DNA from: Amphiura filiformis
Lineage: Eukaryota; Echinodermata; Ophiuroidea; Amphilepidida; Amphiuridae
Direction of reading: 5' to 3'
NCBI RefSeq assembly: GCF_039555335.1
Contig: NC_092642.1
Span: 14,971,208-15,035,207, forward strand
DNA length: 64,000 nucleotides
Shown one piece after another: positions 1 through 64,000 of this stretch. The first letter of the stretch is position 1, and each line of letters starts with the position of its first letter. A program made the translations under genes and the position numbers. A model generated the notes under the pieces. The model saw only the letters and a list, made by a program, of their open reading frames with translations. It had not been told where the DNA came from and did no database searches.

Positions 1-359
1 AATCTTTGCTGGTTTTTTTTTAAATATTTAACCGTAACATGATTGCATGTGTGATGCGGCCCGACTAATTTAAATTGATCTTTGTTTTCAATTTCAAGCA
101 ATTTCATGAGAGATGGGAATCCCCTTTACAAGTAATCCTGAAATAGTTTGTGTAGAAAGACATTTTATCCTGTTATGATCAGAAAAACAAAGTCAATCAT
201 ATCTATTTTTCGATCTTGGAAGTTCCCATGTGTCTCAATATGACCATGATGACCATTGTATTGCATCATGTAGGGAAAATCATAGCGTGGAATTGTCCAT
301 TACCAATTTGGTATATAAGAGAGAAGGACCAGTTTTTCCTGGCAGATCTGAGTTAAAAG
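1..359. other. intergenic, nothing recognised
   Basis: AT-rich sequence without a credible reading frame, RNA gene or repeat that I can match elsewhere in the window. Confidence 0.5.
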
Positions 360-379
360 ACGGTTAGACTTTCTAATAT

Positions 380-672
380 GTTACTCTATCTGCTTTAAAA
401 AGAGGTGCCCGTGAGCATGGTGAGCCAGTTAATTTGTATAGCAGGTATTGTGCTATTAATCCAGCAATACATCGATGTTCTTCTCCTCTTTCTTTTTTCT
501 TTTATTTGTTAAGTTTGTGTACTTGTATGTTGTAACTTAGGGTAGTGTAAGGGGGTGCTCGCTTCAGGCCTTTGGGCCTTTTGAGCATCTCCTCATTCAA
601 ATTTTTGTGTCTTATATATATTTTGTATGTTGATTTGAATGAAATAAAATGATGATGTATGATGATGTATGT
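380..672 (+). mobile_element. probable LINE 3' tail
   Basis: The block has a short hairpin (aggcctttgggcct near 567), an AT-rich stretch, an AATAAA-like signal near 641 and a terminal run of gatgatgtat units. That order (stem-loop, A/T-rich 3' UTR, short tandem tail) is usual at the 3' end of CR1/Jockey-type non-LTR elements, and it resembles the better supported LINE tail at 63500-63720. No reverse-transcriptase coding sequence precedes it, so it would be a heavily 5'-truncated copy. Confidence 0.4.
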
Positions 673-1293
673 ATGAAGGGGATTTCGGGTGCAGCAAAGT
701 GCTATTTTCTTCCCAAAAGGGGATTATTGTTCTGTAGACTTGCTGATGTCTGGTTTATGGAAAACACGTCTATCAATGTAAATTTATAGTGGAACTGTGC
801 AGAAAAAGCCCGTTTCCTGAAGGAGTGATTGGTAAAAGCAGCGCCATTTTGGAGATTGTCATCTGTGCAAGAATTTTATTCACAAAGGATATAAATTCAT
901 GTCTTCATTCGGCTTCGCTGAGCGGCGATCTTCTCAACAGGTGAATCAGGACATATTACATGTATTAAGTGCAACAAAACTTTGTAATCACACAAGTAAA
1001 AATCTGCCGGTTAATAAGTAGTTATTATTGTGATTATATTGTATGTGCATTTATTGTTCATATGTGAAAACCATTATCAATCATACTCTATTTTTCATTT
1101 CAGATTCAGATATTGTTGATGTACAATGTGTTTTGTTGTGCATTCTGATGTGAATTTTAGTAAAAGGTCTTGCGTCAACGACTCGTAACATATCGTAATC
1201 CATGGCTGGTCTTTGTATTGTCCATGTTTTGGATGGGTTTTTTATCAAGTTGTGTACGCTTCTTTGGTCAAAAGAGATCCAAATATTGGGAAA
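673..1293. other. intergenic, nothing recognised
   Basis: No coding, RNA or repeat signal that I can support. The 76-codon open frame at 1081-1311 on the minus strand has no family features. Confidence 0.45.
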
Positions 1294-1380
1294 CGTGTGC
1301 TTGTGGATCAACGACTATGCGTTGTGCCTGTGCGTAGCGCGCTATAAATCACCGCACTTCTTCTTTTGAAAAAAAAAAAC
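1294..1380 (+). repeat. SINE-like 3' domain, copy 1
   Basis: The core cttgtggatcaacg, then gcgttgtgcctgtgcgtagcgc and ctataaatcac, ends in a T-rich and then A-rich stretch. The same domain recurs at 21776-21858 and 47018-47098 in the same orientation. In the 47 kb copy it follows a tRNA-like A-box segment, so I read it as the conserved tail of a tRNA-derived SINE. The head is missing here. Confidence 0.55.
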
Positions 1381-1861
1381 CCACAATTTTCACAAAATCG
1401 CTCCCACTCCCGGAAAAAGGTCCAAGAATTCCTACATACGGGTCTGCCGGATGCTGCTCTTTATTAAAAGGTGCAATATCCCATTCACTTTAGTTTCCAA
1501 TAAATTTCCAGTTTCATTATTTATTATGTAGGGAGTTCTACATTATTTTTATCAAAAGATGTATGATCCGTGACCTCTCAATTGTGAACCGTGATACAAT
1601 TTAAGTGATGCGCTTATGATGGTAAACTGGTCTGATAAAAATGGGCACTTCGTCACACCTTAAATTACTCATGAATAGACCCCTATGTTCAACAAATAGT
1701 GATAATGATATCAAATAATTTCATCAGATCTTTCCATCGTCATAGACGGACGACATTTTGCAATAAATATTTTTCAAATTGAAGCTTAATTTAATCCAAA
1801 TGAAGAGTCAGTTTAAATCATTGGGAAACCAAATTGTAATTGAATATTTAAATAATAAGGC

Positions 1862-2138
1862 AATTTGTACTAATTGATTTTTTTTTCTTGTACACATCTA
1901 AATAACATGTATTATCCATGGATATCGATGTATTGCTTGCCGTATTGGCCCCCGTTGAATATTGAAGAAAAATCTTCCACAAAGTGAGGGAGTGTGGTTT
2001 TTTTTTCGAATGGAATGGGTAAATTATTTTGAAACCCATACTCCCTCTGTTTTATCTTCCACAACTAGAGTCAGTGTTTCAAACCGGAGTTAAGTTACAG
2101 AAAATTTGTACTAATTAATATATATTTTTTTTCTTGTA
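1862..2138. repeat. direct repeat, left copy (about 200 bp)
   Basis: The block starting acatctaaataacatgt (about 1893) and ending gagttaagttacag (about 2100) recurs almost unchanged at 2944-3140. The flanking gtactaatt...ttcttgtac also occurs twice, near 1868 and 2108. The two copies bracket the repeat at 2139-2944, so either an insertion carried its flank along or the flank was duplicated. Confidence 0.6.
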
Positions 2139-2944
2139 CCATGATGCAGTCATGTCTACAGTAGAATTCAATTCGACCTTTGCAGGACTTAAACCCCATT
2201 AAAAGCTATTAAACCAAGATAACACTCATTGAAAGCAGCTCAACTGATTAAATCATATCTTCTCTGGTTAAATACACACATCATATGTTTCTGCTTTTAC
2301 ACGTACAATGGAGCAATGGCTGGGATTATAGTTTCAGTTGGGTGAACGATTATAAAGCGAGCGCTAGAGAACAATTCTGTGTGGGCTTTTGTTTACGAAA
2401 TGAGACAAAACTCTGCTTATTGTTAACCAGCGTTCTTGAAAATGAGAAACATGGTGGTTTGCAGACTTAACACGGTTTGGAAATAATTTCTTCATATTTT
2501 TTGGTGTTATCTGTCGTTTACATATCATTCCTAAAACACCAAAGTACGAATATTTCCAAACATCTAAATTAGCTAAATATTTAGGACATGTTACAAAACT
2601 ATATTGTCTAGAATTTTAGAAGAGTACTTTTAATATTGGTCGGTTATTTTTCACACAGCGACGTTAACTAGGCAATGTACTATTACCTATAACATTAACT
2701 AAAACACCAAAGTACGAATATTTCCAAACATCTAAATTAGCTAAAAATTTAGGACATGTTACAAAACTATATTTTCTAGAACTATAGAAGAGTACTTTTA
2801 ATATTGGCCGGTTATTTTTCACACAGCGACGTTAACTAGGCATATCCCCATTCTTTTAACGTACGCTATTTGTAGAGGTCACGCGTCAATGGGAAAGAGC
2901 ACTGTGTATTATGTATAGGAAAACGGACAGTAACTGCAGTATGC
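2139..2944 (-). mobile_element. dispersed repeat R2, full-length copy
   Basis: This about 800-bp block is present in inverted orientation at 60917-61708, inside intron 2 of GST-3. A shorter copy at 56602-56846 lies inside intron 3 of GST-2. It contains an internal tandem duplication of about 165 bp (units near 2532 and 2700, each with ggacatgttacaaaactata and cacacagcgacgttaactag). No protein is encoded. Its spread into GST introns shows it moves or is copied locally, but I cannot assign a superfamily. Confidence 0.6.
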
Positions 2945-3140
2945 ACATCTAAATAACATGTATTATCCACGGATATCGATGTATTGCATGCTGTATTGGC
3001 CCCTGTTGAATATTGAAGAAAAGTCTTCCACAAAGTGAGGGAGTGTGTTGGAATGGGTAAATTATTTTGAAACCCATACTCCCTCTGTTTTATCGTCCAC
3101 AACTGGAGTCAGTGTTTCAAACCGGAGTTAAGTTACAGTT
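2945..3140. repeat. direct repeat, right copy (about 200 bp)
   Basis: Second copy of the 1862-2138 block, directly after repeat R2. Confidence 0.6.
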
Positions 3141-3652
3141 AAGTCTGTTGTATTTCATTCATCTTTTTTTCATTCAATAATAAATGAAAATACAACAGCA
3201 AACAATAAACACTAACATTGAATGAGCAGGTCTGTATGTTTCATTTATAGACCCATTCATTGATCCCAGCGCAAGTGTAAACATTTTAAACTTGTTTATA
3301 AATTGCTTAAAAGTGAAGGATAAGTCATTCAAATTGTGATTTGGTATTTTTGAAATGACAAATTTGGCAAAAAACAAAGAAAACAGCAGTACTGACGAAG
3401 TTAAAGCCCATTCAAATTCATGTAGCTATGTCCTATTTTGCCTTAAATACACGGCTTTCGGCTGAACCACTCGCAGGCTATGTTAGCACATCTATGACAA
3501 TGACAAAGGTACCAAAATCTGAATTTTGATGATTTTACGATCATCCGGATGAGCAAATCACTGAATGGGCCTTTAAGCCCATGATGCTCACACTGTTTAG
3601 CTTCCACAGGGAAAGTGATGTGATTTTCCTTATTGGAACATTTGTGATATAC

Positions 3653-4281
3653 ACACCTCAAAAGAAATAAGTCCCCCTCTGAACATGTCGTCATAACATC
3701 GTGATGTTTCATTTTGTACCAACAAAACTAACTTTGAAATAATTATATGACTGTTTACTAAGTGCTGTGTGAAAATGAGAGATTTCCATGACTTCAGGAC
3801 TGAATGAGCCTAAATTGAAGGCAAAAACTGCCCTTTTCAAAAGTCACAAAGTATGCCTATGCTTGTCACAAAAGTTGATTCATGGCTTGTTACTAATGGA
3901 AAACCCCATGTGTTTGAGTGCAGTTTAAAATCCTCACCAAGTGAACATTTACTGTAATGTGTATCGATTCTTGATCATTCAGCCATGCGAATCCCCTTGG
4001 TGCAGAGTTCAGCACAGTGAGTTGTAAGATGGTCAGTTCCATTCCTTGTCCCATACGCCTTGCAGTTAACAAGCATAGGCCTACTTTATGACTTTGGAAA
4101 AGGGCACTTTTTGTCTTCAATTTAGGCTCATTCAGCCCTGAAGTCATGGAAATCTCTCATTTTCACACAGCACTTAGTAAACAGTCATATAATTATTTCA
4201 AAGTTAGTTTTGTTGGTACAAAACGAAACCTTACGATGTTATGACGACGTGTTCAGAGGGGGACTTATTTCTTTTGAGGTG
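3653..4281. mobile_element. long-hairpin MITE (about 630 bp)
   Basis: Two arms of about 200 bp are near-perfect inverted copies. The left arm starts cacctcaaaagaaataag at about 3653, and the right arm ends with its complement at about 4281. The arms include cttagtaaacagtcatata and its complement and meet around 3870-4065. There is no coding capacity. The size and architecture are those of a foldback MITE. Flanking duplications are not clear enough to name a family. Confidence 0.75.
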
Positions 4282-5107
4282 TTTAGTCTATTAATATACT
4301 ACTTAAATATTCTGTAGGTTCGTTGATTAGCTACGTACGTTTGTTGCTATTATCAACGCATGTTATTTGCAGAAATGGCCTTCATTTTCTGTATACATAA
4401 AGTTGAAGTAACAACACTATGAATGAAACATTCACATACATGTATAACATAATAATTAGGTTAATTTTAAAGCTTAAATTTTAGAATGAAAATGTGGTGT
4501 ACTCCAAGGGTAAGTTCTTGGAAACCCATCCTGCCTGCTGCGTTGGTGTTCTGTTCAAGCCAATAGTATGCCTGTATGGTCTTAGTAAATGGGTGTTCAA
4601 TCACTGGTGCCACGATGTGCGCGGCACACAAAGAATATCAACCGACTCAGCAGTCAGGAACCAACTTGTGACTTCAAGCTCATTTCGTGGTAGCAGGTCA
4701 GAGTATGCTCTACGCAAATGTTCGATATCGCCCCAACCGTAGTTGATTAGTATACAAAACGTACCGACAATAAACATTAAAATAATTATTTACTGCTTTG
4801 TTTCATGATTTTATTCGAAAACAGCTCAGTATATTGATTTAAAATATTGATTTTAAAAAACTTGTTGAAAAACTCAGATGCCGATTGCCGAGAGATTTCT
4901 CATGGGACATTCCATAGTCATCCATATTTTGCAATGTTTTGTTTTCCTTTTTGCATCAATTAGAATATCTAAACTAAAAACTCTTACTGCAGATGCGAAC
5001 AATATGCTCTATCATCAGATGTCTTTACCAGCTGATTACAGGCATTTCATGAATGTATTGCAATAACGATTTCCAATATTTTGATATTTTAATGAATAAT
5101 CAGTCCG
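4282..5107. other. intergenic, nothing recognised
   Basis: AT-rich sequence. Open frames of 82 codons (4494) and 62 codons (4878) have no recognisable domain, and I treat them as chance. Confidence 0.4.
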
Positions 5108-5312
5108 TTAGAATAAATTGGAAACCAAATTAATTCGTCAGCCAAGTATAGCTTCTCTCAAATCGGGCTCAATGGTCTGATATTATTGTAATCGGTTTTG
5201 ACAGGTTTATGAGCCGTGACCTTGGAATAAACAACAATTGTCGAGCTAAAAATGCAATGTCATTTGACAAATCATGCACTGATGCCCGATGTACATGTAT
5301 GTGTACATAGAC
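5108..5312 (+). repeat. dispersed repeat R5, empty-site copy
   Basis: The block from gaaaccaaattaattcgtc through gtaatcggttttgacagg to the aatgcaatgtcattt segment is paralogous to 17865-18345. In that second copy a 258-bp element sits between cacaatgg and tatgatatt. Here the corresponding sequence (ctcaatggtctgatatt near 5168) is uninterrupted, so this copy is the pre-insertion reference. Confidence 0.7.
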
Positions 5313-5396
5313 CAAACAACAGAGCTGATATTACCACTAAGACTTCACAAAGAGTAATGCAGTCGTTATAAATACGTCTATAGCTTCAGAACTATT

Positions 5397-7770
5397 AGTT
5401 AGGGGGAAAAGTTCACTTTGGTGACCACTCTCTGGCTAGTAAGGTTTGACGATTGATTCGACTTCTATGGACCATTTAGAAAAAAATAGCCACCATGTCC
5501 CTCGCGAAAATCCCGGCATTTTTCGCTAGAGGCCAAAATCAAAATGGCCGCCACCACCATTTTGAAAATTTAAGTTTTGAACCAGAGCACCTATAATCAT
5601 GCACAAAGACAGTTTTTCGGATATGTCAGTACAAGGATTCCGATTCTGACATTAGTTTGACATTACGGCATCATTTTCACCCAGAAATCCAAGATGGTGG
5701 CCGGCACCATCTTGAAAAATTTAATTATGAACAAGAGGACCTTAAATCGTGTACAAAGACACTTTTTTGGATAAGTCGACCACAAGGATTTCAAATTTGA
5801 CATTACTTTGACATTACGAACTCATATTTCCAAGATGGTGGCCGCCGGCGCCATCTTGAAAATAATAAGTTTTGAACCAGATTACCTAAAATCGTGTACA
5901 AAGACACTTTTTCCGGTAAGTCGACCTCAAGAAATCCGAATCTGACATTAATTTGACGTTACAAAATATTTTTTGCCCAGAAATCCAAGATGGCCCCATT
6001 TGGTAGAGCGTAAATGTGATTTTTGAATGAGAGCAGAAGCATAAGTGTGTCATTTCCGCCTTATCTGGGGTTCATGTCTCTTATATGGGGTTTCAACTGC
6101 CCTATCCTGGGTTTACATCCCTTATCTAGGGATAAGGCGCCTTATCTGTGGTTTAGACGGCCTTATCCTGGGTTTACGTTCCTTACCTGTGGCTAAGATG
6201 CCTTAACCTTAGCATATCGCAGTCTAAACCCAGATAAGGCATATAAACCCCAGATAATGCGCCGTAACCCCAGATAAGCGACGTAGACCCCAGATAAAGC
6301 AGTCTAAACCCCAAATAAGGCGCCTTAACCCTAAATAAGGAACATAAACCCCAGAAAAGGCATCTAAACCCCACATAAGGTGCCTTAACTCTAGATAAGG
6401 GTTGTTAATCCCAGATAAGGGCCGTAAACCTCAGATAAGGCATCTAAACCCAAGTTAAGGCGCCTTAACCCCAGATAAGAGACGTAAACTCAGATATGGC
6501 AGTCTAAACCCCAGATAAGGCGCCGTCTGGGGTTTACTTCTCTTATATTAGGTTTATGTTCCTTATTTATGGTTAAGGCGCCTTATTTGGGGTTGGGACT
6601 GGTTTATCTGAGGTGTACGTCCCTTATCTGGGGTTACGGCGCCTTATCGGGGGTTTAAACTGTCATATATAAGTTTACGTCTATCTGGGGTTAAGGCGCC
6701 TTATCTTGGGTTTAGATGTCTTATCTGAGGTTTACGACCCTTATCTGGGGTTAACGACCCGTATCTAGAGTTTGGGCACCTTATGTGGGGTTTAGATGCC
6801 TTATCTTAGGTTTATGTTCCTTATTTAGGGTTAAAGCGCCTTATTTGGGGGTTGGACTGCTTTATCGACGGTCTACGTCCCTTATCTGGGGTTACGGCGC
6901 ATTATCTGGGGTTTAGATGCCTTATCTGGGTTTAGACTGCGATATGCTAAGGTTAAGGCATCTTAGCCACAGGTAAGGAACGTAACCCAGGATAAGGCCG
7001 TCTAAACCACAGGTAAGGCGCCTTATCCCTAGATAAGGGATGTAAACCCAAGATAAGGCAGTTTAAACCCCATATAAGGGACATGAACCCCAGATAAGGC
7101 GGAAATGACACATTTATGCTTCTGCTTTCATTCAAAAATCACATTTACGCTCTACCAAATGGGGGCCATCTTGGATTTCTGGGCAAAAATTATTTTGTAA
7201 CGTCAAATTAATGTCAGATTCGGATTTCTTGGGGTCGACTTACCGGAAAAAGTGTCTTTGTACACGATTTTAGGTAATCTGGTTCAAAACTTATTTTTTT
7301 CAAGATGGCGCCGGCGGCCACCATCTTGGATTTCTGGGTAAATATGAGTTCGTAATGTCAAAGTAATGTCAAATTTGAAATCCTTGTGGTCGACTTATCC
7401 AAAAAAGTGTCTTTGTACACGATTTAAGGTCCTCTTGTTCATAACTAAATTTTTCAAGATGGTGCCGGCCACCATCTTGGATTTCTGGGTGAAAATGATG
7501 CCGTAATGTCAAACTAATGTCAGAATCGGAATCCTTGTACTCGACATATCCGAAAAGTGTCTTTGTGCATGATTATAGGTGCTCTGGTTCAAAACTTAAA
7601 TTTTCAAAATGGTGGTGGCGGCCATTTTGATTTTGGCCTCTAGCGAAAAATGCCGGATTTTCGCGAGGACATGGTGGCTATTTTTTTCTAAATGGTCCAT
7701 AGAAGTCGAATCAATCGTCAAACCTTACTAGCCAGAGAGTGGTCACCAAAGTGAACTTTTTCCCCTAACT
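5397..7770. mobile_element. 2.4 kb foldback element with minisatellite core
   Basis: A very long inverted repeat. The left end reads agttagggggaaaagttcac and the right end is its near-exact complement. Flanks actatt (5391-5396 and 7771-7776) look like a 6-bp target duplication. Each arm has three to four units of about 140 bp with ccaagatggtgg, gtacaaagacac and ttgacatta. The centre, about 6050-7110, is a tandem array of about 21-bp units built on ccttatctggggttta. Its polarity flips near 6205, 6530 and 6950, giving nested palindromes. The minus-strand open frames here only read the minisatellite. No transposase is encoded, so the element depends on another one or is replicated passively. Confidence 0.85.
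6050..7110. repeat. about 21-bp minisatellite with alternating polarity
   Basis: Units of the form (c)cttatctggggttta and aaccccagataaggcgcc repeat roughly fifty times with drift. Blocks read in the plus sense at 6060-6200, minus at 6205-6530, plus at 6531-6945 and minus at 6950-7110. Many unit joins contain the self-complementary ggcgcc. This is the core of the foldback element at 5397-7770. Confidence 0.85.
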
Positions 7771-7804
7771 ACTATTGATCGTATTAGTATTTACAATATG
7801 TTAA

Positions 7805-9001
7805 GGACGTACTACGCCCATATATTGGTTTGATTGGTCTAAAAAAATATTTTTTTCATTTATAGCTAGGCGATATATGCACGGATCATGTGAAATAAAA
7901 AGGTGCTTTTAAACCATTGTATAGTAAGTCATTTTAGCCCTATATATTTTTTGTTTACTGTATCCTAGTTACCCAGATGCGTGTTTCATAACAAACCATA
8001 ATTTATTCTTTGCAACATGTTCAAGTAGGGTACATGAATAGAATAGAATACATTAAATCCTTTGTTATACTCTCTATAGAAATTCTAGTGGTATATGCAA
8101 AATATATAACACTGAATAAATTAAATAAACACTTACACAATGGATGCATAGTCATTAGTCAAGTTAATACTATAATGTGTTGTTAGGAGAGGAAAAAGCT
8201 ATTAGGTCACCGTATGTCAGGTTATAGGTCAATTGGTTCAGGTCAAATTTAAGCATCAATTTTGAATACACATGTGAGAGTCTGTGATATCAGAATGAGG
8301 AATAATTTTGATATTCTGTCTTTAACTGGATATATATCGAGAAGTGCAAGATGGATATACTAATATACCTTGGGGTGTAAATAGTGAGTACAATTTAGAA
8401 TGCCTAGTTGAGATGGATTTCACAAATAAATATAAAATAGTTACCAAAATCACAAAAGTTAAGCTTACGGAAAACTACCCAATATGGTGGTATAGGTGAC
8501 AAGAAATACAATTGTTTTCAACATTGCTGTAGTATGGTTGTGGTAACCTGTTACCTGTGGCTTAATTAAGTTTCAGTGAAATAATGTCGCAAGTTAAAAA
8601 TACAAAATATAGCTCAACATTGAAAATAGAAGCATTTTAACCAGTTCCTTTTTTGATAGTTGTGAAGCATCAAGTTCATGAAGTCATAAAAGAAATCAGG
8701 AACCACTTATTCCCATTTTACATATCAACTTTATTTCCCTAACGTGTTAGCAACACATATCCAAAATTTTAACGAAATCCGTTGATAGTAAGCTTTCCAA
8801 AATGAAGTGAATTTAGATCATCAGTGATGTACCACACTTTGGCTTCTACTATTAAAAGCATGTAAGCTACGTTGATACCGATGCCACCAATAAAACGAGA
8901 AGATTTGCCCCTTCATTTTGCATACCACTTTGTCCAATTTTTTTTGTAATTTCTTCACAAAATGCAAAAAATGCAAAAAAAATCAATGGGTGTAGTACCC
9001 C
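7805..9001 (+). mobile_element. TTAA-flanked element, full-length (1.2 kb)
   Basis: TTAA lies on both sides (7801-7804 and 9002-9005). The inverted ends are gtactacgcccata at the left and tgggtgtagtacccc at the right. TTAA duplications are typical of piggyBac-type elements. Related ends occur at 11671 and 15057, and a reverse-orientation copy lies at about 49854-50635. No transposase frame is present, so it is non-autonomous. Confidence 0.7.
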
Positions 9002-9005
9002 TTAA

Positions 9006-9850
9006 ATAGAAAGACAGAGTGTATTGAATTTCCAGTGGGTGTATTGAAAATAAAACCTGCGTTTTAACTGACAACAAATCGAATTTTCTTGTAATGTGGT
9101 GTACTGAGCATGCGCAGATCGTATAAACGTGTATGAATGGAAACGCTGCGGTATCTCATATCGTGTAAGTGATATGCTTAGCCTGAGTCGCTCGGCCTAT
9201 CTGGACCAAAATCGCCATGCGTAGCTTTTGAAGAACGAGTGGATTTGCCGTACTATCACGGCAATTTTTGACACGAAGATATAGGGATGATGACGCTGCG
9301 TGACGTATCATACCGTAAATATGGCAAAAGCATGATTGCAATCTACCGCGACAGTTCGTCTCACACACATAACAAATGCACGACTATCAAATAGGTTGAT
9401 GACAACATTTGATTGAATGGACTACACTGCGCCATGATTACGGTGTCAAAGACACTGGTTCAAATTCTTTGTTTGGAGCCAATCAATAATTTCATGCCCA
9501 ACCCCTGTAGTGTAATGCTTATTTTGTTTGTTCAGCAGAACTTGATATTAATATCTACCAAATATATATCACTTTAATAGAGGTTGTGCATAATTGTGAC
9601 CGGACACGGCGAATCAGCCGTAAAGTTGACCCCGGTCAATTTTGTTTTATTCCGTGTTTATAGAAAATATATATCATACGCTTTAAAATGACATATCATT
9701 TGACTTCAAGCGATATCCAGAAGCGGGATTATGGTGTGTTGAACTCTACTCCTAAAATGGTACCTTTTTCGGTTCTATACGTGTGTCTCTTTTTCCACAT
9801 TGCTAGTAATAAATGTCAAACAGTCATAATTGGCGGTCATTTCAAATCAT
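9006..9850. other. intergenic, nothing recognised
   Basis: No supported feature. The short frames at 9156-9368 (minus) and 9688-9909 (plus) lack family motifs. Confidence 0.4.
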
Positions 9851-9852
9851 TA

Positions 9853-10706
9853 GAGACATTGCGATTTTTCAAACGCAGCACGTGGCACGTACGTTTTCGC
9901 GTACGTTAATACGGTGTTGAATATGGCTAGTCTCTGTTCCAGACTGGATTGTGCTCATTCGTCACGATGGAGAACAAGAAAGTCAGAATAAAGACTATTA
10001 TTTGCTCAATATCTAACAGCTTCTAAGCTAGGTCAATAGAGGGTCTAATGATTGAAAAATAACAGTGACCTGAGACTATGCCTAAATTCAAACAGACCGC
10101 TTTTGATTTTGATTAAAATTTTGACCTACATGTTGATTAAACCTAACTGTTTTTTGTGCTCCCCAAATATTATAGTTGCCCCAAAACATATATTTTGGTA
10201 GATTAAAGATCACTACATACATACATCATGACTTTACTTTCAAAATGAGACTTTTTCGTCCTGAAAATTGGGCGCGTTGCATGGACTTAGACATGAGGTA
10301 AAATCAGCATATTTCAACGTAGCATCCAAAATGGAAATCGCATTGTAATTTTTTTAACGCTAAGTATCACACACATTTCAATGGGCAATCTCTGCGTGTG
10401 AATATTGCGTTTAAATTTAGTCAATTTTTAACACATCGCTGTACCTTTATTATGATTTGTTACAAACAAAAAGGATCATAATAATAATTAGACTTTCCTT
10501 CATATGTTCATAATCTTTGACTGTCTTTAATATATTGGGAAATGGACAAATTTTATGAATTTTCAACGATGTATCTCAGTACGACGATTTCGCACGTGGA
10601 ATATCTTCAAAAATAGCTAAATACGTGACCTCGCATCGATACAGGAGAGTGGTTTTGAATAGATCAACGTACGTCCGATGTCTACGTTTGGAAATCGCAA
10701 TGTCTC
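9853..10706. mobile_element. TA-flanked terminal-inverted-repeat element
   Basis: The left end gagacattgcgattt (9853) and right end aaatcgcaatgtctc (10706) are inverted copies, each followed outward by TA. A TA target duplication points to the Tc1/mariner group. The interior of about 850 bp has no transposase frame. Only the outer roughly 25 bp are clearly inverted, so the call is moderate. Confidence 0.5.
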
Positions 10707-11150
10707 TATTATCAATGTCCTCTCGTTGTTAATTGTTAATTATACATGCCTAGACAAAATACAATGCTTTAACTCACCACTTGAACAGAATCTAGCCAGT
10801 TATTTAAGGATTCTATAGAAATAGGTAGAAGCTTATTATCTTCTTCAGCAATATGATTATTGATTGGTTTAAACGGTTTTCAAATGAAATACTTGTCGAA
10901 CCAAATTCAGGTACCTATGAATGCGACCTTAGACTGATTTTTTTGTCGGGAGACCAGCACGCAGCTCAGATATGCTCCATTGCTTAATAGGCCTACTTAT
11001 TGCACTGTACGTTCCCTTTTGGTACTTTTAGGCGGACTAGATCACCGTGCCTCAATCAAAGCAGTTTATAGAAAACACATTACGATCACTGGAAATATTG
11101 CTTTAATATTAGAACGGTTTGGTGTGGCGCTTTTCTACGCCTTTTAGCCC

Positions 11151-11346
11151 TATTCGCTACTTGCACGGTTCCGCCATTATGCACTATGTGCGGGGAGAGC
11201 CTCGAACTGGCAGCATACATGAAAGGAAGAATTATGTAACCTTACACAGAACGTTATGACTAGTTCAATTCCCATTCATGTATGCTGCCAGTTCGAGGCT
11301 CTCCCGCACATAGTGCATAATGGCGGAACCGTGCAAGTAGCGAATA
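11151..11346. repeat. 72-bp perfect-type hairpin
   Basis: Arm 11151-11223 (tattcgctacttgcacgg to cagcatacatgaa) is repeated in inverted orientation at 11275-11346 with only a base or two different, around a 51-base loop. The arms have higher G+C than their surroundings. It may be a small MITE or a hairpin-RNA source. The minus-strand open frame at 11276-11527 covers one arm and is not a gene. Confidence 0.75.
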
Positions 11347-12599
11347 ATGCGCAAAACAATGTGATATAGACTGGTGTGCCTATAAATGCTTTCCCCGTCT
11401 CACAAATGTCCATACATACTTGTACCACCATCATCCCCACACCCCCCAACACCATTGCCACTATTTCACATTGATCCCAGGTACGTGCAACATGTATTTC
11501 ATATAATTCAGCCCATATGAATGGCATAAATAATGCTTGTTTTGCTCATCTTTTCACAACCCATATTCACTCGAATATTGTTTCCATAATTAATTGCATA
11601 TTGCAAAATTACAAACAAATTATATTCAAATGGAATAAACAATATGCAGGCTATACTTATCTGTTGAAACTTAAGGGCGTACTACACCCATATATTGGTT
11701 TGATTGGTCTAAAAAAATATTTTTTCATTTATAACTAGGCGATATATGCACGGATAATTTGAAATAAAAAAATATGAAAGAACGTCGTTAAAGTGTCATT
11801 TTTCACCTATTTGTCTTAAAGTTGACTGGTTGGTAAGGACGCTTATACGATCCACGTAGTCTTCTTCACAACCGGTTTCTGCCGTTTCTAACATTCATCG
11901 ATATTCACATATACAGTACGTATTAGACTCGCTACCGGCCCAAAATACGACCTGCCTATGTATATTTAGGGCTGACACGTCAATTTGTATTACCAATAGG
12001 AAATACACAGATCAGACATTTGAGAATAATTCTTTAAGATTTGGGAAAAAAGTTGGTAGCCGCCTCATTACGCTACCTAATCAAAAATGTTGTTGAAATA
12101 AAATTAAGGATCGAATGCGTTTTAGTGTCAAAAAAGGCAAAATTACCGTCAAACTTTCGCCGAATTCTGCACCCTTGCGAAGCCCTCGGGCGGGTGCACA
12201 GTTAAATCGGGAATTAAAATATCCGACCTTTGCGATCAAAAACAACAAATTACAACATTGGACCATGTTTGGACATACTATAGGCAAAAAAAACACTATT
12301 GCCAAATAATATAGAATAGAACATTTGACATCAACTTGACAAACTAATGAAGAAAATGTGCTCCATAAACATTAAGTAAGTGCGCAAAACAATTCATATT
12401 CAAAGGCGTGTATAAAACTGAACAGGGCCGGACGGCTACAAGACTACCGCAGAAGTTCAAAGTTCTCGTGTTGCCAGATTTAAACATGATCATGTATGCC
12501 TAGCACCTTCTCTTGGTAAAATACCTGATAAAATCAAGAAATGTATGTTGTGCCTCTTCCCCTCCCCGTGAAGTGGTGTCATGGGGGGATCATGGGCGT

Positions 12600-12935
12600 A
12601 GCTAGGAATTTTTAAGGGGGGGGGGCAAAGGAGTGAAAGGGGAAACCCTCATTCAAGGGGGAATTTGTGACGAAACAAAATAGGCTCAAAAGTACAAAAA
12701 GACCCTAGTAAAATTTTTCAGGGCGACCGCATCCAAGGGGGGGGGCGGACTTAGCCTGTGTCCCTGGCCTCTCACTCGCAAAATGGCGGACAAACATGGC
12801 GGCGGCTCGTATACAGCACAGTGCAACGGCCGTGCGTATATTCGAGACTGGAGGATTTAGTCTAGGGGCGGACTTCCCACAAGGGGTGGGGTAGCTTCCC
12901 CCATTGCCCCCTTATGTAGGGACCTACGGCACTGG
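12600..12935. repeat. G-rich repeat fragment
   Basis: The segment starts gggcgtagctagga and is followed by long G runs. This resembles one terminus of the hAT-like MITEs at 20822 and 31485, whose ends read like gcgtagccagc. No matching right end or target duplication was found, so it is at most a one-ended relic. Confidence 0.3.
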
Positions 12936-13017
12936 ACGTATGAGAAATTTGCTCAATTCCGCAATTTAAGACATTTTAACAATTCCGCAATTTTAGACAT
13001 TTTAAATGGTAGGCCCT

Positions 13018-13520
13018 AAGGGGTGGTGCAATAATTATGTGTACCCCCCCGGGGGTGAATTATAGGGGGGGGCAAAGATTTTTTGCCAGGCGAAAAGGAG
13101 GGGGCAAGCATTTTTTGGCAGGTCGAAAGGGGGGTCAAGCGATTTTTGGCAGGTCGAAAGAGGGGGCAAGCAATTTTTGGCACAGATATTTTGGGTCCCG
13201 TTCCTATATTACGCCCTAAAAAGGCATAGGAAAACGTTAGGAACCCATTCAAATATGCAAAATTTCCTGCTCGCTGCGCTCGCATTATATGATAAGACCA
13301 TTTAAGGTTTGAAATTTGGGTTCCCCAAAATCTTGCATGTGTAAGGGGGGGGGGCAAAGATTTTTTTGCACATCAAAAGGTGGGGGGCAAAGGTTTTTGG
13401 CACGTCGAAAGGGGGGGCAAACATTTGTTGGCATGGCCAAAGGGGGGGGGCAAGCATTTTTGGCAGACCATTTTGAGAATTCACCCCAGGGGTACACATA
13501 ATTATTGCACCACCCCTAAT
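13018..13520. mobile_element. G-rich foldback MITE (0.5 kb)
   Basis: The left end aggggtggtgcaataattat and the right end, its complement before aataaagtg, form inverted repeats of about 45 bp. Inside are about eight G-rich units of roughly 35 bp of the type ggcaggtcgaaaggggg, with different spacing on each side. Several long open frames on both strands arise only because the units lack stops; none is a gene. Confidence 0.75.
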
Positions 13521-15061
13521 AAAGTGAGTAGAAAAAGTGAACATATTAAATAATAGTAGACCTATTAGGGCCTATACCCCGGGGTATATTAATACTTGGC
13601 TTTTGCCTTTTGCAATAATATAGGCCTACGTGCCAAAACTTGCGGCTTGCCCCTTCTCGGCCTGCCTAAAACTGAATACCGGCTGCCATGTAGGCCTAGG
13701 TGTAGGGGGATAATGTTTTGGAATGTCGATAGAGGGTTGGCATGTTAAAGTGGGGAGGGCAAAGATTTGTTGGCATGGGGAAAGCAATTCACCGCCCCAG
13801 ATGGCGAGTTGCGATAATATAAACTGAATCAGCGGTGTAAAGCACGAGTATAGGCCTACAATTCCGCAATTTAATGATAGGCGTACATTTTAAAGGTAAC
13901 ACGTAAAAATAAAAGTAGCCCGGGGTCATAACACTACTAAAATATTCAATAAGCATGATAAGGGGCTCACTGGGGGATTTCCAAATGGTGTAGGCCTAGG
14001 CCTACCAACTGAAATTTCTTACCTCTTGCATTCCCCTTCCCTTCCCCGGCCATAATCGCCTTTGTTGTCCCTGTTTGTTGTTATAGTATTAGTGGTTTAG
14101 CCAAACGCCGAGTACTAAGACAAAATCTCATCCCGAGAAAAAAATCATCAGACATTTTACACGAATCTGATTACTAGCTAAGCCTATGATAGGCCACCTA
14201 CATCAATTGGCCTACTGCTGATAGGATCCTATGCCAAATTTATACATTTCAAAAATACCAAATGACAATTTAAATGACTTACCGGGGTATCCTTCACTTT
14301 TAGACATTATAAACAATTATAATTTTTCACACTTTGCTGGGATTACTGGAAAGGCCTTTAAAATTGTATAGATGGGAATGTCTAAATGCGAGCGTAGGGC
14401 CTACGTAGCGTGCCGGATAACGTGCAGGAAAATGTTCATGATTTTGACTGCGTAATACTGTAGCCTACCCGTGACGTGACTTCCAAAAGTGCGTGTTATT
14501 CACAAATCAGTCGTGTCCCATATGAGTCTTATTGAATATGGTGGGTATAGGTGACGAGAAATGCAATTTTTTTCAACATTGCTGTAGTATGGTTGTGGTA
14601 ACCTGTTACCTATGGCTTAATTAAGTTTCAGTGAAATAATGTCGCTAGTTACAAATACAAAATATAGCTCAACATTGAAAATAGAAGCATTTTAACCAGT
14701 TCGTTTTTGATAGACGTGGAGCACTGAAAATCACCAAGTTCATGAAGCCATCAGGAACCACTTATTCCCATTTTACATATCAACATTATTTCTCTAATGC
14801 GTTGGCAACACGTATCCAAAATTTTAACGAAATCCGTTGATAGCAAGCTTTCCAAAATGAAATGAATTTAAAGCATGAGTGATGTACCTCCTTTTGGCTT
14901 CTATCTTCAAAAGCATGTAAGCTACATTCATACCGATGCCACCAATATAACGAGAAGATTTGCCCCTTCATTTTGCATACCACTTTGTCCAATTTTTTTT
15001 CTCATTTCTTCACAAAATGCAAAAACCCGCAAAAAATGTGATGGGTGTAGTACCCCCTTAA

Positions 15062-16740
15062 GTGACTAAAACATTTATAATGCTAATAATAACACACCAT
15101 TTATATAGCATCCAAAACTTTCCTAAAAGCTTTCTCGAGGCACTTGACAAGATGATAAAAATAATTTTAACAAATAATTAACATTATATAGGCCTATCAC
15201 TAGGAGAAAAAAATATGTGATCGGTTACAAAATGCGTGAAATTTATGCAATCCAACACAGATTTTTCACAGATTTTTCAACCAGTCACAGGTTTTTCACA
15301 GATTTAAAAAAATGTCTCCTAGTGTATAATAAAATTCATTTCCTTCAAAGTATTGTACAATTTGAAATGTCCAATTCACCAAATAATACTAGGCCTACTG
15401 CAAAATATAATATTAAAAGAACAATACACATTTATAGCAGGCACAACAATCGCACCGGTTTAGGAAGCATATTTTACAATAACCACATTCGTATTTTCAA
15501 TTTGATATTGACAGACACAACTATGCAAGGGTTAGTAAAGGTGAACATAAATTTCAAAATGTGTTATTTTAACGAGTATGTGCTTGGGTATTAACTGACT
15601 GAGGTGGTTAAGTTCAAACTGCATTACCTAGGGTAATACACTAATATTAATAGTCTAGTTCCAAAATATTGCCTTTAAGTGTAAAGTTGGTACTACGATG
15701 TTCATATTTTTACTTCAAATGGTATCATCAGGTGTAGATGAAGAAATTGATTGGTGCTTTTATGTATTTTGAGATATCCACGGTCAAAATTTACAGTGGT
15801 CAAAATTCAAAATTCAATTCAGGAAATGTAGTTTGACGTACACGTACCTACCTATGAATTATCAGTCGTCTTTTTTTAGTGAAAAGGTTGAAGGTCAATA
15901 TTTGGGCACGGGTCAAAACAGAACATTTCTTCCGATTTTGATGAAATTGGTCTCAAATTATTGTCCTGTTATAGTAATTCATAAAAAGAATAGTTTCACT
16001 ATATATGATATTTTGTTACCTAGGAAACGCAGCAAAATAGGTCACAATCAATTAAAACTGTATCAATATCCATCCATACTGTCTGGATATTGATCCGCTT
16101 TGATGTGTTACCGAGGTAACGAAGCATCTTAAGGATTGCAAACTATTACTTATTTAAATTGTTATTATAATGTTGACCTTTGACCTTATCGCTATAGCCA
16201 TGGGTATGTCAAACAATACGTTCTGAATCCTTATGAACTGAGGAATATTTTAACATTAATTTTAACCAAATCGGAACACTGAAAATTTTGACCCCATGTG
16301 TAAATTTGACCCTGGATATTTCGAAATGCTCAAGGGTGCCCAAACTGCCCACTACACACTCGTTTTATTATGTTATACACCTCAGACATCAACATAAAAG
16401 CAAAACATGTATATGGTTTTCTAGCTTTACAAAATCCAGGCACAATCAAATCTACCTGACTATACGTTATATCGTCCTTTTTAATGAAAGCAGCTCGCTG
16501 TGAGCCATTATGAATGATCTCATTCCCAGTGGCATAACTGCTGACCCCAAGCTGTTGAACATTAGTTGACAGTTGTTGTACCTAACCAAGGCCATAAGTA
16601 TCATTCCCAGTGGCATGACCCTCATTAAACAGACAACGTTCAAATGCTGACCCCAAGCTGTTGAGCATGAGTTGTAGTACCTAACCAAGGTCATTCGTTG
16701 AGGTGACGTGTAGTAGCATATTGGGGTTGAGGAACTTCTA
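15062..16740. other. intergenic with a dispersed repeat segment
   Basis: Sequence around 15705-15760 and 16715-16860 (catatttttacttcaaat, and gcccgggtatttcaattaac) recurs in the same order at 20760-20815 and 21170-21330. Both regions are therefore copies of one larger repeat. The 125-codon frame at 15217-15594 has no recognisable domain. Confidence 0.4.
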
Positions 16741-16862
16741 TTATGACATTTGTTTCACTCCTCTTTGATTTCGCCCGGGTATTTCAATTAACAAACATAG
16801 GTCAACTATTTTGTTCAGCCAATAACATAAGTAATGTGCAGGAATGTACTGTGCTATACATC

Positions 16863-17090
16863 GTCACTTTACTACGATAATTGCCTAAGTACAAATGGTT
16901 TAAGCATGCGTGCAAACATTCATTCACCAATCTTTGCACAAGAACAAAATAATGATATTGAGACAAATGAAAAGGAATAATCAGAAAAAAATTAGGGTGA
17001 TTACGTAACTGATGCATGCCTAGCCTGAACCTTTGTACTTTGTTCTCAAAATAACAAAAGATGACTTAGGCAATTATCGTAGTAGGGTGA
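16863..17090. repeat. short inverted repeat
   Basis: tactacgataattgcctaag (about 16870) pairs with its complement near 17063-17083, about 170 bp away. Possibly a degraded MITE. Confidence 0.45.
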
Positions 17091-17929
17091 CAATGGGAGT
17101 CATAGATATGTCAGTGTCTGGAATGAATGAAAAAATTGTATGGCCTCCCCTTACTAAAGATTGCGCACATATTTTGAGTGTAAAGAATGTGCGCGAATAT
17201 GTTGAGCCACAAGGCCTTCATAATGTTATACCCCCTGTTTTTGTTTTTAAAAAAAATTATGACCCCCATTTTTGGAAACAAATTCTATGTCTCACAATAT
17301 ATGAATGACCTCCATTCAGAAGAAAATGACAGCCCCCTCAATAGTTATACAGGTTTTTGCCTGTCATTTCAAAACCGCTGGAGCAATTATACGACTCAAA
17401 ATTTGGAAACATAGTGTTTTAATAGCTAGGCCTCGATGTAAGGGACCGTTCACATTTATTAGGGGGGGGGGCTGATGCAAAATAGGGGGCCTTTAAAAGT
17501 TTTGACCCTACTACGGGGGGCATTGAAAAGTGACCACAAATTTGCCCTGGAAAATTGAGTTTATATGCTTTTCTATGGGGTTGACCCATAGTATTCATGT
17601 TAAAAAGGGGGTCCTGAAATTTTTGAGATCTGAAAACGGGGCCCCGAAAAATGTTCGTGATGCGCATCAGGCCCTCCCCAAAAAGTGTTTGTGAACTCAA
17701 AGATATAAAACATATAAAATGAAACATCGGACCACGCCTCTTTAAATCATTTCATAATATATCTGCATCATCGACTGAAACATTGCAATAATGCTTTTCA
17801 ATTTGAACATGTTAATAAAATCTGAATGGAAAAATAACAGTCCGACAAAATTCAAAATATATATTGGAAACTAAATTGATTGAATTCGTCAGCCAAACGA
17901 CCTATTTAAATAACTTCCCTCAAATCGGG

Positions 17930-18203
17930 CACAATGGCAGGCGGCGAGTGGCATGATGGGCGTAGAGAGACAGCAAAACCGCTTAGCCGTGTGGCATTTT
18001 CCATACACTCAGTTAGTTTTGTGGGGTTCATTTTCAAACCCCAACGATTTTAGCTTGTATTAATATTACTTATTAACATAGGCATATTTGTTTGTGATAT
18101 TTTAAACGTTTTAAAATTGCAAAATAATCCCATTCAATTACACGTTTCACAACGGAAATGTACTGATTTAGAGAATTCGAGGTGTTCACCACCTGCACAA
18201 TGG
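17930..18203. mobile_element. hAT-like MITE with 8-bp target duplication
   Basis: Element 17938-18195 starts CAGGCGGCGAG and ends CACCACCTG, with imperfect inverted ends. It is bounded by cacaatgg on both sides (17930-17937 and 18196-18203). The same host repeat at 5108-5312 lacks the insert, which confirms the boundaries. An exact 8-bp duplication with CAGG ends is the signature of the hAT superfamily. No transposase is encoded. Confidence 0.8.
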
Positions 18204-18652
18204 TATGATATTATTTTAATCGGTTTTGACAGGTTTTTGAATTTGTGACCTTGGAAAACAAAATGTAATATCATCGACGCAAAAACGCAATGTCATTTGG
18301 GAAATCATTTATCTGATGTCTAATGCACATGAAGAAATGTCGATGTCCGATGTTCCAACTTTTCCACCCCCCCACCCCCCCATGGATACACCCACACAGC
18401 ACACACACCCACCAATACCACTGGCCTTATTTCATACCGGTATTGTTCCCAGGTGCTACATAAATTATACTTCACAGAAGAGAGATGTGTGAATGCTAAC
18501 CTGAATGAATAGCATGAATAATTTATGCAGAAATGTACAGGTTCTTTGTTTTGCTCCACCAGAGCCACGGTTTAACCATAGACTAAAGAATTCTATACGA
18601 GCGAATATTGTTTCCATGTGTTATTACTGTCCAAACGTTCATACCCCAGCCC

Positions 18653-19316
18653 TTAAAAGGGCTGGGGTATGAATGTTGACAGTATTATTTTGGACATTAG
18701 AGCACATCAGACATATCGAATTGCATTCTGAATACGAAGAATGTCATTCTGATATCAAATAATTTTGGTTTTTGAAATTCGCAATTTAATACACATTTTA
18801 TGGCAAATCATTAAAATTGATATTTTTGATATTTAACAGTACTCGAAGTAAACTTTATAAATCTGATGATTTATACTTAACGTGTATGTAGGTGGGATGA
18901 AATGCCGACGATCAATTGAAAATTTTGACCTTTCGTATTGAAGATATGGATTTTTTTTCCCAAAACACAAAAAAAAATTAGGTCTTTTTGGGAAAAAATC
19001 TATATCTTCAATATGAAAGGTCAAAATTTTCAATTGACCGTCGGCTTTACTCCCTGCTACATACACTTTAAGAATATATCATTAGATTTATATAAAATAC
19101 TTCGAGGACTGTTATATATCAAAAATTTGAAAAATATCAAATTTTTATAATTTGTCATAAAATTTATATTATATTGTGATTTTCAAAAATGAAAATTATT
19201 TGATATCAGAAAGACATGCTTCGTATTCAGAATGCAATTCGATAGGTCTGAGGTGCTCTCATGTCCCACAAAAAATACTGTCGAAACGCAATAAACGCTC
19301 ATTTTAGATCCCTTAA
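18653..19316. mobile_element. TTAA-flanked hairpin MITE, copy A
   Basis: TTAA lies at 18653-18656 and 19313-19316. The two halves are inverted copies (agcacatcagacatatcg, cattctgaatacgaagaatg, and tgaaaattttgacctttcg with complements). It belongs to the same family as 33477-34129 and 34126-34769. Just left of it, cataccccagccc forms a perfect hairpin with the element start, perhaps the end of another member in reverse. Confidence 0.8.
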
Positions 19317-19523
19317 TTACACAGTGACCTTTTTTAGTTAATTGATATAGGCAGCTGCGATTTTAAAACTATGAAAATGATATTTAGTTGGAGTGTTTAT
19401 ACAATATGCGGGTTAACTGTTGAAACTGAAGTGAGTAAAACATTTCTATAAGAACACAATATTTATATAATAATAACAGACAAACATTAATATTATTCTT
19501 GTTACCAGGTATGGCATTATCTT

Positions 19524-20655
19524 CGTGAAGTGCCAAGACTGGTCGTGAAGGGGCCTGGATATACCGTACGTGCTAAATATTAATTGGGGTGTGTCATGCT
19601 TTCCATAAGTTTTCATTATTGTGCTTATAATGTAGTACATTTGCCTAAAATGATGGATTTAAAGAGGCTGAATTTGAGTTTTGTGGGAGACACAATTTCG
19701 GACTTCATGCAATATTGTTCTGTCATCAATATTTATTGGGGTTTGAGGTGCTATTTCCTAAACTTCGAATTGGCATTCGTCAGAGCTGACATGTACTTGC
19801 AATGAACCATTTTATGGAAATGGGAGAAGCTTGGAATATGGCTCTTTAAAATGGTACGTACTGTATGACAGTTTGAATGTCCCCCATTGGTAAACAGCTG
19901 CGGCGAATGGGCTATTCCAGAAAATAGGTCCATACCCCCTATAGAGGATTAACTTTTCAATAAAAGAAATGTCCTGATTTCCAACTTTGCTCTCTGAAAA
20001 TGACTGGAATTCCAGCTGCCAATGTTACTCTACAAAGCTTGGAAATGCATTTAAATAAATGTTCATTTCTGATGTTGAACAATTATTGATATTGGATTGT
20101 TTTGACTTTGGACACTTTAAATTACGACTGGACAAAAAATCCGGAAATTCGAACTCCTCTAGAGGGGGTGTGCATCTATTTTCTGGAATAGCCGAATATC
20201 TAAACTCACGCTGTTTATTTGCATACAGTAAGTTTATTAACAATTGGCTCCAGGGGCCATTCAAATTTTCTGAGTACGTACCACTTGTAAGAGCATTTTT
20301 TTTTTTCAAAAGCTCCTCCCACATTCAAAACTGGTACATTGCAAGTGCATTTCAGTTCTGATCAACACTTGGTATTTAGGTTCAGTACATATCACCTCAA
20401 ACTTCAATACAATACCCAATTTGATAATATCAGAACAAAGTTCAGAAATTCAGAAATTTTTCCCCCACGAAACTCAAATTCAGTGTCCTTAAATCCACCA
20501 TTTTAGGCTAATTCACTGCATTATGAGCACCATAATGTAAAACTCAAGCCTATTTTCTATCAATATTATTTGGCACCATCTCAAGACACACACTCAATAA
20601 ATATTTATCCCGTACGGTTTATGCAGATTCAGATTATTCTTGGCACTTCGTGAAG
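19524..20655. mobile_element. 1.1 kb degenerate foldback repeat
   Basis: The left half (cttcgtgaagtgccaagac, taaatattaattggggtg, gggctattccagaaaatagg) reappears inverted in the right half (tattttctggaatagccg, aataaatatttatcccgta, ttcttggcacttcgtgaag). The arms are clearly diverged, so the element is older than the other hairpins. The end sequence (tatttacccgtgcggttta) also occurs at about 37263, beside the GPCR. Confidence 0.6.
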
Positions 20656-20813
20656 AAATATTCCATACTTAATGTCAAGTCTGTAGTATCGGTATAACTT
20701 GATTTTGACAATTATGATAGTCTAGTAGATGATATTAAGTTTAAAGTTGGGTATGATGGTCATATTTTTACTTCAAATAATAGTTTCAGGGCTGTAGATG
20801 AAGAATTTGAATG

Positions 20814-21065
20814 GTGCACAGCAGGCCCGTACGCAGGATTTCTTGGGGGTGCTGATTTTGAAAAAAGTGGCCTTTTTTTCCCAAGGGGTGCGTTTTGGTG
20901 AGAAGTGGACGTTTTTTCCCAAAATTTGGACCTTTTTTTGACCAAAAAGTGTAAAAACCTGATTTTTTTGAAAAATTCTGAAATTTTGGGACTTTTTGTA
21001 TACTTTTGCAAATTTGGGGGGGGTGGCCGCACCCCGCACCCCCTGCGTACGGGCCTGGTGCACAG
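20814..21065. mobile_element. hAT-like MITE with 8-bp target duplication
   Basis: Element 20822-21057 has perfect terminal inverted repeats CAGGCCCGTACGCAGG / CCTGCGTACGGGCCTG. An identical 8-bp GTGCACAG lies on both sides (20814-20821 and 21058-21065). The inside is rich in G and T runs. Overlapping open frames on the minus strand here are artefacts of the composition. Confidence 0.9.
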
Positions 21066-21775
21066 TGAGCAATCTTAAGCATTTCAAGATATCCAAAATT
21101 CAAAATTGTTCCGATTTGGTTCAAACTAATTCCATATCATAAGAATTTAAGCGTAGAAGCATTGGCGTTGAGGAACTGTGTCCTGGTAGATGTGAATGTT
21201 TGAATTTCTAGTTATCGTGACATTTGTTTCACATCTCTTTAATTTCACCCGGGTATTTCAATGAATATACATAGGTCAACTACTATGTTTACCAAATAAC
21301 GCGATTATGTGCAGGAATGTAGTATTATAGAGTGTGTTCCTAATAAAAAATGGTCCTTATTGTTAGCCAATTTCCAAAGTCGAGTTACTTTTTCTTTCTT
21401 ACAAAGTCCCATTGAAATTCACGTCAATATACATGAAAGTAAGTTTGTTTTTCTACCCCATATAAAACCATTTTTCATATTGTGGTGGCACCAATGTCTT
21501 ACATAAAAATTAAAATTTAATTTAAAATTGCTTTTTGTTGAGAGTTGACACTAACTTTTGAGCTACGGGGACCTGAACAGCGCCATCTTTATTTTCAGCT
21601 TGCACGAACGCCACCTTACCATGTCCGCACGCAGATTAGTTTCGGGGCCAATCGGGGGGCCAAACTTTTTGACCAGATAGAGATTGGTCCCAGAGCTCGT
21701 ATGAGTTCCTTTGCTGACTTGCAAGGATTTTTTGATTCCACGTACATACTACATTAACACGTTTAGTTATTCGTG

Positions 21776-21858
21776 TAAAGTGTGCTGAGGCTTGTGGATC
21801 AACGTCTAGGCGTTGTGCCTGTGCGTAGCGCACTATAAATCACTGCGCTGTTTTTTAC
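21776..21858 (+). repeat. SINE-like 3' domain, copy 2
   Basis: Same tail as at 1294 and 47018: gtgctgaggcttgtggatc, gcgttgtgcctgtgcgtagc, then ataaatcactgcgc and a T run. The conserved length and shared T-rich terminus support one SINE family. Confidence 0.6.
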
Positions 21859-21859
21859 A

Positions 21860-23222
21860 TCTCTATGTGTGTAATCAGTTTTGTGAATTTTGGGAAAACG
21901 CTATATTTCCTATTAAAACAACATAAGTAAATTCGATGGAAAATATCTATTGTAAAACTCATACTTTGCGCTTCTGAATTTGTTAATTCGGATATATATA
22001 TAAGCAAACGAACCCAAACTATGATTCCAGGAATCAATCTTTCAGGAACACTCTTATTCGCTCCACCAGCCTAACTACGAAAGAGGTTTATAGCCTTATA
22101 GGGTGAAATGTCAAGATCAGTTCACGAATATAGCTATAAATTTCCGATACAGATTTAATTTATCTACATTTAGAGTATAAAAAATGAGTGTGAACTTTCA
22201 AAACACTTGCTTGCAAAGGATTGAAGCTGATTTAGTTATTCCCTGGAAATAATTTTGACTTTAATTTTAATTTGATTTCAAAACAAATGAATTAGCAACT
22301 TATAGCTGTTATTCTGAAACAGAGTAGACTGTGAACCTATAACTAAACAAAACTATTTTGCAAATGACAGTATGGGTGTATTGAATATATGCATTGAGTG
22401 TATTTGAAATTAAGCCCCCCCCCCCCCCGGATAAAGCCACACAAGGGCGTAATCAGAGGGGCCTCCGTGAGGGGGGCCCATATGTACTCACACTACAAAT
22501 AAATAGAAACATAATAAACGAAGGTAGACGAAAGTCCCCCCGGTAAAATTCGAAAGAAAATATGGTCTCATTTGTGACCCGTTTAACACCGATTTTGATT
22601 ATGGGCAGAATACTCGCCCGCAATTGTCCCAAAGTCATTTTTGCTGCATCAAAATCCTCCACCCTTAAACGACACTGAACTTATCGGACAAAAAAAAAAT
22701 AGCACATGAAATATTTAACACCACACTCTTTTACGAAAACTGGTTGCGCCACTGAGCCACGCCCACCATGAATGCAGAGATTATGAAGGAAAATAATAAT
22801 ATTATATACTTTACCTGATTATCAGAAATTGTTAAACGCAGGTTACGAAGCAACTTCAGCTAGATGTTAAAATTACAAAAATCCTGTTTTGATCACAAAT
22901 TGTATAGAAATGGTCTGGAATAAAGTGATACCACACTCAAATAGCGTATATTATGTATAACTAAATGCAGCTCTGCTGAACATCAACTTGTGCAGCTGTA
23001 GATAATGAAAATACTGAATGTCAACTCATGAATTGCTCTCCTCCATCCTGCTGAAACGATATTCCAGTACAGTGGGTCGCTTGATACCACAGCTAACAAG
23101 TATTGTAGTATTTTGCGCCCTCTTTATGGATGCAAGTAGTGGATATTTTTTTAGCATTCACTTTTACAATTGCTCTTAGTACATGGCGCTATGGGTGATT
23201 TTTTAGTTAGAATCTAGCTTTC
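21860..23222. other. intergenic, nothing recognised
   Basis: AT-rich; a 13-base C run near 22416. No supported gene or repeat pair. Confidence 0.4.
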
Positions 23223-23223
23223 C

Positions 23224-23639
23224 TACAGGGTGATTTAAAATGAACTGTACCCAACTTTACCGATTTTTTATATATATTCGCGGAGATTGTACATATCAAA
23301 AAACTATCAAAGGAAGCAGTGATAAGTGTTCTGTAGTAGAAATTTTGAATTTTGATAATAAGTGGTTTTAGTCAGAAGATATCACATTTTCAATTTATCA
23401 TCCTATCTTTAGATTAGACCAACACATGGAACTAAGTTTATCCGTGTTCTCTACCGCGAATTGGTGTTTTGTAAAAATGTACTTTTCTTCAAAACCATTT
23501 GAGGTAAAGACATGATTTGTTTCACCAATAATAAACATACTATCCTGTTACCGCTTACAAACATAAATTATTTAAATGTCGGTAAGTACTTTATTTTAAT
23601 TTTTGAATTTGGGTACAGTTCATTTTAAATCACCCTGTA
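23224..23639. mobile_element. mariner-type MITE (412 bp)
   Basis: Ends 23226 and 23637 carry about 29-bp inverted repeats starting CAGGGTGATTTAAAATGAAC, flanked by TA on both sides. CAGGGTG ends with a TA duplication are typical of the Tc1/mariner group. The interior encodes nothing. A lone cagggtgtttag end next to TA near 24639 may be another relic. Confidence 0.8.
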
Positions 23640-24764
23640 CATTAGTGGAACCAATGTTTTTTAACATACTCCTCAAAGCATAAAACTAGAATTGGTTCCA
23701 TTTTTTCTGTTGCCCCTATACTTCCCACGAGTGGTCGGAGGTCAGATTAGGGCCAAACTTTAGTTTTGTTCTAGCAACAAATAAGTCAATTATCATATTG
23801 CACTAGTATAGGTAGACTTATCCGAAGTCCACTTTCCCATTGTGCATGTTCTTGCTATTACATAAGCATAAAACTCTGGTTTGTTTTAATTTGTGTACAA
23901 TATTGATAGATTTTCACATCTGGTCCTTTCAGTCACAGTACACGTACTCCTTCTGTTTTGCTAGCTTTCCAAGTGGACTACTGACTTTAGATTACGGTTT
24001 ACATGCTTAACACGGCTGTCTATGGATGAGATTGTCGGATTTCTGGCCTGCTAAAATTGGCCATGATGTAAATGGATCTGGCTTAGTTTGTGATTGGTCG
24101 CCCAGATCTCCCTTTGGATTAAATCCTCCTGGCACGTGCCATTACGATTAACTACATCGTACACAACAATCTGTGGAATTTGCCGCGATTTGTGCTGTGG
24201 CGAAAGGCAACCTCTGACTTGGTACATTGACGTACGCTTAGCGCGTCTTGTACTTCCATGCTTTGTGCTTTGGGTTAAATTGGATTGATAAACAAGTATG
24301 ATTGACAGCGTATGTTAGGGACAAAGTCCCGCTAGGTCTTGCTAAAATCCAAAGTACATAGTCGAATATTTTACTCGGGCTTTCGCGATCAATAAGCTGG
24401 TAGATTCCAAAATCAGAGTTGTTCAGTATTGAAGTGAGCCAGTATAATTATGCCAAGATATGTTGCATTAATAACATAGGTGTAGTAAATTTTAACTGTC
24501 ACTAATTGTATAAACTTTTTATGACCATTTACTATTGAATACTCCAATTCTAATAGGCATCATTATAATTTTGAGTTCAACGGAATGCGGAACATATTTT
24601 TATTTATCAAAATCGACTATGGCATAGTCTATAGTACAGGGTGTTTAGTGCAGGAGTCATAGAGTAAAAAAGGTCAAATGTTTATATCTCATCTCAAGCG
24701 AAATTTTCAAATTGTACTGATCATTCGAAATTTGTCTTTTATCACTCCTCTGTGAAATTGATTC
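23640..24764. other. intergenic, nothing recognised
   Basis: No supported feature. The 64-codon frame at 24094 has no family features. Confidence 0.4.
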
Positions 24765-24935
24765 ATCGCAATACGGGGGATTAGATATTTATCACCCTTA
24801 ATTTTAAAAGCTCAATATTCTCCTCCCACCCCCACCCCCAGCAATAATGAACGGTACCCTACAGGGAATTTAGTGGTATTGAGCCACGAACGTGCCTGGA
24901 GGCATATTAGAATAAAATTTGCCCCCCCCCTATTA
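24765..24935 (+). repeat. dispersed direct repeat, copy 1
   Basis: The run atcgcaatacgggg, then ttagtggtattgagccacga and gtgcctggaggcatattag, recurs at 26205-26333 in the same orientation. Confidence 0.65.
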
Positions 24936-25559
24936 TGAATAGAGAAGTGATCAAAGAAATGAAAAGGATAGACGATGAAATGAAATGATCAGCAGTCAAA
25001 GTCCCCGTGCATAGCTGTTTTACGAAGACCGATTGTTCTTGTTCCATCGTGCCGTGTCTAACAATCACGCCAGCGTTGGGTGCCTTCGTGTATACGCGAT
25101 AGAGCTTCGCGTGTCTTCGTGTTTACGCGAAAGACCTAAAATGGAACAATTGGCCCTCATTATCGGGTGATGCCGAGACTTGACTGTTTGGACACGGTCT
25201 GTTTTCTCTTTCGTCCATGGTTTCATCATCAGATCATGAAGGTAGTAGCTACTACCTTCAAGATCAAACATGGAAATAATAGCTCCACTAATACTATTTC
25301 CATGTACTGATACATCACTCATTGGGGCCTGGTACTGGGTAGCCCTACTATAAGGCCTTTTAAACAGTTAAACATACTATATCCGATAACCGCTAAAACC
25401 CACTAACCGCTCCTTTCTGGGGAATAGCAGTCACTGGGTTCACAGGTATTGGAACACACAGTTCTCTGGATATACCCAGGTTTTATGATATTCATGGTTT
25501 TGGATCACCACATTCAAATGTCAAAATTAATAATTGAGAGATTTTCGAAAGTGTTTTTT

Positions 25560-25935
25560 ATTAGATGAATCAACAATTTTATTGTTCAGGAAGAAATTCA
25601 ATATTACTATGCTTTAACTCGCATATCGTTTTATGAATATTGTTAGGCTTAATGAACAAATGTCTAAGCTTGCTTTATCTTGACCATTGGATTCACGGAG
25701 TAAAATGTAGTATATTCCTCAAGGACAGTTTTTTACTTTTCGTTATTGTCATTCTAATGGAATATCTGTTGTTGGGCAGAATAACTACTTGTCTTGACTT
25801 GCTGAATTTTCAGTGCAGTAGTTGTAGTCTTTGCCCCTATAATATTCATATCTTACCTGTCACCAATGCGCTATAATTTTTGAGAAAAATGCAAAAACAG
25901 GCACAAAATTGGCCAGGGGTGTAGTACCCCCTTAA
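25560..25935 (+). mobile_element. TTAA MITE, half copy
   Basis: The right end ggggtgtagtacccccttaa and about 120 bp before it (tttgcccctataatattcat) match the right arm of the complete MITE at 37662-38028. The left arm is not recognisable. Confidence 0.5.
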
Positions 25936-26204
25936 GCCACAAATTAAGAATTGTGTTTTTTTTTGTTTCACATCAAGTTAGGTTGCAGCTCGTATTGAAT
26001 TGCGCGCTAACCTCTACAAGGGCAACTTGACAACACACTTGGGGGGTTTAGAGTACATCACTACCAAACTCAAAGTTTACACAAAGCCTGGTTAATTGTT
26101 ATACTTTGAAAGTATATGCAAATGACCGGCAAATGACTAAGAAGTTGTTGTATACTCTGGACCAAATTATGTAATGGAACACAATCTCTGTGTCCCAATC
26201 TCAT

Positions 26205-26333
26205 CGCAATACGGGGGTTAGATATTTTTCACCCTTAAAAGATCAACATCCCCCCCCCCAGCAATAATGCACGGTCCCATATAGGGAATTTAGTCGTATT
26301 GAGCCACGAACGTGCCTGGAGGCACATTAGAAT
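26205..26333 (+). repeat. dispersed direct repeat, copy 2
   Basis: Second copy of the block at 24765-24935. It leads directly into the repeat at 26334. Confidence 0.65.
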
Positions 26334-27060
26334 AGACCCTTGGGACTACCATGACTACTGGAACAAAGTTAATGAGAAAATGAGAAAGTTGTAATGACAA
26401 TGACAATAAAGATAGAAGTCCAAATCAAGAAACAAGAATGGGGAAAAGAAGATTTTTATTTAAACAAATTTAAACCGATTAAATTTAATCGTACGGAACA
26501 ATAAGTAATAATGACAATCTTATACAATAATGGTATACTCCTACTAGTGGAGAAATGAGCAAAGAAGGGAAATGATAGACGATGAAATGAAATAGATTAA
26601 TAGAATTGAAGACATGAGCGCAATAAGACCGTAAGTCTACTTGGCCCCTCAACATGTATACACTAAAGTTGCGTATAGTTTCGTATAGTTTGGTAATGTT
26701 TTATACATGTTCAGAGGCCAAAACAAATCTTTCACAACCTTTCATGATGTTTTCACCCTGGAACATATTAAACATTATAAAACTCTTAGAAACTATACGT
26801 AACTTTAGTGTATACATGTTGAGAGACCAAATGGACTTACGGTCTTCTTGCGCTCAGGTCTTCAATTGAAGATGCACCTGAATACAGCAACAAAATAGAA
26901 AGGTTGAAAGAATGTAAGGGCAATAATGTAAGTAATTAAAAAAAAATGTTAATACGAAAAGAAACGAATTAATGTAATTTAATTTATTGAATCAAATCGA
27001 TGAACATACGAATTCTTACATGTTTAAAAGATGTCCGTTATTAATTTTGACGTTTTATTA
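26334..27060 (+). repeat. dispersed repeat R26, copy 1
   Basis: ttgggactaccatgactactgg, aacaagaatggggaaaagaa, and at the right end attgaatcaaatcgatgaa and ttttgacgtt recur in the same order at 40540-41065. This copy is interrupted by the hairpin MITE at 26604-26867. Confidence 0.65.
26604..26867. mobile_element. hairpin MITE (264 bp)
   Basis: The left arm (aattgaagacatgagcgcaa, accgtaagtctacttgg, catgtatacactaaagtt) is mirrored by the right arm (aactttagtgtatacatg, ccaaatggacttacggtc, ttgcgctcaggtcttcaatt). The arms are about 75 bp with a loop of about 100 bp. It lies within repeat R26, whose other copy at 40540 lacks it. Confidence 0.75.
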
Positions 27061-27080
27061 AAAAAGCCAATATTCTTCTA

Positions 27081-27567
27081 CAGTAAGCCAAAAGAAAGTA
27101 CCAGTTGTGTTCACCCCAGTATATCCTAAATAAAGACAAGTATGTCAAAATTAAAACAAACAGCCAATACCTGTACTCTTAAGCTCTGATTTAAGACTTT
27201 ATTTGTTGAAATTGGTCGAGAATTAAAGAAACGGTGATCTAAAACCTAATGAAGAAACGAAATCAAAATTGCACTTTTGTGTCCTAATCAATGAAAGCAC
27301 GACGCTAGTTTCAACGTGCTAATCAATGGAAGCACGGCCCTAGTTCACTTGTTCGCGAACGCTTTGTGTACAAATCAACAGGGCATGCAAAGGAGCAAAC
27401 TGCAACTTTTAAATTGGCACCTTCCTTGGGTGTGTTTATTTCTAGAACAATTTCAACAAATCAGGCCTTAAATTCGAGTTGGCTGCTGGTTCCACTTATG
27501 ACATATGTCTTTGTTAATGATATACAGGGGGTGACCATAACTGGTACCCTAATTTTTTGGCTTACTG
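27081..27567. mobile_element. TA-flanked inverted-repeat element (487 bp)
   Basis: The ends are cagtaagccaaaa and ttttttggcttactg. The inverted portion runs for about 45 bp (accagttgtgttcacccc versus gggggtgaccataactggt), and TA lies outside on both sides. Tc1/mariner-like architecture without a coding region. Confidence 0.7.
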
Positions 27568-27796
27568 TATATACATTTTACTAATTTGCTTTATTAACGT
27601 GAAATATAAATGATGGCAGGTAGAACTATTAGATAATATACACGATTTTCGACTGCAAATTACACAACAAACCCAGCAAACACAAAACATTTTCGACATC
27701 ATTCGCAAAAGGCTAGAAAAGGTTGCCAGAAAGCGTTTATATGACGGGGTATATAAAGGGTACCGTATATAAAGTACGGTGTACCATGAGGTCTGT

Positions 27797-28633
27797 CACG
27801 TCCTGTGTCACAATTTTGAATAGCACACATTTGTGTATTATAATACATATGCACTGGGGATATTCATTAATAGTCTAATATCAGCTTTGACACCTCTACT
27901 GCAATCCAGGATACAAATAAAACCCAGAAGAAATATTATGAATGTATGCTTTCATTTTCCACTATGGGTGTTAAAATTGTCCGTCTGTCACGGAAAAACA
28001 ACAAAAAGTTGTTTATTTTCTATATTGTAACATATTGTTTGTTCAAAACTTAATTCCTCCTGTCTCCTATCAAGTTGGCATCATATAAAAAAAGTAAAAT
28101 TGTTCCCCAATATTTAGTGAAGAAATTATACCACCCACAAATCTGTCCCGTCTGTCACTATTGTCCCGTCAGTCACGTTTATGTCCCGTCTGTCACGTTC
28201 ATATCTAGGCGGTCATTATCACTTTTGTTCAAATTGGAGGCAAATATTGTATATTATTGTACAATGATATTTATTTTACATTTTTTTACACATTTAATAT
28301 GTGAGATGTGCAAGATATGAATAGACGTGACATAAACGTGACTGACGGGACATAAACGTGACTGACGGGACATAAACGTGACTGACGGGACATAAACGTG
28401 ACTGACGGGACATAAACGTGACTGACGGGACAAACAACTTTTAAGACGGACAATTTTAACACCCATAGTGGGAAATGAAAGCATACATTCATAATATTTC
28501 TTCTGGGTTTTATTTGTATCCTGGATTGCAGTAGAGGTGTCAAAGCTGATATTAGACTATTAATGAATATCCCCAGTGCGTATGTATTATAATACACAAA
28601 TGTGTGCTATTCAAAATTGTGACACAGGACGTG
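27797..28633. mobile_element. foldback MITE with 20-bp minisatellite core
   Basis: Arms 27797-27988 and 28443-28633 are near-identical inverted copies (cacgtcctgtgtcacaattt, cctctactgcaatccagg). Between them are tgtcccgtctgtcac units in one orientation (28143-28205) and a perfect array of a 20-bp unit, cataaacgtgactgacggga, in the other (28325-28431). Minisatellite units at the hairpin centre parallel the element at 5397-7770. The two open frames MYYNTYALG... are arm copies, not genes. Confidence 0.85.
28325..28431 (+). repeat. 20-bp tandem array, about 5.4 copies
   Basis: Unit cataaacgtgactgacggga is repeated without a single mismatch, which implies recent amplification. Confidence 0.9.
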
Positions 28634-28761
28634 TTATTATAATATAAATGATTATTTTTAATCATTTAATATAAATGTGTGCTTTTTTTTTTAAATGTCC
28701 AATTTTAAAATTCCAATATTATGAATGAGGCTGAGCAAATATTAAATGTTGGTCTGTAGCT

Positions 28762-28774
28762 ATTATTTATTTAC

Positions 28775-28826
<52 letters not shown>

Positions 28827-29115
28827 TATTAATTTATTTATTTAATATTAATTTATTTATTTATTAAATTATTAATAATTAATTTATTAAATTAATTAAT
28901 TTAATGGCTATTTAATACAGGCCTGTTAAAATCAATTACAATTGATTTATGGCAGTTAAAAAAAACCCTGAGATGGTTGTCTTCAGATTTCGGTGTCCCA
29001 AGATCCGTGTTAATTAAAAAAATTAATTAATTACTGTAATTAATTAATTAATTTTAAATAAATTAATTAATTAATTAATCAATTAATTAATCAATCAATC
29101 AATTAATTTAATTTA
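28762..29115. repeat. (TTTA)n and (AATT)n microsatellites
   Basis: TTTA repeats run through 28762-28865, grading into aattaatt units. After a short unique stretch, aattaattaatt resumes at about 29015-29112. Confidence 0.85.
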
Positions 29116-29158
29116 ATTATCACAAAACAAATAGATCTTTAGTGTAAAAGTAGAGATT

Positions 29159-29590
29159 TAAAGACTTCATTCATTGTTGTAATGTAGAAAACCATGATGA
29201 ACTGATGAGTGCTTGTTTCTCCCATAGACTTTACATGGTGCCGTATCCCAATTTTGCACCACCCGGCGTCTTCGTTTACTTAATTAATTAAAGCTTTTTT
29301 TATTTCAAATCTCAGAACATCAAATTTGGTACCAAATTAAAGAGTACATTCTAGGCCTTTAGACAGTATCTTATTTAAAGACTTTATTCATTGTTGTAAT
29401 ATAGAAAAACTTTGATGAGCAGAGTGCTCATTTCTCCCATAGACTTAACATGGTGCCGTATCCCAATTCCGTATCCCAATTGCACCACCCTGCGTCTTCG
29501 TTTACTTAATTACTTACAACTTTTTAATTAAAAACCTCAGAATATTAAGTTTGGTATCAAATTAAGGAGTACACTATAGGCTTTAAAATG
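29159..29590 (+). repeat. tandem duplication, two units of about 216 bp
   Basis: The unit begins aaagacttcattcattgttg (29159) and aaagactttattcattgttg (29376). It includes tctcccatagactt, tggtgccgtatcccaatt and gcgtcttcgtttactta in both. The second unit has a further small duplication of cgtatcccaatt. Confidence 0.75.
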
Positions 29591-30356
29591 AATGCAAATT
29601 TGATGGCATTAGAAAGGATTAAAGGTGCAAGCTTATTACAAATAAGTCATTTTTTACTAAAATATGAAACAACACCACCCTATTGAGTACACCAGTTCAC
29701 GACACACGGCCATATATGTTATTAAAACATTTTGTTAGTAAAACATTTTAAAAATGTTTAAAGCCAAGAATCCAAAATATAACCTGTTAAAAACGTTTTA
29801 AACACGTTTTCTGTTTACTGGGAACATTGTTAAAAATCTTGGAAAAGCGAAGTGTAGTGTAACAGTACGTAATTTACTAATTTGCATAAATCCAACAATC
29901 CCACTTTATATGCAGGGTTGTATTTTCGAAATTGGTCAAATCTGGTTAAAAACATACCATATGACCTTACTCTCATCGTAAGTGCATATGGATTCAGAAT
30001 AAAAATTCCCTTTAAAAGATAAAGACAGCCTCAATGCAGAAGAGGTCTTGTAATTAGTTTGGGTGAAAGGCATTTTTAGGATCACGCTTACATCCATCAT
30101 GTTTCATGACAGTCCACCAAACCATCAATGATGAGAACATGCACACTGAAACTCCTATAACTGTCAACTCTTTAAATCACTCCAAATTGTTCTGTTTTTT
30201 GCATTTCTGCCTTTTACCCATGCTTATTATTAATATTAAGAAATACTCTGCAGTAGTTAATGCACATGCACATTTTATTATAGTACAAGCATGGGGAGGG
30301 TACACAATTAATACCTTTAAACAGAAAAATTGAGGACATGAAAAATGACCTTACGT
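29591..30356. other. intergenic, nothing recognised
   Basis: AT-rich; no supported feature. Confidence 0.4.
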
Positions 30357-30480
30357 AATTAACGAATTCAAATAAACAAATAAACAGCTATAAACATATG
30401 GGATATAATGAACAATTGAAATAATAATAATGAATCATGATAGCAGGAATTCCTAGCCGTTTTATATTTATATACCATGC
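30357..30480 (-). repeat. dispersed repeat R30, empty-site copy
   Basis: ttaacgaattcaaataaac, atatgggatataatgaacaa and atgatagcaggaattcctag occur inverted on both sides of the element at 32094-33438. Here the sequence is continuous across the insertion point (gatataatgaac), which makes this copy the pre-insertion reference. Confidence 0.75.
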
Positions 30481-30755
30481 ATATACCACACATCCACAAA
30501 AGAAAACTGATCTTTGTGATATTCAGCTTTTTGCACAACACAAAAAACATGTCATTATGTCACATTAGGTTTCAGGGCGTAGTTCATTGAACTCACCGGA
30601 CTGCTATTACAAGTATTTGCATATTCAAATGCATATGGATCAAGACATTGCATTGAAAAATAATTCAGTCGATAGTGACATATTTTTATTTGTGTTGTAC
30701 AAAAAGCTGAATATCATAAAGATCAGTTTTCTTTTGTGCATGTGTGGACAGCACA
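30481..30755. repeat. inverted repeat pair
   Basis: Left arm at about 30487-30548 (cacaaaagaaaactgatct, ttcagctttttgcacaacac) and right arm at about 30690-30752 are complementary, with a loop of about 140 bp. Probably a MITE, but its ends are not defined. Confidence 0.55.
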
Positions 30756-31476
30756 TTGAAAGTATTGATATTATGATATAAATTTTAGTAACGTATCATA
30801 CGGTATATCAGAGAAGATGTAAAAGAAGGAGATAGATCCAGCTATCCTCAAACAAAATATGTGTGTTGCCGCTCATTCAAAAGCAATCACGCTATTTAGG
30901 TTTAACAATAAAATACAACAAAAGGGTTCGAACCCATGACGGGTGTGATACACAAGTTGCTGCTTACTGGATTTAGGGAAAGGTCAGTGTCTGTATACCA
31001 TCAATACCATGCATACCATGCATGCAGATCCTAACATCCAGTTTATTTCAAATAAAATATGACCGAAGTTCCATGGCAAATAATAATTTTGCACGCTTGG
31101 TTACGCTTTCAACCTCTACGATTTATGATACAGACTATTTTCAATTATCAAAATATCTTTATTAGGTTTGCAGGAAATGACAGGAAAATCCATTAAAACA
31201 ATAAAATATAGATGATTAAAAATCATCCTGTTTCTAACAAAATCCTAAAACACTCTCCTAAATAATTAATATATATTCCAAAATGGGCGGATTTTTTTGG
31301 AATCTTTACAAAACTACATTTCTTTCTTATAGTATCCACGTGCGGTATCCCTGCAGAGCAACATCAGGTACTTAACACACACGTGTCATACTTTCAAGGA
31401 ATTATCTATAGAAACATTGGATATGGTTTCAATTCTGGAGTGAAAATTAATCAACCGTAGTCGGCAAGGTACATCA

Positions 31477-31884
31477 CATCAAAGCAGTAGCGTAGCCAGC
31501 GGGGGGGCAGGGGGGGCAGAGTGCCCCCCCTGACAAAAAATGAAAGAAAAAAGTGCCCCTCTGACAAAAAAATAAAGGGGAAAATCAGGAGGGCAAAGGA
31601 AAAGAAAAGGGCAAGGAGCCCTTTTCTGCCGAAATTCAGCCCGAAAATACACAATTTTTTCACGCTACGCGCGCATATTGCAAAAGATTAAGCCCTTTCC
31701 ATCCTGATAAAGGGCGAAAATAGTGTAAAATACCAATTTTTTGCGCTACGCGCGCACATCGTCCCAATAAAGCCTTTTGTCTCTATGTATTGTATGATGC
31801 AACAGTAATTTTTTTCGTCTGTGCCCCAAAATTTTTATTTTGCCCCCCCTGACCAAAAAAGCTGGCTACGCCCCTGCATCAAAG
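31477..31884. mobile_element. hAT-like MITE with 8-bp target duplication
   Basis: Element 31485-31876 starts CAGTAGCGTAGCCAGC and ends GCTGGCTACGCCCCTG. CATCAAAG is repeated exactly at 31477-31484 and 31877-31884. Long G and C runs near the ends match other hAT MITEs of this type. No transposase. Confidence 0.9.
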
Positions 31885-32093
31885 GTTACTTTCAAGTAGA
31901 TGTGTAACTACTTGAGAATAAAGGACTATGAATAGGTGCGACAGGATAACCTACGGGATTATCTCAAGGATATAATTCCGTTCTTCCTCCTTCTTTTTCA
32001 ACTTTCCTGGGTATATATATATGGTATATGAATATAAAACGACTAGGAATTCCTGCTATCATGGTTTATTATTATTATTTCATTGGTTCATTA

Positions 32094-33438
32094 GGCTGAG
32101 TTCACATAGAAGTATACGGTATACGGTATTCGCTATACGAAATACGCTCATTCATTCAGGCTGAGTTCATATAGGAGTATACTATGTGAACTCAGCCTGA
32201 TCGAATGAGCGTATTTCATATAGCGAATAGCGAGTTGTCAGTTTACCCATTTTCTTCGTCTTATCAAATGCTTGTAACTTTACTTCTTGAGGTCACATTG
32301 CATTCAATGAGGTGTCATAATGTGCAGAATTAGATAGTGCATCTATTAAAAAAATAAATTTGCCCACGTATGGTTTAGGTTTTTAAAATTTGGACGGTAT
32401 ACGCTGCACTAAAATCGAACATGCGCGATTCCCACTATACTATACTATATGCAGGTATACGGCCTTTTCGAATAGCTCTTATGTGACCCGGTACTATGAA
32501 ATTACCTTGCTAGATTTAATCTATACGCGTGCACCTGCAAAACGTGCATCGTATACCCGAATAGTATACTTCTATGCGGTCGTAGCCTTATGTGACCCGG
32601 TACTATCTGCGTGTTTCTACTGAGGGCCAAATTCCGTGCCATGCCGTGCCGTGCCGTGCCGGGTCATACCGGGTAACAAGCCCAGTAGAAACGATCTGGG
32701 TAATCGGTTGCCGTGTCATGCCGGGTCATGTGCTCGCCTTTCGTGATCCACCTCTTGAGGTGGATCATGCCGGGTCAAAGCGTGTAACCCGCGCAGTAGA
32801 AACGAGCCGTGTCATCGGTTGCCGGGTCGAGGTCATGCGTGTTGCAAAAATAACGCGATTTATATCATTTCTACTTGTACAGTATAGGGCCTAGGCCTAT
32901 AATGTAGTTCTTTCTGATATTATATACACTGGCCACATGTGTGACTCGCATGAACTTGATGAAGTAAAATGGATATGACTTTACTTAGTCTAGGCCTACT
33001 TCTTTATAGTTAATGAGTTGGTTATATTTTGGCTGTAAATTAATTATCATAATAGCCAATTACTAAATCCACTGGTAAACTAATGCAATTTGGATTTTAC
33101 GAAAACATTAAATTGTGATTGTAGGTCATATGCCATGAGCTGCCATGCGTGGACATTTAAATTTAGGATAGGCCTACAACCGTCAAATCTGTTTTCCGTA
33201 CTTCCGGTTTACAGGAAAAAATGCCGTGCATCGTGCGAGACACGGCTTTCTGGTCTCAGTAGAAACAAGCCGGGTAACGGTGGCCGGATTATGATCGGTA
33301 TTTTGTGCCCGGAAAATAGCGGGTCAAAAATCCGTACGCTCAGTATAAACACGCTGTATGAAATTGCCTTGCTCATTTAAGCTATACGCAAAACGTGCAC
33401 CGTATACCCGAATAGTATACTTCTATGTGAACGCAGCC
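32094..33438. mobile_element. PIF/Harbinger-like element with nested insert
   Basis: The ends are ggctgagttcacatagaagt and cttctatgtgaacgcagcc. TTA lies on both sides (32091-32093, 33439-33441). The empty paralogue at 30357-30480 shows that a single TTA was present before insertion. A 3-bp TTA/TAA duplication and GGC-type termini fit PIF/Harbinger. It shares its sequence, inverted, with the element at 35106-35711. Its apparent extra length comes from a second insert at 32607-33356. Confidence 0.8.
32604..33359. mobile_element. nested terminal-inverted-repeat insert (750 bp)
   Basis: It begins CTGCGTGTTTCTACTGAG (32607) and ends CTCAGTATAAACACGCTG (33356), 16 of 18 bases matching as inverted repeats. 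TAT occurs on both sides. The sister element at 35106 is continuous at this point (ggtactatggaattgcc, read on the opposite strand). Internally it has ccgtgccgtgcc repeats and a perfect hairpin gatccacctcttgaggtggatc. Confidence 0.75.
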
Positions 33439-33476
33439 TTATATCCCATATAATCATAGTTGTTTATTTGAATTCG

Positions 33477-34129
33477 TTAAGGGAAGGGGTATGAACGTTT
33501 GGACAGTATTTATTGTGGGACATTAGAGCACATCAGACATATCGAATTGCATTCTGAATACGAAGAATGTCCTTCTGATATCAAATAATTTTGATTTTTT
33601 GAAATTCGCAATGTAATACACATTTTATGGCAAATCATTAAAAATTGATATTTTGTATATTTAACAGTACTTGAAGTAAACTTTATAAATCTGATGATTT
33701 ATACTTAAAGTGTATGTATGTGGGATGAAAAGCCGACGATCAATTGAAAATTTTGACCTTTCGTATTGAAGATATGAATTTTTTCCCAAAACACCAAAAA
33801 AAATTGTCTTTTTGGATATCTTCAATATGAAAAGTCAAAATTTTCAATTGATCGTCGGCATTTCCTCCCAGCTACATACACTTTAAGAATATATCATTAG
33901 ATTTATAAAATTTATTTCGAGGACTGTTATATATCAAAAATTTGTAAAATATCAAATTTTAATAATTTGTCATAAAATTTGTATTATATCGTAATTTCAA
34001 AAATGAAAATTATTTGATATCAGAAAGACATGCTTCGTATTCAGAATGCAATTCGATACGTCTGAGGTGCTCTCATGTCCCACAAAAATACTGTCGAAAC
34101 GCCATAAACGCTCATTCTAGATCCCTTAA
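33477..34129. mobile_element. TTAA-flanked hairpin MITE, copy B
   Basis: TTAA at 33477-33480 and 34126-34129. The inverted halves share cagtatt, gagcacatcagacatatcg and tgaaaattttgacctttcg. Same family as 18653-19316. Its right TTAA is also the left TTAA of the next element. Confidence 0.85.
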
Positions 34130-34769
34130 GGGCTTTGGTAACAACGTTTGCACAGTATTTTTGTGGACATTGAGAGCACATCAGACATGTCGATTTGTAT
34201 TCTGAATACGATGAATGTCTTTCTGATATCAAATAATTTTCATTTGTATTTTTAATTGGCGATATAATACAAATTGTATGGCAAATTATAACAAATTAAT
34301 ATTTTTGTTATTTTTCATATTTAACAGTCCTCGAATAAAATTTATAAATCTAATGATATGTACTTAAAGTGTATGTAGCTGGGAGGAAAAGCCGACGATC
34401 ATTTGAACATTTTGACATTTTGTATTTTCCCAAAAATACCTCATTTTTTAGGTGTTTTTTAGAGAAAAAAATCTAAATCTTCAATACGAAAGTCAAACTT
34501 TTCAAATGATCGTCGGCTTTTCCTCCAGCTACATACACTTTAAGTAAATATCATTAGATTTATAAATTTTACTTTGAGGACTGTTAAATGTCAAAAATAC
34601 CAATTATTAATAATTTGCCATAAAATCTGTATTATATCGCGAATTTCAAAATATCAAAATTGTTTGATACCAGAAGGACATTCTTCGTATTCAGAATGCA
34701 ATTCGATATGTCTGATGTGCTCTCGTGTCCCACAAAATACTGTGCAAACGTTGTTACCAGAGCCCTTAA
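34126..34769. mobile_element. TTAA-flanked hairpin MITE, copy C
   Basis: TTAA at 34126-34129 and 34766-34769. The ends gggctttggtaacaacgttt and aacgttgttaccagagccc are inverted copies. The interior is related to copy B but the outermost 20 bp differ, so it is a distinct subfamily inserted at the same TTAA. Confidence 0.85.
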
Positions 34770-35102
34770 CTTGAGACCAATTTCTCTACTCGTTTGTACA
34801 CAGTGGATCTGATTTTTGTTTTTGTTTTTTGTCTTTTGGGGGGGGGGTTGTTTTTGGTCATTCTGCAAATTAGCTAGTGTCAGTGGGTTGATTATACATA
34901 CACACAGGTAATTTTTTATCAATTCTCAACATTAGCGCCTATTGTTAGAATGACAATGACAGAAAGCGCGTCATTATCATAAACCAGTAACCACCTACCA
35001 AACCTACCCTCCAATCATCAAACAATAAAACAGCAACGTATTACTGTATTTAACAATGCACAATAAACGATTAATAATTAGTTCAACTAAAGGTTGCAGC
35101 TT
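34770..35102. other. intergenic, nothing recognised
   Basis: Contains a GT-rich stretch with a nine-G run near 34840. No gene or repeat pair. Confidence 0.4.
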
Positions 35103-35105
35103 TAA

Positions 35106-35711
35106 GGCTGCGTTCACATAGAAGTATACTATTCGGGTATACGGTGCACGTTTTGCAGGTGCACGCGTATAGCTCAAATCGAGCAAGGCAATTCCATAGT
35201 ACCGGGTCACATAAGGCTACGATCACATAGAAGTATACTATTCGGGTATACGGTGCACGTTTTGCAGGTGCATGCGTATAGCCTAAATCGGGCAAGGTAA
35301 TTTCATAGTACCGGGTCACATAGGCACTATTCGAAAAGGCCGTATACCTGCGTATAGTATAGTATAGTGGGAATCGTGCATGCTCGATTTTAGTGCAGCG
35401 TATACCGTCCTAATTTTAAAACTAAACCATATGTGGGTAAATTCAGTTTTTTGTAATAGATGCACTATCTAATTCTGCACATTATGACACCTCATTCAAT
35501 GCAATGTGACCTCAAGAAGTAAAGTTACAAGCATTTGATTAGACGAAGAAAATTGGTAAACTGACCTACTCGCTATTCATTATATACGAAATACGCTCAT
35601 TCGATCAGGCTGAGTTCACATAGTATACGCCTATATGAACTCAGCCTGATCGAATGAGCGTATTTCGTATAGCGAATACCGTATACCGTATACTTCTATG
35701 TGAACGCAGCC
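35106..35711. mobile_element. PIF/Harbinger-like MITE
   Basis: Termini ggctgcgttcacatagaagt and cttctatgtgaacgcagcc, with TAA on both sides (35103-35105, 35712-35714). The first 230 bp include a tandem duplication of the about 115-bp end segment (actattcgggtatacggtgc near 35126 and 35238). It is an inverted relative of 32094-33438, and between them sit the two TTAA MITEs. Confidence 0.8.
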
Positions 35712-36039
35712 TAAGAGCATTTTAATACAGATAGCACTATAGAATTAGAATTCGCCCCGACCGAATAACATTATTTTGACAAAAGAACAAGATATAAAGA
35801 ATATTGGACTAAACAACCTTCAGAATAAAGAACCGTCGGACTTATAGTGGATTTACTTCTATAGTAAATGCACAAATTAAATTTCAATGTTAGTAACGAT
35901 TATTTATATGTCTCAGAAACGAGCCGCTTATGTTAGTAATATAATAAAATATGTGCACATCCGATAATATATTTAAATATAGGCTATATTTTATCTCACG
36001 CGGAAAAAAACACAATCGAATGGCCAGGCAGTTCGATCA

Positions 36040-37035
36040 TTATTCAATATTTGTGTTATGTGTATTCATTGATGTTTCTGGCTCAATTTGGTCCGGTTTC
36101 CATTTTCCACAAAACAGAATCTTTCGATAAGCATCTCTGAAATGCTTGTTCATCACGCCGTATATGAGAGAATTTAACGAGCTATTGGTGTGAGACAAAA
36201 CTGCGGCTAAACGATAGACGTGGTCAGGGATGGTGTCACCAAAATCAACAACAATCAAAAGTGTGTACAATGTCCAACAAAAAGCAAAAGTGACGAATAT
36301 TGTGAATAGCATTTTGAGAAGTTTGATATCTCTTTCAGGTCGTTTCTTCTCAGATGAAGAGGCAGCATGTCGAACTCTCAAAGAACTTTGTCGTAATGCC
36401 CAAAATATCGCGGCGTAGCAGACAATGATCAGAACCATCGGCATCGAAATAAAGACAATCGCCGTGAACAAAACATGACTAAAACTTGCCAATCTATCGC
36501 AGGAACATTGAAATATTTTTTGATCAAAAGAATGCCCGCCCCATCCGAAGAAGTTGCTGAAATCTGCAACGATGCAAATGATCCAAATTATTACAGCATA
36601 AGCTATTGTTTTTCGCCAAGTGAAAATGGTTTTGTAATATTGTTGCTTACATACGCAAACATAACGATTGATCGCTATGGCTCCAATGTTCCACAGAGAA
36701 CAGGTACAGCTTACGAAACACAAACTACCAATTGCAAAACATAATTCTGGTATTTTGGAGTACAATCCCTTGTCTATCAAAATCGCGTAGGCTGTTACAG
36801 GCTCCATCAATGTTGTAACACACATATCAGCGAAGGCGAGAGACAGAACGAAGACATTTGCGGGTGTGCGAAGCTTTCTCGTCGTTAACACCGCAAGAAT
36901 GACCAATGCGTTACCAGTGCTACCTGTTATGCTGATAAACACTCTGTAGATACCAAACATTGTTAACAGCAATGCATCTTCTTTGCTTGAGGCAATTATG
37001 TGATAAGACGATTTGGTATCGTTGTTATCCTCCAT
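36040..37035 (-). CDS. melatonin-receptor-like class A GPCR, single exon
   Basis: An intact 331-residue frame with seven hydrophobic segments at roughly 24-51, 59-80, 98-125, 142-160, 187-212, 238-262 and 272-293. Visible class A landmarks: GN in TM1 (Asn42), LAFAD in TM2 (Asp70), Cys99 for the extracellular disulphide with Cys177 or Cys179, NRY (123-125) in place of DRY, Trp151 in TM4, FAFCW (250-254) in TM6, NSLIY (288-292) in TM7, then an amphipathic helix 8 and Cys309. NRY and a TM7 motif lacking proline (NAxxY) are known traits of melatonin receptors, and RKLRTPANVFVLSLAFAD fits that group. The usual TM6 proline after CW is leucine here. An N-glycosylation sequon lies at Asn5. The ATG has A at -3 and G at +4. 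Family membership is moderately sure; the ligand is unknown. Confidence 0.88.
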   Translation of the reverse strand: MEDNNDTKSSYHIIASSKEDALLLTMFGIYRVFISITGSTGNALVILAVLTTRKLRTPANVFVLSLAFADMCVTTLMEPVTAYAILIDKGLYSKIPELCFAIGSLCFVSCTCSLWNIGAIAINRYVCVCKQQYYKTIFTWRKTIAYAVIIWIICIVADFSNFFGWGGHSFDQKIFQCSCDRLASFSHVLFTAIVFISMPMVLIIVCYAAIFWALRQSSLRVRHAASSSEKKRPERDIKLLKMLFTIFVTFAFCWTLYTLLIVVDFGDTIPDHVYRLAAVLSHTNSSLNSLIYGVMNKHFRDAYRKILFCGKWKPDQIEPETSMNTHNTNIE

Positions 37036-37089
37036 GATCTACTATAAAAACGAGTATTTCTTGAGAATGACGAATATATAAAAGTATAT

Positions 37090-37345
37090 GTGAAGAACTA
37101 GTGCCAAACTGCGAGTGGATATCACGACGTCTCGTTAGCAATTCAGACCACATTCAATCACATCATTACACTGCCCTCCAATTGCAGACGACCACCTATC
37201 AGACATGTCAGAAATGCTCCACCAATGGCGTTCTTGTTATTGCCAGACACACCCCAATTAATATTTACCCGTGCGGTTTATGCAGACCCCCTTCCACATT
37301 AGTCTTGGCAATACTTTTAAGTAAAATGTCAAGCCTGTATAATTA
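37090..37345 (+). repeat. repeat shared with the GST-1 upstream region
   Basis: gaagaactagtgccaaactg, cacctatcagacatgtcag and caatggcgttcttgttattg recur at 44500-44680, upstream of GST-1. The following part (tatttacccgtgcggttta) recurs at 20597 in a foldback repeat. This block lies just outside the GPCR start codon, so part of the receptor's 5' flank is repeat-derived. Confidence 0.65.
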
Positions 37346-37473
37346 CAATGCTTTGTATTAAAGACAAACTTGAAATTTGTCTTATTTTAATGGCTAGAAT
37401 TTAAATCTCAGTAGAAAAATAAGAATAATTTTGCTTCTGCTAGATCGTTAAGCATAATTAGTAGAGATGATGG

Positions 37474-37520
37474 TGATGAGGAGGAGGAGGAGGAGGAGAA
37501 GAAGAAGGGGAGAAGGAGGA
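37474..37520 (+). repeat. polypurine GGA/GAA microsatellite
   Basis: Runs of gga followed by gaa and ggagaa. Confidence 0.85.
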
Positions 37521-37661
37521 ACCACACTATAGTATACATGAGTAAAATATAAAATAACACTACCATGCAAAAACAAATGCACACGGACCATTCCTTGTTG
37601 CTTCAATCCTATTAATTAATTAACAAAATACATTTGGTTAAATATTTGTAATTCATTAGCT

Positions 37662-38028
37662 TTAAGGTAGTGCTACACCCCCTGATAAATTGTGTGACTA
37701 ATTTTGCATTTTTCCCAAAAATAACTACACACTGGTAACAAAAGTTATGTATATTATACGGGCAAGGAATCCAAGTCTTTCACTGAAATTTCAGTCATTC
37801 AAGACAAGTGGTTCATTATAGGTGTTAAGACATGAGGTACATTCTAGTGGTACCTCTTTTCTTATCATAAATAACGTATCGCTTGTCTCGAGTCGCTGAA
37901 ATTCCAGTGTAGTAACTGGATTCCTTGCCCCTATAATATACATAACCTTTGTTACCAGTGTGTTATTATTTTTTGAGAAAAATGAAAAAATAGTCACAAA
38001 TGTATCAAGGGGTGTAGTACCACCTTAA
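37662..38028. mobile_element. TTAA hairpin MITE, complete (367 bp)
   Basis: TTAA at 37662-37665 and 38025-38028. The arms of about 120 bp are near-perfect inverted copies: ggtagtgctacaccccctga, tggtaacaaaagttatgtat and gggcaaggaatcca against their complements. The gtactacacccc-like terminus links it to the TTAA elements at 7805, 11671 and 25935. Confidence 0.85.
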
Positions 38029-40539
38029 ATTAAATATTATTCAGGGGATTAATTGTGGGAAGAGGCTTCAAAAATTAATTTGCTACAAGAAATGTTTTTA
38101 AATAGTTTGTCACTTCATATAATATAAATTTTAATTAATTTGTATCAATTAGGTCACAAAAGAGAAGATTTAATTGGTTTTTAGCCGTTACAAAGAAATT
38201 GCGTTAAAAGGTTGCCGTTAAATGCTAGTTTGATTTATTGTACGATCTTGGTCTTAATCCTGGGAATTAACAGATCTCAATAGCTGCTACAGATATGTTC
38301 ACAAATGAAGAACACGTAAATTTTCTTCAACGATTTCTTTGTAGCTATGAGTTAAAGCCATATTATAACATTTTCAAACAAAATAGATTAGCATTTATTT
38401 GCCATAAAATGTTAGCTTTTACTGTCAGATATATCCCTTTTATTTTTGAGCCGAACAACTACGGCAAAGCAAAGAAAATTGGAATTTACTACCAGCGCAC
38501 ATGTCGCCAATACCGTACCACTCCTTCGGTCATGTTGTGGTACGACCCTTTGTTGTGTATATCACCGTCCCGCACGCCGTGTACGTACTGTGTGTTATGA
38601 ACATCGTGTATGCGTCCGACTAATAATTCCATCGTAATAATAAAGCGCCGGTTCCGGCGTTTTATTCAAAATCTCGGATTTTGACAAAACTACAGCACCT
38701 AGAGTCTTGATTTTTGCAGGGTATATTGGTGTAATCGTGTAAAAAAAGGAATTTTAAAATGTTAGAATATTTGCTGTAGGTGAGCAACAAATGTTTTTGA
38801 ATGTTATGAAAACATTTTATACCCTTTAGTTACCCTTATATAACCCTACATCTACATCTTGGCAACCTTGTCTAACCTTTTGCGAATGATGTCCAAACGT
38901 TTTTGTGTTTGCCTGGAAGGTACATAATTGCCATTTCTTTTACCATGCAGTTTCTACATAATTATCAGTTTGTTGCATTAATATTGATCATAAACCCATC
39001 CCAAAAAGAAAGTATCCAGATTCAGTTTAGTCCATAAGTCAAAGAAGGGGTGTTGAATCATGAACTTCCTAAAGTATGTTACAGACAAATTTATTCCGCA
39101 CTGTATCATACCTCATTTGTCTAAATCGATGCAGACATGATGACAAAATAAACTTTCAAGGCAACCAGTAATCACAGTCATAGTAACATATTGCACAACC
39201 AACGTAGAGGATGAAGATGTTATATAGGGACATCATGATAACTAGACGAGGGCGATTGATTTAATCCCAGCGCATAACCTCTTGATGGTTGTAGTAGGCA
39301 CAAATGCTAAAATTGGCCTGACCATAACCATACGAATAGAACCCGAAAGTATTTTGTGGATTTACACAGTTGAAACAGCATACATAATGTGAACGTATAC
39401 AACACCTTTTGTGCATTGTGAGTTCCAGAATTAAACTAAGCCTCAGGAAAAGTAAGATAATGCATGTGCAGCGTTGAGAATCATTTTAAACACAGGATGT
39501 TCAAAACAATGTTCTTTGATGATTTATGTTGGCATTTCTAGAATCTTTCATTATAGGCAAAGATGTAGGCTCCTTTGTCATCGTGTAACCTATGCCACAC
39601 GCTGTCTATCGATTAAAGTATTATGCGTGCTTGCTCAACTGATTACAATTTGTAATCCATTATTATAGCAGCTCACGCTCTGGTTATTCTGAAGTTGGGC
39701 GGAAAGGCTGCATAGTGAGTATTGGAGTAACCCTGTGCTGAGTGTAACAGAGTGCGAATAAGCCAAATCGGCATTGGAAGTTTGCAATGCATTGTAGGAC
39801 AGTGTTTGCAGTTTTGGGACACTTTGTCCTTTGACCTTTCAGAAAATTCAGAAATATTGGGTTTTTGTACGTACAAAATATTATTTAAAATATTTTACAA
39901 TAATTAAAACAATATAAAAAATATTAGTATTTTATAAATTAATTATTTTGTATTTTTAATGCTCAACATTATGACAATAATAAGAAAATTAATAATAATT
40001 ACGTCAATTTTCCCGATATGTCAGAGGTCAAAGTGTCCCAAAACTGCTCTCAAAAACCGGAAGTTAGAATGGCGATTGGGCTTTTTGTCATTTGACTATT
40101 TTCTCTAAACCACTGAACTGGAAAACTGTACAAAGTGTTCCATAGAATAAGTTTCTTATGACGTTTTTACATTTTGAGTTTTGATGCTTAGAAATTTAAT
40201 GTTTTCTCTTACTTTTATATGACATTTTTGTTGAAATGTTGCCCAAATTCATCCATTCATCGAATTTTAGTCAACTATGCGTCCTACCCAGTTGCAACTT
40301 CAGTCGAGGGTGCACTGTCATTTTAATGTATACGGTTCAGTGTAAGAAAAGTAAAGTCTCAGGTTAACCTATGTGGAGTTTTTGGTCATTTACCATCTAA
40401 ATCATTCAGTTTTATCTGATATTGTTGGCTTTTATTAACTAAGCGAATTCTGCAAATCAGAAAATTCCGCACGAAATTGTCCATTCTTTAATTGAAAACT
40501 CTGTAGCAAAAAAATAAAGATTATGCCTAGAGACACATT
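38029..40539. other. intergenic; one diverged inverted repeat
   Basis: Around 39765-39840 and 40020-40080 the sequences gcagttttgggacactttg and caaagtgtcccaaaactgc are complementary, which suggests an old hairpin element of about 320 bp. The 101-codon frame at 38295-38600 has no recognisable domain. Nothing else is supported. Confidence 0.4.
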
Positions 40540-41065
40540 AAACTAGCCCCTGGGACTACTGGAACAAAGTTAATCAGAAAATGCAAAAGTTGTAATGATT
40601 ATAAAGAAAGAAGTCAAAATCAAACAACAAGAATGGGGAAAAAAGGAGATTAATATTTAAACCAAGTGTAATTTCATCATAAGAGAATAATATATAATAA
40701 TGACAATCTTGTCCAATATTGGTGCTAGCGGAGAATAATAAGATGAACAAAGAAGAGAAAGGATAGACGAATGAAAGGAAAATAAAACGGGAAAATGTAA
40801 TAAAAAATAATGATATTAACCGCAAATAGATGATTAAAATGAAATGAAATAAATTAATAATATTAAGATAAACCTGAAAACAACAAAAAACAGAACTGTT
40901 GGAAGAATGAAAGGAAAATACCGTAATAAAAAATGATAATACTGATAACGAATAGCTACGAATTAATATAATAAACTTTATTGAATCAAATCGATGAAAG
41001 GACAATTTCCTACAAGTAACGATTTCCGTTATTTATTTTGACGTTCATTAAAAACTCTAATCATA
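40540..41065 (+). repeat. dispersed repeat R26, copy 2
   Basis: Same order of blocks as 26334-27060 but without the hairpin MITE. The 143-codon minus-strand frame at 40574-41005 is low-complexity Phe/Ser/Leu translation of this AT-rich repeat, and I do not consider it a gene. Confidence 0.65.
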
Positions 41066-41239
41066 CAACAACCAAAAATTACGTTCGACGCCAATATTGG
41101 TCTTCGTTTTACTGTAACATGTTTTATTAGCAGTAACCCTAACCGAACCGAGTCTAACTAAAACTCCCTATGCATTCCACGTGATGCGATGATGCAATCA
41201 GCCTAAGTTATATATATCCAAGAAATCGCTGGCCGTGAC

Positions 41240-41335
41240 AGCGTATCCCCCGTGGCTACAGGTCAGTGAGCTTCTGCGTGGTATGCGAGGGGTCAGAGGT
41301 TCGAATCCCGGAGTACCAAGTGACTTCTTGTTCAT
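41240..41335 (+). repeat. tRNA-derived SINE or tRNA relic
   Basis: A perfect pol III B box GGTTCGAATCC at 41298-41308 and an A-box-like gtggctacaggtcagtgag at 41252-41270 are correctly spaced. The T stem and acceptor stem do not pair properly, so this is not a working tRNA. A T-rich tail follows. Confidence 0.55.
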
Positions 41336-41639
41336 CTTCTCTCCTTTTTTTTTCTTCTTTTTCTCTCGATAGCAAAAAACACGGGTTCGGTTAAGGTTAG
41401 GGTGACATCTAAAGCACGGTGGATAAAATTGTTGGCTAATACTCGCCCAATGCTTGTATGGATGACAGCGCGCATTCATTGAACATTTGGTACAGCATGT
41501 AGAGCATTATATTTAAATTTAAATTTGCTATTACGGTATTATTTTACCAAGTTTATGCCAATTTGGCATGTTTTGACTTGTCCAAATATTCAATATTTCA
41601 ATCGTACTTACTTCGTACTTATGCCGTCCACGTCCACAC

Positions 41640-41760
41640 CAGCAGTGGGCTGTGTGATGGCTTCTCCTTCACAATGTTCTGCCAACTGCCTCGGTTGGTT
41701 GTTAGCCTGCTCATTTCTGTTAGGTGAATCTCGCCACAGCTTTTCAACATACTTCTGGAA
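41640..41760 (-). pseudogene. LINE 3'-end coding relic
   Basis: The minus strand reads LTTNRGSWQNIV, like the 'DRxxWRxIV' motif that closes many LINE polymerase frames. It abuts a reverse-transcriptase fragment in the opposite orientation at 41761, so at least two pieces are joined here. Confidence 0.4.
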
Positions 41761-42440
41761 CTAGTTATATCCTCAGCACTAGAAAATGAAGACGCAGGAG
41801 CAGTTATCTCTGGCTTCAAAATAAATAATCTTAGATTTGCGGATGATATAGTTCTAATAGCAGAATCACCAAAAGAACTCCAAACCCTGGTAAACAAAGC
41901 TTACAACGAAAGCAGCAACTATGGACTCAAAATAAATATTGCCAAAGTTCAAGCCATTACCAAATATGACCACAGACTGGATATTACAATTGGAGGAGAT
42001 AAGCTGGAACAAGTAAAATCATTTGCGTATCTGGGCGGCACCATGGATATGGGACATGTGAGGAAGATGTGAGGCACCGAATCAGCAAAGCAGTAGGTGC
42101 AGTTCAAAGTCTCCACAGCATCTGGAAAGCAAAAGACATCAAGCAAGACACCAAATTACAATTGTACCAAACACTCATCCTCTCTATATTACTATATGGA
42201 TCAGAGACCTGGACCCTCAGAAAGCAGGACGTAAAAATACGTAACCAGGCTATCCGGCAAACCCTAGGCAAAGAAAACACAGTTTTAGACACTATCTCAG
42301 AAAGAAAACTGAAGTACTTTGGCCACATTAAAAGGATGGAGACAAACAGATACCCAAATATAACAATTGAGGGCAAAACACATGTAACGAGACCAAGAGG
42401 AAGACCAAGTAAAAGATGGCTGGAGTGTGCTAAAGCATAA
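41761..42440 (+). pseudogene. non-LTR retrotransposon reverse transcriptase, 3' part, frameshifted
   Basis: The first frame (41761 to about 42050) contains the RT catalytic block LRFADDIVLIAES, with FADD at 41836-41847, and later SFAYLGGT. At about 42045 the frame shifts: the continuation TCEEDVRHRISKAVGAVQSL runs in the next frame to the stop at 42440. It carries LLYGSETWTLRKQ, the FGHIKRM block and RPRGRPSKRW, all usual at the C-terminal end of LINE polymerases. The 5' half with endonuclease is absent. A dead, 5'-truncated copy; the exact clade is not determined. Confidence 0.85.
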
Positions 42441-42850
42441 TATTTCAATATTTCATTTTAAAACATTCACCAAACAAACTGGTGTGGTATAGTTGATATT
42501 AAGATACAAGTACAATGGTTAAATAATAAATGAAAGATACATTGATGGTCCGTGGTGCATTGAGTCCTGGAATGAAAAAATAAGGGGATTACTGCTGTAA
42601 AAATCATAGGGGGCACTTCGTTATGAAGTGAAATTATTTATATCATAAGTCAATGTTTGTACGTGAATCAAAATGTGACGAACTTATTGGAATAATACTG
42701 TCAAAGTCACTTGCACTCATTTGAAGTGTGAAAATGTCAGTGTCTGCCATGCCATCTATATTATACATTAAATTGTAGATAGTAAATCACGGTTAAGGTT
42801 GGTATAGTAAGGACATATTCTTAAACACTTGAGAACATTCCTGCAATCTT

Positions 42851-42940
42851 ATTGGTTCTTACCCGTGTGATATGACACGATATCACACGGGTCAGCGCTT
42901 GTGCATCGACGCGATACGCGTACGCGCTATTTGAACCAAT
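42851..42940. repeat. nested palindrome
   Basis: attggttc (42851) pairs with gaaccaat (42933-42940). Inside, acccgtgtgatat pairs with atatcacacgggt. Confidence 0.65.
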
Positions 42941-43110
42941 CGAAGGCACATATCAACAACGGGACTGATCGATTTTAAGCCCTAGGTATAATCCCTTGCA
43001 AAAATGTAGGATTTAATTTGATTAAAATTTGTAATACTTATGATTTTTTTAAATTTGAATTAAAGTGTTTAAGAATGAGAATAAAGATACTGTTTTTAGC
43101 CGCTGTCGTG

Positions 43111-43228
43111 CATCTATCGTCTCATATAACACGGGCGACATCATTATTTTTGGCGTAAAACCACTCGGCTTCGCCTCGTTGTTTTACTTAAAATAATGAT
43201 GTCGCCCGTGTTATATGAGACGATAGAT
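43111..43228. repeat. perfect hairpin, about 40-bp arms
   Basis: tatcgtctcatataacacgg and cgacatcattatttt have exact complements at 43190-43228. The loop contains a smaller hairpin (cggcttcgcctcg). Related in sequence style to 42851-42940. Confidence 0.75.
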
Positions 43229-43734
43229 ACACTACAAAATGAAATTCATCCTCTGATTTCAATAACAAAGTGTACCAATTCTATTCTTTGAATTAAATTT
43301 TGAAGACAAGTGACGCCCTTTCGATCATGAGATTATGTGCTGAACTTACATAATGAAGCTCTGGAAGATCTTTTAGAATAATAACATAATTTTCTGCACT
43401 GAAAGAATTTTTTAATGTACACTATGTTTAGGAGCAAAGTTGTTGATATGATTAACCTAAAGATTGCTATAAACGATTTGAAGTTTATATAAAATACTTT
43501 CATTAAAATTGGAAGAGGTGATCGTATTTGGTTTAATATCAATCCTAGTGATAAGGTTAAATATATTTTTTCAATGTAAAAATATCAGAACACAATAATT
43601 TTCTGTTATCTACAAGTGCTTGAATAACAAGCGAATCATTACCATTCATACATTTTTCACTAAGTTTTCACCAGTATTTTACAGATAAAAAGGCATAGTT
43701 GTGGGTAGTGGAAAGCTGCCTTGCTTACTTGCTT

Positions 43735-44350
43735 AAGATGAGTGGTGTCCTCGAACTACAACAGCACGCCATACCCTTCTGTCCTGCATGGCCGTTCCCA
43801 AATCCATAACATCCAGTCCAGTGTCCTGTTTCAATACATCCACGTATGTTAGAGGGGGTCTACCAGGTTTTCTGCTTCCATGTTTTGGTGTCCAATGGAT
43901 CAGCTTAGCTACAAGTTCATTTTTGCTTCTGTACGCGTGCCCAGCGAAACGTGTCCTTCTCTCTCTGATCTTCTGTGAAAGTTTCGGTAGGTCACCATAC
44001 AGTTCTTTGTTCGTGATGTGCTGCTTCCAATTGATGTTGTATACTGTTCTAAGCATTCTTGTGTAGCAACCATCAAGTTCTTTACATAGTCTGGGAGACA
44101 TAGTCCATGCTTCACATCCACAGGTTAGAACGGATTCGACGGTAGCAGCAAACAAACGGATCTTGTGAATTTCTTTGGGAGAGTTGACCTCCAGATTTTG
44201 TTCAGGCTGTTACATGCTCTCCATGCAGCTGCTTTGCGTGTTTTTACATATTTTTCCGTGCTAGCCATCCATGCACCCAGATACTTGCAGTCACTCACCT
44301 CTTCTAGGTTGGTGCCATTGTTTGTCTGGATAGATATCTATATAAAGCTG
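43735..44350 (-). pseudogene. non-LTR retrotransposon polymerase C-terminal part
   Basis: Reading leftward from about 44340: NGTNLEEVSDCKYLGAW, then KTRKAAAWRACNSLNKIW. A one-base frameshift follows near 44180, then LFAATVESVLTCGCEAWT, LDGCYTRMLRTVYNI, RFAGHAYRS, SRKPGRPPLTYVDVLKQDTG and DRRVWRAVV, to a stop at 43733-43735. This is a different LINE family from the copy at 41761, because YLGAW, CEAWT and the GRPPLTYVD block are distinct. The RT catalytic centre is missing, so it is a dead fragment. Confidence 0.85.
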
Positions 44351-44499
44351 CCTAATTCGCCTCTAATTGCATTGTTAGTGGACTTTTTTTATGAACTCCG
44401 TGTATAATCTTATAAACCTTAATGTGAATAGATTCAATTGGAAGTTTAGCACATGTTGTAAGAAGTTCGAGTTGTTCAGTTTGTTTAACAAATAAATAT

Positions 44500-44690
44500 G
44501 ATGAAGAACTAGTGCCAAACTGCGAGTGATTTAATTTAGATGCAGTATGCACGGCTCGTTATCGATTCAAAGTACTTGCCTCAATAATCGACATCATTCC
44601 ATTGTCCTCCTATTGTAGACAACCACCTATCAGACATGTCAGAAATTATCCACCAATGGCGTTCTTGTTATTGCCAGTACAGTTTATTTC
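44500..44690 (+). repeat. repeat in GST-1 5' flank
   Basis: Copy of the block at 37090-37250. Whether it contributes to transcription cannot be judged. It is not obvious upstream of GST-2 or GST-3. Confidence 0.6.
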
Positions 44691-44832
44691 TCCATTTATG
44701 ATCCTGCCCAAAATTGTCTTCTTTCGATATACCACGTCACAATTATCAAACATGATATTCTTCCGTAGCGTTGTCTGTTTTAAAGGCAATTTTTGTTATA
44801 AACCCTCTTGTCTGCTCGCCACTGGAACAAAT

Positions 44833-44846
44833 AGTTGTGGACTTTG
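44833..44846 (+). promoter_or_regulatory. conserved upstream block with HNF4-type motif (GST-1)
   Basis: AGTTGTGGACTTTG, 111 bp before the ATG. It is identical upstream of GST-2 and GST-3. Its last nine bases are the reverse complement of CAAAGTCCA, the published HNF4-specific motif. Confidence 0.5.
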
Positions 44847-44943
44847 CGCTCCACGTAGAAAGTTCATAATATCTGCTGTATAACATATTGCGGGCTTATT
44901 GTATTTAATATCACGGTTTCAAAACTCAAATTAATTGCACATT

Positions 44944-45079
44944 ATGCCTAAGTATAAGCTTGTATACTTTAACAGCAAAGGGCGTGCTGAAGTAACGAGG
45001 CTTTTGTTTCATTTAGGTGGTTATGACTATGAAGACTTCAGGATACGAGATGGGCAATGGAACACAAAATACAAGCTTG
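44944..45079 (+). CDS. HPGDS-like: GST-1 exon 1
   Basis: 136 nt, phase 1 at the end. N-terminal thioredoxin-fold start with catalytic Tyr8. The start is fixed by MPKYKL shared with GST-2. The following donor GTTGGT is non-consensus. Confidence 0.85.
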
Positions 45080-45364
45080 GTTGGTTCATGTGTATGAATG
45101 AAATAAGATGTATAATTAATGTACATAAGCTTGCGATGTAAGTCTAACGCACGTGTTTGTGGCCGCTGGTGTGTGAGGGGGTGCGGGGGTGAGAGTGTAC
45201 ATATGGGGCCGGGGTGCGTTGGGGTGCTCATTTGTGTATCAGGTGTAAAGGTATGGGGTGGGGTGTTGTGGGAGTGTTGAGTGGGTGGTAGCCTTTGTGA
45301 CTGCAACTGGGTGTTCGTGCGCGTTACCTGTTTTATATATTTTCAATTCTGTTTTCTTCAACAG

Positions 45365-45419
45365 AAATGCCATGTAAGCAAGTACCCGTATTATTCATAG
45401 ATGGTCAACTACTGACTCA
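45365..45419 (+). pseudogene. HPGDS-like: GST-1 exon 2, truncated
   Basis: The acceptor acag is intact and the first 55 nt match GST-2. Homology then jumps to a point in GST-2 intron 2 near 55410 (tgtttcgattggttt), so the rest of the exon and its donor are deleted. Confidence 0.85.
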
Positions 45420-45627
45420 CTACCAGAGTTAGTCTTTTGTTTCGATTGGTTTGTTTGTCTGGTATGGGGGTGTGTGGGGAGTGTTATGTGGTGTGTGGGG
45501 GTGATCTTGTAATACAATTTTTGTTAGTTTGACCACAGATTTGTTTGACCAAAGCCAGCTAGTGTTTAAAACAACTTATTTCATTGTTGAACTCATACAA
45601 TGCACAACCTACTAAAACTTAGCAGTC

Positions 45628-45835
45628 AAGTTAGCTCCATCTATAAGGCGTTTGACTATGGTACGAGAGGTTGCGGGTTCGAACCCTGGCGGTGACTAGT
45701 ACGCTCTCGTGGAAAAATTGAGTTTGCTTGACAAGGAACTTACAGCTAATTTGTCTCGATGTTAACCCGTACGAAACTCGGAGAGCTGATCCTGGTTGCG
45801 AAGGTTATTTGTGGAGTGTCTAGGGTGTGCGCTCT
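45628..45835 (+). mobile_element. tRNA-derived SINE in GST-1 intron 2
   Basis: A-box-like tagctccatctataagg (45632-45648) and B box GGTTCGAACCC (45676-45686) are properly spaced. Downstream, tggcggtgactagtacgct leads into an unrelated body. Acceptor-stem pairing is lost, so it is not a tRNA gene. It ends close to the TTAA element at 45871. Confidence 0.6.
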
Positions 45836-45874
45836 TGAAGCAGCAAAGTCGCTGAATTGTTGTTTAACGGTTAA

Positions 45875-46976
45875 GGCAGCTGTGTACTCTAGACATTGTT
45901 TCTTTCGCAAAATTGAGTTTTTTTGATATGTTTGTACTTTGTTATGTTTTTTATAAATACAAGGAATGAAAATCCAGATTTGTAAACTCCAACTGCAATA
46001 TTTTAAGGATTTTATTTCACTATTCCACTCGTGTTTGAAATTGAAAAGGAAAGAAAATCTTTGTTGTACCAGCAGCAGGGTACACGCGCGCAACAACGCA
46101 TCGCGTTGCGTATCGCGCAATTTGTTAATGCACAAATACGCTACGCATACGCGACGCTTATCTGCATGCGCGGCGCATCTTATGGAAACACCACGGAAGC
46201 ACAAAAACCTAGTGGTCAAATGGCTCCGTTTTAGCTGATAAAATGTGGGTTTTTTCAAGTTCTTTCACCGATTTAAATATCAAGTTATGAATGGATTTCG
46301 CTCAAACTTCTCAAGGGGCCGTGGCTTTACCCGATGTTTATGTAATGTAAGGTAGAAAAATAAAAACTGCTGCATTCTTCTGCGAGATTCGATGAAAGTG
46401 CAAAATGTGACCACTTTAAACTTCAACGGCCATTATTTCAATGTTCATTTTCTCTGTAAAATGACGATTTAGGTACACGATAACTCAATAAATACAGCAT
46501 CTATAGGTAAGCAAATATGATCATCGTAAAAAGCATGATCGACTCAAGAAACGGTTTTCTCATTTTTGTATATTTTGGTATATTTCCGATTTTAGGCATC
46601 ATTTTGTGCAAATAGGCGTTTGTGAATTTTAAAAAGTTCAATTTGATGCCTTATATGGTCAATATCTCAAAATATAAGGCCAATATCAAGAAAATAAAAA
46701 ACCGTTTTTGGAATGGAGCCTCAAGATTGAGCTAAAACAAAATAAAATATTTTGGAAAGAGTGTTTTTTTGTTATGATGTACCTAACAAATATTGCCAAA
46801 AACTCACTTTTTTGTGATTTTCTTCATAATTGTTGTTTTTACCCCAAATCTGTATTTATATTAAGATTTATTGATGTCTTGCCTTCATAAAAATGTATAC
46901 TTTTATATGTCTTGCGCGAATAATTACAAAGTTATTGCACTTTTACTACATGCATGTCTGAGTGTACACAGCTGCC
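45875..46976. mobile_element. TTAA-flanked element (1.1 kb) in GST-1 intron 2
   Basis: TTAA at 45871-45874 and 46977-46980. The ends ggcagctgtgtactctagac and gtgtacacagctgcc are inverted. A PiggyBac-type target, but the TIR differs from the gtactacaccc family, so this is a separate lineage. Most of the 170-codon minus-strand frame at 45746-46258 runs inside it and shows no transposase motifs. Confidence 0.65.
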
Positions 46977-46984
46977 TTAATGGA

Positions 46985-47098
46985 ATGATGTGGGGCCGTA
47001 GTGGTCAGCGACAACCTGTAAAGTGTGCTGAGGCTTGTGGATCAACGTCTAGGCGTTGTGTCTGTGCGTAGCGCACTATAAATCACTGCGCTTTTTTT
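46985..47098 (+). mobile_element. SINE with tRNA-like head and conserved tail, copy 3
   Basis: ggggccgtagtggtcagcg (46991) looks like a tRNA A-box region and is followed by the 47018-47098 tail found also at 1294 and 21776. The B box is missing, so this copy has an internal deletion. It links the tail family to a pol III-type head. Confidence 0.55.
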
Positions 47099-47274
47099 AG
47101 GAACTGTAATTTTGTAAGACTTGCGTCTTGACAATCCTTTTTGGTGCAATTAAACTAACACCATGCTTGGGTGCAAATAAGCAATTCTCACAACAAACTG
47201 CTCAGAAACAATATCAAATATGCACACCAAAGTATCTATAACTCATTTACTATGTGAATGGTTTCCCTTTCTAG

Positions 47275-47390
47275 GTTTATATGGACAAACCAATTTACAG
47301 TGTGCTCGCATTGATGCAGTGATGGATGTATGCAACGACTTGCGTTACTCCTTGGGTAAATGGTTTTCAACAGAAGACCCTGAAGAGCAA
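47275..47390 (+). CDS. HPGDS-like: GST-1 exon 3
   Basis: 116 nt after a ctttctag acceptor; reads GLYGQTNLQCARIDAVMDVC, NDLRYSLGKWF and STEDPEEQ, then GTAATT. Intact in itself, with Leu where GST-2 has Trp after CND. Confidence 0.8.
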
Positions 47391-47409
47391 GTAATTTAAG
47401 ACGTTTTTT

Positions 47410-47990
47410 ACACTGTTAAAAATTAAACAAGTTGTTTAAAATTTTAAACAACCACAAGTTACCAGGTGAATCGCTCAACAGTTGTTTTAAAATGAAACAA
47501 CTCAAAGTTGTTTAATTATTAAACAGTTTGTTGTTTAAAATGATGACCAAGATTTAAGCAACTGTTATTTAGGGGTAAACAACTTAGTTGTGTAAGCCTA
47601 GATTAAGCAACAGTGTTTAAATTGTAGGGTTGTTTAAAGAGAGTTGTGTAAAAAATGTGTTTTTATTCACTGAAGGCATAGTATCAATTTTTTAACCACA
47701 CATGTATCACAAAATAATGCTTTCAGTTTGTGCATGGCAAATATTTACATAAATAGAGAGCGATACAGCAAAAACAGATCTAAAACTTGTACAATTACTG
47801 TATAAAGTTCAATACAATTCCTTCACTTTTCTCCACTCGTGTATGCTTGTCAAAACGGCCATCTTGGATTATGCAAATAATATTAAACAACTCGATGTTT
47901 AAAATGCCGATTTGGCGGTAAATCAGAATTTGTTAAACAACTCTATTTAAATTGATAATTTTGCCTTTTCATTTGTTGTTGTGTAAAACA
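47410..47990. repeat. repeat rich in gttgtttaaa motifs
   Basis: aacaagttgtttaaaattttaaac and shorter variants of aaacaactt / aagttgttt occur about a dozen times in both orientations across this part of intron 3. Probably an old foldback element; its ends are unclear. Confidence 0.45.
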
Positions 47991-48002
47991 ATCAAGCGCC
48001 GA

Positions 48003-48246
48003 TTTTTCTCTTTCTCTATAAAATCTTTAATAATGTCCGATATCTTTGTCTATAAGACCTTTAAGAATGCCCGATATCTTTGTCTACAAAATCTTTGAGA
48101 ATGCCTGATCTCTGTGTCTATAAGATATTTGAGACTGTCCGATCTCTTTGTCTATAAAATCTTTGATAATGTCCAAACTCTGTGTCTATAAGATCTTAGA
48201 GAATGCCTGATCTCTTTGTCTATAAGATATTTGAGTATGCCCGATC
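48003..48246 (+). repeat. 34-bp minisatellite, about 7 copies (GST-1 intron 3)
   Basis: Unit of the form ctttgtctataagatctttg + agaatgcccgatct, repeated with 10-20 percent drift. Open frames over it on both strands are incidental. Confidence 0.8.
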
Positions 48247-49167
48247 TTTTCTCAAATAAATTGTTTCTTAAAAGCACTGACATGACTGAGATTTTGAAGC
48301 AATTCAAGTTACCGATCGACAAGACACCAATGGCAACCTTTGTTATTATATTTGTGTATGACATTATTCTATTCACAAATCTATGTTTAAAACTAATCAA
48401 CGTAATTGTTTGCCGACTCTTCAATACAGGGTTTCTAGCCACTTTTGTTTGCTTCTTTCTTTTATTTCTTCTTTATCCTGGGACACTCAATCAGTTGAAA
48501 ACACATTTCATCATCTGTTCGTCCTTGAGGCCCAGGGATCAATACAACATTTAAATAACATAATTATCAAGGTTTTAAAAATACTGCATACATTCAAATA
48601 CAAAATATTAAAATTGCAAATTTAGATAAATACAATGCTTACAAAATAAATCAAATTACAATGCAACTTTACAACATGTTTAAAATACCATTAATACTAC
48701 ATACATAGGCTATAAGACATATAGAATCAAGAACATCTCACTCGGGGAAGTAATGAAAATGATGGAATGGAAAATCGTCACAGGGATTTTTTTTTTTTTT
48801 AAAGAAAAGAAAGAAAGAAACAGCCACATTCAGGGAATTTGAGTGGCCCATGATGGCCAAGGCAATCATTTTGGTATACACCTGTCTTGCATACAACGTA
48901 TGACTCCACATTGCACGGAAACCATTCAGCTAATACATTGAGTTCATAATATTTCATATTTTGTGGAATTAATTCTCTATGTAGTCGTCTGTGACAGTCT
49001 AACCCTGATAACACGTTAGTAAATGTGAAATATTTCTCACGGAATTTTGGAAATTTATCAAGAAAATATCAAGGAATTTGTTTTTTATGAAATGCTGGGA
49101 ACCGTATGAATATTGATCATTATACCTTATTTCCTTATTTATTGTATGTGATTCCACACACCCACAG
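48247..49167. other. GST-1 intron 3, remaining part
   Basis: No further element recognised. The 112-codon (48216, plus) and 96-codon (48152, minus) frames have no domain signature and overlap the minisatellite. Confidence 0.4.
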
Positions 49168-49278
49168 GAATCATGTGTCAGAGTACTTAAACACGAAGAA
49201 GCGCCCACAGTATGCATTAATCTTGAGACCCTTTTGGGACAAAACAATGGAGGAGATGGCTACTTTGTCGGTGACACG
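49168..49278 (+). CDS. HPGDS-like: GST-1 exon 4
   Basis: 111 nt: ESCVRVLKHEEAPTVC, INLETLLGQNNGGDGYFVGDT, then a GTATGG donor. Phase 0 at both ends. Trp of GST-2 (ESW) is Cys here. Confidence 0.85.
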
Positions 49279-49571
49279 GTATGGGATAAATCAAACTAGT
49301 TTTAAAAGAATAATTTCTTCAAGAAAATAAATGAAATCGTTTCATAGACCACGTAGGCTATTAATTATATAGATACTTAATCATTCTTGAAACATTACAT
49401 AGCGAGATACAAGTTTTTAAAGCTTAATCATCATCGATGTCTAAGTCGTAACTATCGTCATCATCATCATCATCATCATCAAAATTCTTCTCATGTTATT
49501 GTTAAACAGATGCGACTTCCACAATTACCATTACTAATAATTGTTTCTCGTTTTTAATTTATATTTTACAG

Positions 49572-49740
49572 ATTACTGTTGCAGATTTGTTTGTATTTTG
49601 TGATATTCAACTTATCCGAGCCTTTGTATATAGATGACATATTAGGCAAATATCCCAAACTCTCCGCTTTATTTGACCGAGTGGCGTCTAATGAAAAAGT
49701 TTCTGAGTGGGTGAAGAAAAGGCCCGTCACTAAATATTGA
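49572..49740 (+). pseudogene. HPGDS-like: GST-1 exon 5, frameshifted
   Basis: Starts ITVADLFVFCDIQLIRAFV, then the 4-bp insertion produces Y-R-stop. The downstream sequence would otherwise match the normal C-terminus through VKKRP to TGA at 49738. Confidence 0.9.
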
Positions 49741-49853
49741 TTATTTTTAATTAGCCTCGACCATTGTCAGTGATTGTGTGTAAAATAGATAAAATCCCGC
49801 ATTTAAAGGTCTACTTTATTCTCAGTCTAGCTTCTTCCGTCGAAGAAACCTAA

Positions 49854-50635
49854 TTAAGCCATAGGTAAAAGGTTTCCACAACCAAACTACAGTTATGTTG
49901 AAAAAATTGCATTTCTCTTCACCTATACCATCAGATTAGGTAGTTTTTCGTAAGCTTAATTTTTGTGATTTTGGTACCAATTTTACCTTTGTCTAGCTGA
50001 AATGGATTGGACAAACCAATCTAAATTGTACTCACCATTTACATCCATTCCCAAGAAATGTTATTTTGTCCATCATAGCATTATATATCCAGTAAAAAGA
50101 CAAACTAGACCAAATATCAAAATTGATGCCTCATTGCAGCTATATTGATATATCACATGTGTATACAAAATGGGGTAAAATTTGACCTCAACCAGGTGAC
50201 ATATAACTATAACCTGACCTATGATGACCTATAACCTTATAGAAATCTCTTTTCCAAACAACACATGATAGAGACATGATAGTATTAAATTTGCTATACC
50301 ATTCATTGAGGAAGAGATAGAGTTGATCGCAAGCCAGAAGATGGTATAACAAAGGATATAATTTATTCTATTCAAGTACTACTTGAATAGAATAAATTAT
50401 GTTTTGTTATGAGCGAGGCACACATACTGAGTTACTATAATCCCATAGTAACAGGTAAACAAAAAAGTATATAGGGCAAAAATGATATACTAAAATGGTT
50501 TAAAATCACTTTGTAGGTAGAGATATTTTATAAGTTTAGGACATGAGATGATGAATATATTTATGTAGTTCATAAATTTGCAAAAAAAAGAAGAAGAGGG
50601 ATACTGATAAAAATCAGGGTATTATTCCCCCTTAA
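49854..50635 (-). mobile_element. TTAA element, reverse-orientation copy
   Basis: gccataggtaaaaggtttcc, cctataccatcagattagg and cgtaagcttaattttt are the complement of 8460-8575. The right end ttattcccccttaa (TTAA at 50632-50635) corresponds to the element terminus. It interrupts the GST duplication: host homology to the GST-2 3' flank resumes at 50640. Confidence 0.6.
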
Positions 50636-50639
50636 GCAA

Positions 50640-50895
50640 ATTCTATTCTAGTGATATTAATTCCCAGTGTCAGAAAAATGCGTTTTCTATCTCATTTTAT
50701 TTCAACTTACCTGGGAATTAGTGCTCAAATTGATATACAATTATGTTTTCTTATATACCCACTAAATTCGAAGATTGAAAATAGCGTGATAGGTTAAAAT
50801 ATCACTCTTGATTTCGCTTTTTTTCTAGTACATTTGATGTATTCCATTAAGGTTGTCACTTTATACCTATTTCATCTGGTCAAGAGAAAAAATGA
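50640..50895 (+). repeat. duplicated 3' flank of GST-1
   Basis: attcccagtgtcagaaaaat through tgtcactttatacctattt matches 58730-58945, downstream of GST-2. The tandem gene duplication therefore included at least this much 3' flank. Confidence 0.75.
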
Positions 50896-50921
50896 GAGTT
50901 GTCCCACAGGTAATCACTAAT

Positions 50922-51189
50922 TTCGACTTTGCAGATGCAGATGATATAGCACTCCTGTCTGAAGAAATGTAAACAAGCTCAGGAGTTGCTGAGCAGATTC
51001 GAGTCCTCAGTAGCAAAGGTCGAAATAAAGATGAACCCAACCAAAACTAAGTTCATGGCGTCCAACCACAAAGACACCATCAAGACGGTACTGACTACTG
51101 CTGTACAAGTATCTTGTAGCCTGGTTGGAAAAGATATTAAGACATGCAATTTTCTTTTACTCGGGATTTTGTGGTCACTAAACTGCTAA
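50922..51189 (+). pseudogene. LINE reverse-transcriptase fragment
   Basis: FDFADADDIALLSEEM (an FADD block with two extra residues) ends in a frameshift. The next frame continues KQAQELLSRFESSVAKVEIK, MNPTKTKFMASNHKDTIKT. This is the segment following the RT active site in non-LTR elements. About 90 codons remain. Confidence 0.7.
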
Positions 51190-51623
51190 ACGGGTACTCT
51201 TGAACAAATTCATCAGGACTGTTCCATAAAACAGTATACTTCGTTGCAATCAGCGATCAACAACAGCTGTTCAACGATCATCACATCAACAGTAGCATTG
51301 AGAAAGATACCTGATAGCTTTCTAAACGTCTGCACAGCTCATGGTGGTTTAACCTGGACTATACAGTGCTAAATGGGTAGATCTGAAAGTCCAATTGTCT
51401 AATTATTATAATTATACCGAGATAATATTGCATTATATTCGATACGTTACTGTACTTCCATTGTGACGGATAGAAACCTACTTTTTATTAAATATTTAAA
51501 ATTTGATAAGCATCTTTATAATTTCGAGTTCAACTGAATGCGTTCATCAATGATGACATACCATAGAGGTTGCACACAAGGTCATAACACAAGATGATTT
51601 ATGGTAATTAGTATAATTTATGT

Positions 51624-51896
51624 ATATCGTCACCCTCATAACCAAAGTGTCTAAGTCAATATTGCATGTTTCTCATTTGCAATTTTGATTTTCTGAGTAA
51701 TAAACCCATAATTAATAAAAATTTCCAGCCGCATTCTTCATCAACTTGTTGAATACATCAAAAGAGATGAATTAAGTTAATGAAGAATGCGGCTGGAAAT
51801 TTGATTAATTATGGGTTTATTACTCAGAAAATCAATATTGCAAATGAGAAACATGTAATAATGACTTAGGCACTTTGGTTATGAGGGTGACGATAT
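51624..51896. mobile_element. hairpin MITE (273 bp)
   Basis: Arms of about 120 bp (atatcgtcaccctcataacc, tttctcatttgcaatttt, ttccagccgcattcttcat) are nearly exact inverted copies with a loop of about 30 bases. Confidence 0.85.
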
Positions 51897-51939
51897 GGAG
51901 TTATGGGTTGGCCTGTTGTTTAAGGGTGCGTGTCCTGTT

Positions 51940-52745
51940 GGATTGTTATGAAACTTGGTGAGTGTGAGCGCCGCAAATGTTCAAGGTCAGGTAAATGTTA
52001 TCCAACGAAGTATATATTGTCAGATGAAACTTAGTGGATAGGATCACCATTGAGCGCCAAATGTTCCAGGTAATAGCAAGGCCATTTGAGATAATTGAGT
52101 ATAGATTGTGTGATAACTTAGTGGATGTGATAGTCATTAGGCGTCAAATAAACATCTCAAAACAAGTAATTACCACCTCCCTAAAATAATGGCCATTATT
52201 CAAAATCGGGGTATTGAATTACAAATCTGTAAAATTCGTTGGAAGCAGAATTTATTTCTGCGCATTTTGACACCTCATGTGATACGTAGTTCAGAAAACA
52301 ATAAAATACCGATTAATTAAATGTAGTGAGGTCCAGATTTGAAATAACAACAATACAAAAACACTCAGATATCATTACACAGATTTCTTTCCATTATACT
52401 GAATACAAATCAATAGATTGTATTGCAACTTTCAAATCTTAGATTACATTGATTTAAATGTACGCTGTGACGTCAATATTTAGACAATTTCTACAAATGA
52501 CGTGTCAAAATGTGCATAAATAAATTCTGCTTCCAACGCATTTTACAGATTTGTAATACAATCGCCCGTTTTTTAATAATGGCCATTATTTAAGGGGGTA
52601 ATTACTTTTTTGAGATGTTTATGTTAAAGGCCATCTAAGGTCAAATAGATTGTCGGATTGTCATAAAACTTAGCGGCTGTGATCACCATTGAGCTGTGAA
52701 CATTGCAAAGGTCAATTGAATATAGTTTGTTTGATTGTCGTGATC
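51940..52745 (+). repeat. degenerate tandem repeats of about 80 bp, split by a MITE
   Basis: Units with attgttatgaaacttggtg, gatcaccattgagc and caaggtcagg occur three to four times at 51940-52145 and 52630-52745. The MITE at 52151-52619 lies between them. Confidence 0.55.
52149..52621. mobile_element. TA-flanked hairpin MITE (469 bp)
   Basis: Element 52151-52619, TA on both sides. The ends aacatctcaaaa and ttttttgagatgtt, and inner blocks ataatggccattatt, acaaatctgtaaaa and gcagaatttattt, have inverted partners. No coding sequence. Confidence 0.75.
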
Positions 52746-54100
52746 TATCATTATAATGAGTATTTAACACACATTTCAAAAATAAATTTCAACATGAAAA
52801 TGTTTTTATTATTTTTTGAATTATATGTATTTAGCACGCATTGTTAAGGTAATTAAGCTTTCAACATGAAAATTATTTCAATATTAATGGTACTTTACTG
52901 TAGGCCTATATATCACCCCAAAAATAAGCGCAGCAGAAACATGTTATTTGACGCTTTTAATTGAATCATCGTTATGAATGCTTCAAAAAACAAAAAACAG
53001 AATTGAAATCGGATAATGCAAAGTGATGTAACGTCAACTTGAAGATACCCGGAAATCGGGTGAAAACCTGCCACAAATTGCTATAAATGGCAAAATGGTA
53101 ATTTTTGGGATTTGTAATGCTTATTCGGACACTTACTTGAAAAGGTAGCATTGATTTAAGTATTACAGATTAATTGCATATCTTTCCGGACTTCGTTAAA
53201 GAAAACAAGATTAAAAAATCTCTCCTCGAATAAATGTAATAAATCCACCAAATATACAATTTTGGCCATTTTGACCAATCTGCAGACAAATAAAAGCTTA
53301 AAAGTCCAGCTAATTAATATGCAAAAATAATGCCAACAGAGAACCGTACATGATATGAGGATGCGGTTTTTTTGCACACATAAGTACCCAAAGTTCTTTC
53401 ATTTGGTAAAAAAAAAAACACAAAAAGTCATTAATTATGCAAATTAGCTAATTACATCTAATTATATATTTATGCCATTCTTATGTTAATTAGGCATATG
53501 TAATTTTTACTTTTTTTTTGTTTTATTTATGTTTTATTTATACAGCATGATTTTGTCAAATATGAACCTGCTGTGATGTTGAATAAAGAAACTGCAGTTA
53601 ATTGCCTAAGTGCACCGAGTTTTCAATTGGTATAGGGAAGTGTTTCACTCATTGTCCAAGGAAAAAAAATACATGATAACAAACACTGGTATTTCAGACC
53701 GGTGTTACTAGGTCCTCTATTTCGAGAGACCTATATTTATTGATTTATGGCCGATCTAAAAAAATTCATAAAACAGGTCTTAACTCTTAAACTAGGCAGT
53801 GTTTAATTTCGGCGGAGTTGATAGTGATTTAGGAAATGTTTCACCTACCATATATTAAAAAGACAAATTATTGTGATCAATGAAACATAACGAGGAAATC
53901 GTTTTTTGACATGTATGTTTTCAAAAATTGGCCAACTTTGATCCGCGCGCTTTTTGATTCACTGTTATGTATGCGTGCACAGTATGACAGAATTATTGTG
54001 CAGCCACTATGACATACCTACAGGCTATATCCTAGATGATATTTACCAATAAACGGGTATTTCCCACCCGTTAAATTACTCCACACATAAAGCATATTAC
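52746..54100. other. intergenic, nothing recognised
   Basis: Very AT-rich around 53400-53540. No gene or repeat pair that I can support. Confidence 0.4.
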
Positions 54101-54275
54101 CCGCATCCACTTATCAAAGCAAAATAATTATCAAACATGATATTCATCCGTGGTGTTGTCTTTTTTAAAAAGTGTTAAAGGCTGTTCTTGTTTTAACTTT
54201 TTGTCTGCGCGCCACTGGAACTTGCATGACCTTGACCACTGTTGGCGCCTCATGACTTGTTCTTTCAAACAAAAT

Positions 54276-54289
54276 AGTTGTGGACTTTG
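54276..54289 (+). promoter_or_regulatory. conserved upstream block with HNF4-type motif (GST-2)
   Basis: AGTTGTGGACTTTG, 112 bp before the ATG; see GST-1 and GST-3. The preceding segment, caaacatgatattc at about 54131, is also shared with GST-1. Confidence 0.5.
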
Positions 54290-54387
54290 CTCTGGTGGAA
54301 AGGTTATTCTCTGATGTATTACATATTGTGGGCATAAATTATTGCATTGAAAGTAACGGACTGAACACTCAAATTAATTATCACATC

Positions 54388-54523
54388 ATGCCTAAGTATA
54401 AGCTTGTATATTTTAACAGCAAAGGGCGTGCTGAAGTAACGAGGCTTCTGTTTCATTTAGGTGGTTATGACTATGAAGACTTCAGGATACGAGATGGGCA
54501 ATGGATCACAAAATACAAGTTTG
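54388..54523 (+). CDS. HPGDS-like: GST-2 exon 1
   Basis: 136 nt. If the GTTGGT donor is unusable, GTGTAT eleven bases further on (exon 147 nt) would keep frame only with an acceptor shifted to cagag|ATG in exon 2. Confidence 0.8.
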
Positions 54524-57500
54524 GTTGGTACCTGTGTATGAATGAAATAAGATGTATAATTTTATAACATGTATATATAATATAAGCTTACATAGTTACG
54601 GCCTTTGTAATGGAGCAAGGGTTAAGAACTCCCACTTTCTTATATCTCGACCCACAGGCTTAGAGCAAAATTAATTGTTATATTGGTTGTTGGGTGGCAT
54701 TGTTTGCTTCTTTCCAATTCTTGCTATTTTTCTTCCTGTACTATGCCAGTATGCTTTTAGGCTATAATTAGCCTGGCTTGTGCTTGGGTCGGGACCATGG
54801 ATCTTCCATCGACCCAAGCGGGTACGTGTCCCTTTTTTTAAAAGGTCACTTTAAATAGAAAACACTGGTGTGTGTTCAGCTGTGTGTTGGGGTGGGCGTT
54901 GCGGGTATGTGGTGGGGGTGCGTCAGGTTAGTGGATGTGGTAGTATTTTGACTGTAACTGCACAGTTCTTTGTGTGTATATTAGATAATATCCTATACAG
55001 TGAAGATAATTATATTTTAATTCTGTTTTCTTTCAACAGAGATGCCATGTAAGCAAGTACCAGTACTATTCATAGATGGTCAACCCCTTACTCAAGCTAA
55101 TGCCATAGCTCGCTATGTAGCCAAGGAAACAGGTGAACATTACCAGGGGTTTGTTTGTTAAATCAGTTAGTCCTTTCTCGTTATCTAAAAGGTGAGAGCT
55201 AATATTGTACCGTCCAAAAAGGATTGTCAAGATGCAAGTCTTACGAAATGGCATTTTCGCATTTTCCTGAAAGAAGTTCAAATTTATAGAATTTGGCCTA
55301 GTTGTGCCAGCTTGGCGTAGACTGGGATGGGGGTAGTGCGAGCCACAATCCTCTCCCATTTATGGGTCGTTGTTGAGTTCCTACGGGGAGATCATTTAAA
55401 ACAAACAAACTTGTTTCGATTGGTTTTATTTGTGTACGATAGAGTGGGAGGGGTGTGTATATATGTGTGTGGGTGGTATTGTTATGTGGGGTGTGCACGT
55501 GTCCTTTTCTTGACCTTTTCACACAACCCACACAATTTGTTTGTCAGTTTGACCAAAGTCGGTTAGTATTCAAAACAACTTCATTATCATCTTTGAAGTT
55601 ATAAAATTCACAAACCTACTACAACTTGGGTAAATCAAACAAAAATCTCTTCAAATGATCTACCCGTAGGAACTCGACCACCGTGCGACGGGCCATAATA
55701 GGACAGGTTTACAGCTCGTACTATCCTCATCCCCGTTCTACATGAACGTTCAGCTGGCACAACTTAGGACAAACTTTTACGTCTTTCAGGAGATACCATT
55801 TTGTAATACTTGCGTCTGGACAATCCCTTTTGGACGGTACAGTAATTGGTCTTGTATTTTGGGTAACGAGAAAGGACTAACTGATTCCAGTATCTAACAC
55901 CACTAAGGGCTAGGCATACCTTTACTCAATGTAGAAGAAAAATGTAAAATTAAGCACTTCTCACAACAAATTGCACAGAAACAATATCAAATGTGCACAC
56001 CAAAGTAGCTGTTACTCATTATTATGCGAATGATTTCCCTTTTTTAGGTTTATATGGACAAACCAATTTACAATGTGCTCGCATTGATGCAGTGATGGAT
56101 GTATGCAACGACTGGCGTTACTCCTTGGGTAAATGGTTTTCAACAGAAGACCCCGAAGAGCAAGTAATTAAAACAATATATATATATTTCACGTAGCATT
56201 GCTAAATACTTAAAACAAGGAAAGAACAAACTCAAGTATGCCTAGCATTAAAAGTGTTTTCATATTATCAACAGCTGTCAAGTGCTTTTGTCCAAGACTC
56301 ATCAAAAATAATGCAACATGTTTCCTGCCCAGGCAACATGGTATCCCACAATGCAATGCTCTAATTCAAATAAATTATATGTTCTTTCTTGGTTAAGAGT
56401 GATATAATCAGTTGGTTAGGGGGTTATACCCCGTTTTAGGGTTGGTTTGCCGAATTGGGAAGAGTTTCAAAGGCTTAGGTTGCCTGCGCAGGAAACATGT
56501 TTTTAATGCCCTTCGGAAGAGAGCGGTCAAGTGAGTGATAGTCACTAAAAGTTGCATTCGATTCACACAGGGAATTCTGCAGGCCATTTCGTGCCCTTCC
56601 TTACTAAAACACCAAAGTGCGAATATTTCCAAATATCTAAATTAGCTAAAAATTAAGGACATGTTACAAAACTATATATTCTAGAATTTCAAAGAGTACA
56701 CAAAATATTGGCCGGTTATTTTTTACACAGTGACGTTAACTAGGAAATGCCCTATACCTCTAACATACACTGTTTGTAGAGGTCACACGTCAATGGTGAG
56801 AGCACTGTGTATTGTGTATAGGAAAATGAACAGTAACTGCAGTATGGGGGAAATATTAAGGAATATGTTTTGTGTGGGGGTGTGTGTGTGTGTGACATGC
56901 TGGGAACCCTGTGAATATTGATTATTGTACCTTATTTCCTTATTTATTGTATGTGATTCCACACACCCACAGGAATCATGGGTCAGAGTACTGAGACACG
57001 AAGAAGCGCCCACAGTTTGCATTAATCTTGAGACCCTTTTGAGACAAAACAATGGAGGAGATAGCTACTTTGTCGGTGACACGGTATGACATAAATTTTA
57101 AAAGAATAATTTCTTCAAGAAAATAAATGAAATCGTTTCATAGACCATGTAGGTTATTAATTATATAGATACTTAATCGTTCTTCAAACATTATATTTAT
57201 TATATGGCGAGATACAAGTTTTTCAGAGTATATTCATATTAATCTTAATCGATATCGAAGTCATAACCATCGTCATCATCATAATCATCATCACCATTTC
57301 TTTTTCTTTACATCAACATTCTTCTTATGTTAAACAGATGTGACTTCCATTAATTGTTTCTCGTTTTTAATTATATTTTACAGATAACTGTTGCAGATTT
57401 GTTTGTATTTTGTGATATTCAACTTATCCGGGCCTTTGTAGATGATGTATTAGACAAATATCCCAAAATCTCCGCTTTATTTGACAGAGTGGCGTCTAAT

Positions 57501-57548
57501 GAGAAAGTTGCCGAGTGGGTGAAGAAAAGGCCCATCACTAAATATTGA
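54388..57548 (+). CDS. HPGDS-like: GST-2: sigma-class GST / HPGDS-like, five exons
   Basis: Joining 54388-54523, 55040-55132, 56048-56163, 56973-57083 and 57384-57548 gives 621 nt, 206 residues, phases 1,1,0,0. Residues 1-77 form the thioredoxin-like domain: YKLVYF with catalytic Tyr8, GRAE with Arg14, Trp39, QVPVL with cis-Pro53, LTQANAIARY. Residues 78-206 form the helical domain with CARIDAVMDVCNDW and the closing WVKKRPITKY. Length and motifs match sigma GSTs, including haematopoietic prostaglandin D synthase (cytosolic, glutathione-dependent). Two oddities: the exon-1 donor is GTTGGT, and the QS motif that holds glutathione reads Gln64-Ala65. An upstream in-frame ATG (54280) exists, but MPKYKL is the conserved start. 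S-crystallin-type repurposing is another possibility. Repeat R2 sits in intron 3. Confidence 0.88.
55040..55132 (+). CDS. HPGDS-like: GST-2 exon 2
   Basis: 93 nt between tttcaacag and GTGAAC. Encodes MPCKQVPVLFIDGQPLTQAN and AIARYVAKETG. Confidence 0.88.
56048..56163 (+). CDS. HPGDS-like: GST-2 exon 3
   Basis: 116 nt after ttttttag, ending GAAGAGCAA before GTAATT. Opens the helical domain; acidic residues Asp90, Asp94 and Asp98 are spaced as in the HPGDS metal-site region. Confidence 0.88.
56602..56846 (-). mobile_element. repeat R2, truncated copy in GST-2 intron 3
   Basis: ctaaaacaccaaagtgcg to cagtaactgcagtatg matches one internal unit plus the end of R2 at 2139-2944. The unit is single here instead of duplicated. 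Confidence 0.65.
56973..57083 (+). CDS. HPGDS-like: GST-2 exon 4
   Basis: 111 nt, phase 0. ESWVRVLRHEEAPTVCINLE, TLLRQNNGGDSYFVGDT. Acceptor cccacag, donor GTATGA. Confidence 0.88.
57260..57298 (+). repeat. (ATC)n microsatellite in intron 4
   Basis: catcgtcatcatcataatcatcatc. The equivalent position in GST-1 intron 4 (49455-49483) has an uninterrupted tcatcatcatc run, so it predates the duplication. Confidence 0.7.
57384..57548 (+). CDS. HPGDS-like: GST-2 exon 5
   Basis: 54 codons plus TGA. ITVADLFVFCDIQLIRAFVD, then DVLDKYPKISALFDRVASNE and KVAEWVKKRPITKY, the usual sigma GST C-terminus. Confidence 0.9.
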   Translation: MTVADLFVFCDIQLIRAFVDDVLDKYPKISALFDRVASNEKVAEWVKKRPITKY

Positions 57549-57844
57549 TCCTTTTTAATTAGCCTCGACCATTGTCAGTAATTGTGTGTGAAATAGATAT
57601 TTCCAAATCCTGCATTTAAGTTTGCAACATTGTGCATTCCCGAGTTATAGGTCCATTTTATACGCAATCTAGTTTCTTCCATCGATCTTTGAATCTCCTC
57701 TAGATCCCCCTGAGAAACTCCAACACTCTACAATTTGAGAGAACCAAGATCCAAAAATGCATGACATCAACAGCATATATGACTTCAACTTAAGCAAGGG
57801 TTGTTCGTGGCAGTTATTAATATGACAGTTCAGTAAGAGGCCGG

Positions 57845-57972
57845 TCGAGTGCAGATCCGTCGGAACACACTTTTCAATACGGAATAAATGCTAACCTCAT
57901 CGTGACATCATCCAAGCAGCAAAGTTCATTTCCCAAGGAAAAAGTGTTATCCGACGGATCTGCAGTCGACTA
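57845..57972. repeat. short hairpin repeat
   Basis: tcgagtgcagatccgtcgg and its complement ccgacggatctgcagtcga (about 57951-57970) flank about 90 bp. An AATAAA lies at 57883, but it is 335 bp past the GST-2 stop and inside this repeat, so I do not call it the poly(A) signal. Confidence 0.55.
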
Positions 57973-58202
57973 TTCTGGTAATCATGGCAATAAACCCTTT
58001 TCATGTACGTATCCCATCATACACCGCTTCTGGGAAGAGTACTCTCATCGTCACAAACGAGTTCAAATACGATGCATAAACCTGACATTCGAACATTTGC
58101 CAATTGTGGGAAAAGGTTAACGACTGAAGACGAAGTAGATACATTGTACTACAGAATGGCTTCGGTTAAGGGTGGGCTTAACCCTGGAATTATGAAATTT
58201 GC

Positions 58203-58670
58203 CTCATAACTGCTAAATTGTTGGTCTAAAGCTATAAAAGTATACATTTTTAGAATGGCAAAGACTTAATGAGTTCATCTGTGAGGTCAAATTTGGGCCA
58301 AAATGCTCATTTCTGGAGAAAATCCCACACTATCTAGGAACCGGTTTTTTTTTTTTTTTTTTTTTTTTTGTTTGTTGTTGTTTTTGTTGTTTTTCACCAA
58401 CTTTGAGAAATGTGCACCAAATATGGTCAAAAAACGATCACAAAAAATCATAAAACAGCTTAATTTTTAATAAAAATCATAACAAAAGCCTGATTTTTGC
58501 ACAAATTTCCGAGGTTTTGGGAGGCCAAGTAAACGTTTGTTTTGGAATTTTCTCCAAAAATGAGCATTTTTTAGCACAAATTTGACCTCACAGATGAATT
58601 TATCAAGTCTTTGCCATTTTAAATATGTATACTTTTATATACTTTAGACCAACAATTTAGCAGTTATGAG
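58203..58670. mobile_element. hairpin MITE with T-run (468 bp)
   Basis: Arms ctcataactgctaaattgtt, agaatggcaaagact and tctgtgaggtcaaattt are mirrored at 58548-58670. The loop holds a T run of about 23 bases at 58347. Inserted in the GST-2 3' flank; the matching GST-1 flank lacks it. Confidence 0.8.
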
Positions 58671-58724
58671 ACCCGAATGTTTTCATAAATCCATGGTTAA
58701 GACCAACCTAAAGCAATTTCTGTA

Positions 58725-58950
58725 GTGATATTAATCAACCCTATTCCCAGTGTCAGAAAAATACATTTTATTACAACCTACCTGGGAATTAGTGCTCAAA
58801 TTAATATACAATTATGTTTTCTTATATAGCCAATAAATTCGAAGATTGAACATAGCGTGATAGGATAAAATATCACTCCTAATTTTGTTTTGTTTTTCTA
58901 GTGCATTTCATGTATTCCATTAAGGTTGTCACTTTATACCTATTTGTAGT
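58725..58950 (+). repeat. duplicated 3' flank of GST-2
   Basis: Counterpart of 50640-50895; marks the 3' extent of the tandem duplication. Confidence 0.75.
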
Positions 58951-59855
58951 CATTCAATCTTTTCTATGATTGGCGCACACCGAATGACCTTAGATTTAAA
59001 CCGCTACCTATCCCCCACCGTCAATTCAGATATCGAGTGCCTTCCTCTGGGGATAATAGGCACAGAGCCCGGCCTAATTCGGACCGTACCTCCACATGAT
59101 GATACAAGGTTTCCTCAAGTTAACTATACTATGAAATGGCATTATCTAAACATCACTTATCAATAAGCTCACGGCGAAAAATGTTTTTGTTCTTATCTTA
59201 ACTATATTAGTCCGCACTTTTTTGGGTCATGGGGTTAAAAACAATAGGCTGTTTGGAAGGCAAACTTAGTTTCCGTCCTATATATAAGCAACTAAATAGA
59301 ACCATAATGTGTGATTTGCATAAGAAATAGATTCCTATTTAAATGTTAGTTTTCACTGATCACCATGTTCCATGTTTAATTTCGAGCCAAACAAATGAGG
59401 TAAAACGAATTGCTATTTCATTCTAGTACCTACAATTCGTGTATTAGCTCGCCGATCGTATTATTATTATAAATATTGGCGTAGCTTCATATATAGCTAC
59501 GACGAACAAACAAGACGAATAGCGATATGCACACAGTTTATACGTCGCTGATTCAGTATACATGAACTCGATGTGTTTAGCCACCACTCAAAACTTATAA
59601 AACCTGAAATTTTACTGTAATTAAAGCATTTAGGCTTAGTCTTTCACATGGTGTTTTAGTACACCATTGGGCAATATAACTGGTCTTTGAAATGAATATT
59701 GCAACTATTTCAATCGCCCCATACACAATTATGTTTATGCTTGTATTTGTTTTTAAAGTTTGTTTTTTGTTCACTATTCGAATATGAACTTTACCCCGTT
59801 ATTAAATTACGTTCGTAGAAGTTACATGTGGTAGTGATACATGCCCAAACATTAC
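58951..59855. other. spacer between GST-2 and GST-3
   Basis: No repeat or gene recognised. The 66-codon frame at 58966 lacks family features. Confidence 0.4.
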
Positions 59856-59869
59856 AGTTGTGGACTTTG
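59856..59869 (+). promoter_or_regulatory. conserved upstream block with HNF4-type motif (GST-3)
   Basis: AGTTGTGGACTTTG, 91 bp before the ATG. The surrounding sequence is otherwise much diverged from GST-1 and GST-2, which makes the exact 14-bp match stand out. Confidence 0.55.
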
Positions 59870-59931
59870 AGCAAGTGGAAATACGCCGACCACAATATTA
59901 TTACCCTCAACTGTAATAATATATCTGATAA

Positions 59932-64000
<4,069 letters not shown>

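Follow-up and report, generated by a model that had tools for sequence, protein, structure and literature searches.

A probable foldback-type transposon with long inverted arms and a direction-switching minisatellite core in Amphiura filiformis

Positions 5397 to 7770 of the window (the whole stretch of 64,000 nucleotides of Amphiura filiformis DNA that was analysed) form a near-palindrome of 2,374 bp, which is probably one inserted copy of a non-autonomous, foldback-type DNA transposon consisting of terminal inverted repeats (TIRs) only. The element was filed as foldback-type by structure only, from the one copy examined. A foldback element had been proposed in an earlier note on this DNA, and this reading is supported by the full-length inverted arms, by the direct repeat that abuts them, and by the lack of any coding capacity found. 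The same note had described a near-palindrome of 2.4 kb. It resolves into a left arm of 1,130 bp (5397–6526, plus strand), a right arm of 1,135 bp (6636–7770, minus strand), and a spacer of 109 bp (6527–6635, plus strand), which contains minisatellite units and has no mirror partner. The long TIRs therefore make up most of the element (2,265 of 2,374 bp).

Both ends of the palindrome are adjoined by the direct repeat ACTATT (5391–5396 on the left and 7771–7776 on the right), and the inverted repeat reaches the very end of the element. When 200,000 pairs of random positions in the window were compared, a direct match of at least 6 bp at two fixed edges occurred with a chance of 0.0006; about three admissible edges raise this value to approximately 0.002 by our own arithmetic. 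The bounding 6-bp duplication claimed earlier is thus present, but the same terminal bases can also be parsed as an element TAGTTAGG..CCTAACTA flanked by a 4-bp CTAT duplication (5392–5395 and 7772–7775), because the left end is preceded by T and the right end is followed by A. By our own reckoning, the 6-bp parse requires fewer coincidences than the 4-bp parse. With 6 bp, the element termini are AGT..ACT. If the region is indeed an insertion, the empty orthologous site would read GAACTATTGAT. The earlier proposal that the structure grew by slippage or strand switching "rather than simple transposition" poses a false choice, since the duplication indicates the insertion of this copy, whatever shaped its arms. 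Nor is there a separate 32-bp terminus, as the identity of the arms continues inward past 32 bp. Recurrence of the terminal 40 bp inside the element did not exceed chance (best score 9, shuffled mean 10.2, with 275 of 300 shuffles scoring at least as high). This recurrence below the shuffled mean gives no sign of extra internal transposase-binding sites of the kind found in Galileo.

From the outside inward, the left arm consists of an outer domain, a set of 145-bp repeats, a short linker, and the minisatellite. The outer domain of 139 bp (5397–5535, plus strand) begins with AGTTAGGGGG and differs from its mirror by one substitution and two single-base gaps; inside the element it matches this mirror only, all other matching stretches being 17 bp or shorter. 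It is followed by tandem repeats of about 145 bp, three of them complete and a fourth beginning at 5983 (5538–5993, plus strand), whose counterparts in the right arm are located at 7166–7633 (minus strand). The arms had been described as made of repeats of about 140 bp, for which we measured a period near 145 bp, with 79–84% identity among the repeats of one arm. Each of the first three repeats opens with a small palindrome, CAARATGG...CCATYTTG, which reads CAAAATGG..CCATTTTG in the first repeat and CAAGATGG..CCATCTTG in the two that follow. Within 5538–5993 and its mirror, the first repeat thus differs from the other two by a paired change on both sides of the small palindrome. The sequence AAGATGG in this palindrome resembles the YY1 site. 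With the 145-bp repeats and the minisatellite, the TIRs carry two kinds of internal tandem repeats.

The minisatellite is arranged in four blocks. Block 1, with the unit CTTATCTGGGGTT..., lies at 6060–6205 (plus strand) and block 2 at 6223–6524 (minus strand); block 3 (6636–6945, plus strand) is the mirror of block 2, and block 4 (6954–7099, minus strand) that of block 1. A script identified 49 units from 6066 on, and one more was recognized by eye at 6060, which agrees with the earlier count of about fifty. The unit length of 21 bp given with that count applies to the minority, because the spacing is 20 bp in 33 of 48 cases and 21 bp in nine. Three unit types of 20–21 bp make up a group of 61 bp. 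The unit direction runs plus (6060–6202), minus (6226–6519), plus (6522–6941), and minus (6965–7098), so that the three flips reported before are real. However, only one flip per arm is independent of the palindrome, because the flip at the centre and the matching of the outer flips follow from a single whole-arm palindrome. Naming one source for the flip within the arm was rejected, since block 1 fits block 2 in two registers to a similar degree (78.6% and 76.0%).

The likeness between the arms allows events to be placed in relative order. The three full 145-bp repeats are 97–99% identical to their mirror partners and 79–84% identical to each other within one arm; the tandem growth therefore predates the likeness of the arms, and arm-wide copying or conversion followed the growth of the 145-bp repeats. 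Of the 13 minisatellite units of blocks 1 and 4, 12 are most closely related to their mirror unit, and the mirror of the thirteenth falls outside the unit list. In block 2, this applies, alone or tied, to 11 of 15 units. A non-mirror unit is nearest in the other four, and copying was therefore not uniform. The arms differ by about 1–8%, including substitutions and a 10-bp indel, and their divergence increases inward. Identity by domain, from the end of the element to 6210, is 99.3, 99.3, 99.3, 98.2, 97.1, and 96.4%. Substitutions were counted at 8 of 671 aligned sites in 5397–6070 versus 24 of 312 in 6211–6525 (Fisher's exact test, P = 4e-7, with some differences adjacent and the sites hence not fully independent).

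The inner block exists in a third version, which is more diverged and is located at 6524–6680, mostly in the spacer and for the remainder in the right arm. Among 32 variable ungapped columns, the third version is the odd one in 21, the left arm in 5, and the right arm in 4, while all three differ in 2. This excess suggests that an inverted minisatellite copy existed before the last arm-wide copying. The "nested palindromes" of the earlier note are accordingly real in the sense of such an older inverted arrangement. The spacer may represent either the loop of a hairpin or what is left of a longer palindrome after the loss of units on its left side.

A transposase or integrase made elsewhere would recognize the matching ends and move the element. 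Each arm would first have been enlarged by tandem duplication, giving the 145-bp units and the 20-bp units in groups of 61 bp; one inversion would then have arisen inside the minisatellite of each arm, and the whole arm would afterwards have been copied or converted into its mirror image. The likeliest trigger would be the pairing of oppositely oriented minisatellite blocks, which could act via self-primed synthesis or via gap repair after excision and would keep the outer arms nearly identical. From this one copy, we favour such arm renewal by fold-back copying or conversion starting at the opposed minisatellite blocks, because the inner boundary of the palindrome falls within a unit (GGCGCCGT ending at 6526 versus ACGGCGCC starting at 6636).

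The mechanism of arm renewal has a strong competitor, to which we give a little less than an even chance: instead of a recent one-step fold-back copying, recurrent gene conversion between the arms of an old palindrome, or repair after excision, may have maintained their likeness. This alternative concerns the mechanism acting on the arms only and is compatible with a transposon. The increase of divergence towards the centre and the clustering of differences, for instance at 6290–6292, suit a conversion that was unequal along the arm, although the same increase could also result from an exchange of minisatellite units after a single copying event. The upkeep of arm likeness is discussed rather than settled in the available parts of the Galileo reports, whose authors propose recombination and conversion (PMC4168063, PMC3573991), drawn by the long TIRs (PMC3573991). 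Strand switching at a hairpin, as suggested in the earlier note, fits the mirror identity, which is well above the identity within an arm, but with one copy it is inseparable from conversion, as is one-time fold-back synthesis from repeated conversion in general. Many copies in one host genome would permit a test of fold-back copying against gene conversion.

As a more general idea, which we put forward as speculative and rather improbable, opposed minisatellite blocks in TIR elements might serve as self-priming hairpins: a strand, broken or nascent, would fold back at the minisatellite, copy the entire arm to its terminus, and rebuild two matching ends for recognition, and repeated rounds would nest palindromes. 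Nine other inverted-repeat elements of the window, picked from the 25 of 62 inverted-repeat pairs that were listed, have 18 inner edges between them, two of which are situated within tandem repeats (P = 0.12). The two edges belong to the right arms of the elements at 27797–28633 and 32091–35714, and their bearing on minisatellite priming is suggestive only. The element at 27797–28633 has arms of 190 bp with 98.9% identity, between which opposed 20-bp minisatellite arrays are situated (28144–28199 and 28318–28452), and the inner edge of an arm falls within the unit-like TGTCCGTCTGTCACG; no target duplication was seen by eye at its arm edges. The element at 32091–35714 (3.6 kb) has inverted arms of approximately 520 bp that are about 93% identical; on its inner side, the right arm ends in tandem repeats of 109 bp, and by eye no clear target duplication was found. 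The window also contains a pair of inverted copies at 2139–2960 and 60903–61708, which are 88% identical over about 820 bp and each carry a tandem duplication of about 165 bp. A partial third copy of this pair lies near 56598–56846.

The near-palindrome contains 25 open reading frames of at least 40 amino acids, the longest with 73. Ten of the 25 were scanned against Pfam, and none matched a family at the cut-off (one weak sub-threshold match, PF09838, E 0.005); with frames of this length, a coding core was rejected. Elsewhere in the window, a frame of 332 amino acids on the minus strand (36040–37038) encodes a rhodopsin-family seven-helix receptor (Pfam 7tm_1, E 1.6e-43). Two overlapping frames are located at 41728–42440. 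The first matches reverse transcriptase (RVT_1, E 2.1e-12) and is, as we assume, of the non-LTR class; the second matches DUF6451 only, below the cut-off. Rfam gave no match at the gathering score within the window.

A second copy of the element was not detected in the 64-kb window (blastn, E 0.01). Four exact patterns, one from the terminus, one from the minisatellite, and two from the 145-bp repeat, had no match in viral contigs, and the left arm had none in phage records (blastn). In prokaryotic contigs, 58 stretches contained the 16-base terminus word, compared with about 120 expected by chance in 257 billion bases by our own arithmetic. When the element was aligned to these 58 stretches (blastn), the 20 matches listed reached at most 20 identical bases in a run of 20 (E 0.006), or 20 of 21 bases at the terminus. 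With fewer stretches than expected and listed matches of at most 21 bp at the terminus, they were dismissed as chance rather than as relatives. Viral, prokaryotic, and phage collections are not expected to contain the host, and these negative results therefore say little about the copy number. A literature search with sequence words of the element returned a single match, an unrelated one on OCT4. Sea urchins have foldback elements known as TU, and a literature search for these yielded the report on Tetris alone.

Which enzyme moved the element bears on a second alternative, namely that it is a terminal-repeat remnant mobilized by an integrase of the Polinton/Maverick type. We consider this unlikely. 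In the available part of the report on them, intact Mavericks of vertebrates carry target duplications of 6 bp, and AGT at the start with ACT at the finish is their commonest pair of ends (PMC8097293); the AGT..ACT termini and the ACTATT on both sides of this one copy resemble them under the 6-bp parse. In contrast, the element ends AGTTAGGG..CCCTAACT, with the terminus AGTTAGGGG, match none of the three end motifs named there, (AGT)2, (AG)3, and (AC)3A, which are vertebrate motifs (PMC8097293). The element is also far shorter, and polymerase, integrase, and capsid genes are absent from it, no open reading frame exceeding 73 amino acids. Three bases and a duplication length carry little weight, moreover, and both are lost under the 4-bp parse.

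That the region is an inverted duplication of local origin or an artefact of assembly instead of a transposon is very improbable: the sequence is single-copy within the 64 kb and long palindromes are known to cause errors in assembly, but the direct repeat abuts the palindrome exactly, the flanks differ (1 kb on the left and 1 kb on the right share nothing above 11 bp at E values up to 1), and the arms, 1–8% different, carry substitutions and a 10-bp indel not expected from a read-through hairpin artefact, all of which argues against an artefact. The flanks themselves are not unique; 5167–5297, 7801–7901, and 7900–8574 match other places in the window at 69–94%.

Inverted arms that are long and nearly identical occur repeatedly in transposon groups unrelated to one another. 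In the probable foldback transposon described here, older tandem repeats within younger mirror arms, together with the diverged central inverted block, provide a relative order of events. The element alone reveals no new system. Two further groups do not fit it. IS3EU/GingerRoot, as far as described in the available part of the source, needs TA..TA ends together with a 6-bp duplication, whereas TA..TA is obtained here only with the 4-bp parse (PMC10045372). Dada, according to the part of its description at hand, inserts in small RNA genes and is devoid of TIRs (PMC3706591), in contrast to the long TIRs and the lack of an Rfam match in the window.

Judged by description only, and from those parts of the literature that were accessible, Galileo appears closest in build to the element. 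Galileo belongs to the P superfamily in Drosophila and includes non-autonomous copies consisting of TIRs only (PMC4168063, PMC3573991). Copy 112, the longest in D. willistoni, comprises 9 kb and nothing but two TIRs, with direct repeats of about 140 bp within them (PMC4168063), and in D. mojavensis the TIRs enlarge both through tandem expansion and through the recruitment of internal sequence (PMC3573991). The likeness thus lies in long, internally repetitive TIRs, TIR-only copies, and direct repeats of about 140 or about 210 bp (PMC4168063, PMC3573991). The target duplications in D. willistoni, however, measure 7 or 8 bp (PMC4168063), compared with 6 (or 4) bp here, and a flipped minisatellite is not among the features described in the accessible parts of the two reports (PMC4168063, PMC3573991). 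Tetris of Drosophila virilis, by its partial description, is likewise an apparently non-autonomous foldback element whose TIR tandem repeats seed satellite DNA, but it has duplications of 8–10 bp and repeats of 220 bp, and its authors suggest that it is a Mutator element (PMC4079207). Tm1, a Mutator/Foldback element of Meloidogyne, similarly possesses composite TIRs of variable length built from many short tandem units, according to the portion of the report that was available (PMC3169594). It differs in its mostly 9-bp duplications, in its units of about 14 bp, and in end motifs of 7 bp that are asymmetric and lie beyond the inverted repeat, whereas the inverted repeat reaches the end here (PMC3169594). 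The duplication of 6 (or 4) bp lies outside the 7–10 bp of Tetris, Tm1, and Galileo. The earlier note did not recognize a described family. The architecture is largely one described already in foldback-type elements such as Galileo, and a relative with a name may exist, while the pattern of direction flips in the core is unusual for this kind of element, which makes it an unusual but recognizable foldback transposon.
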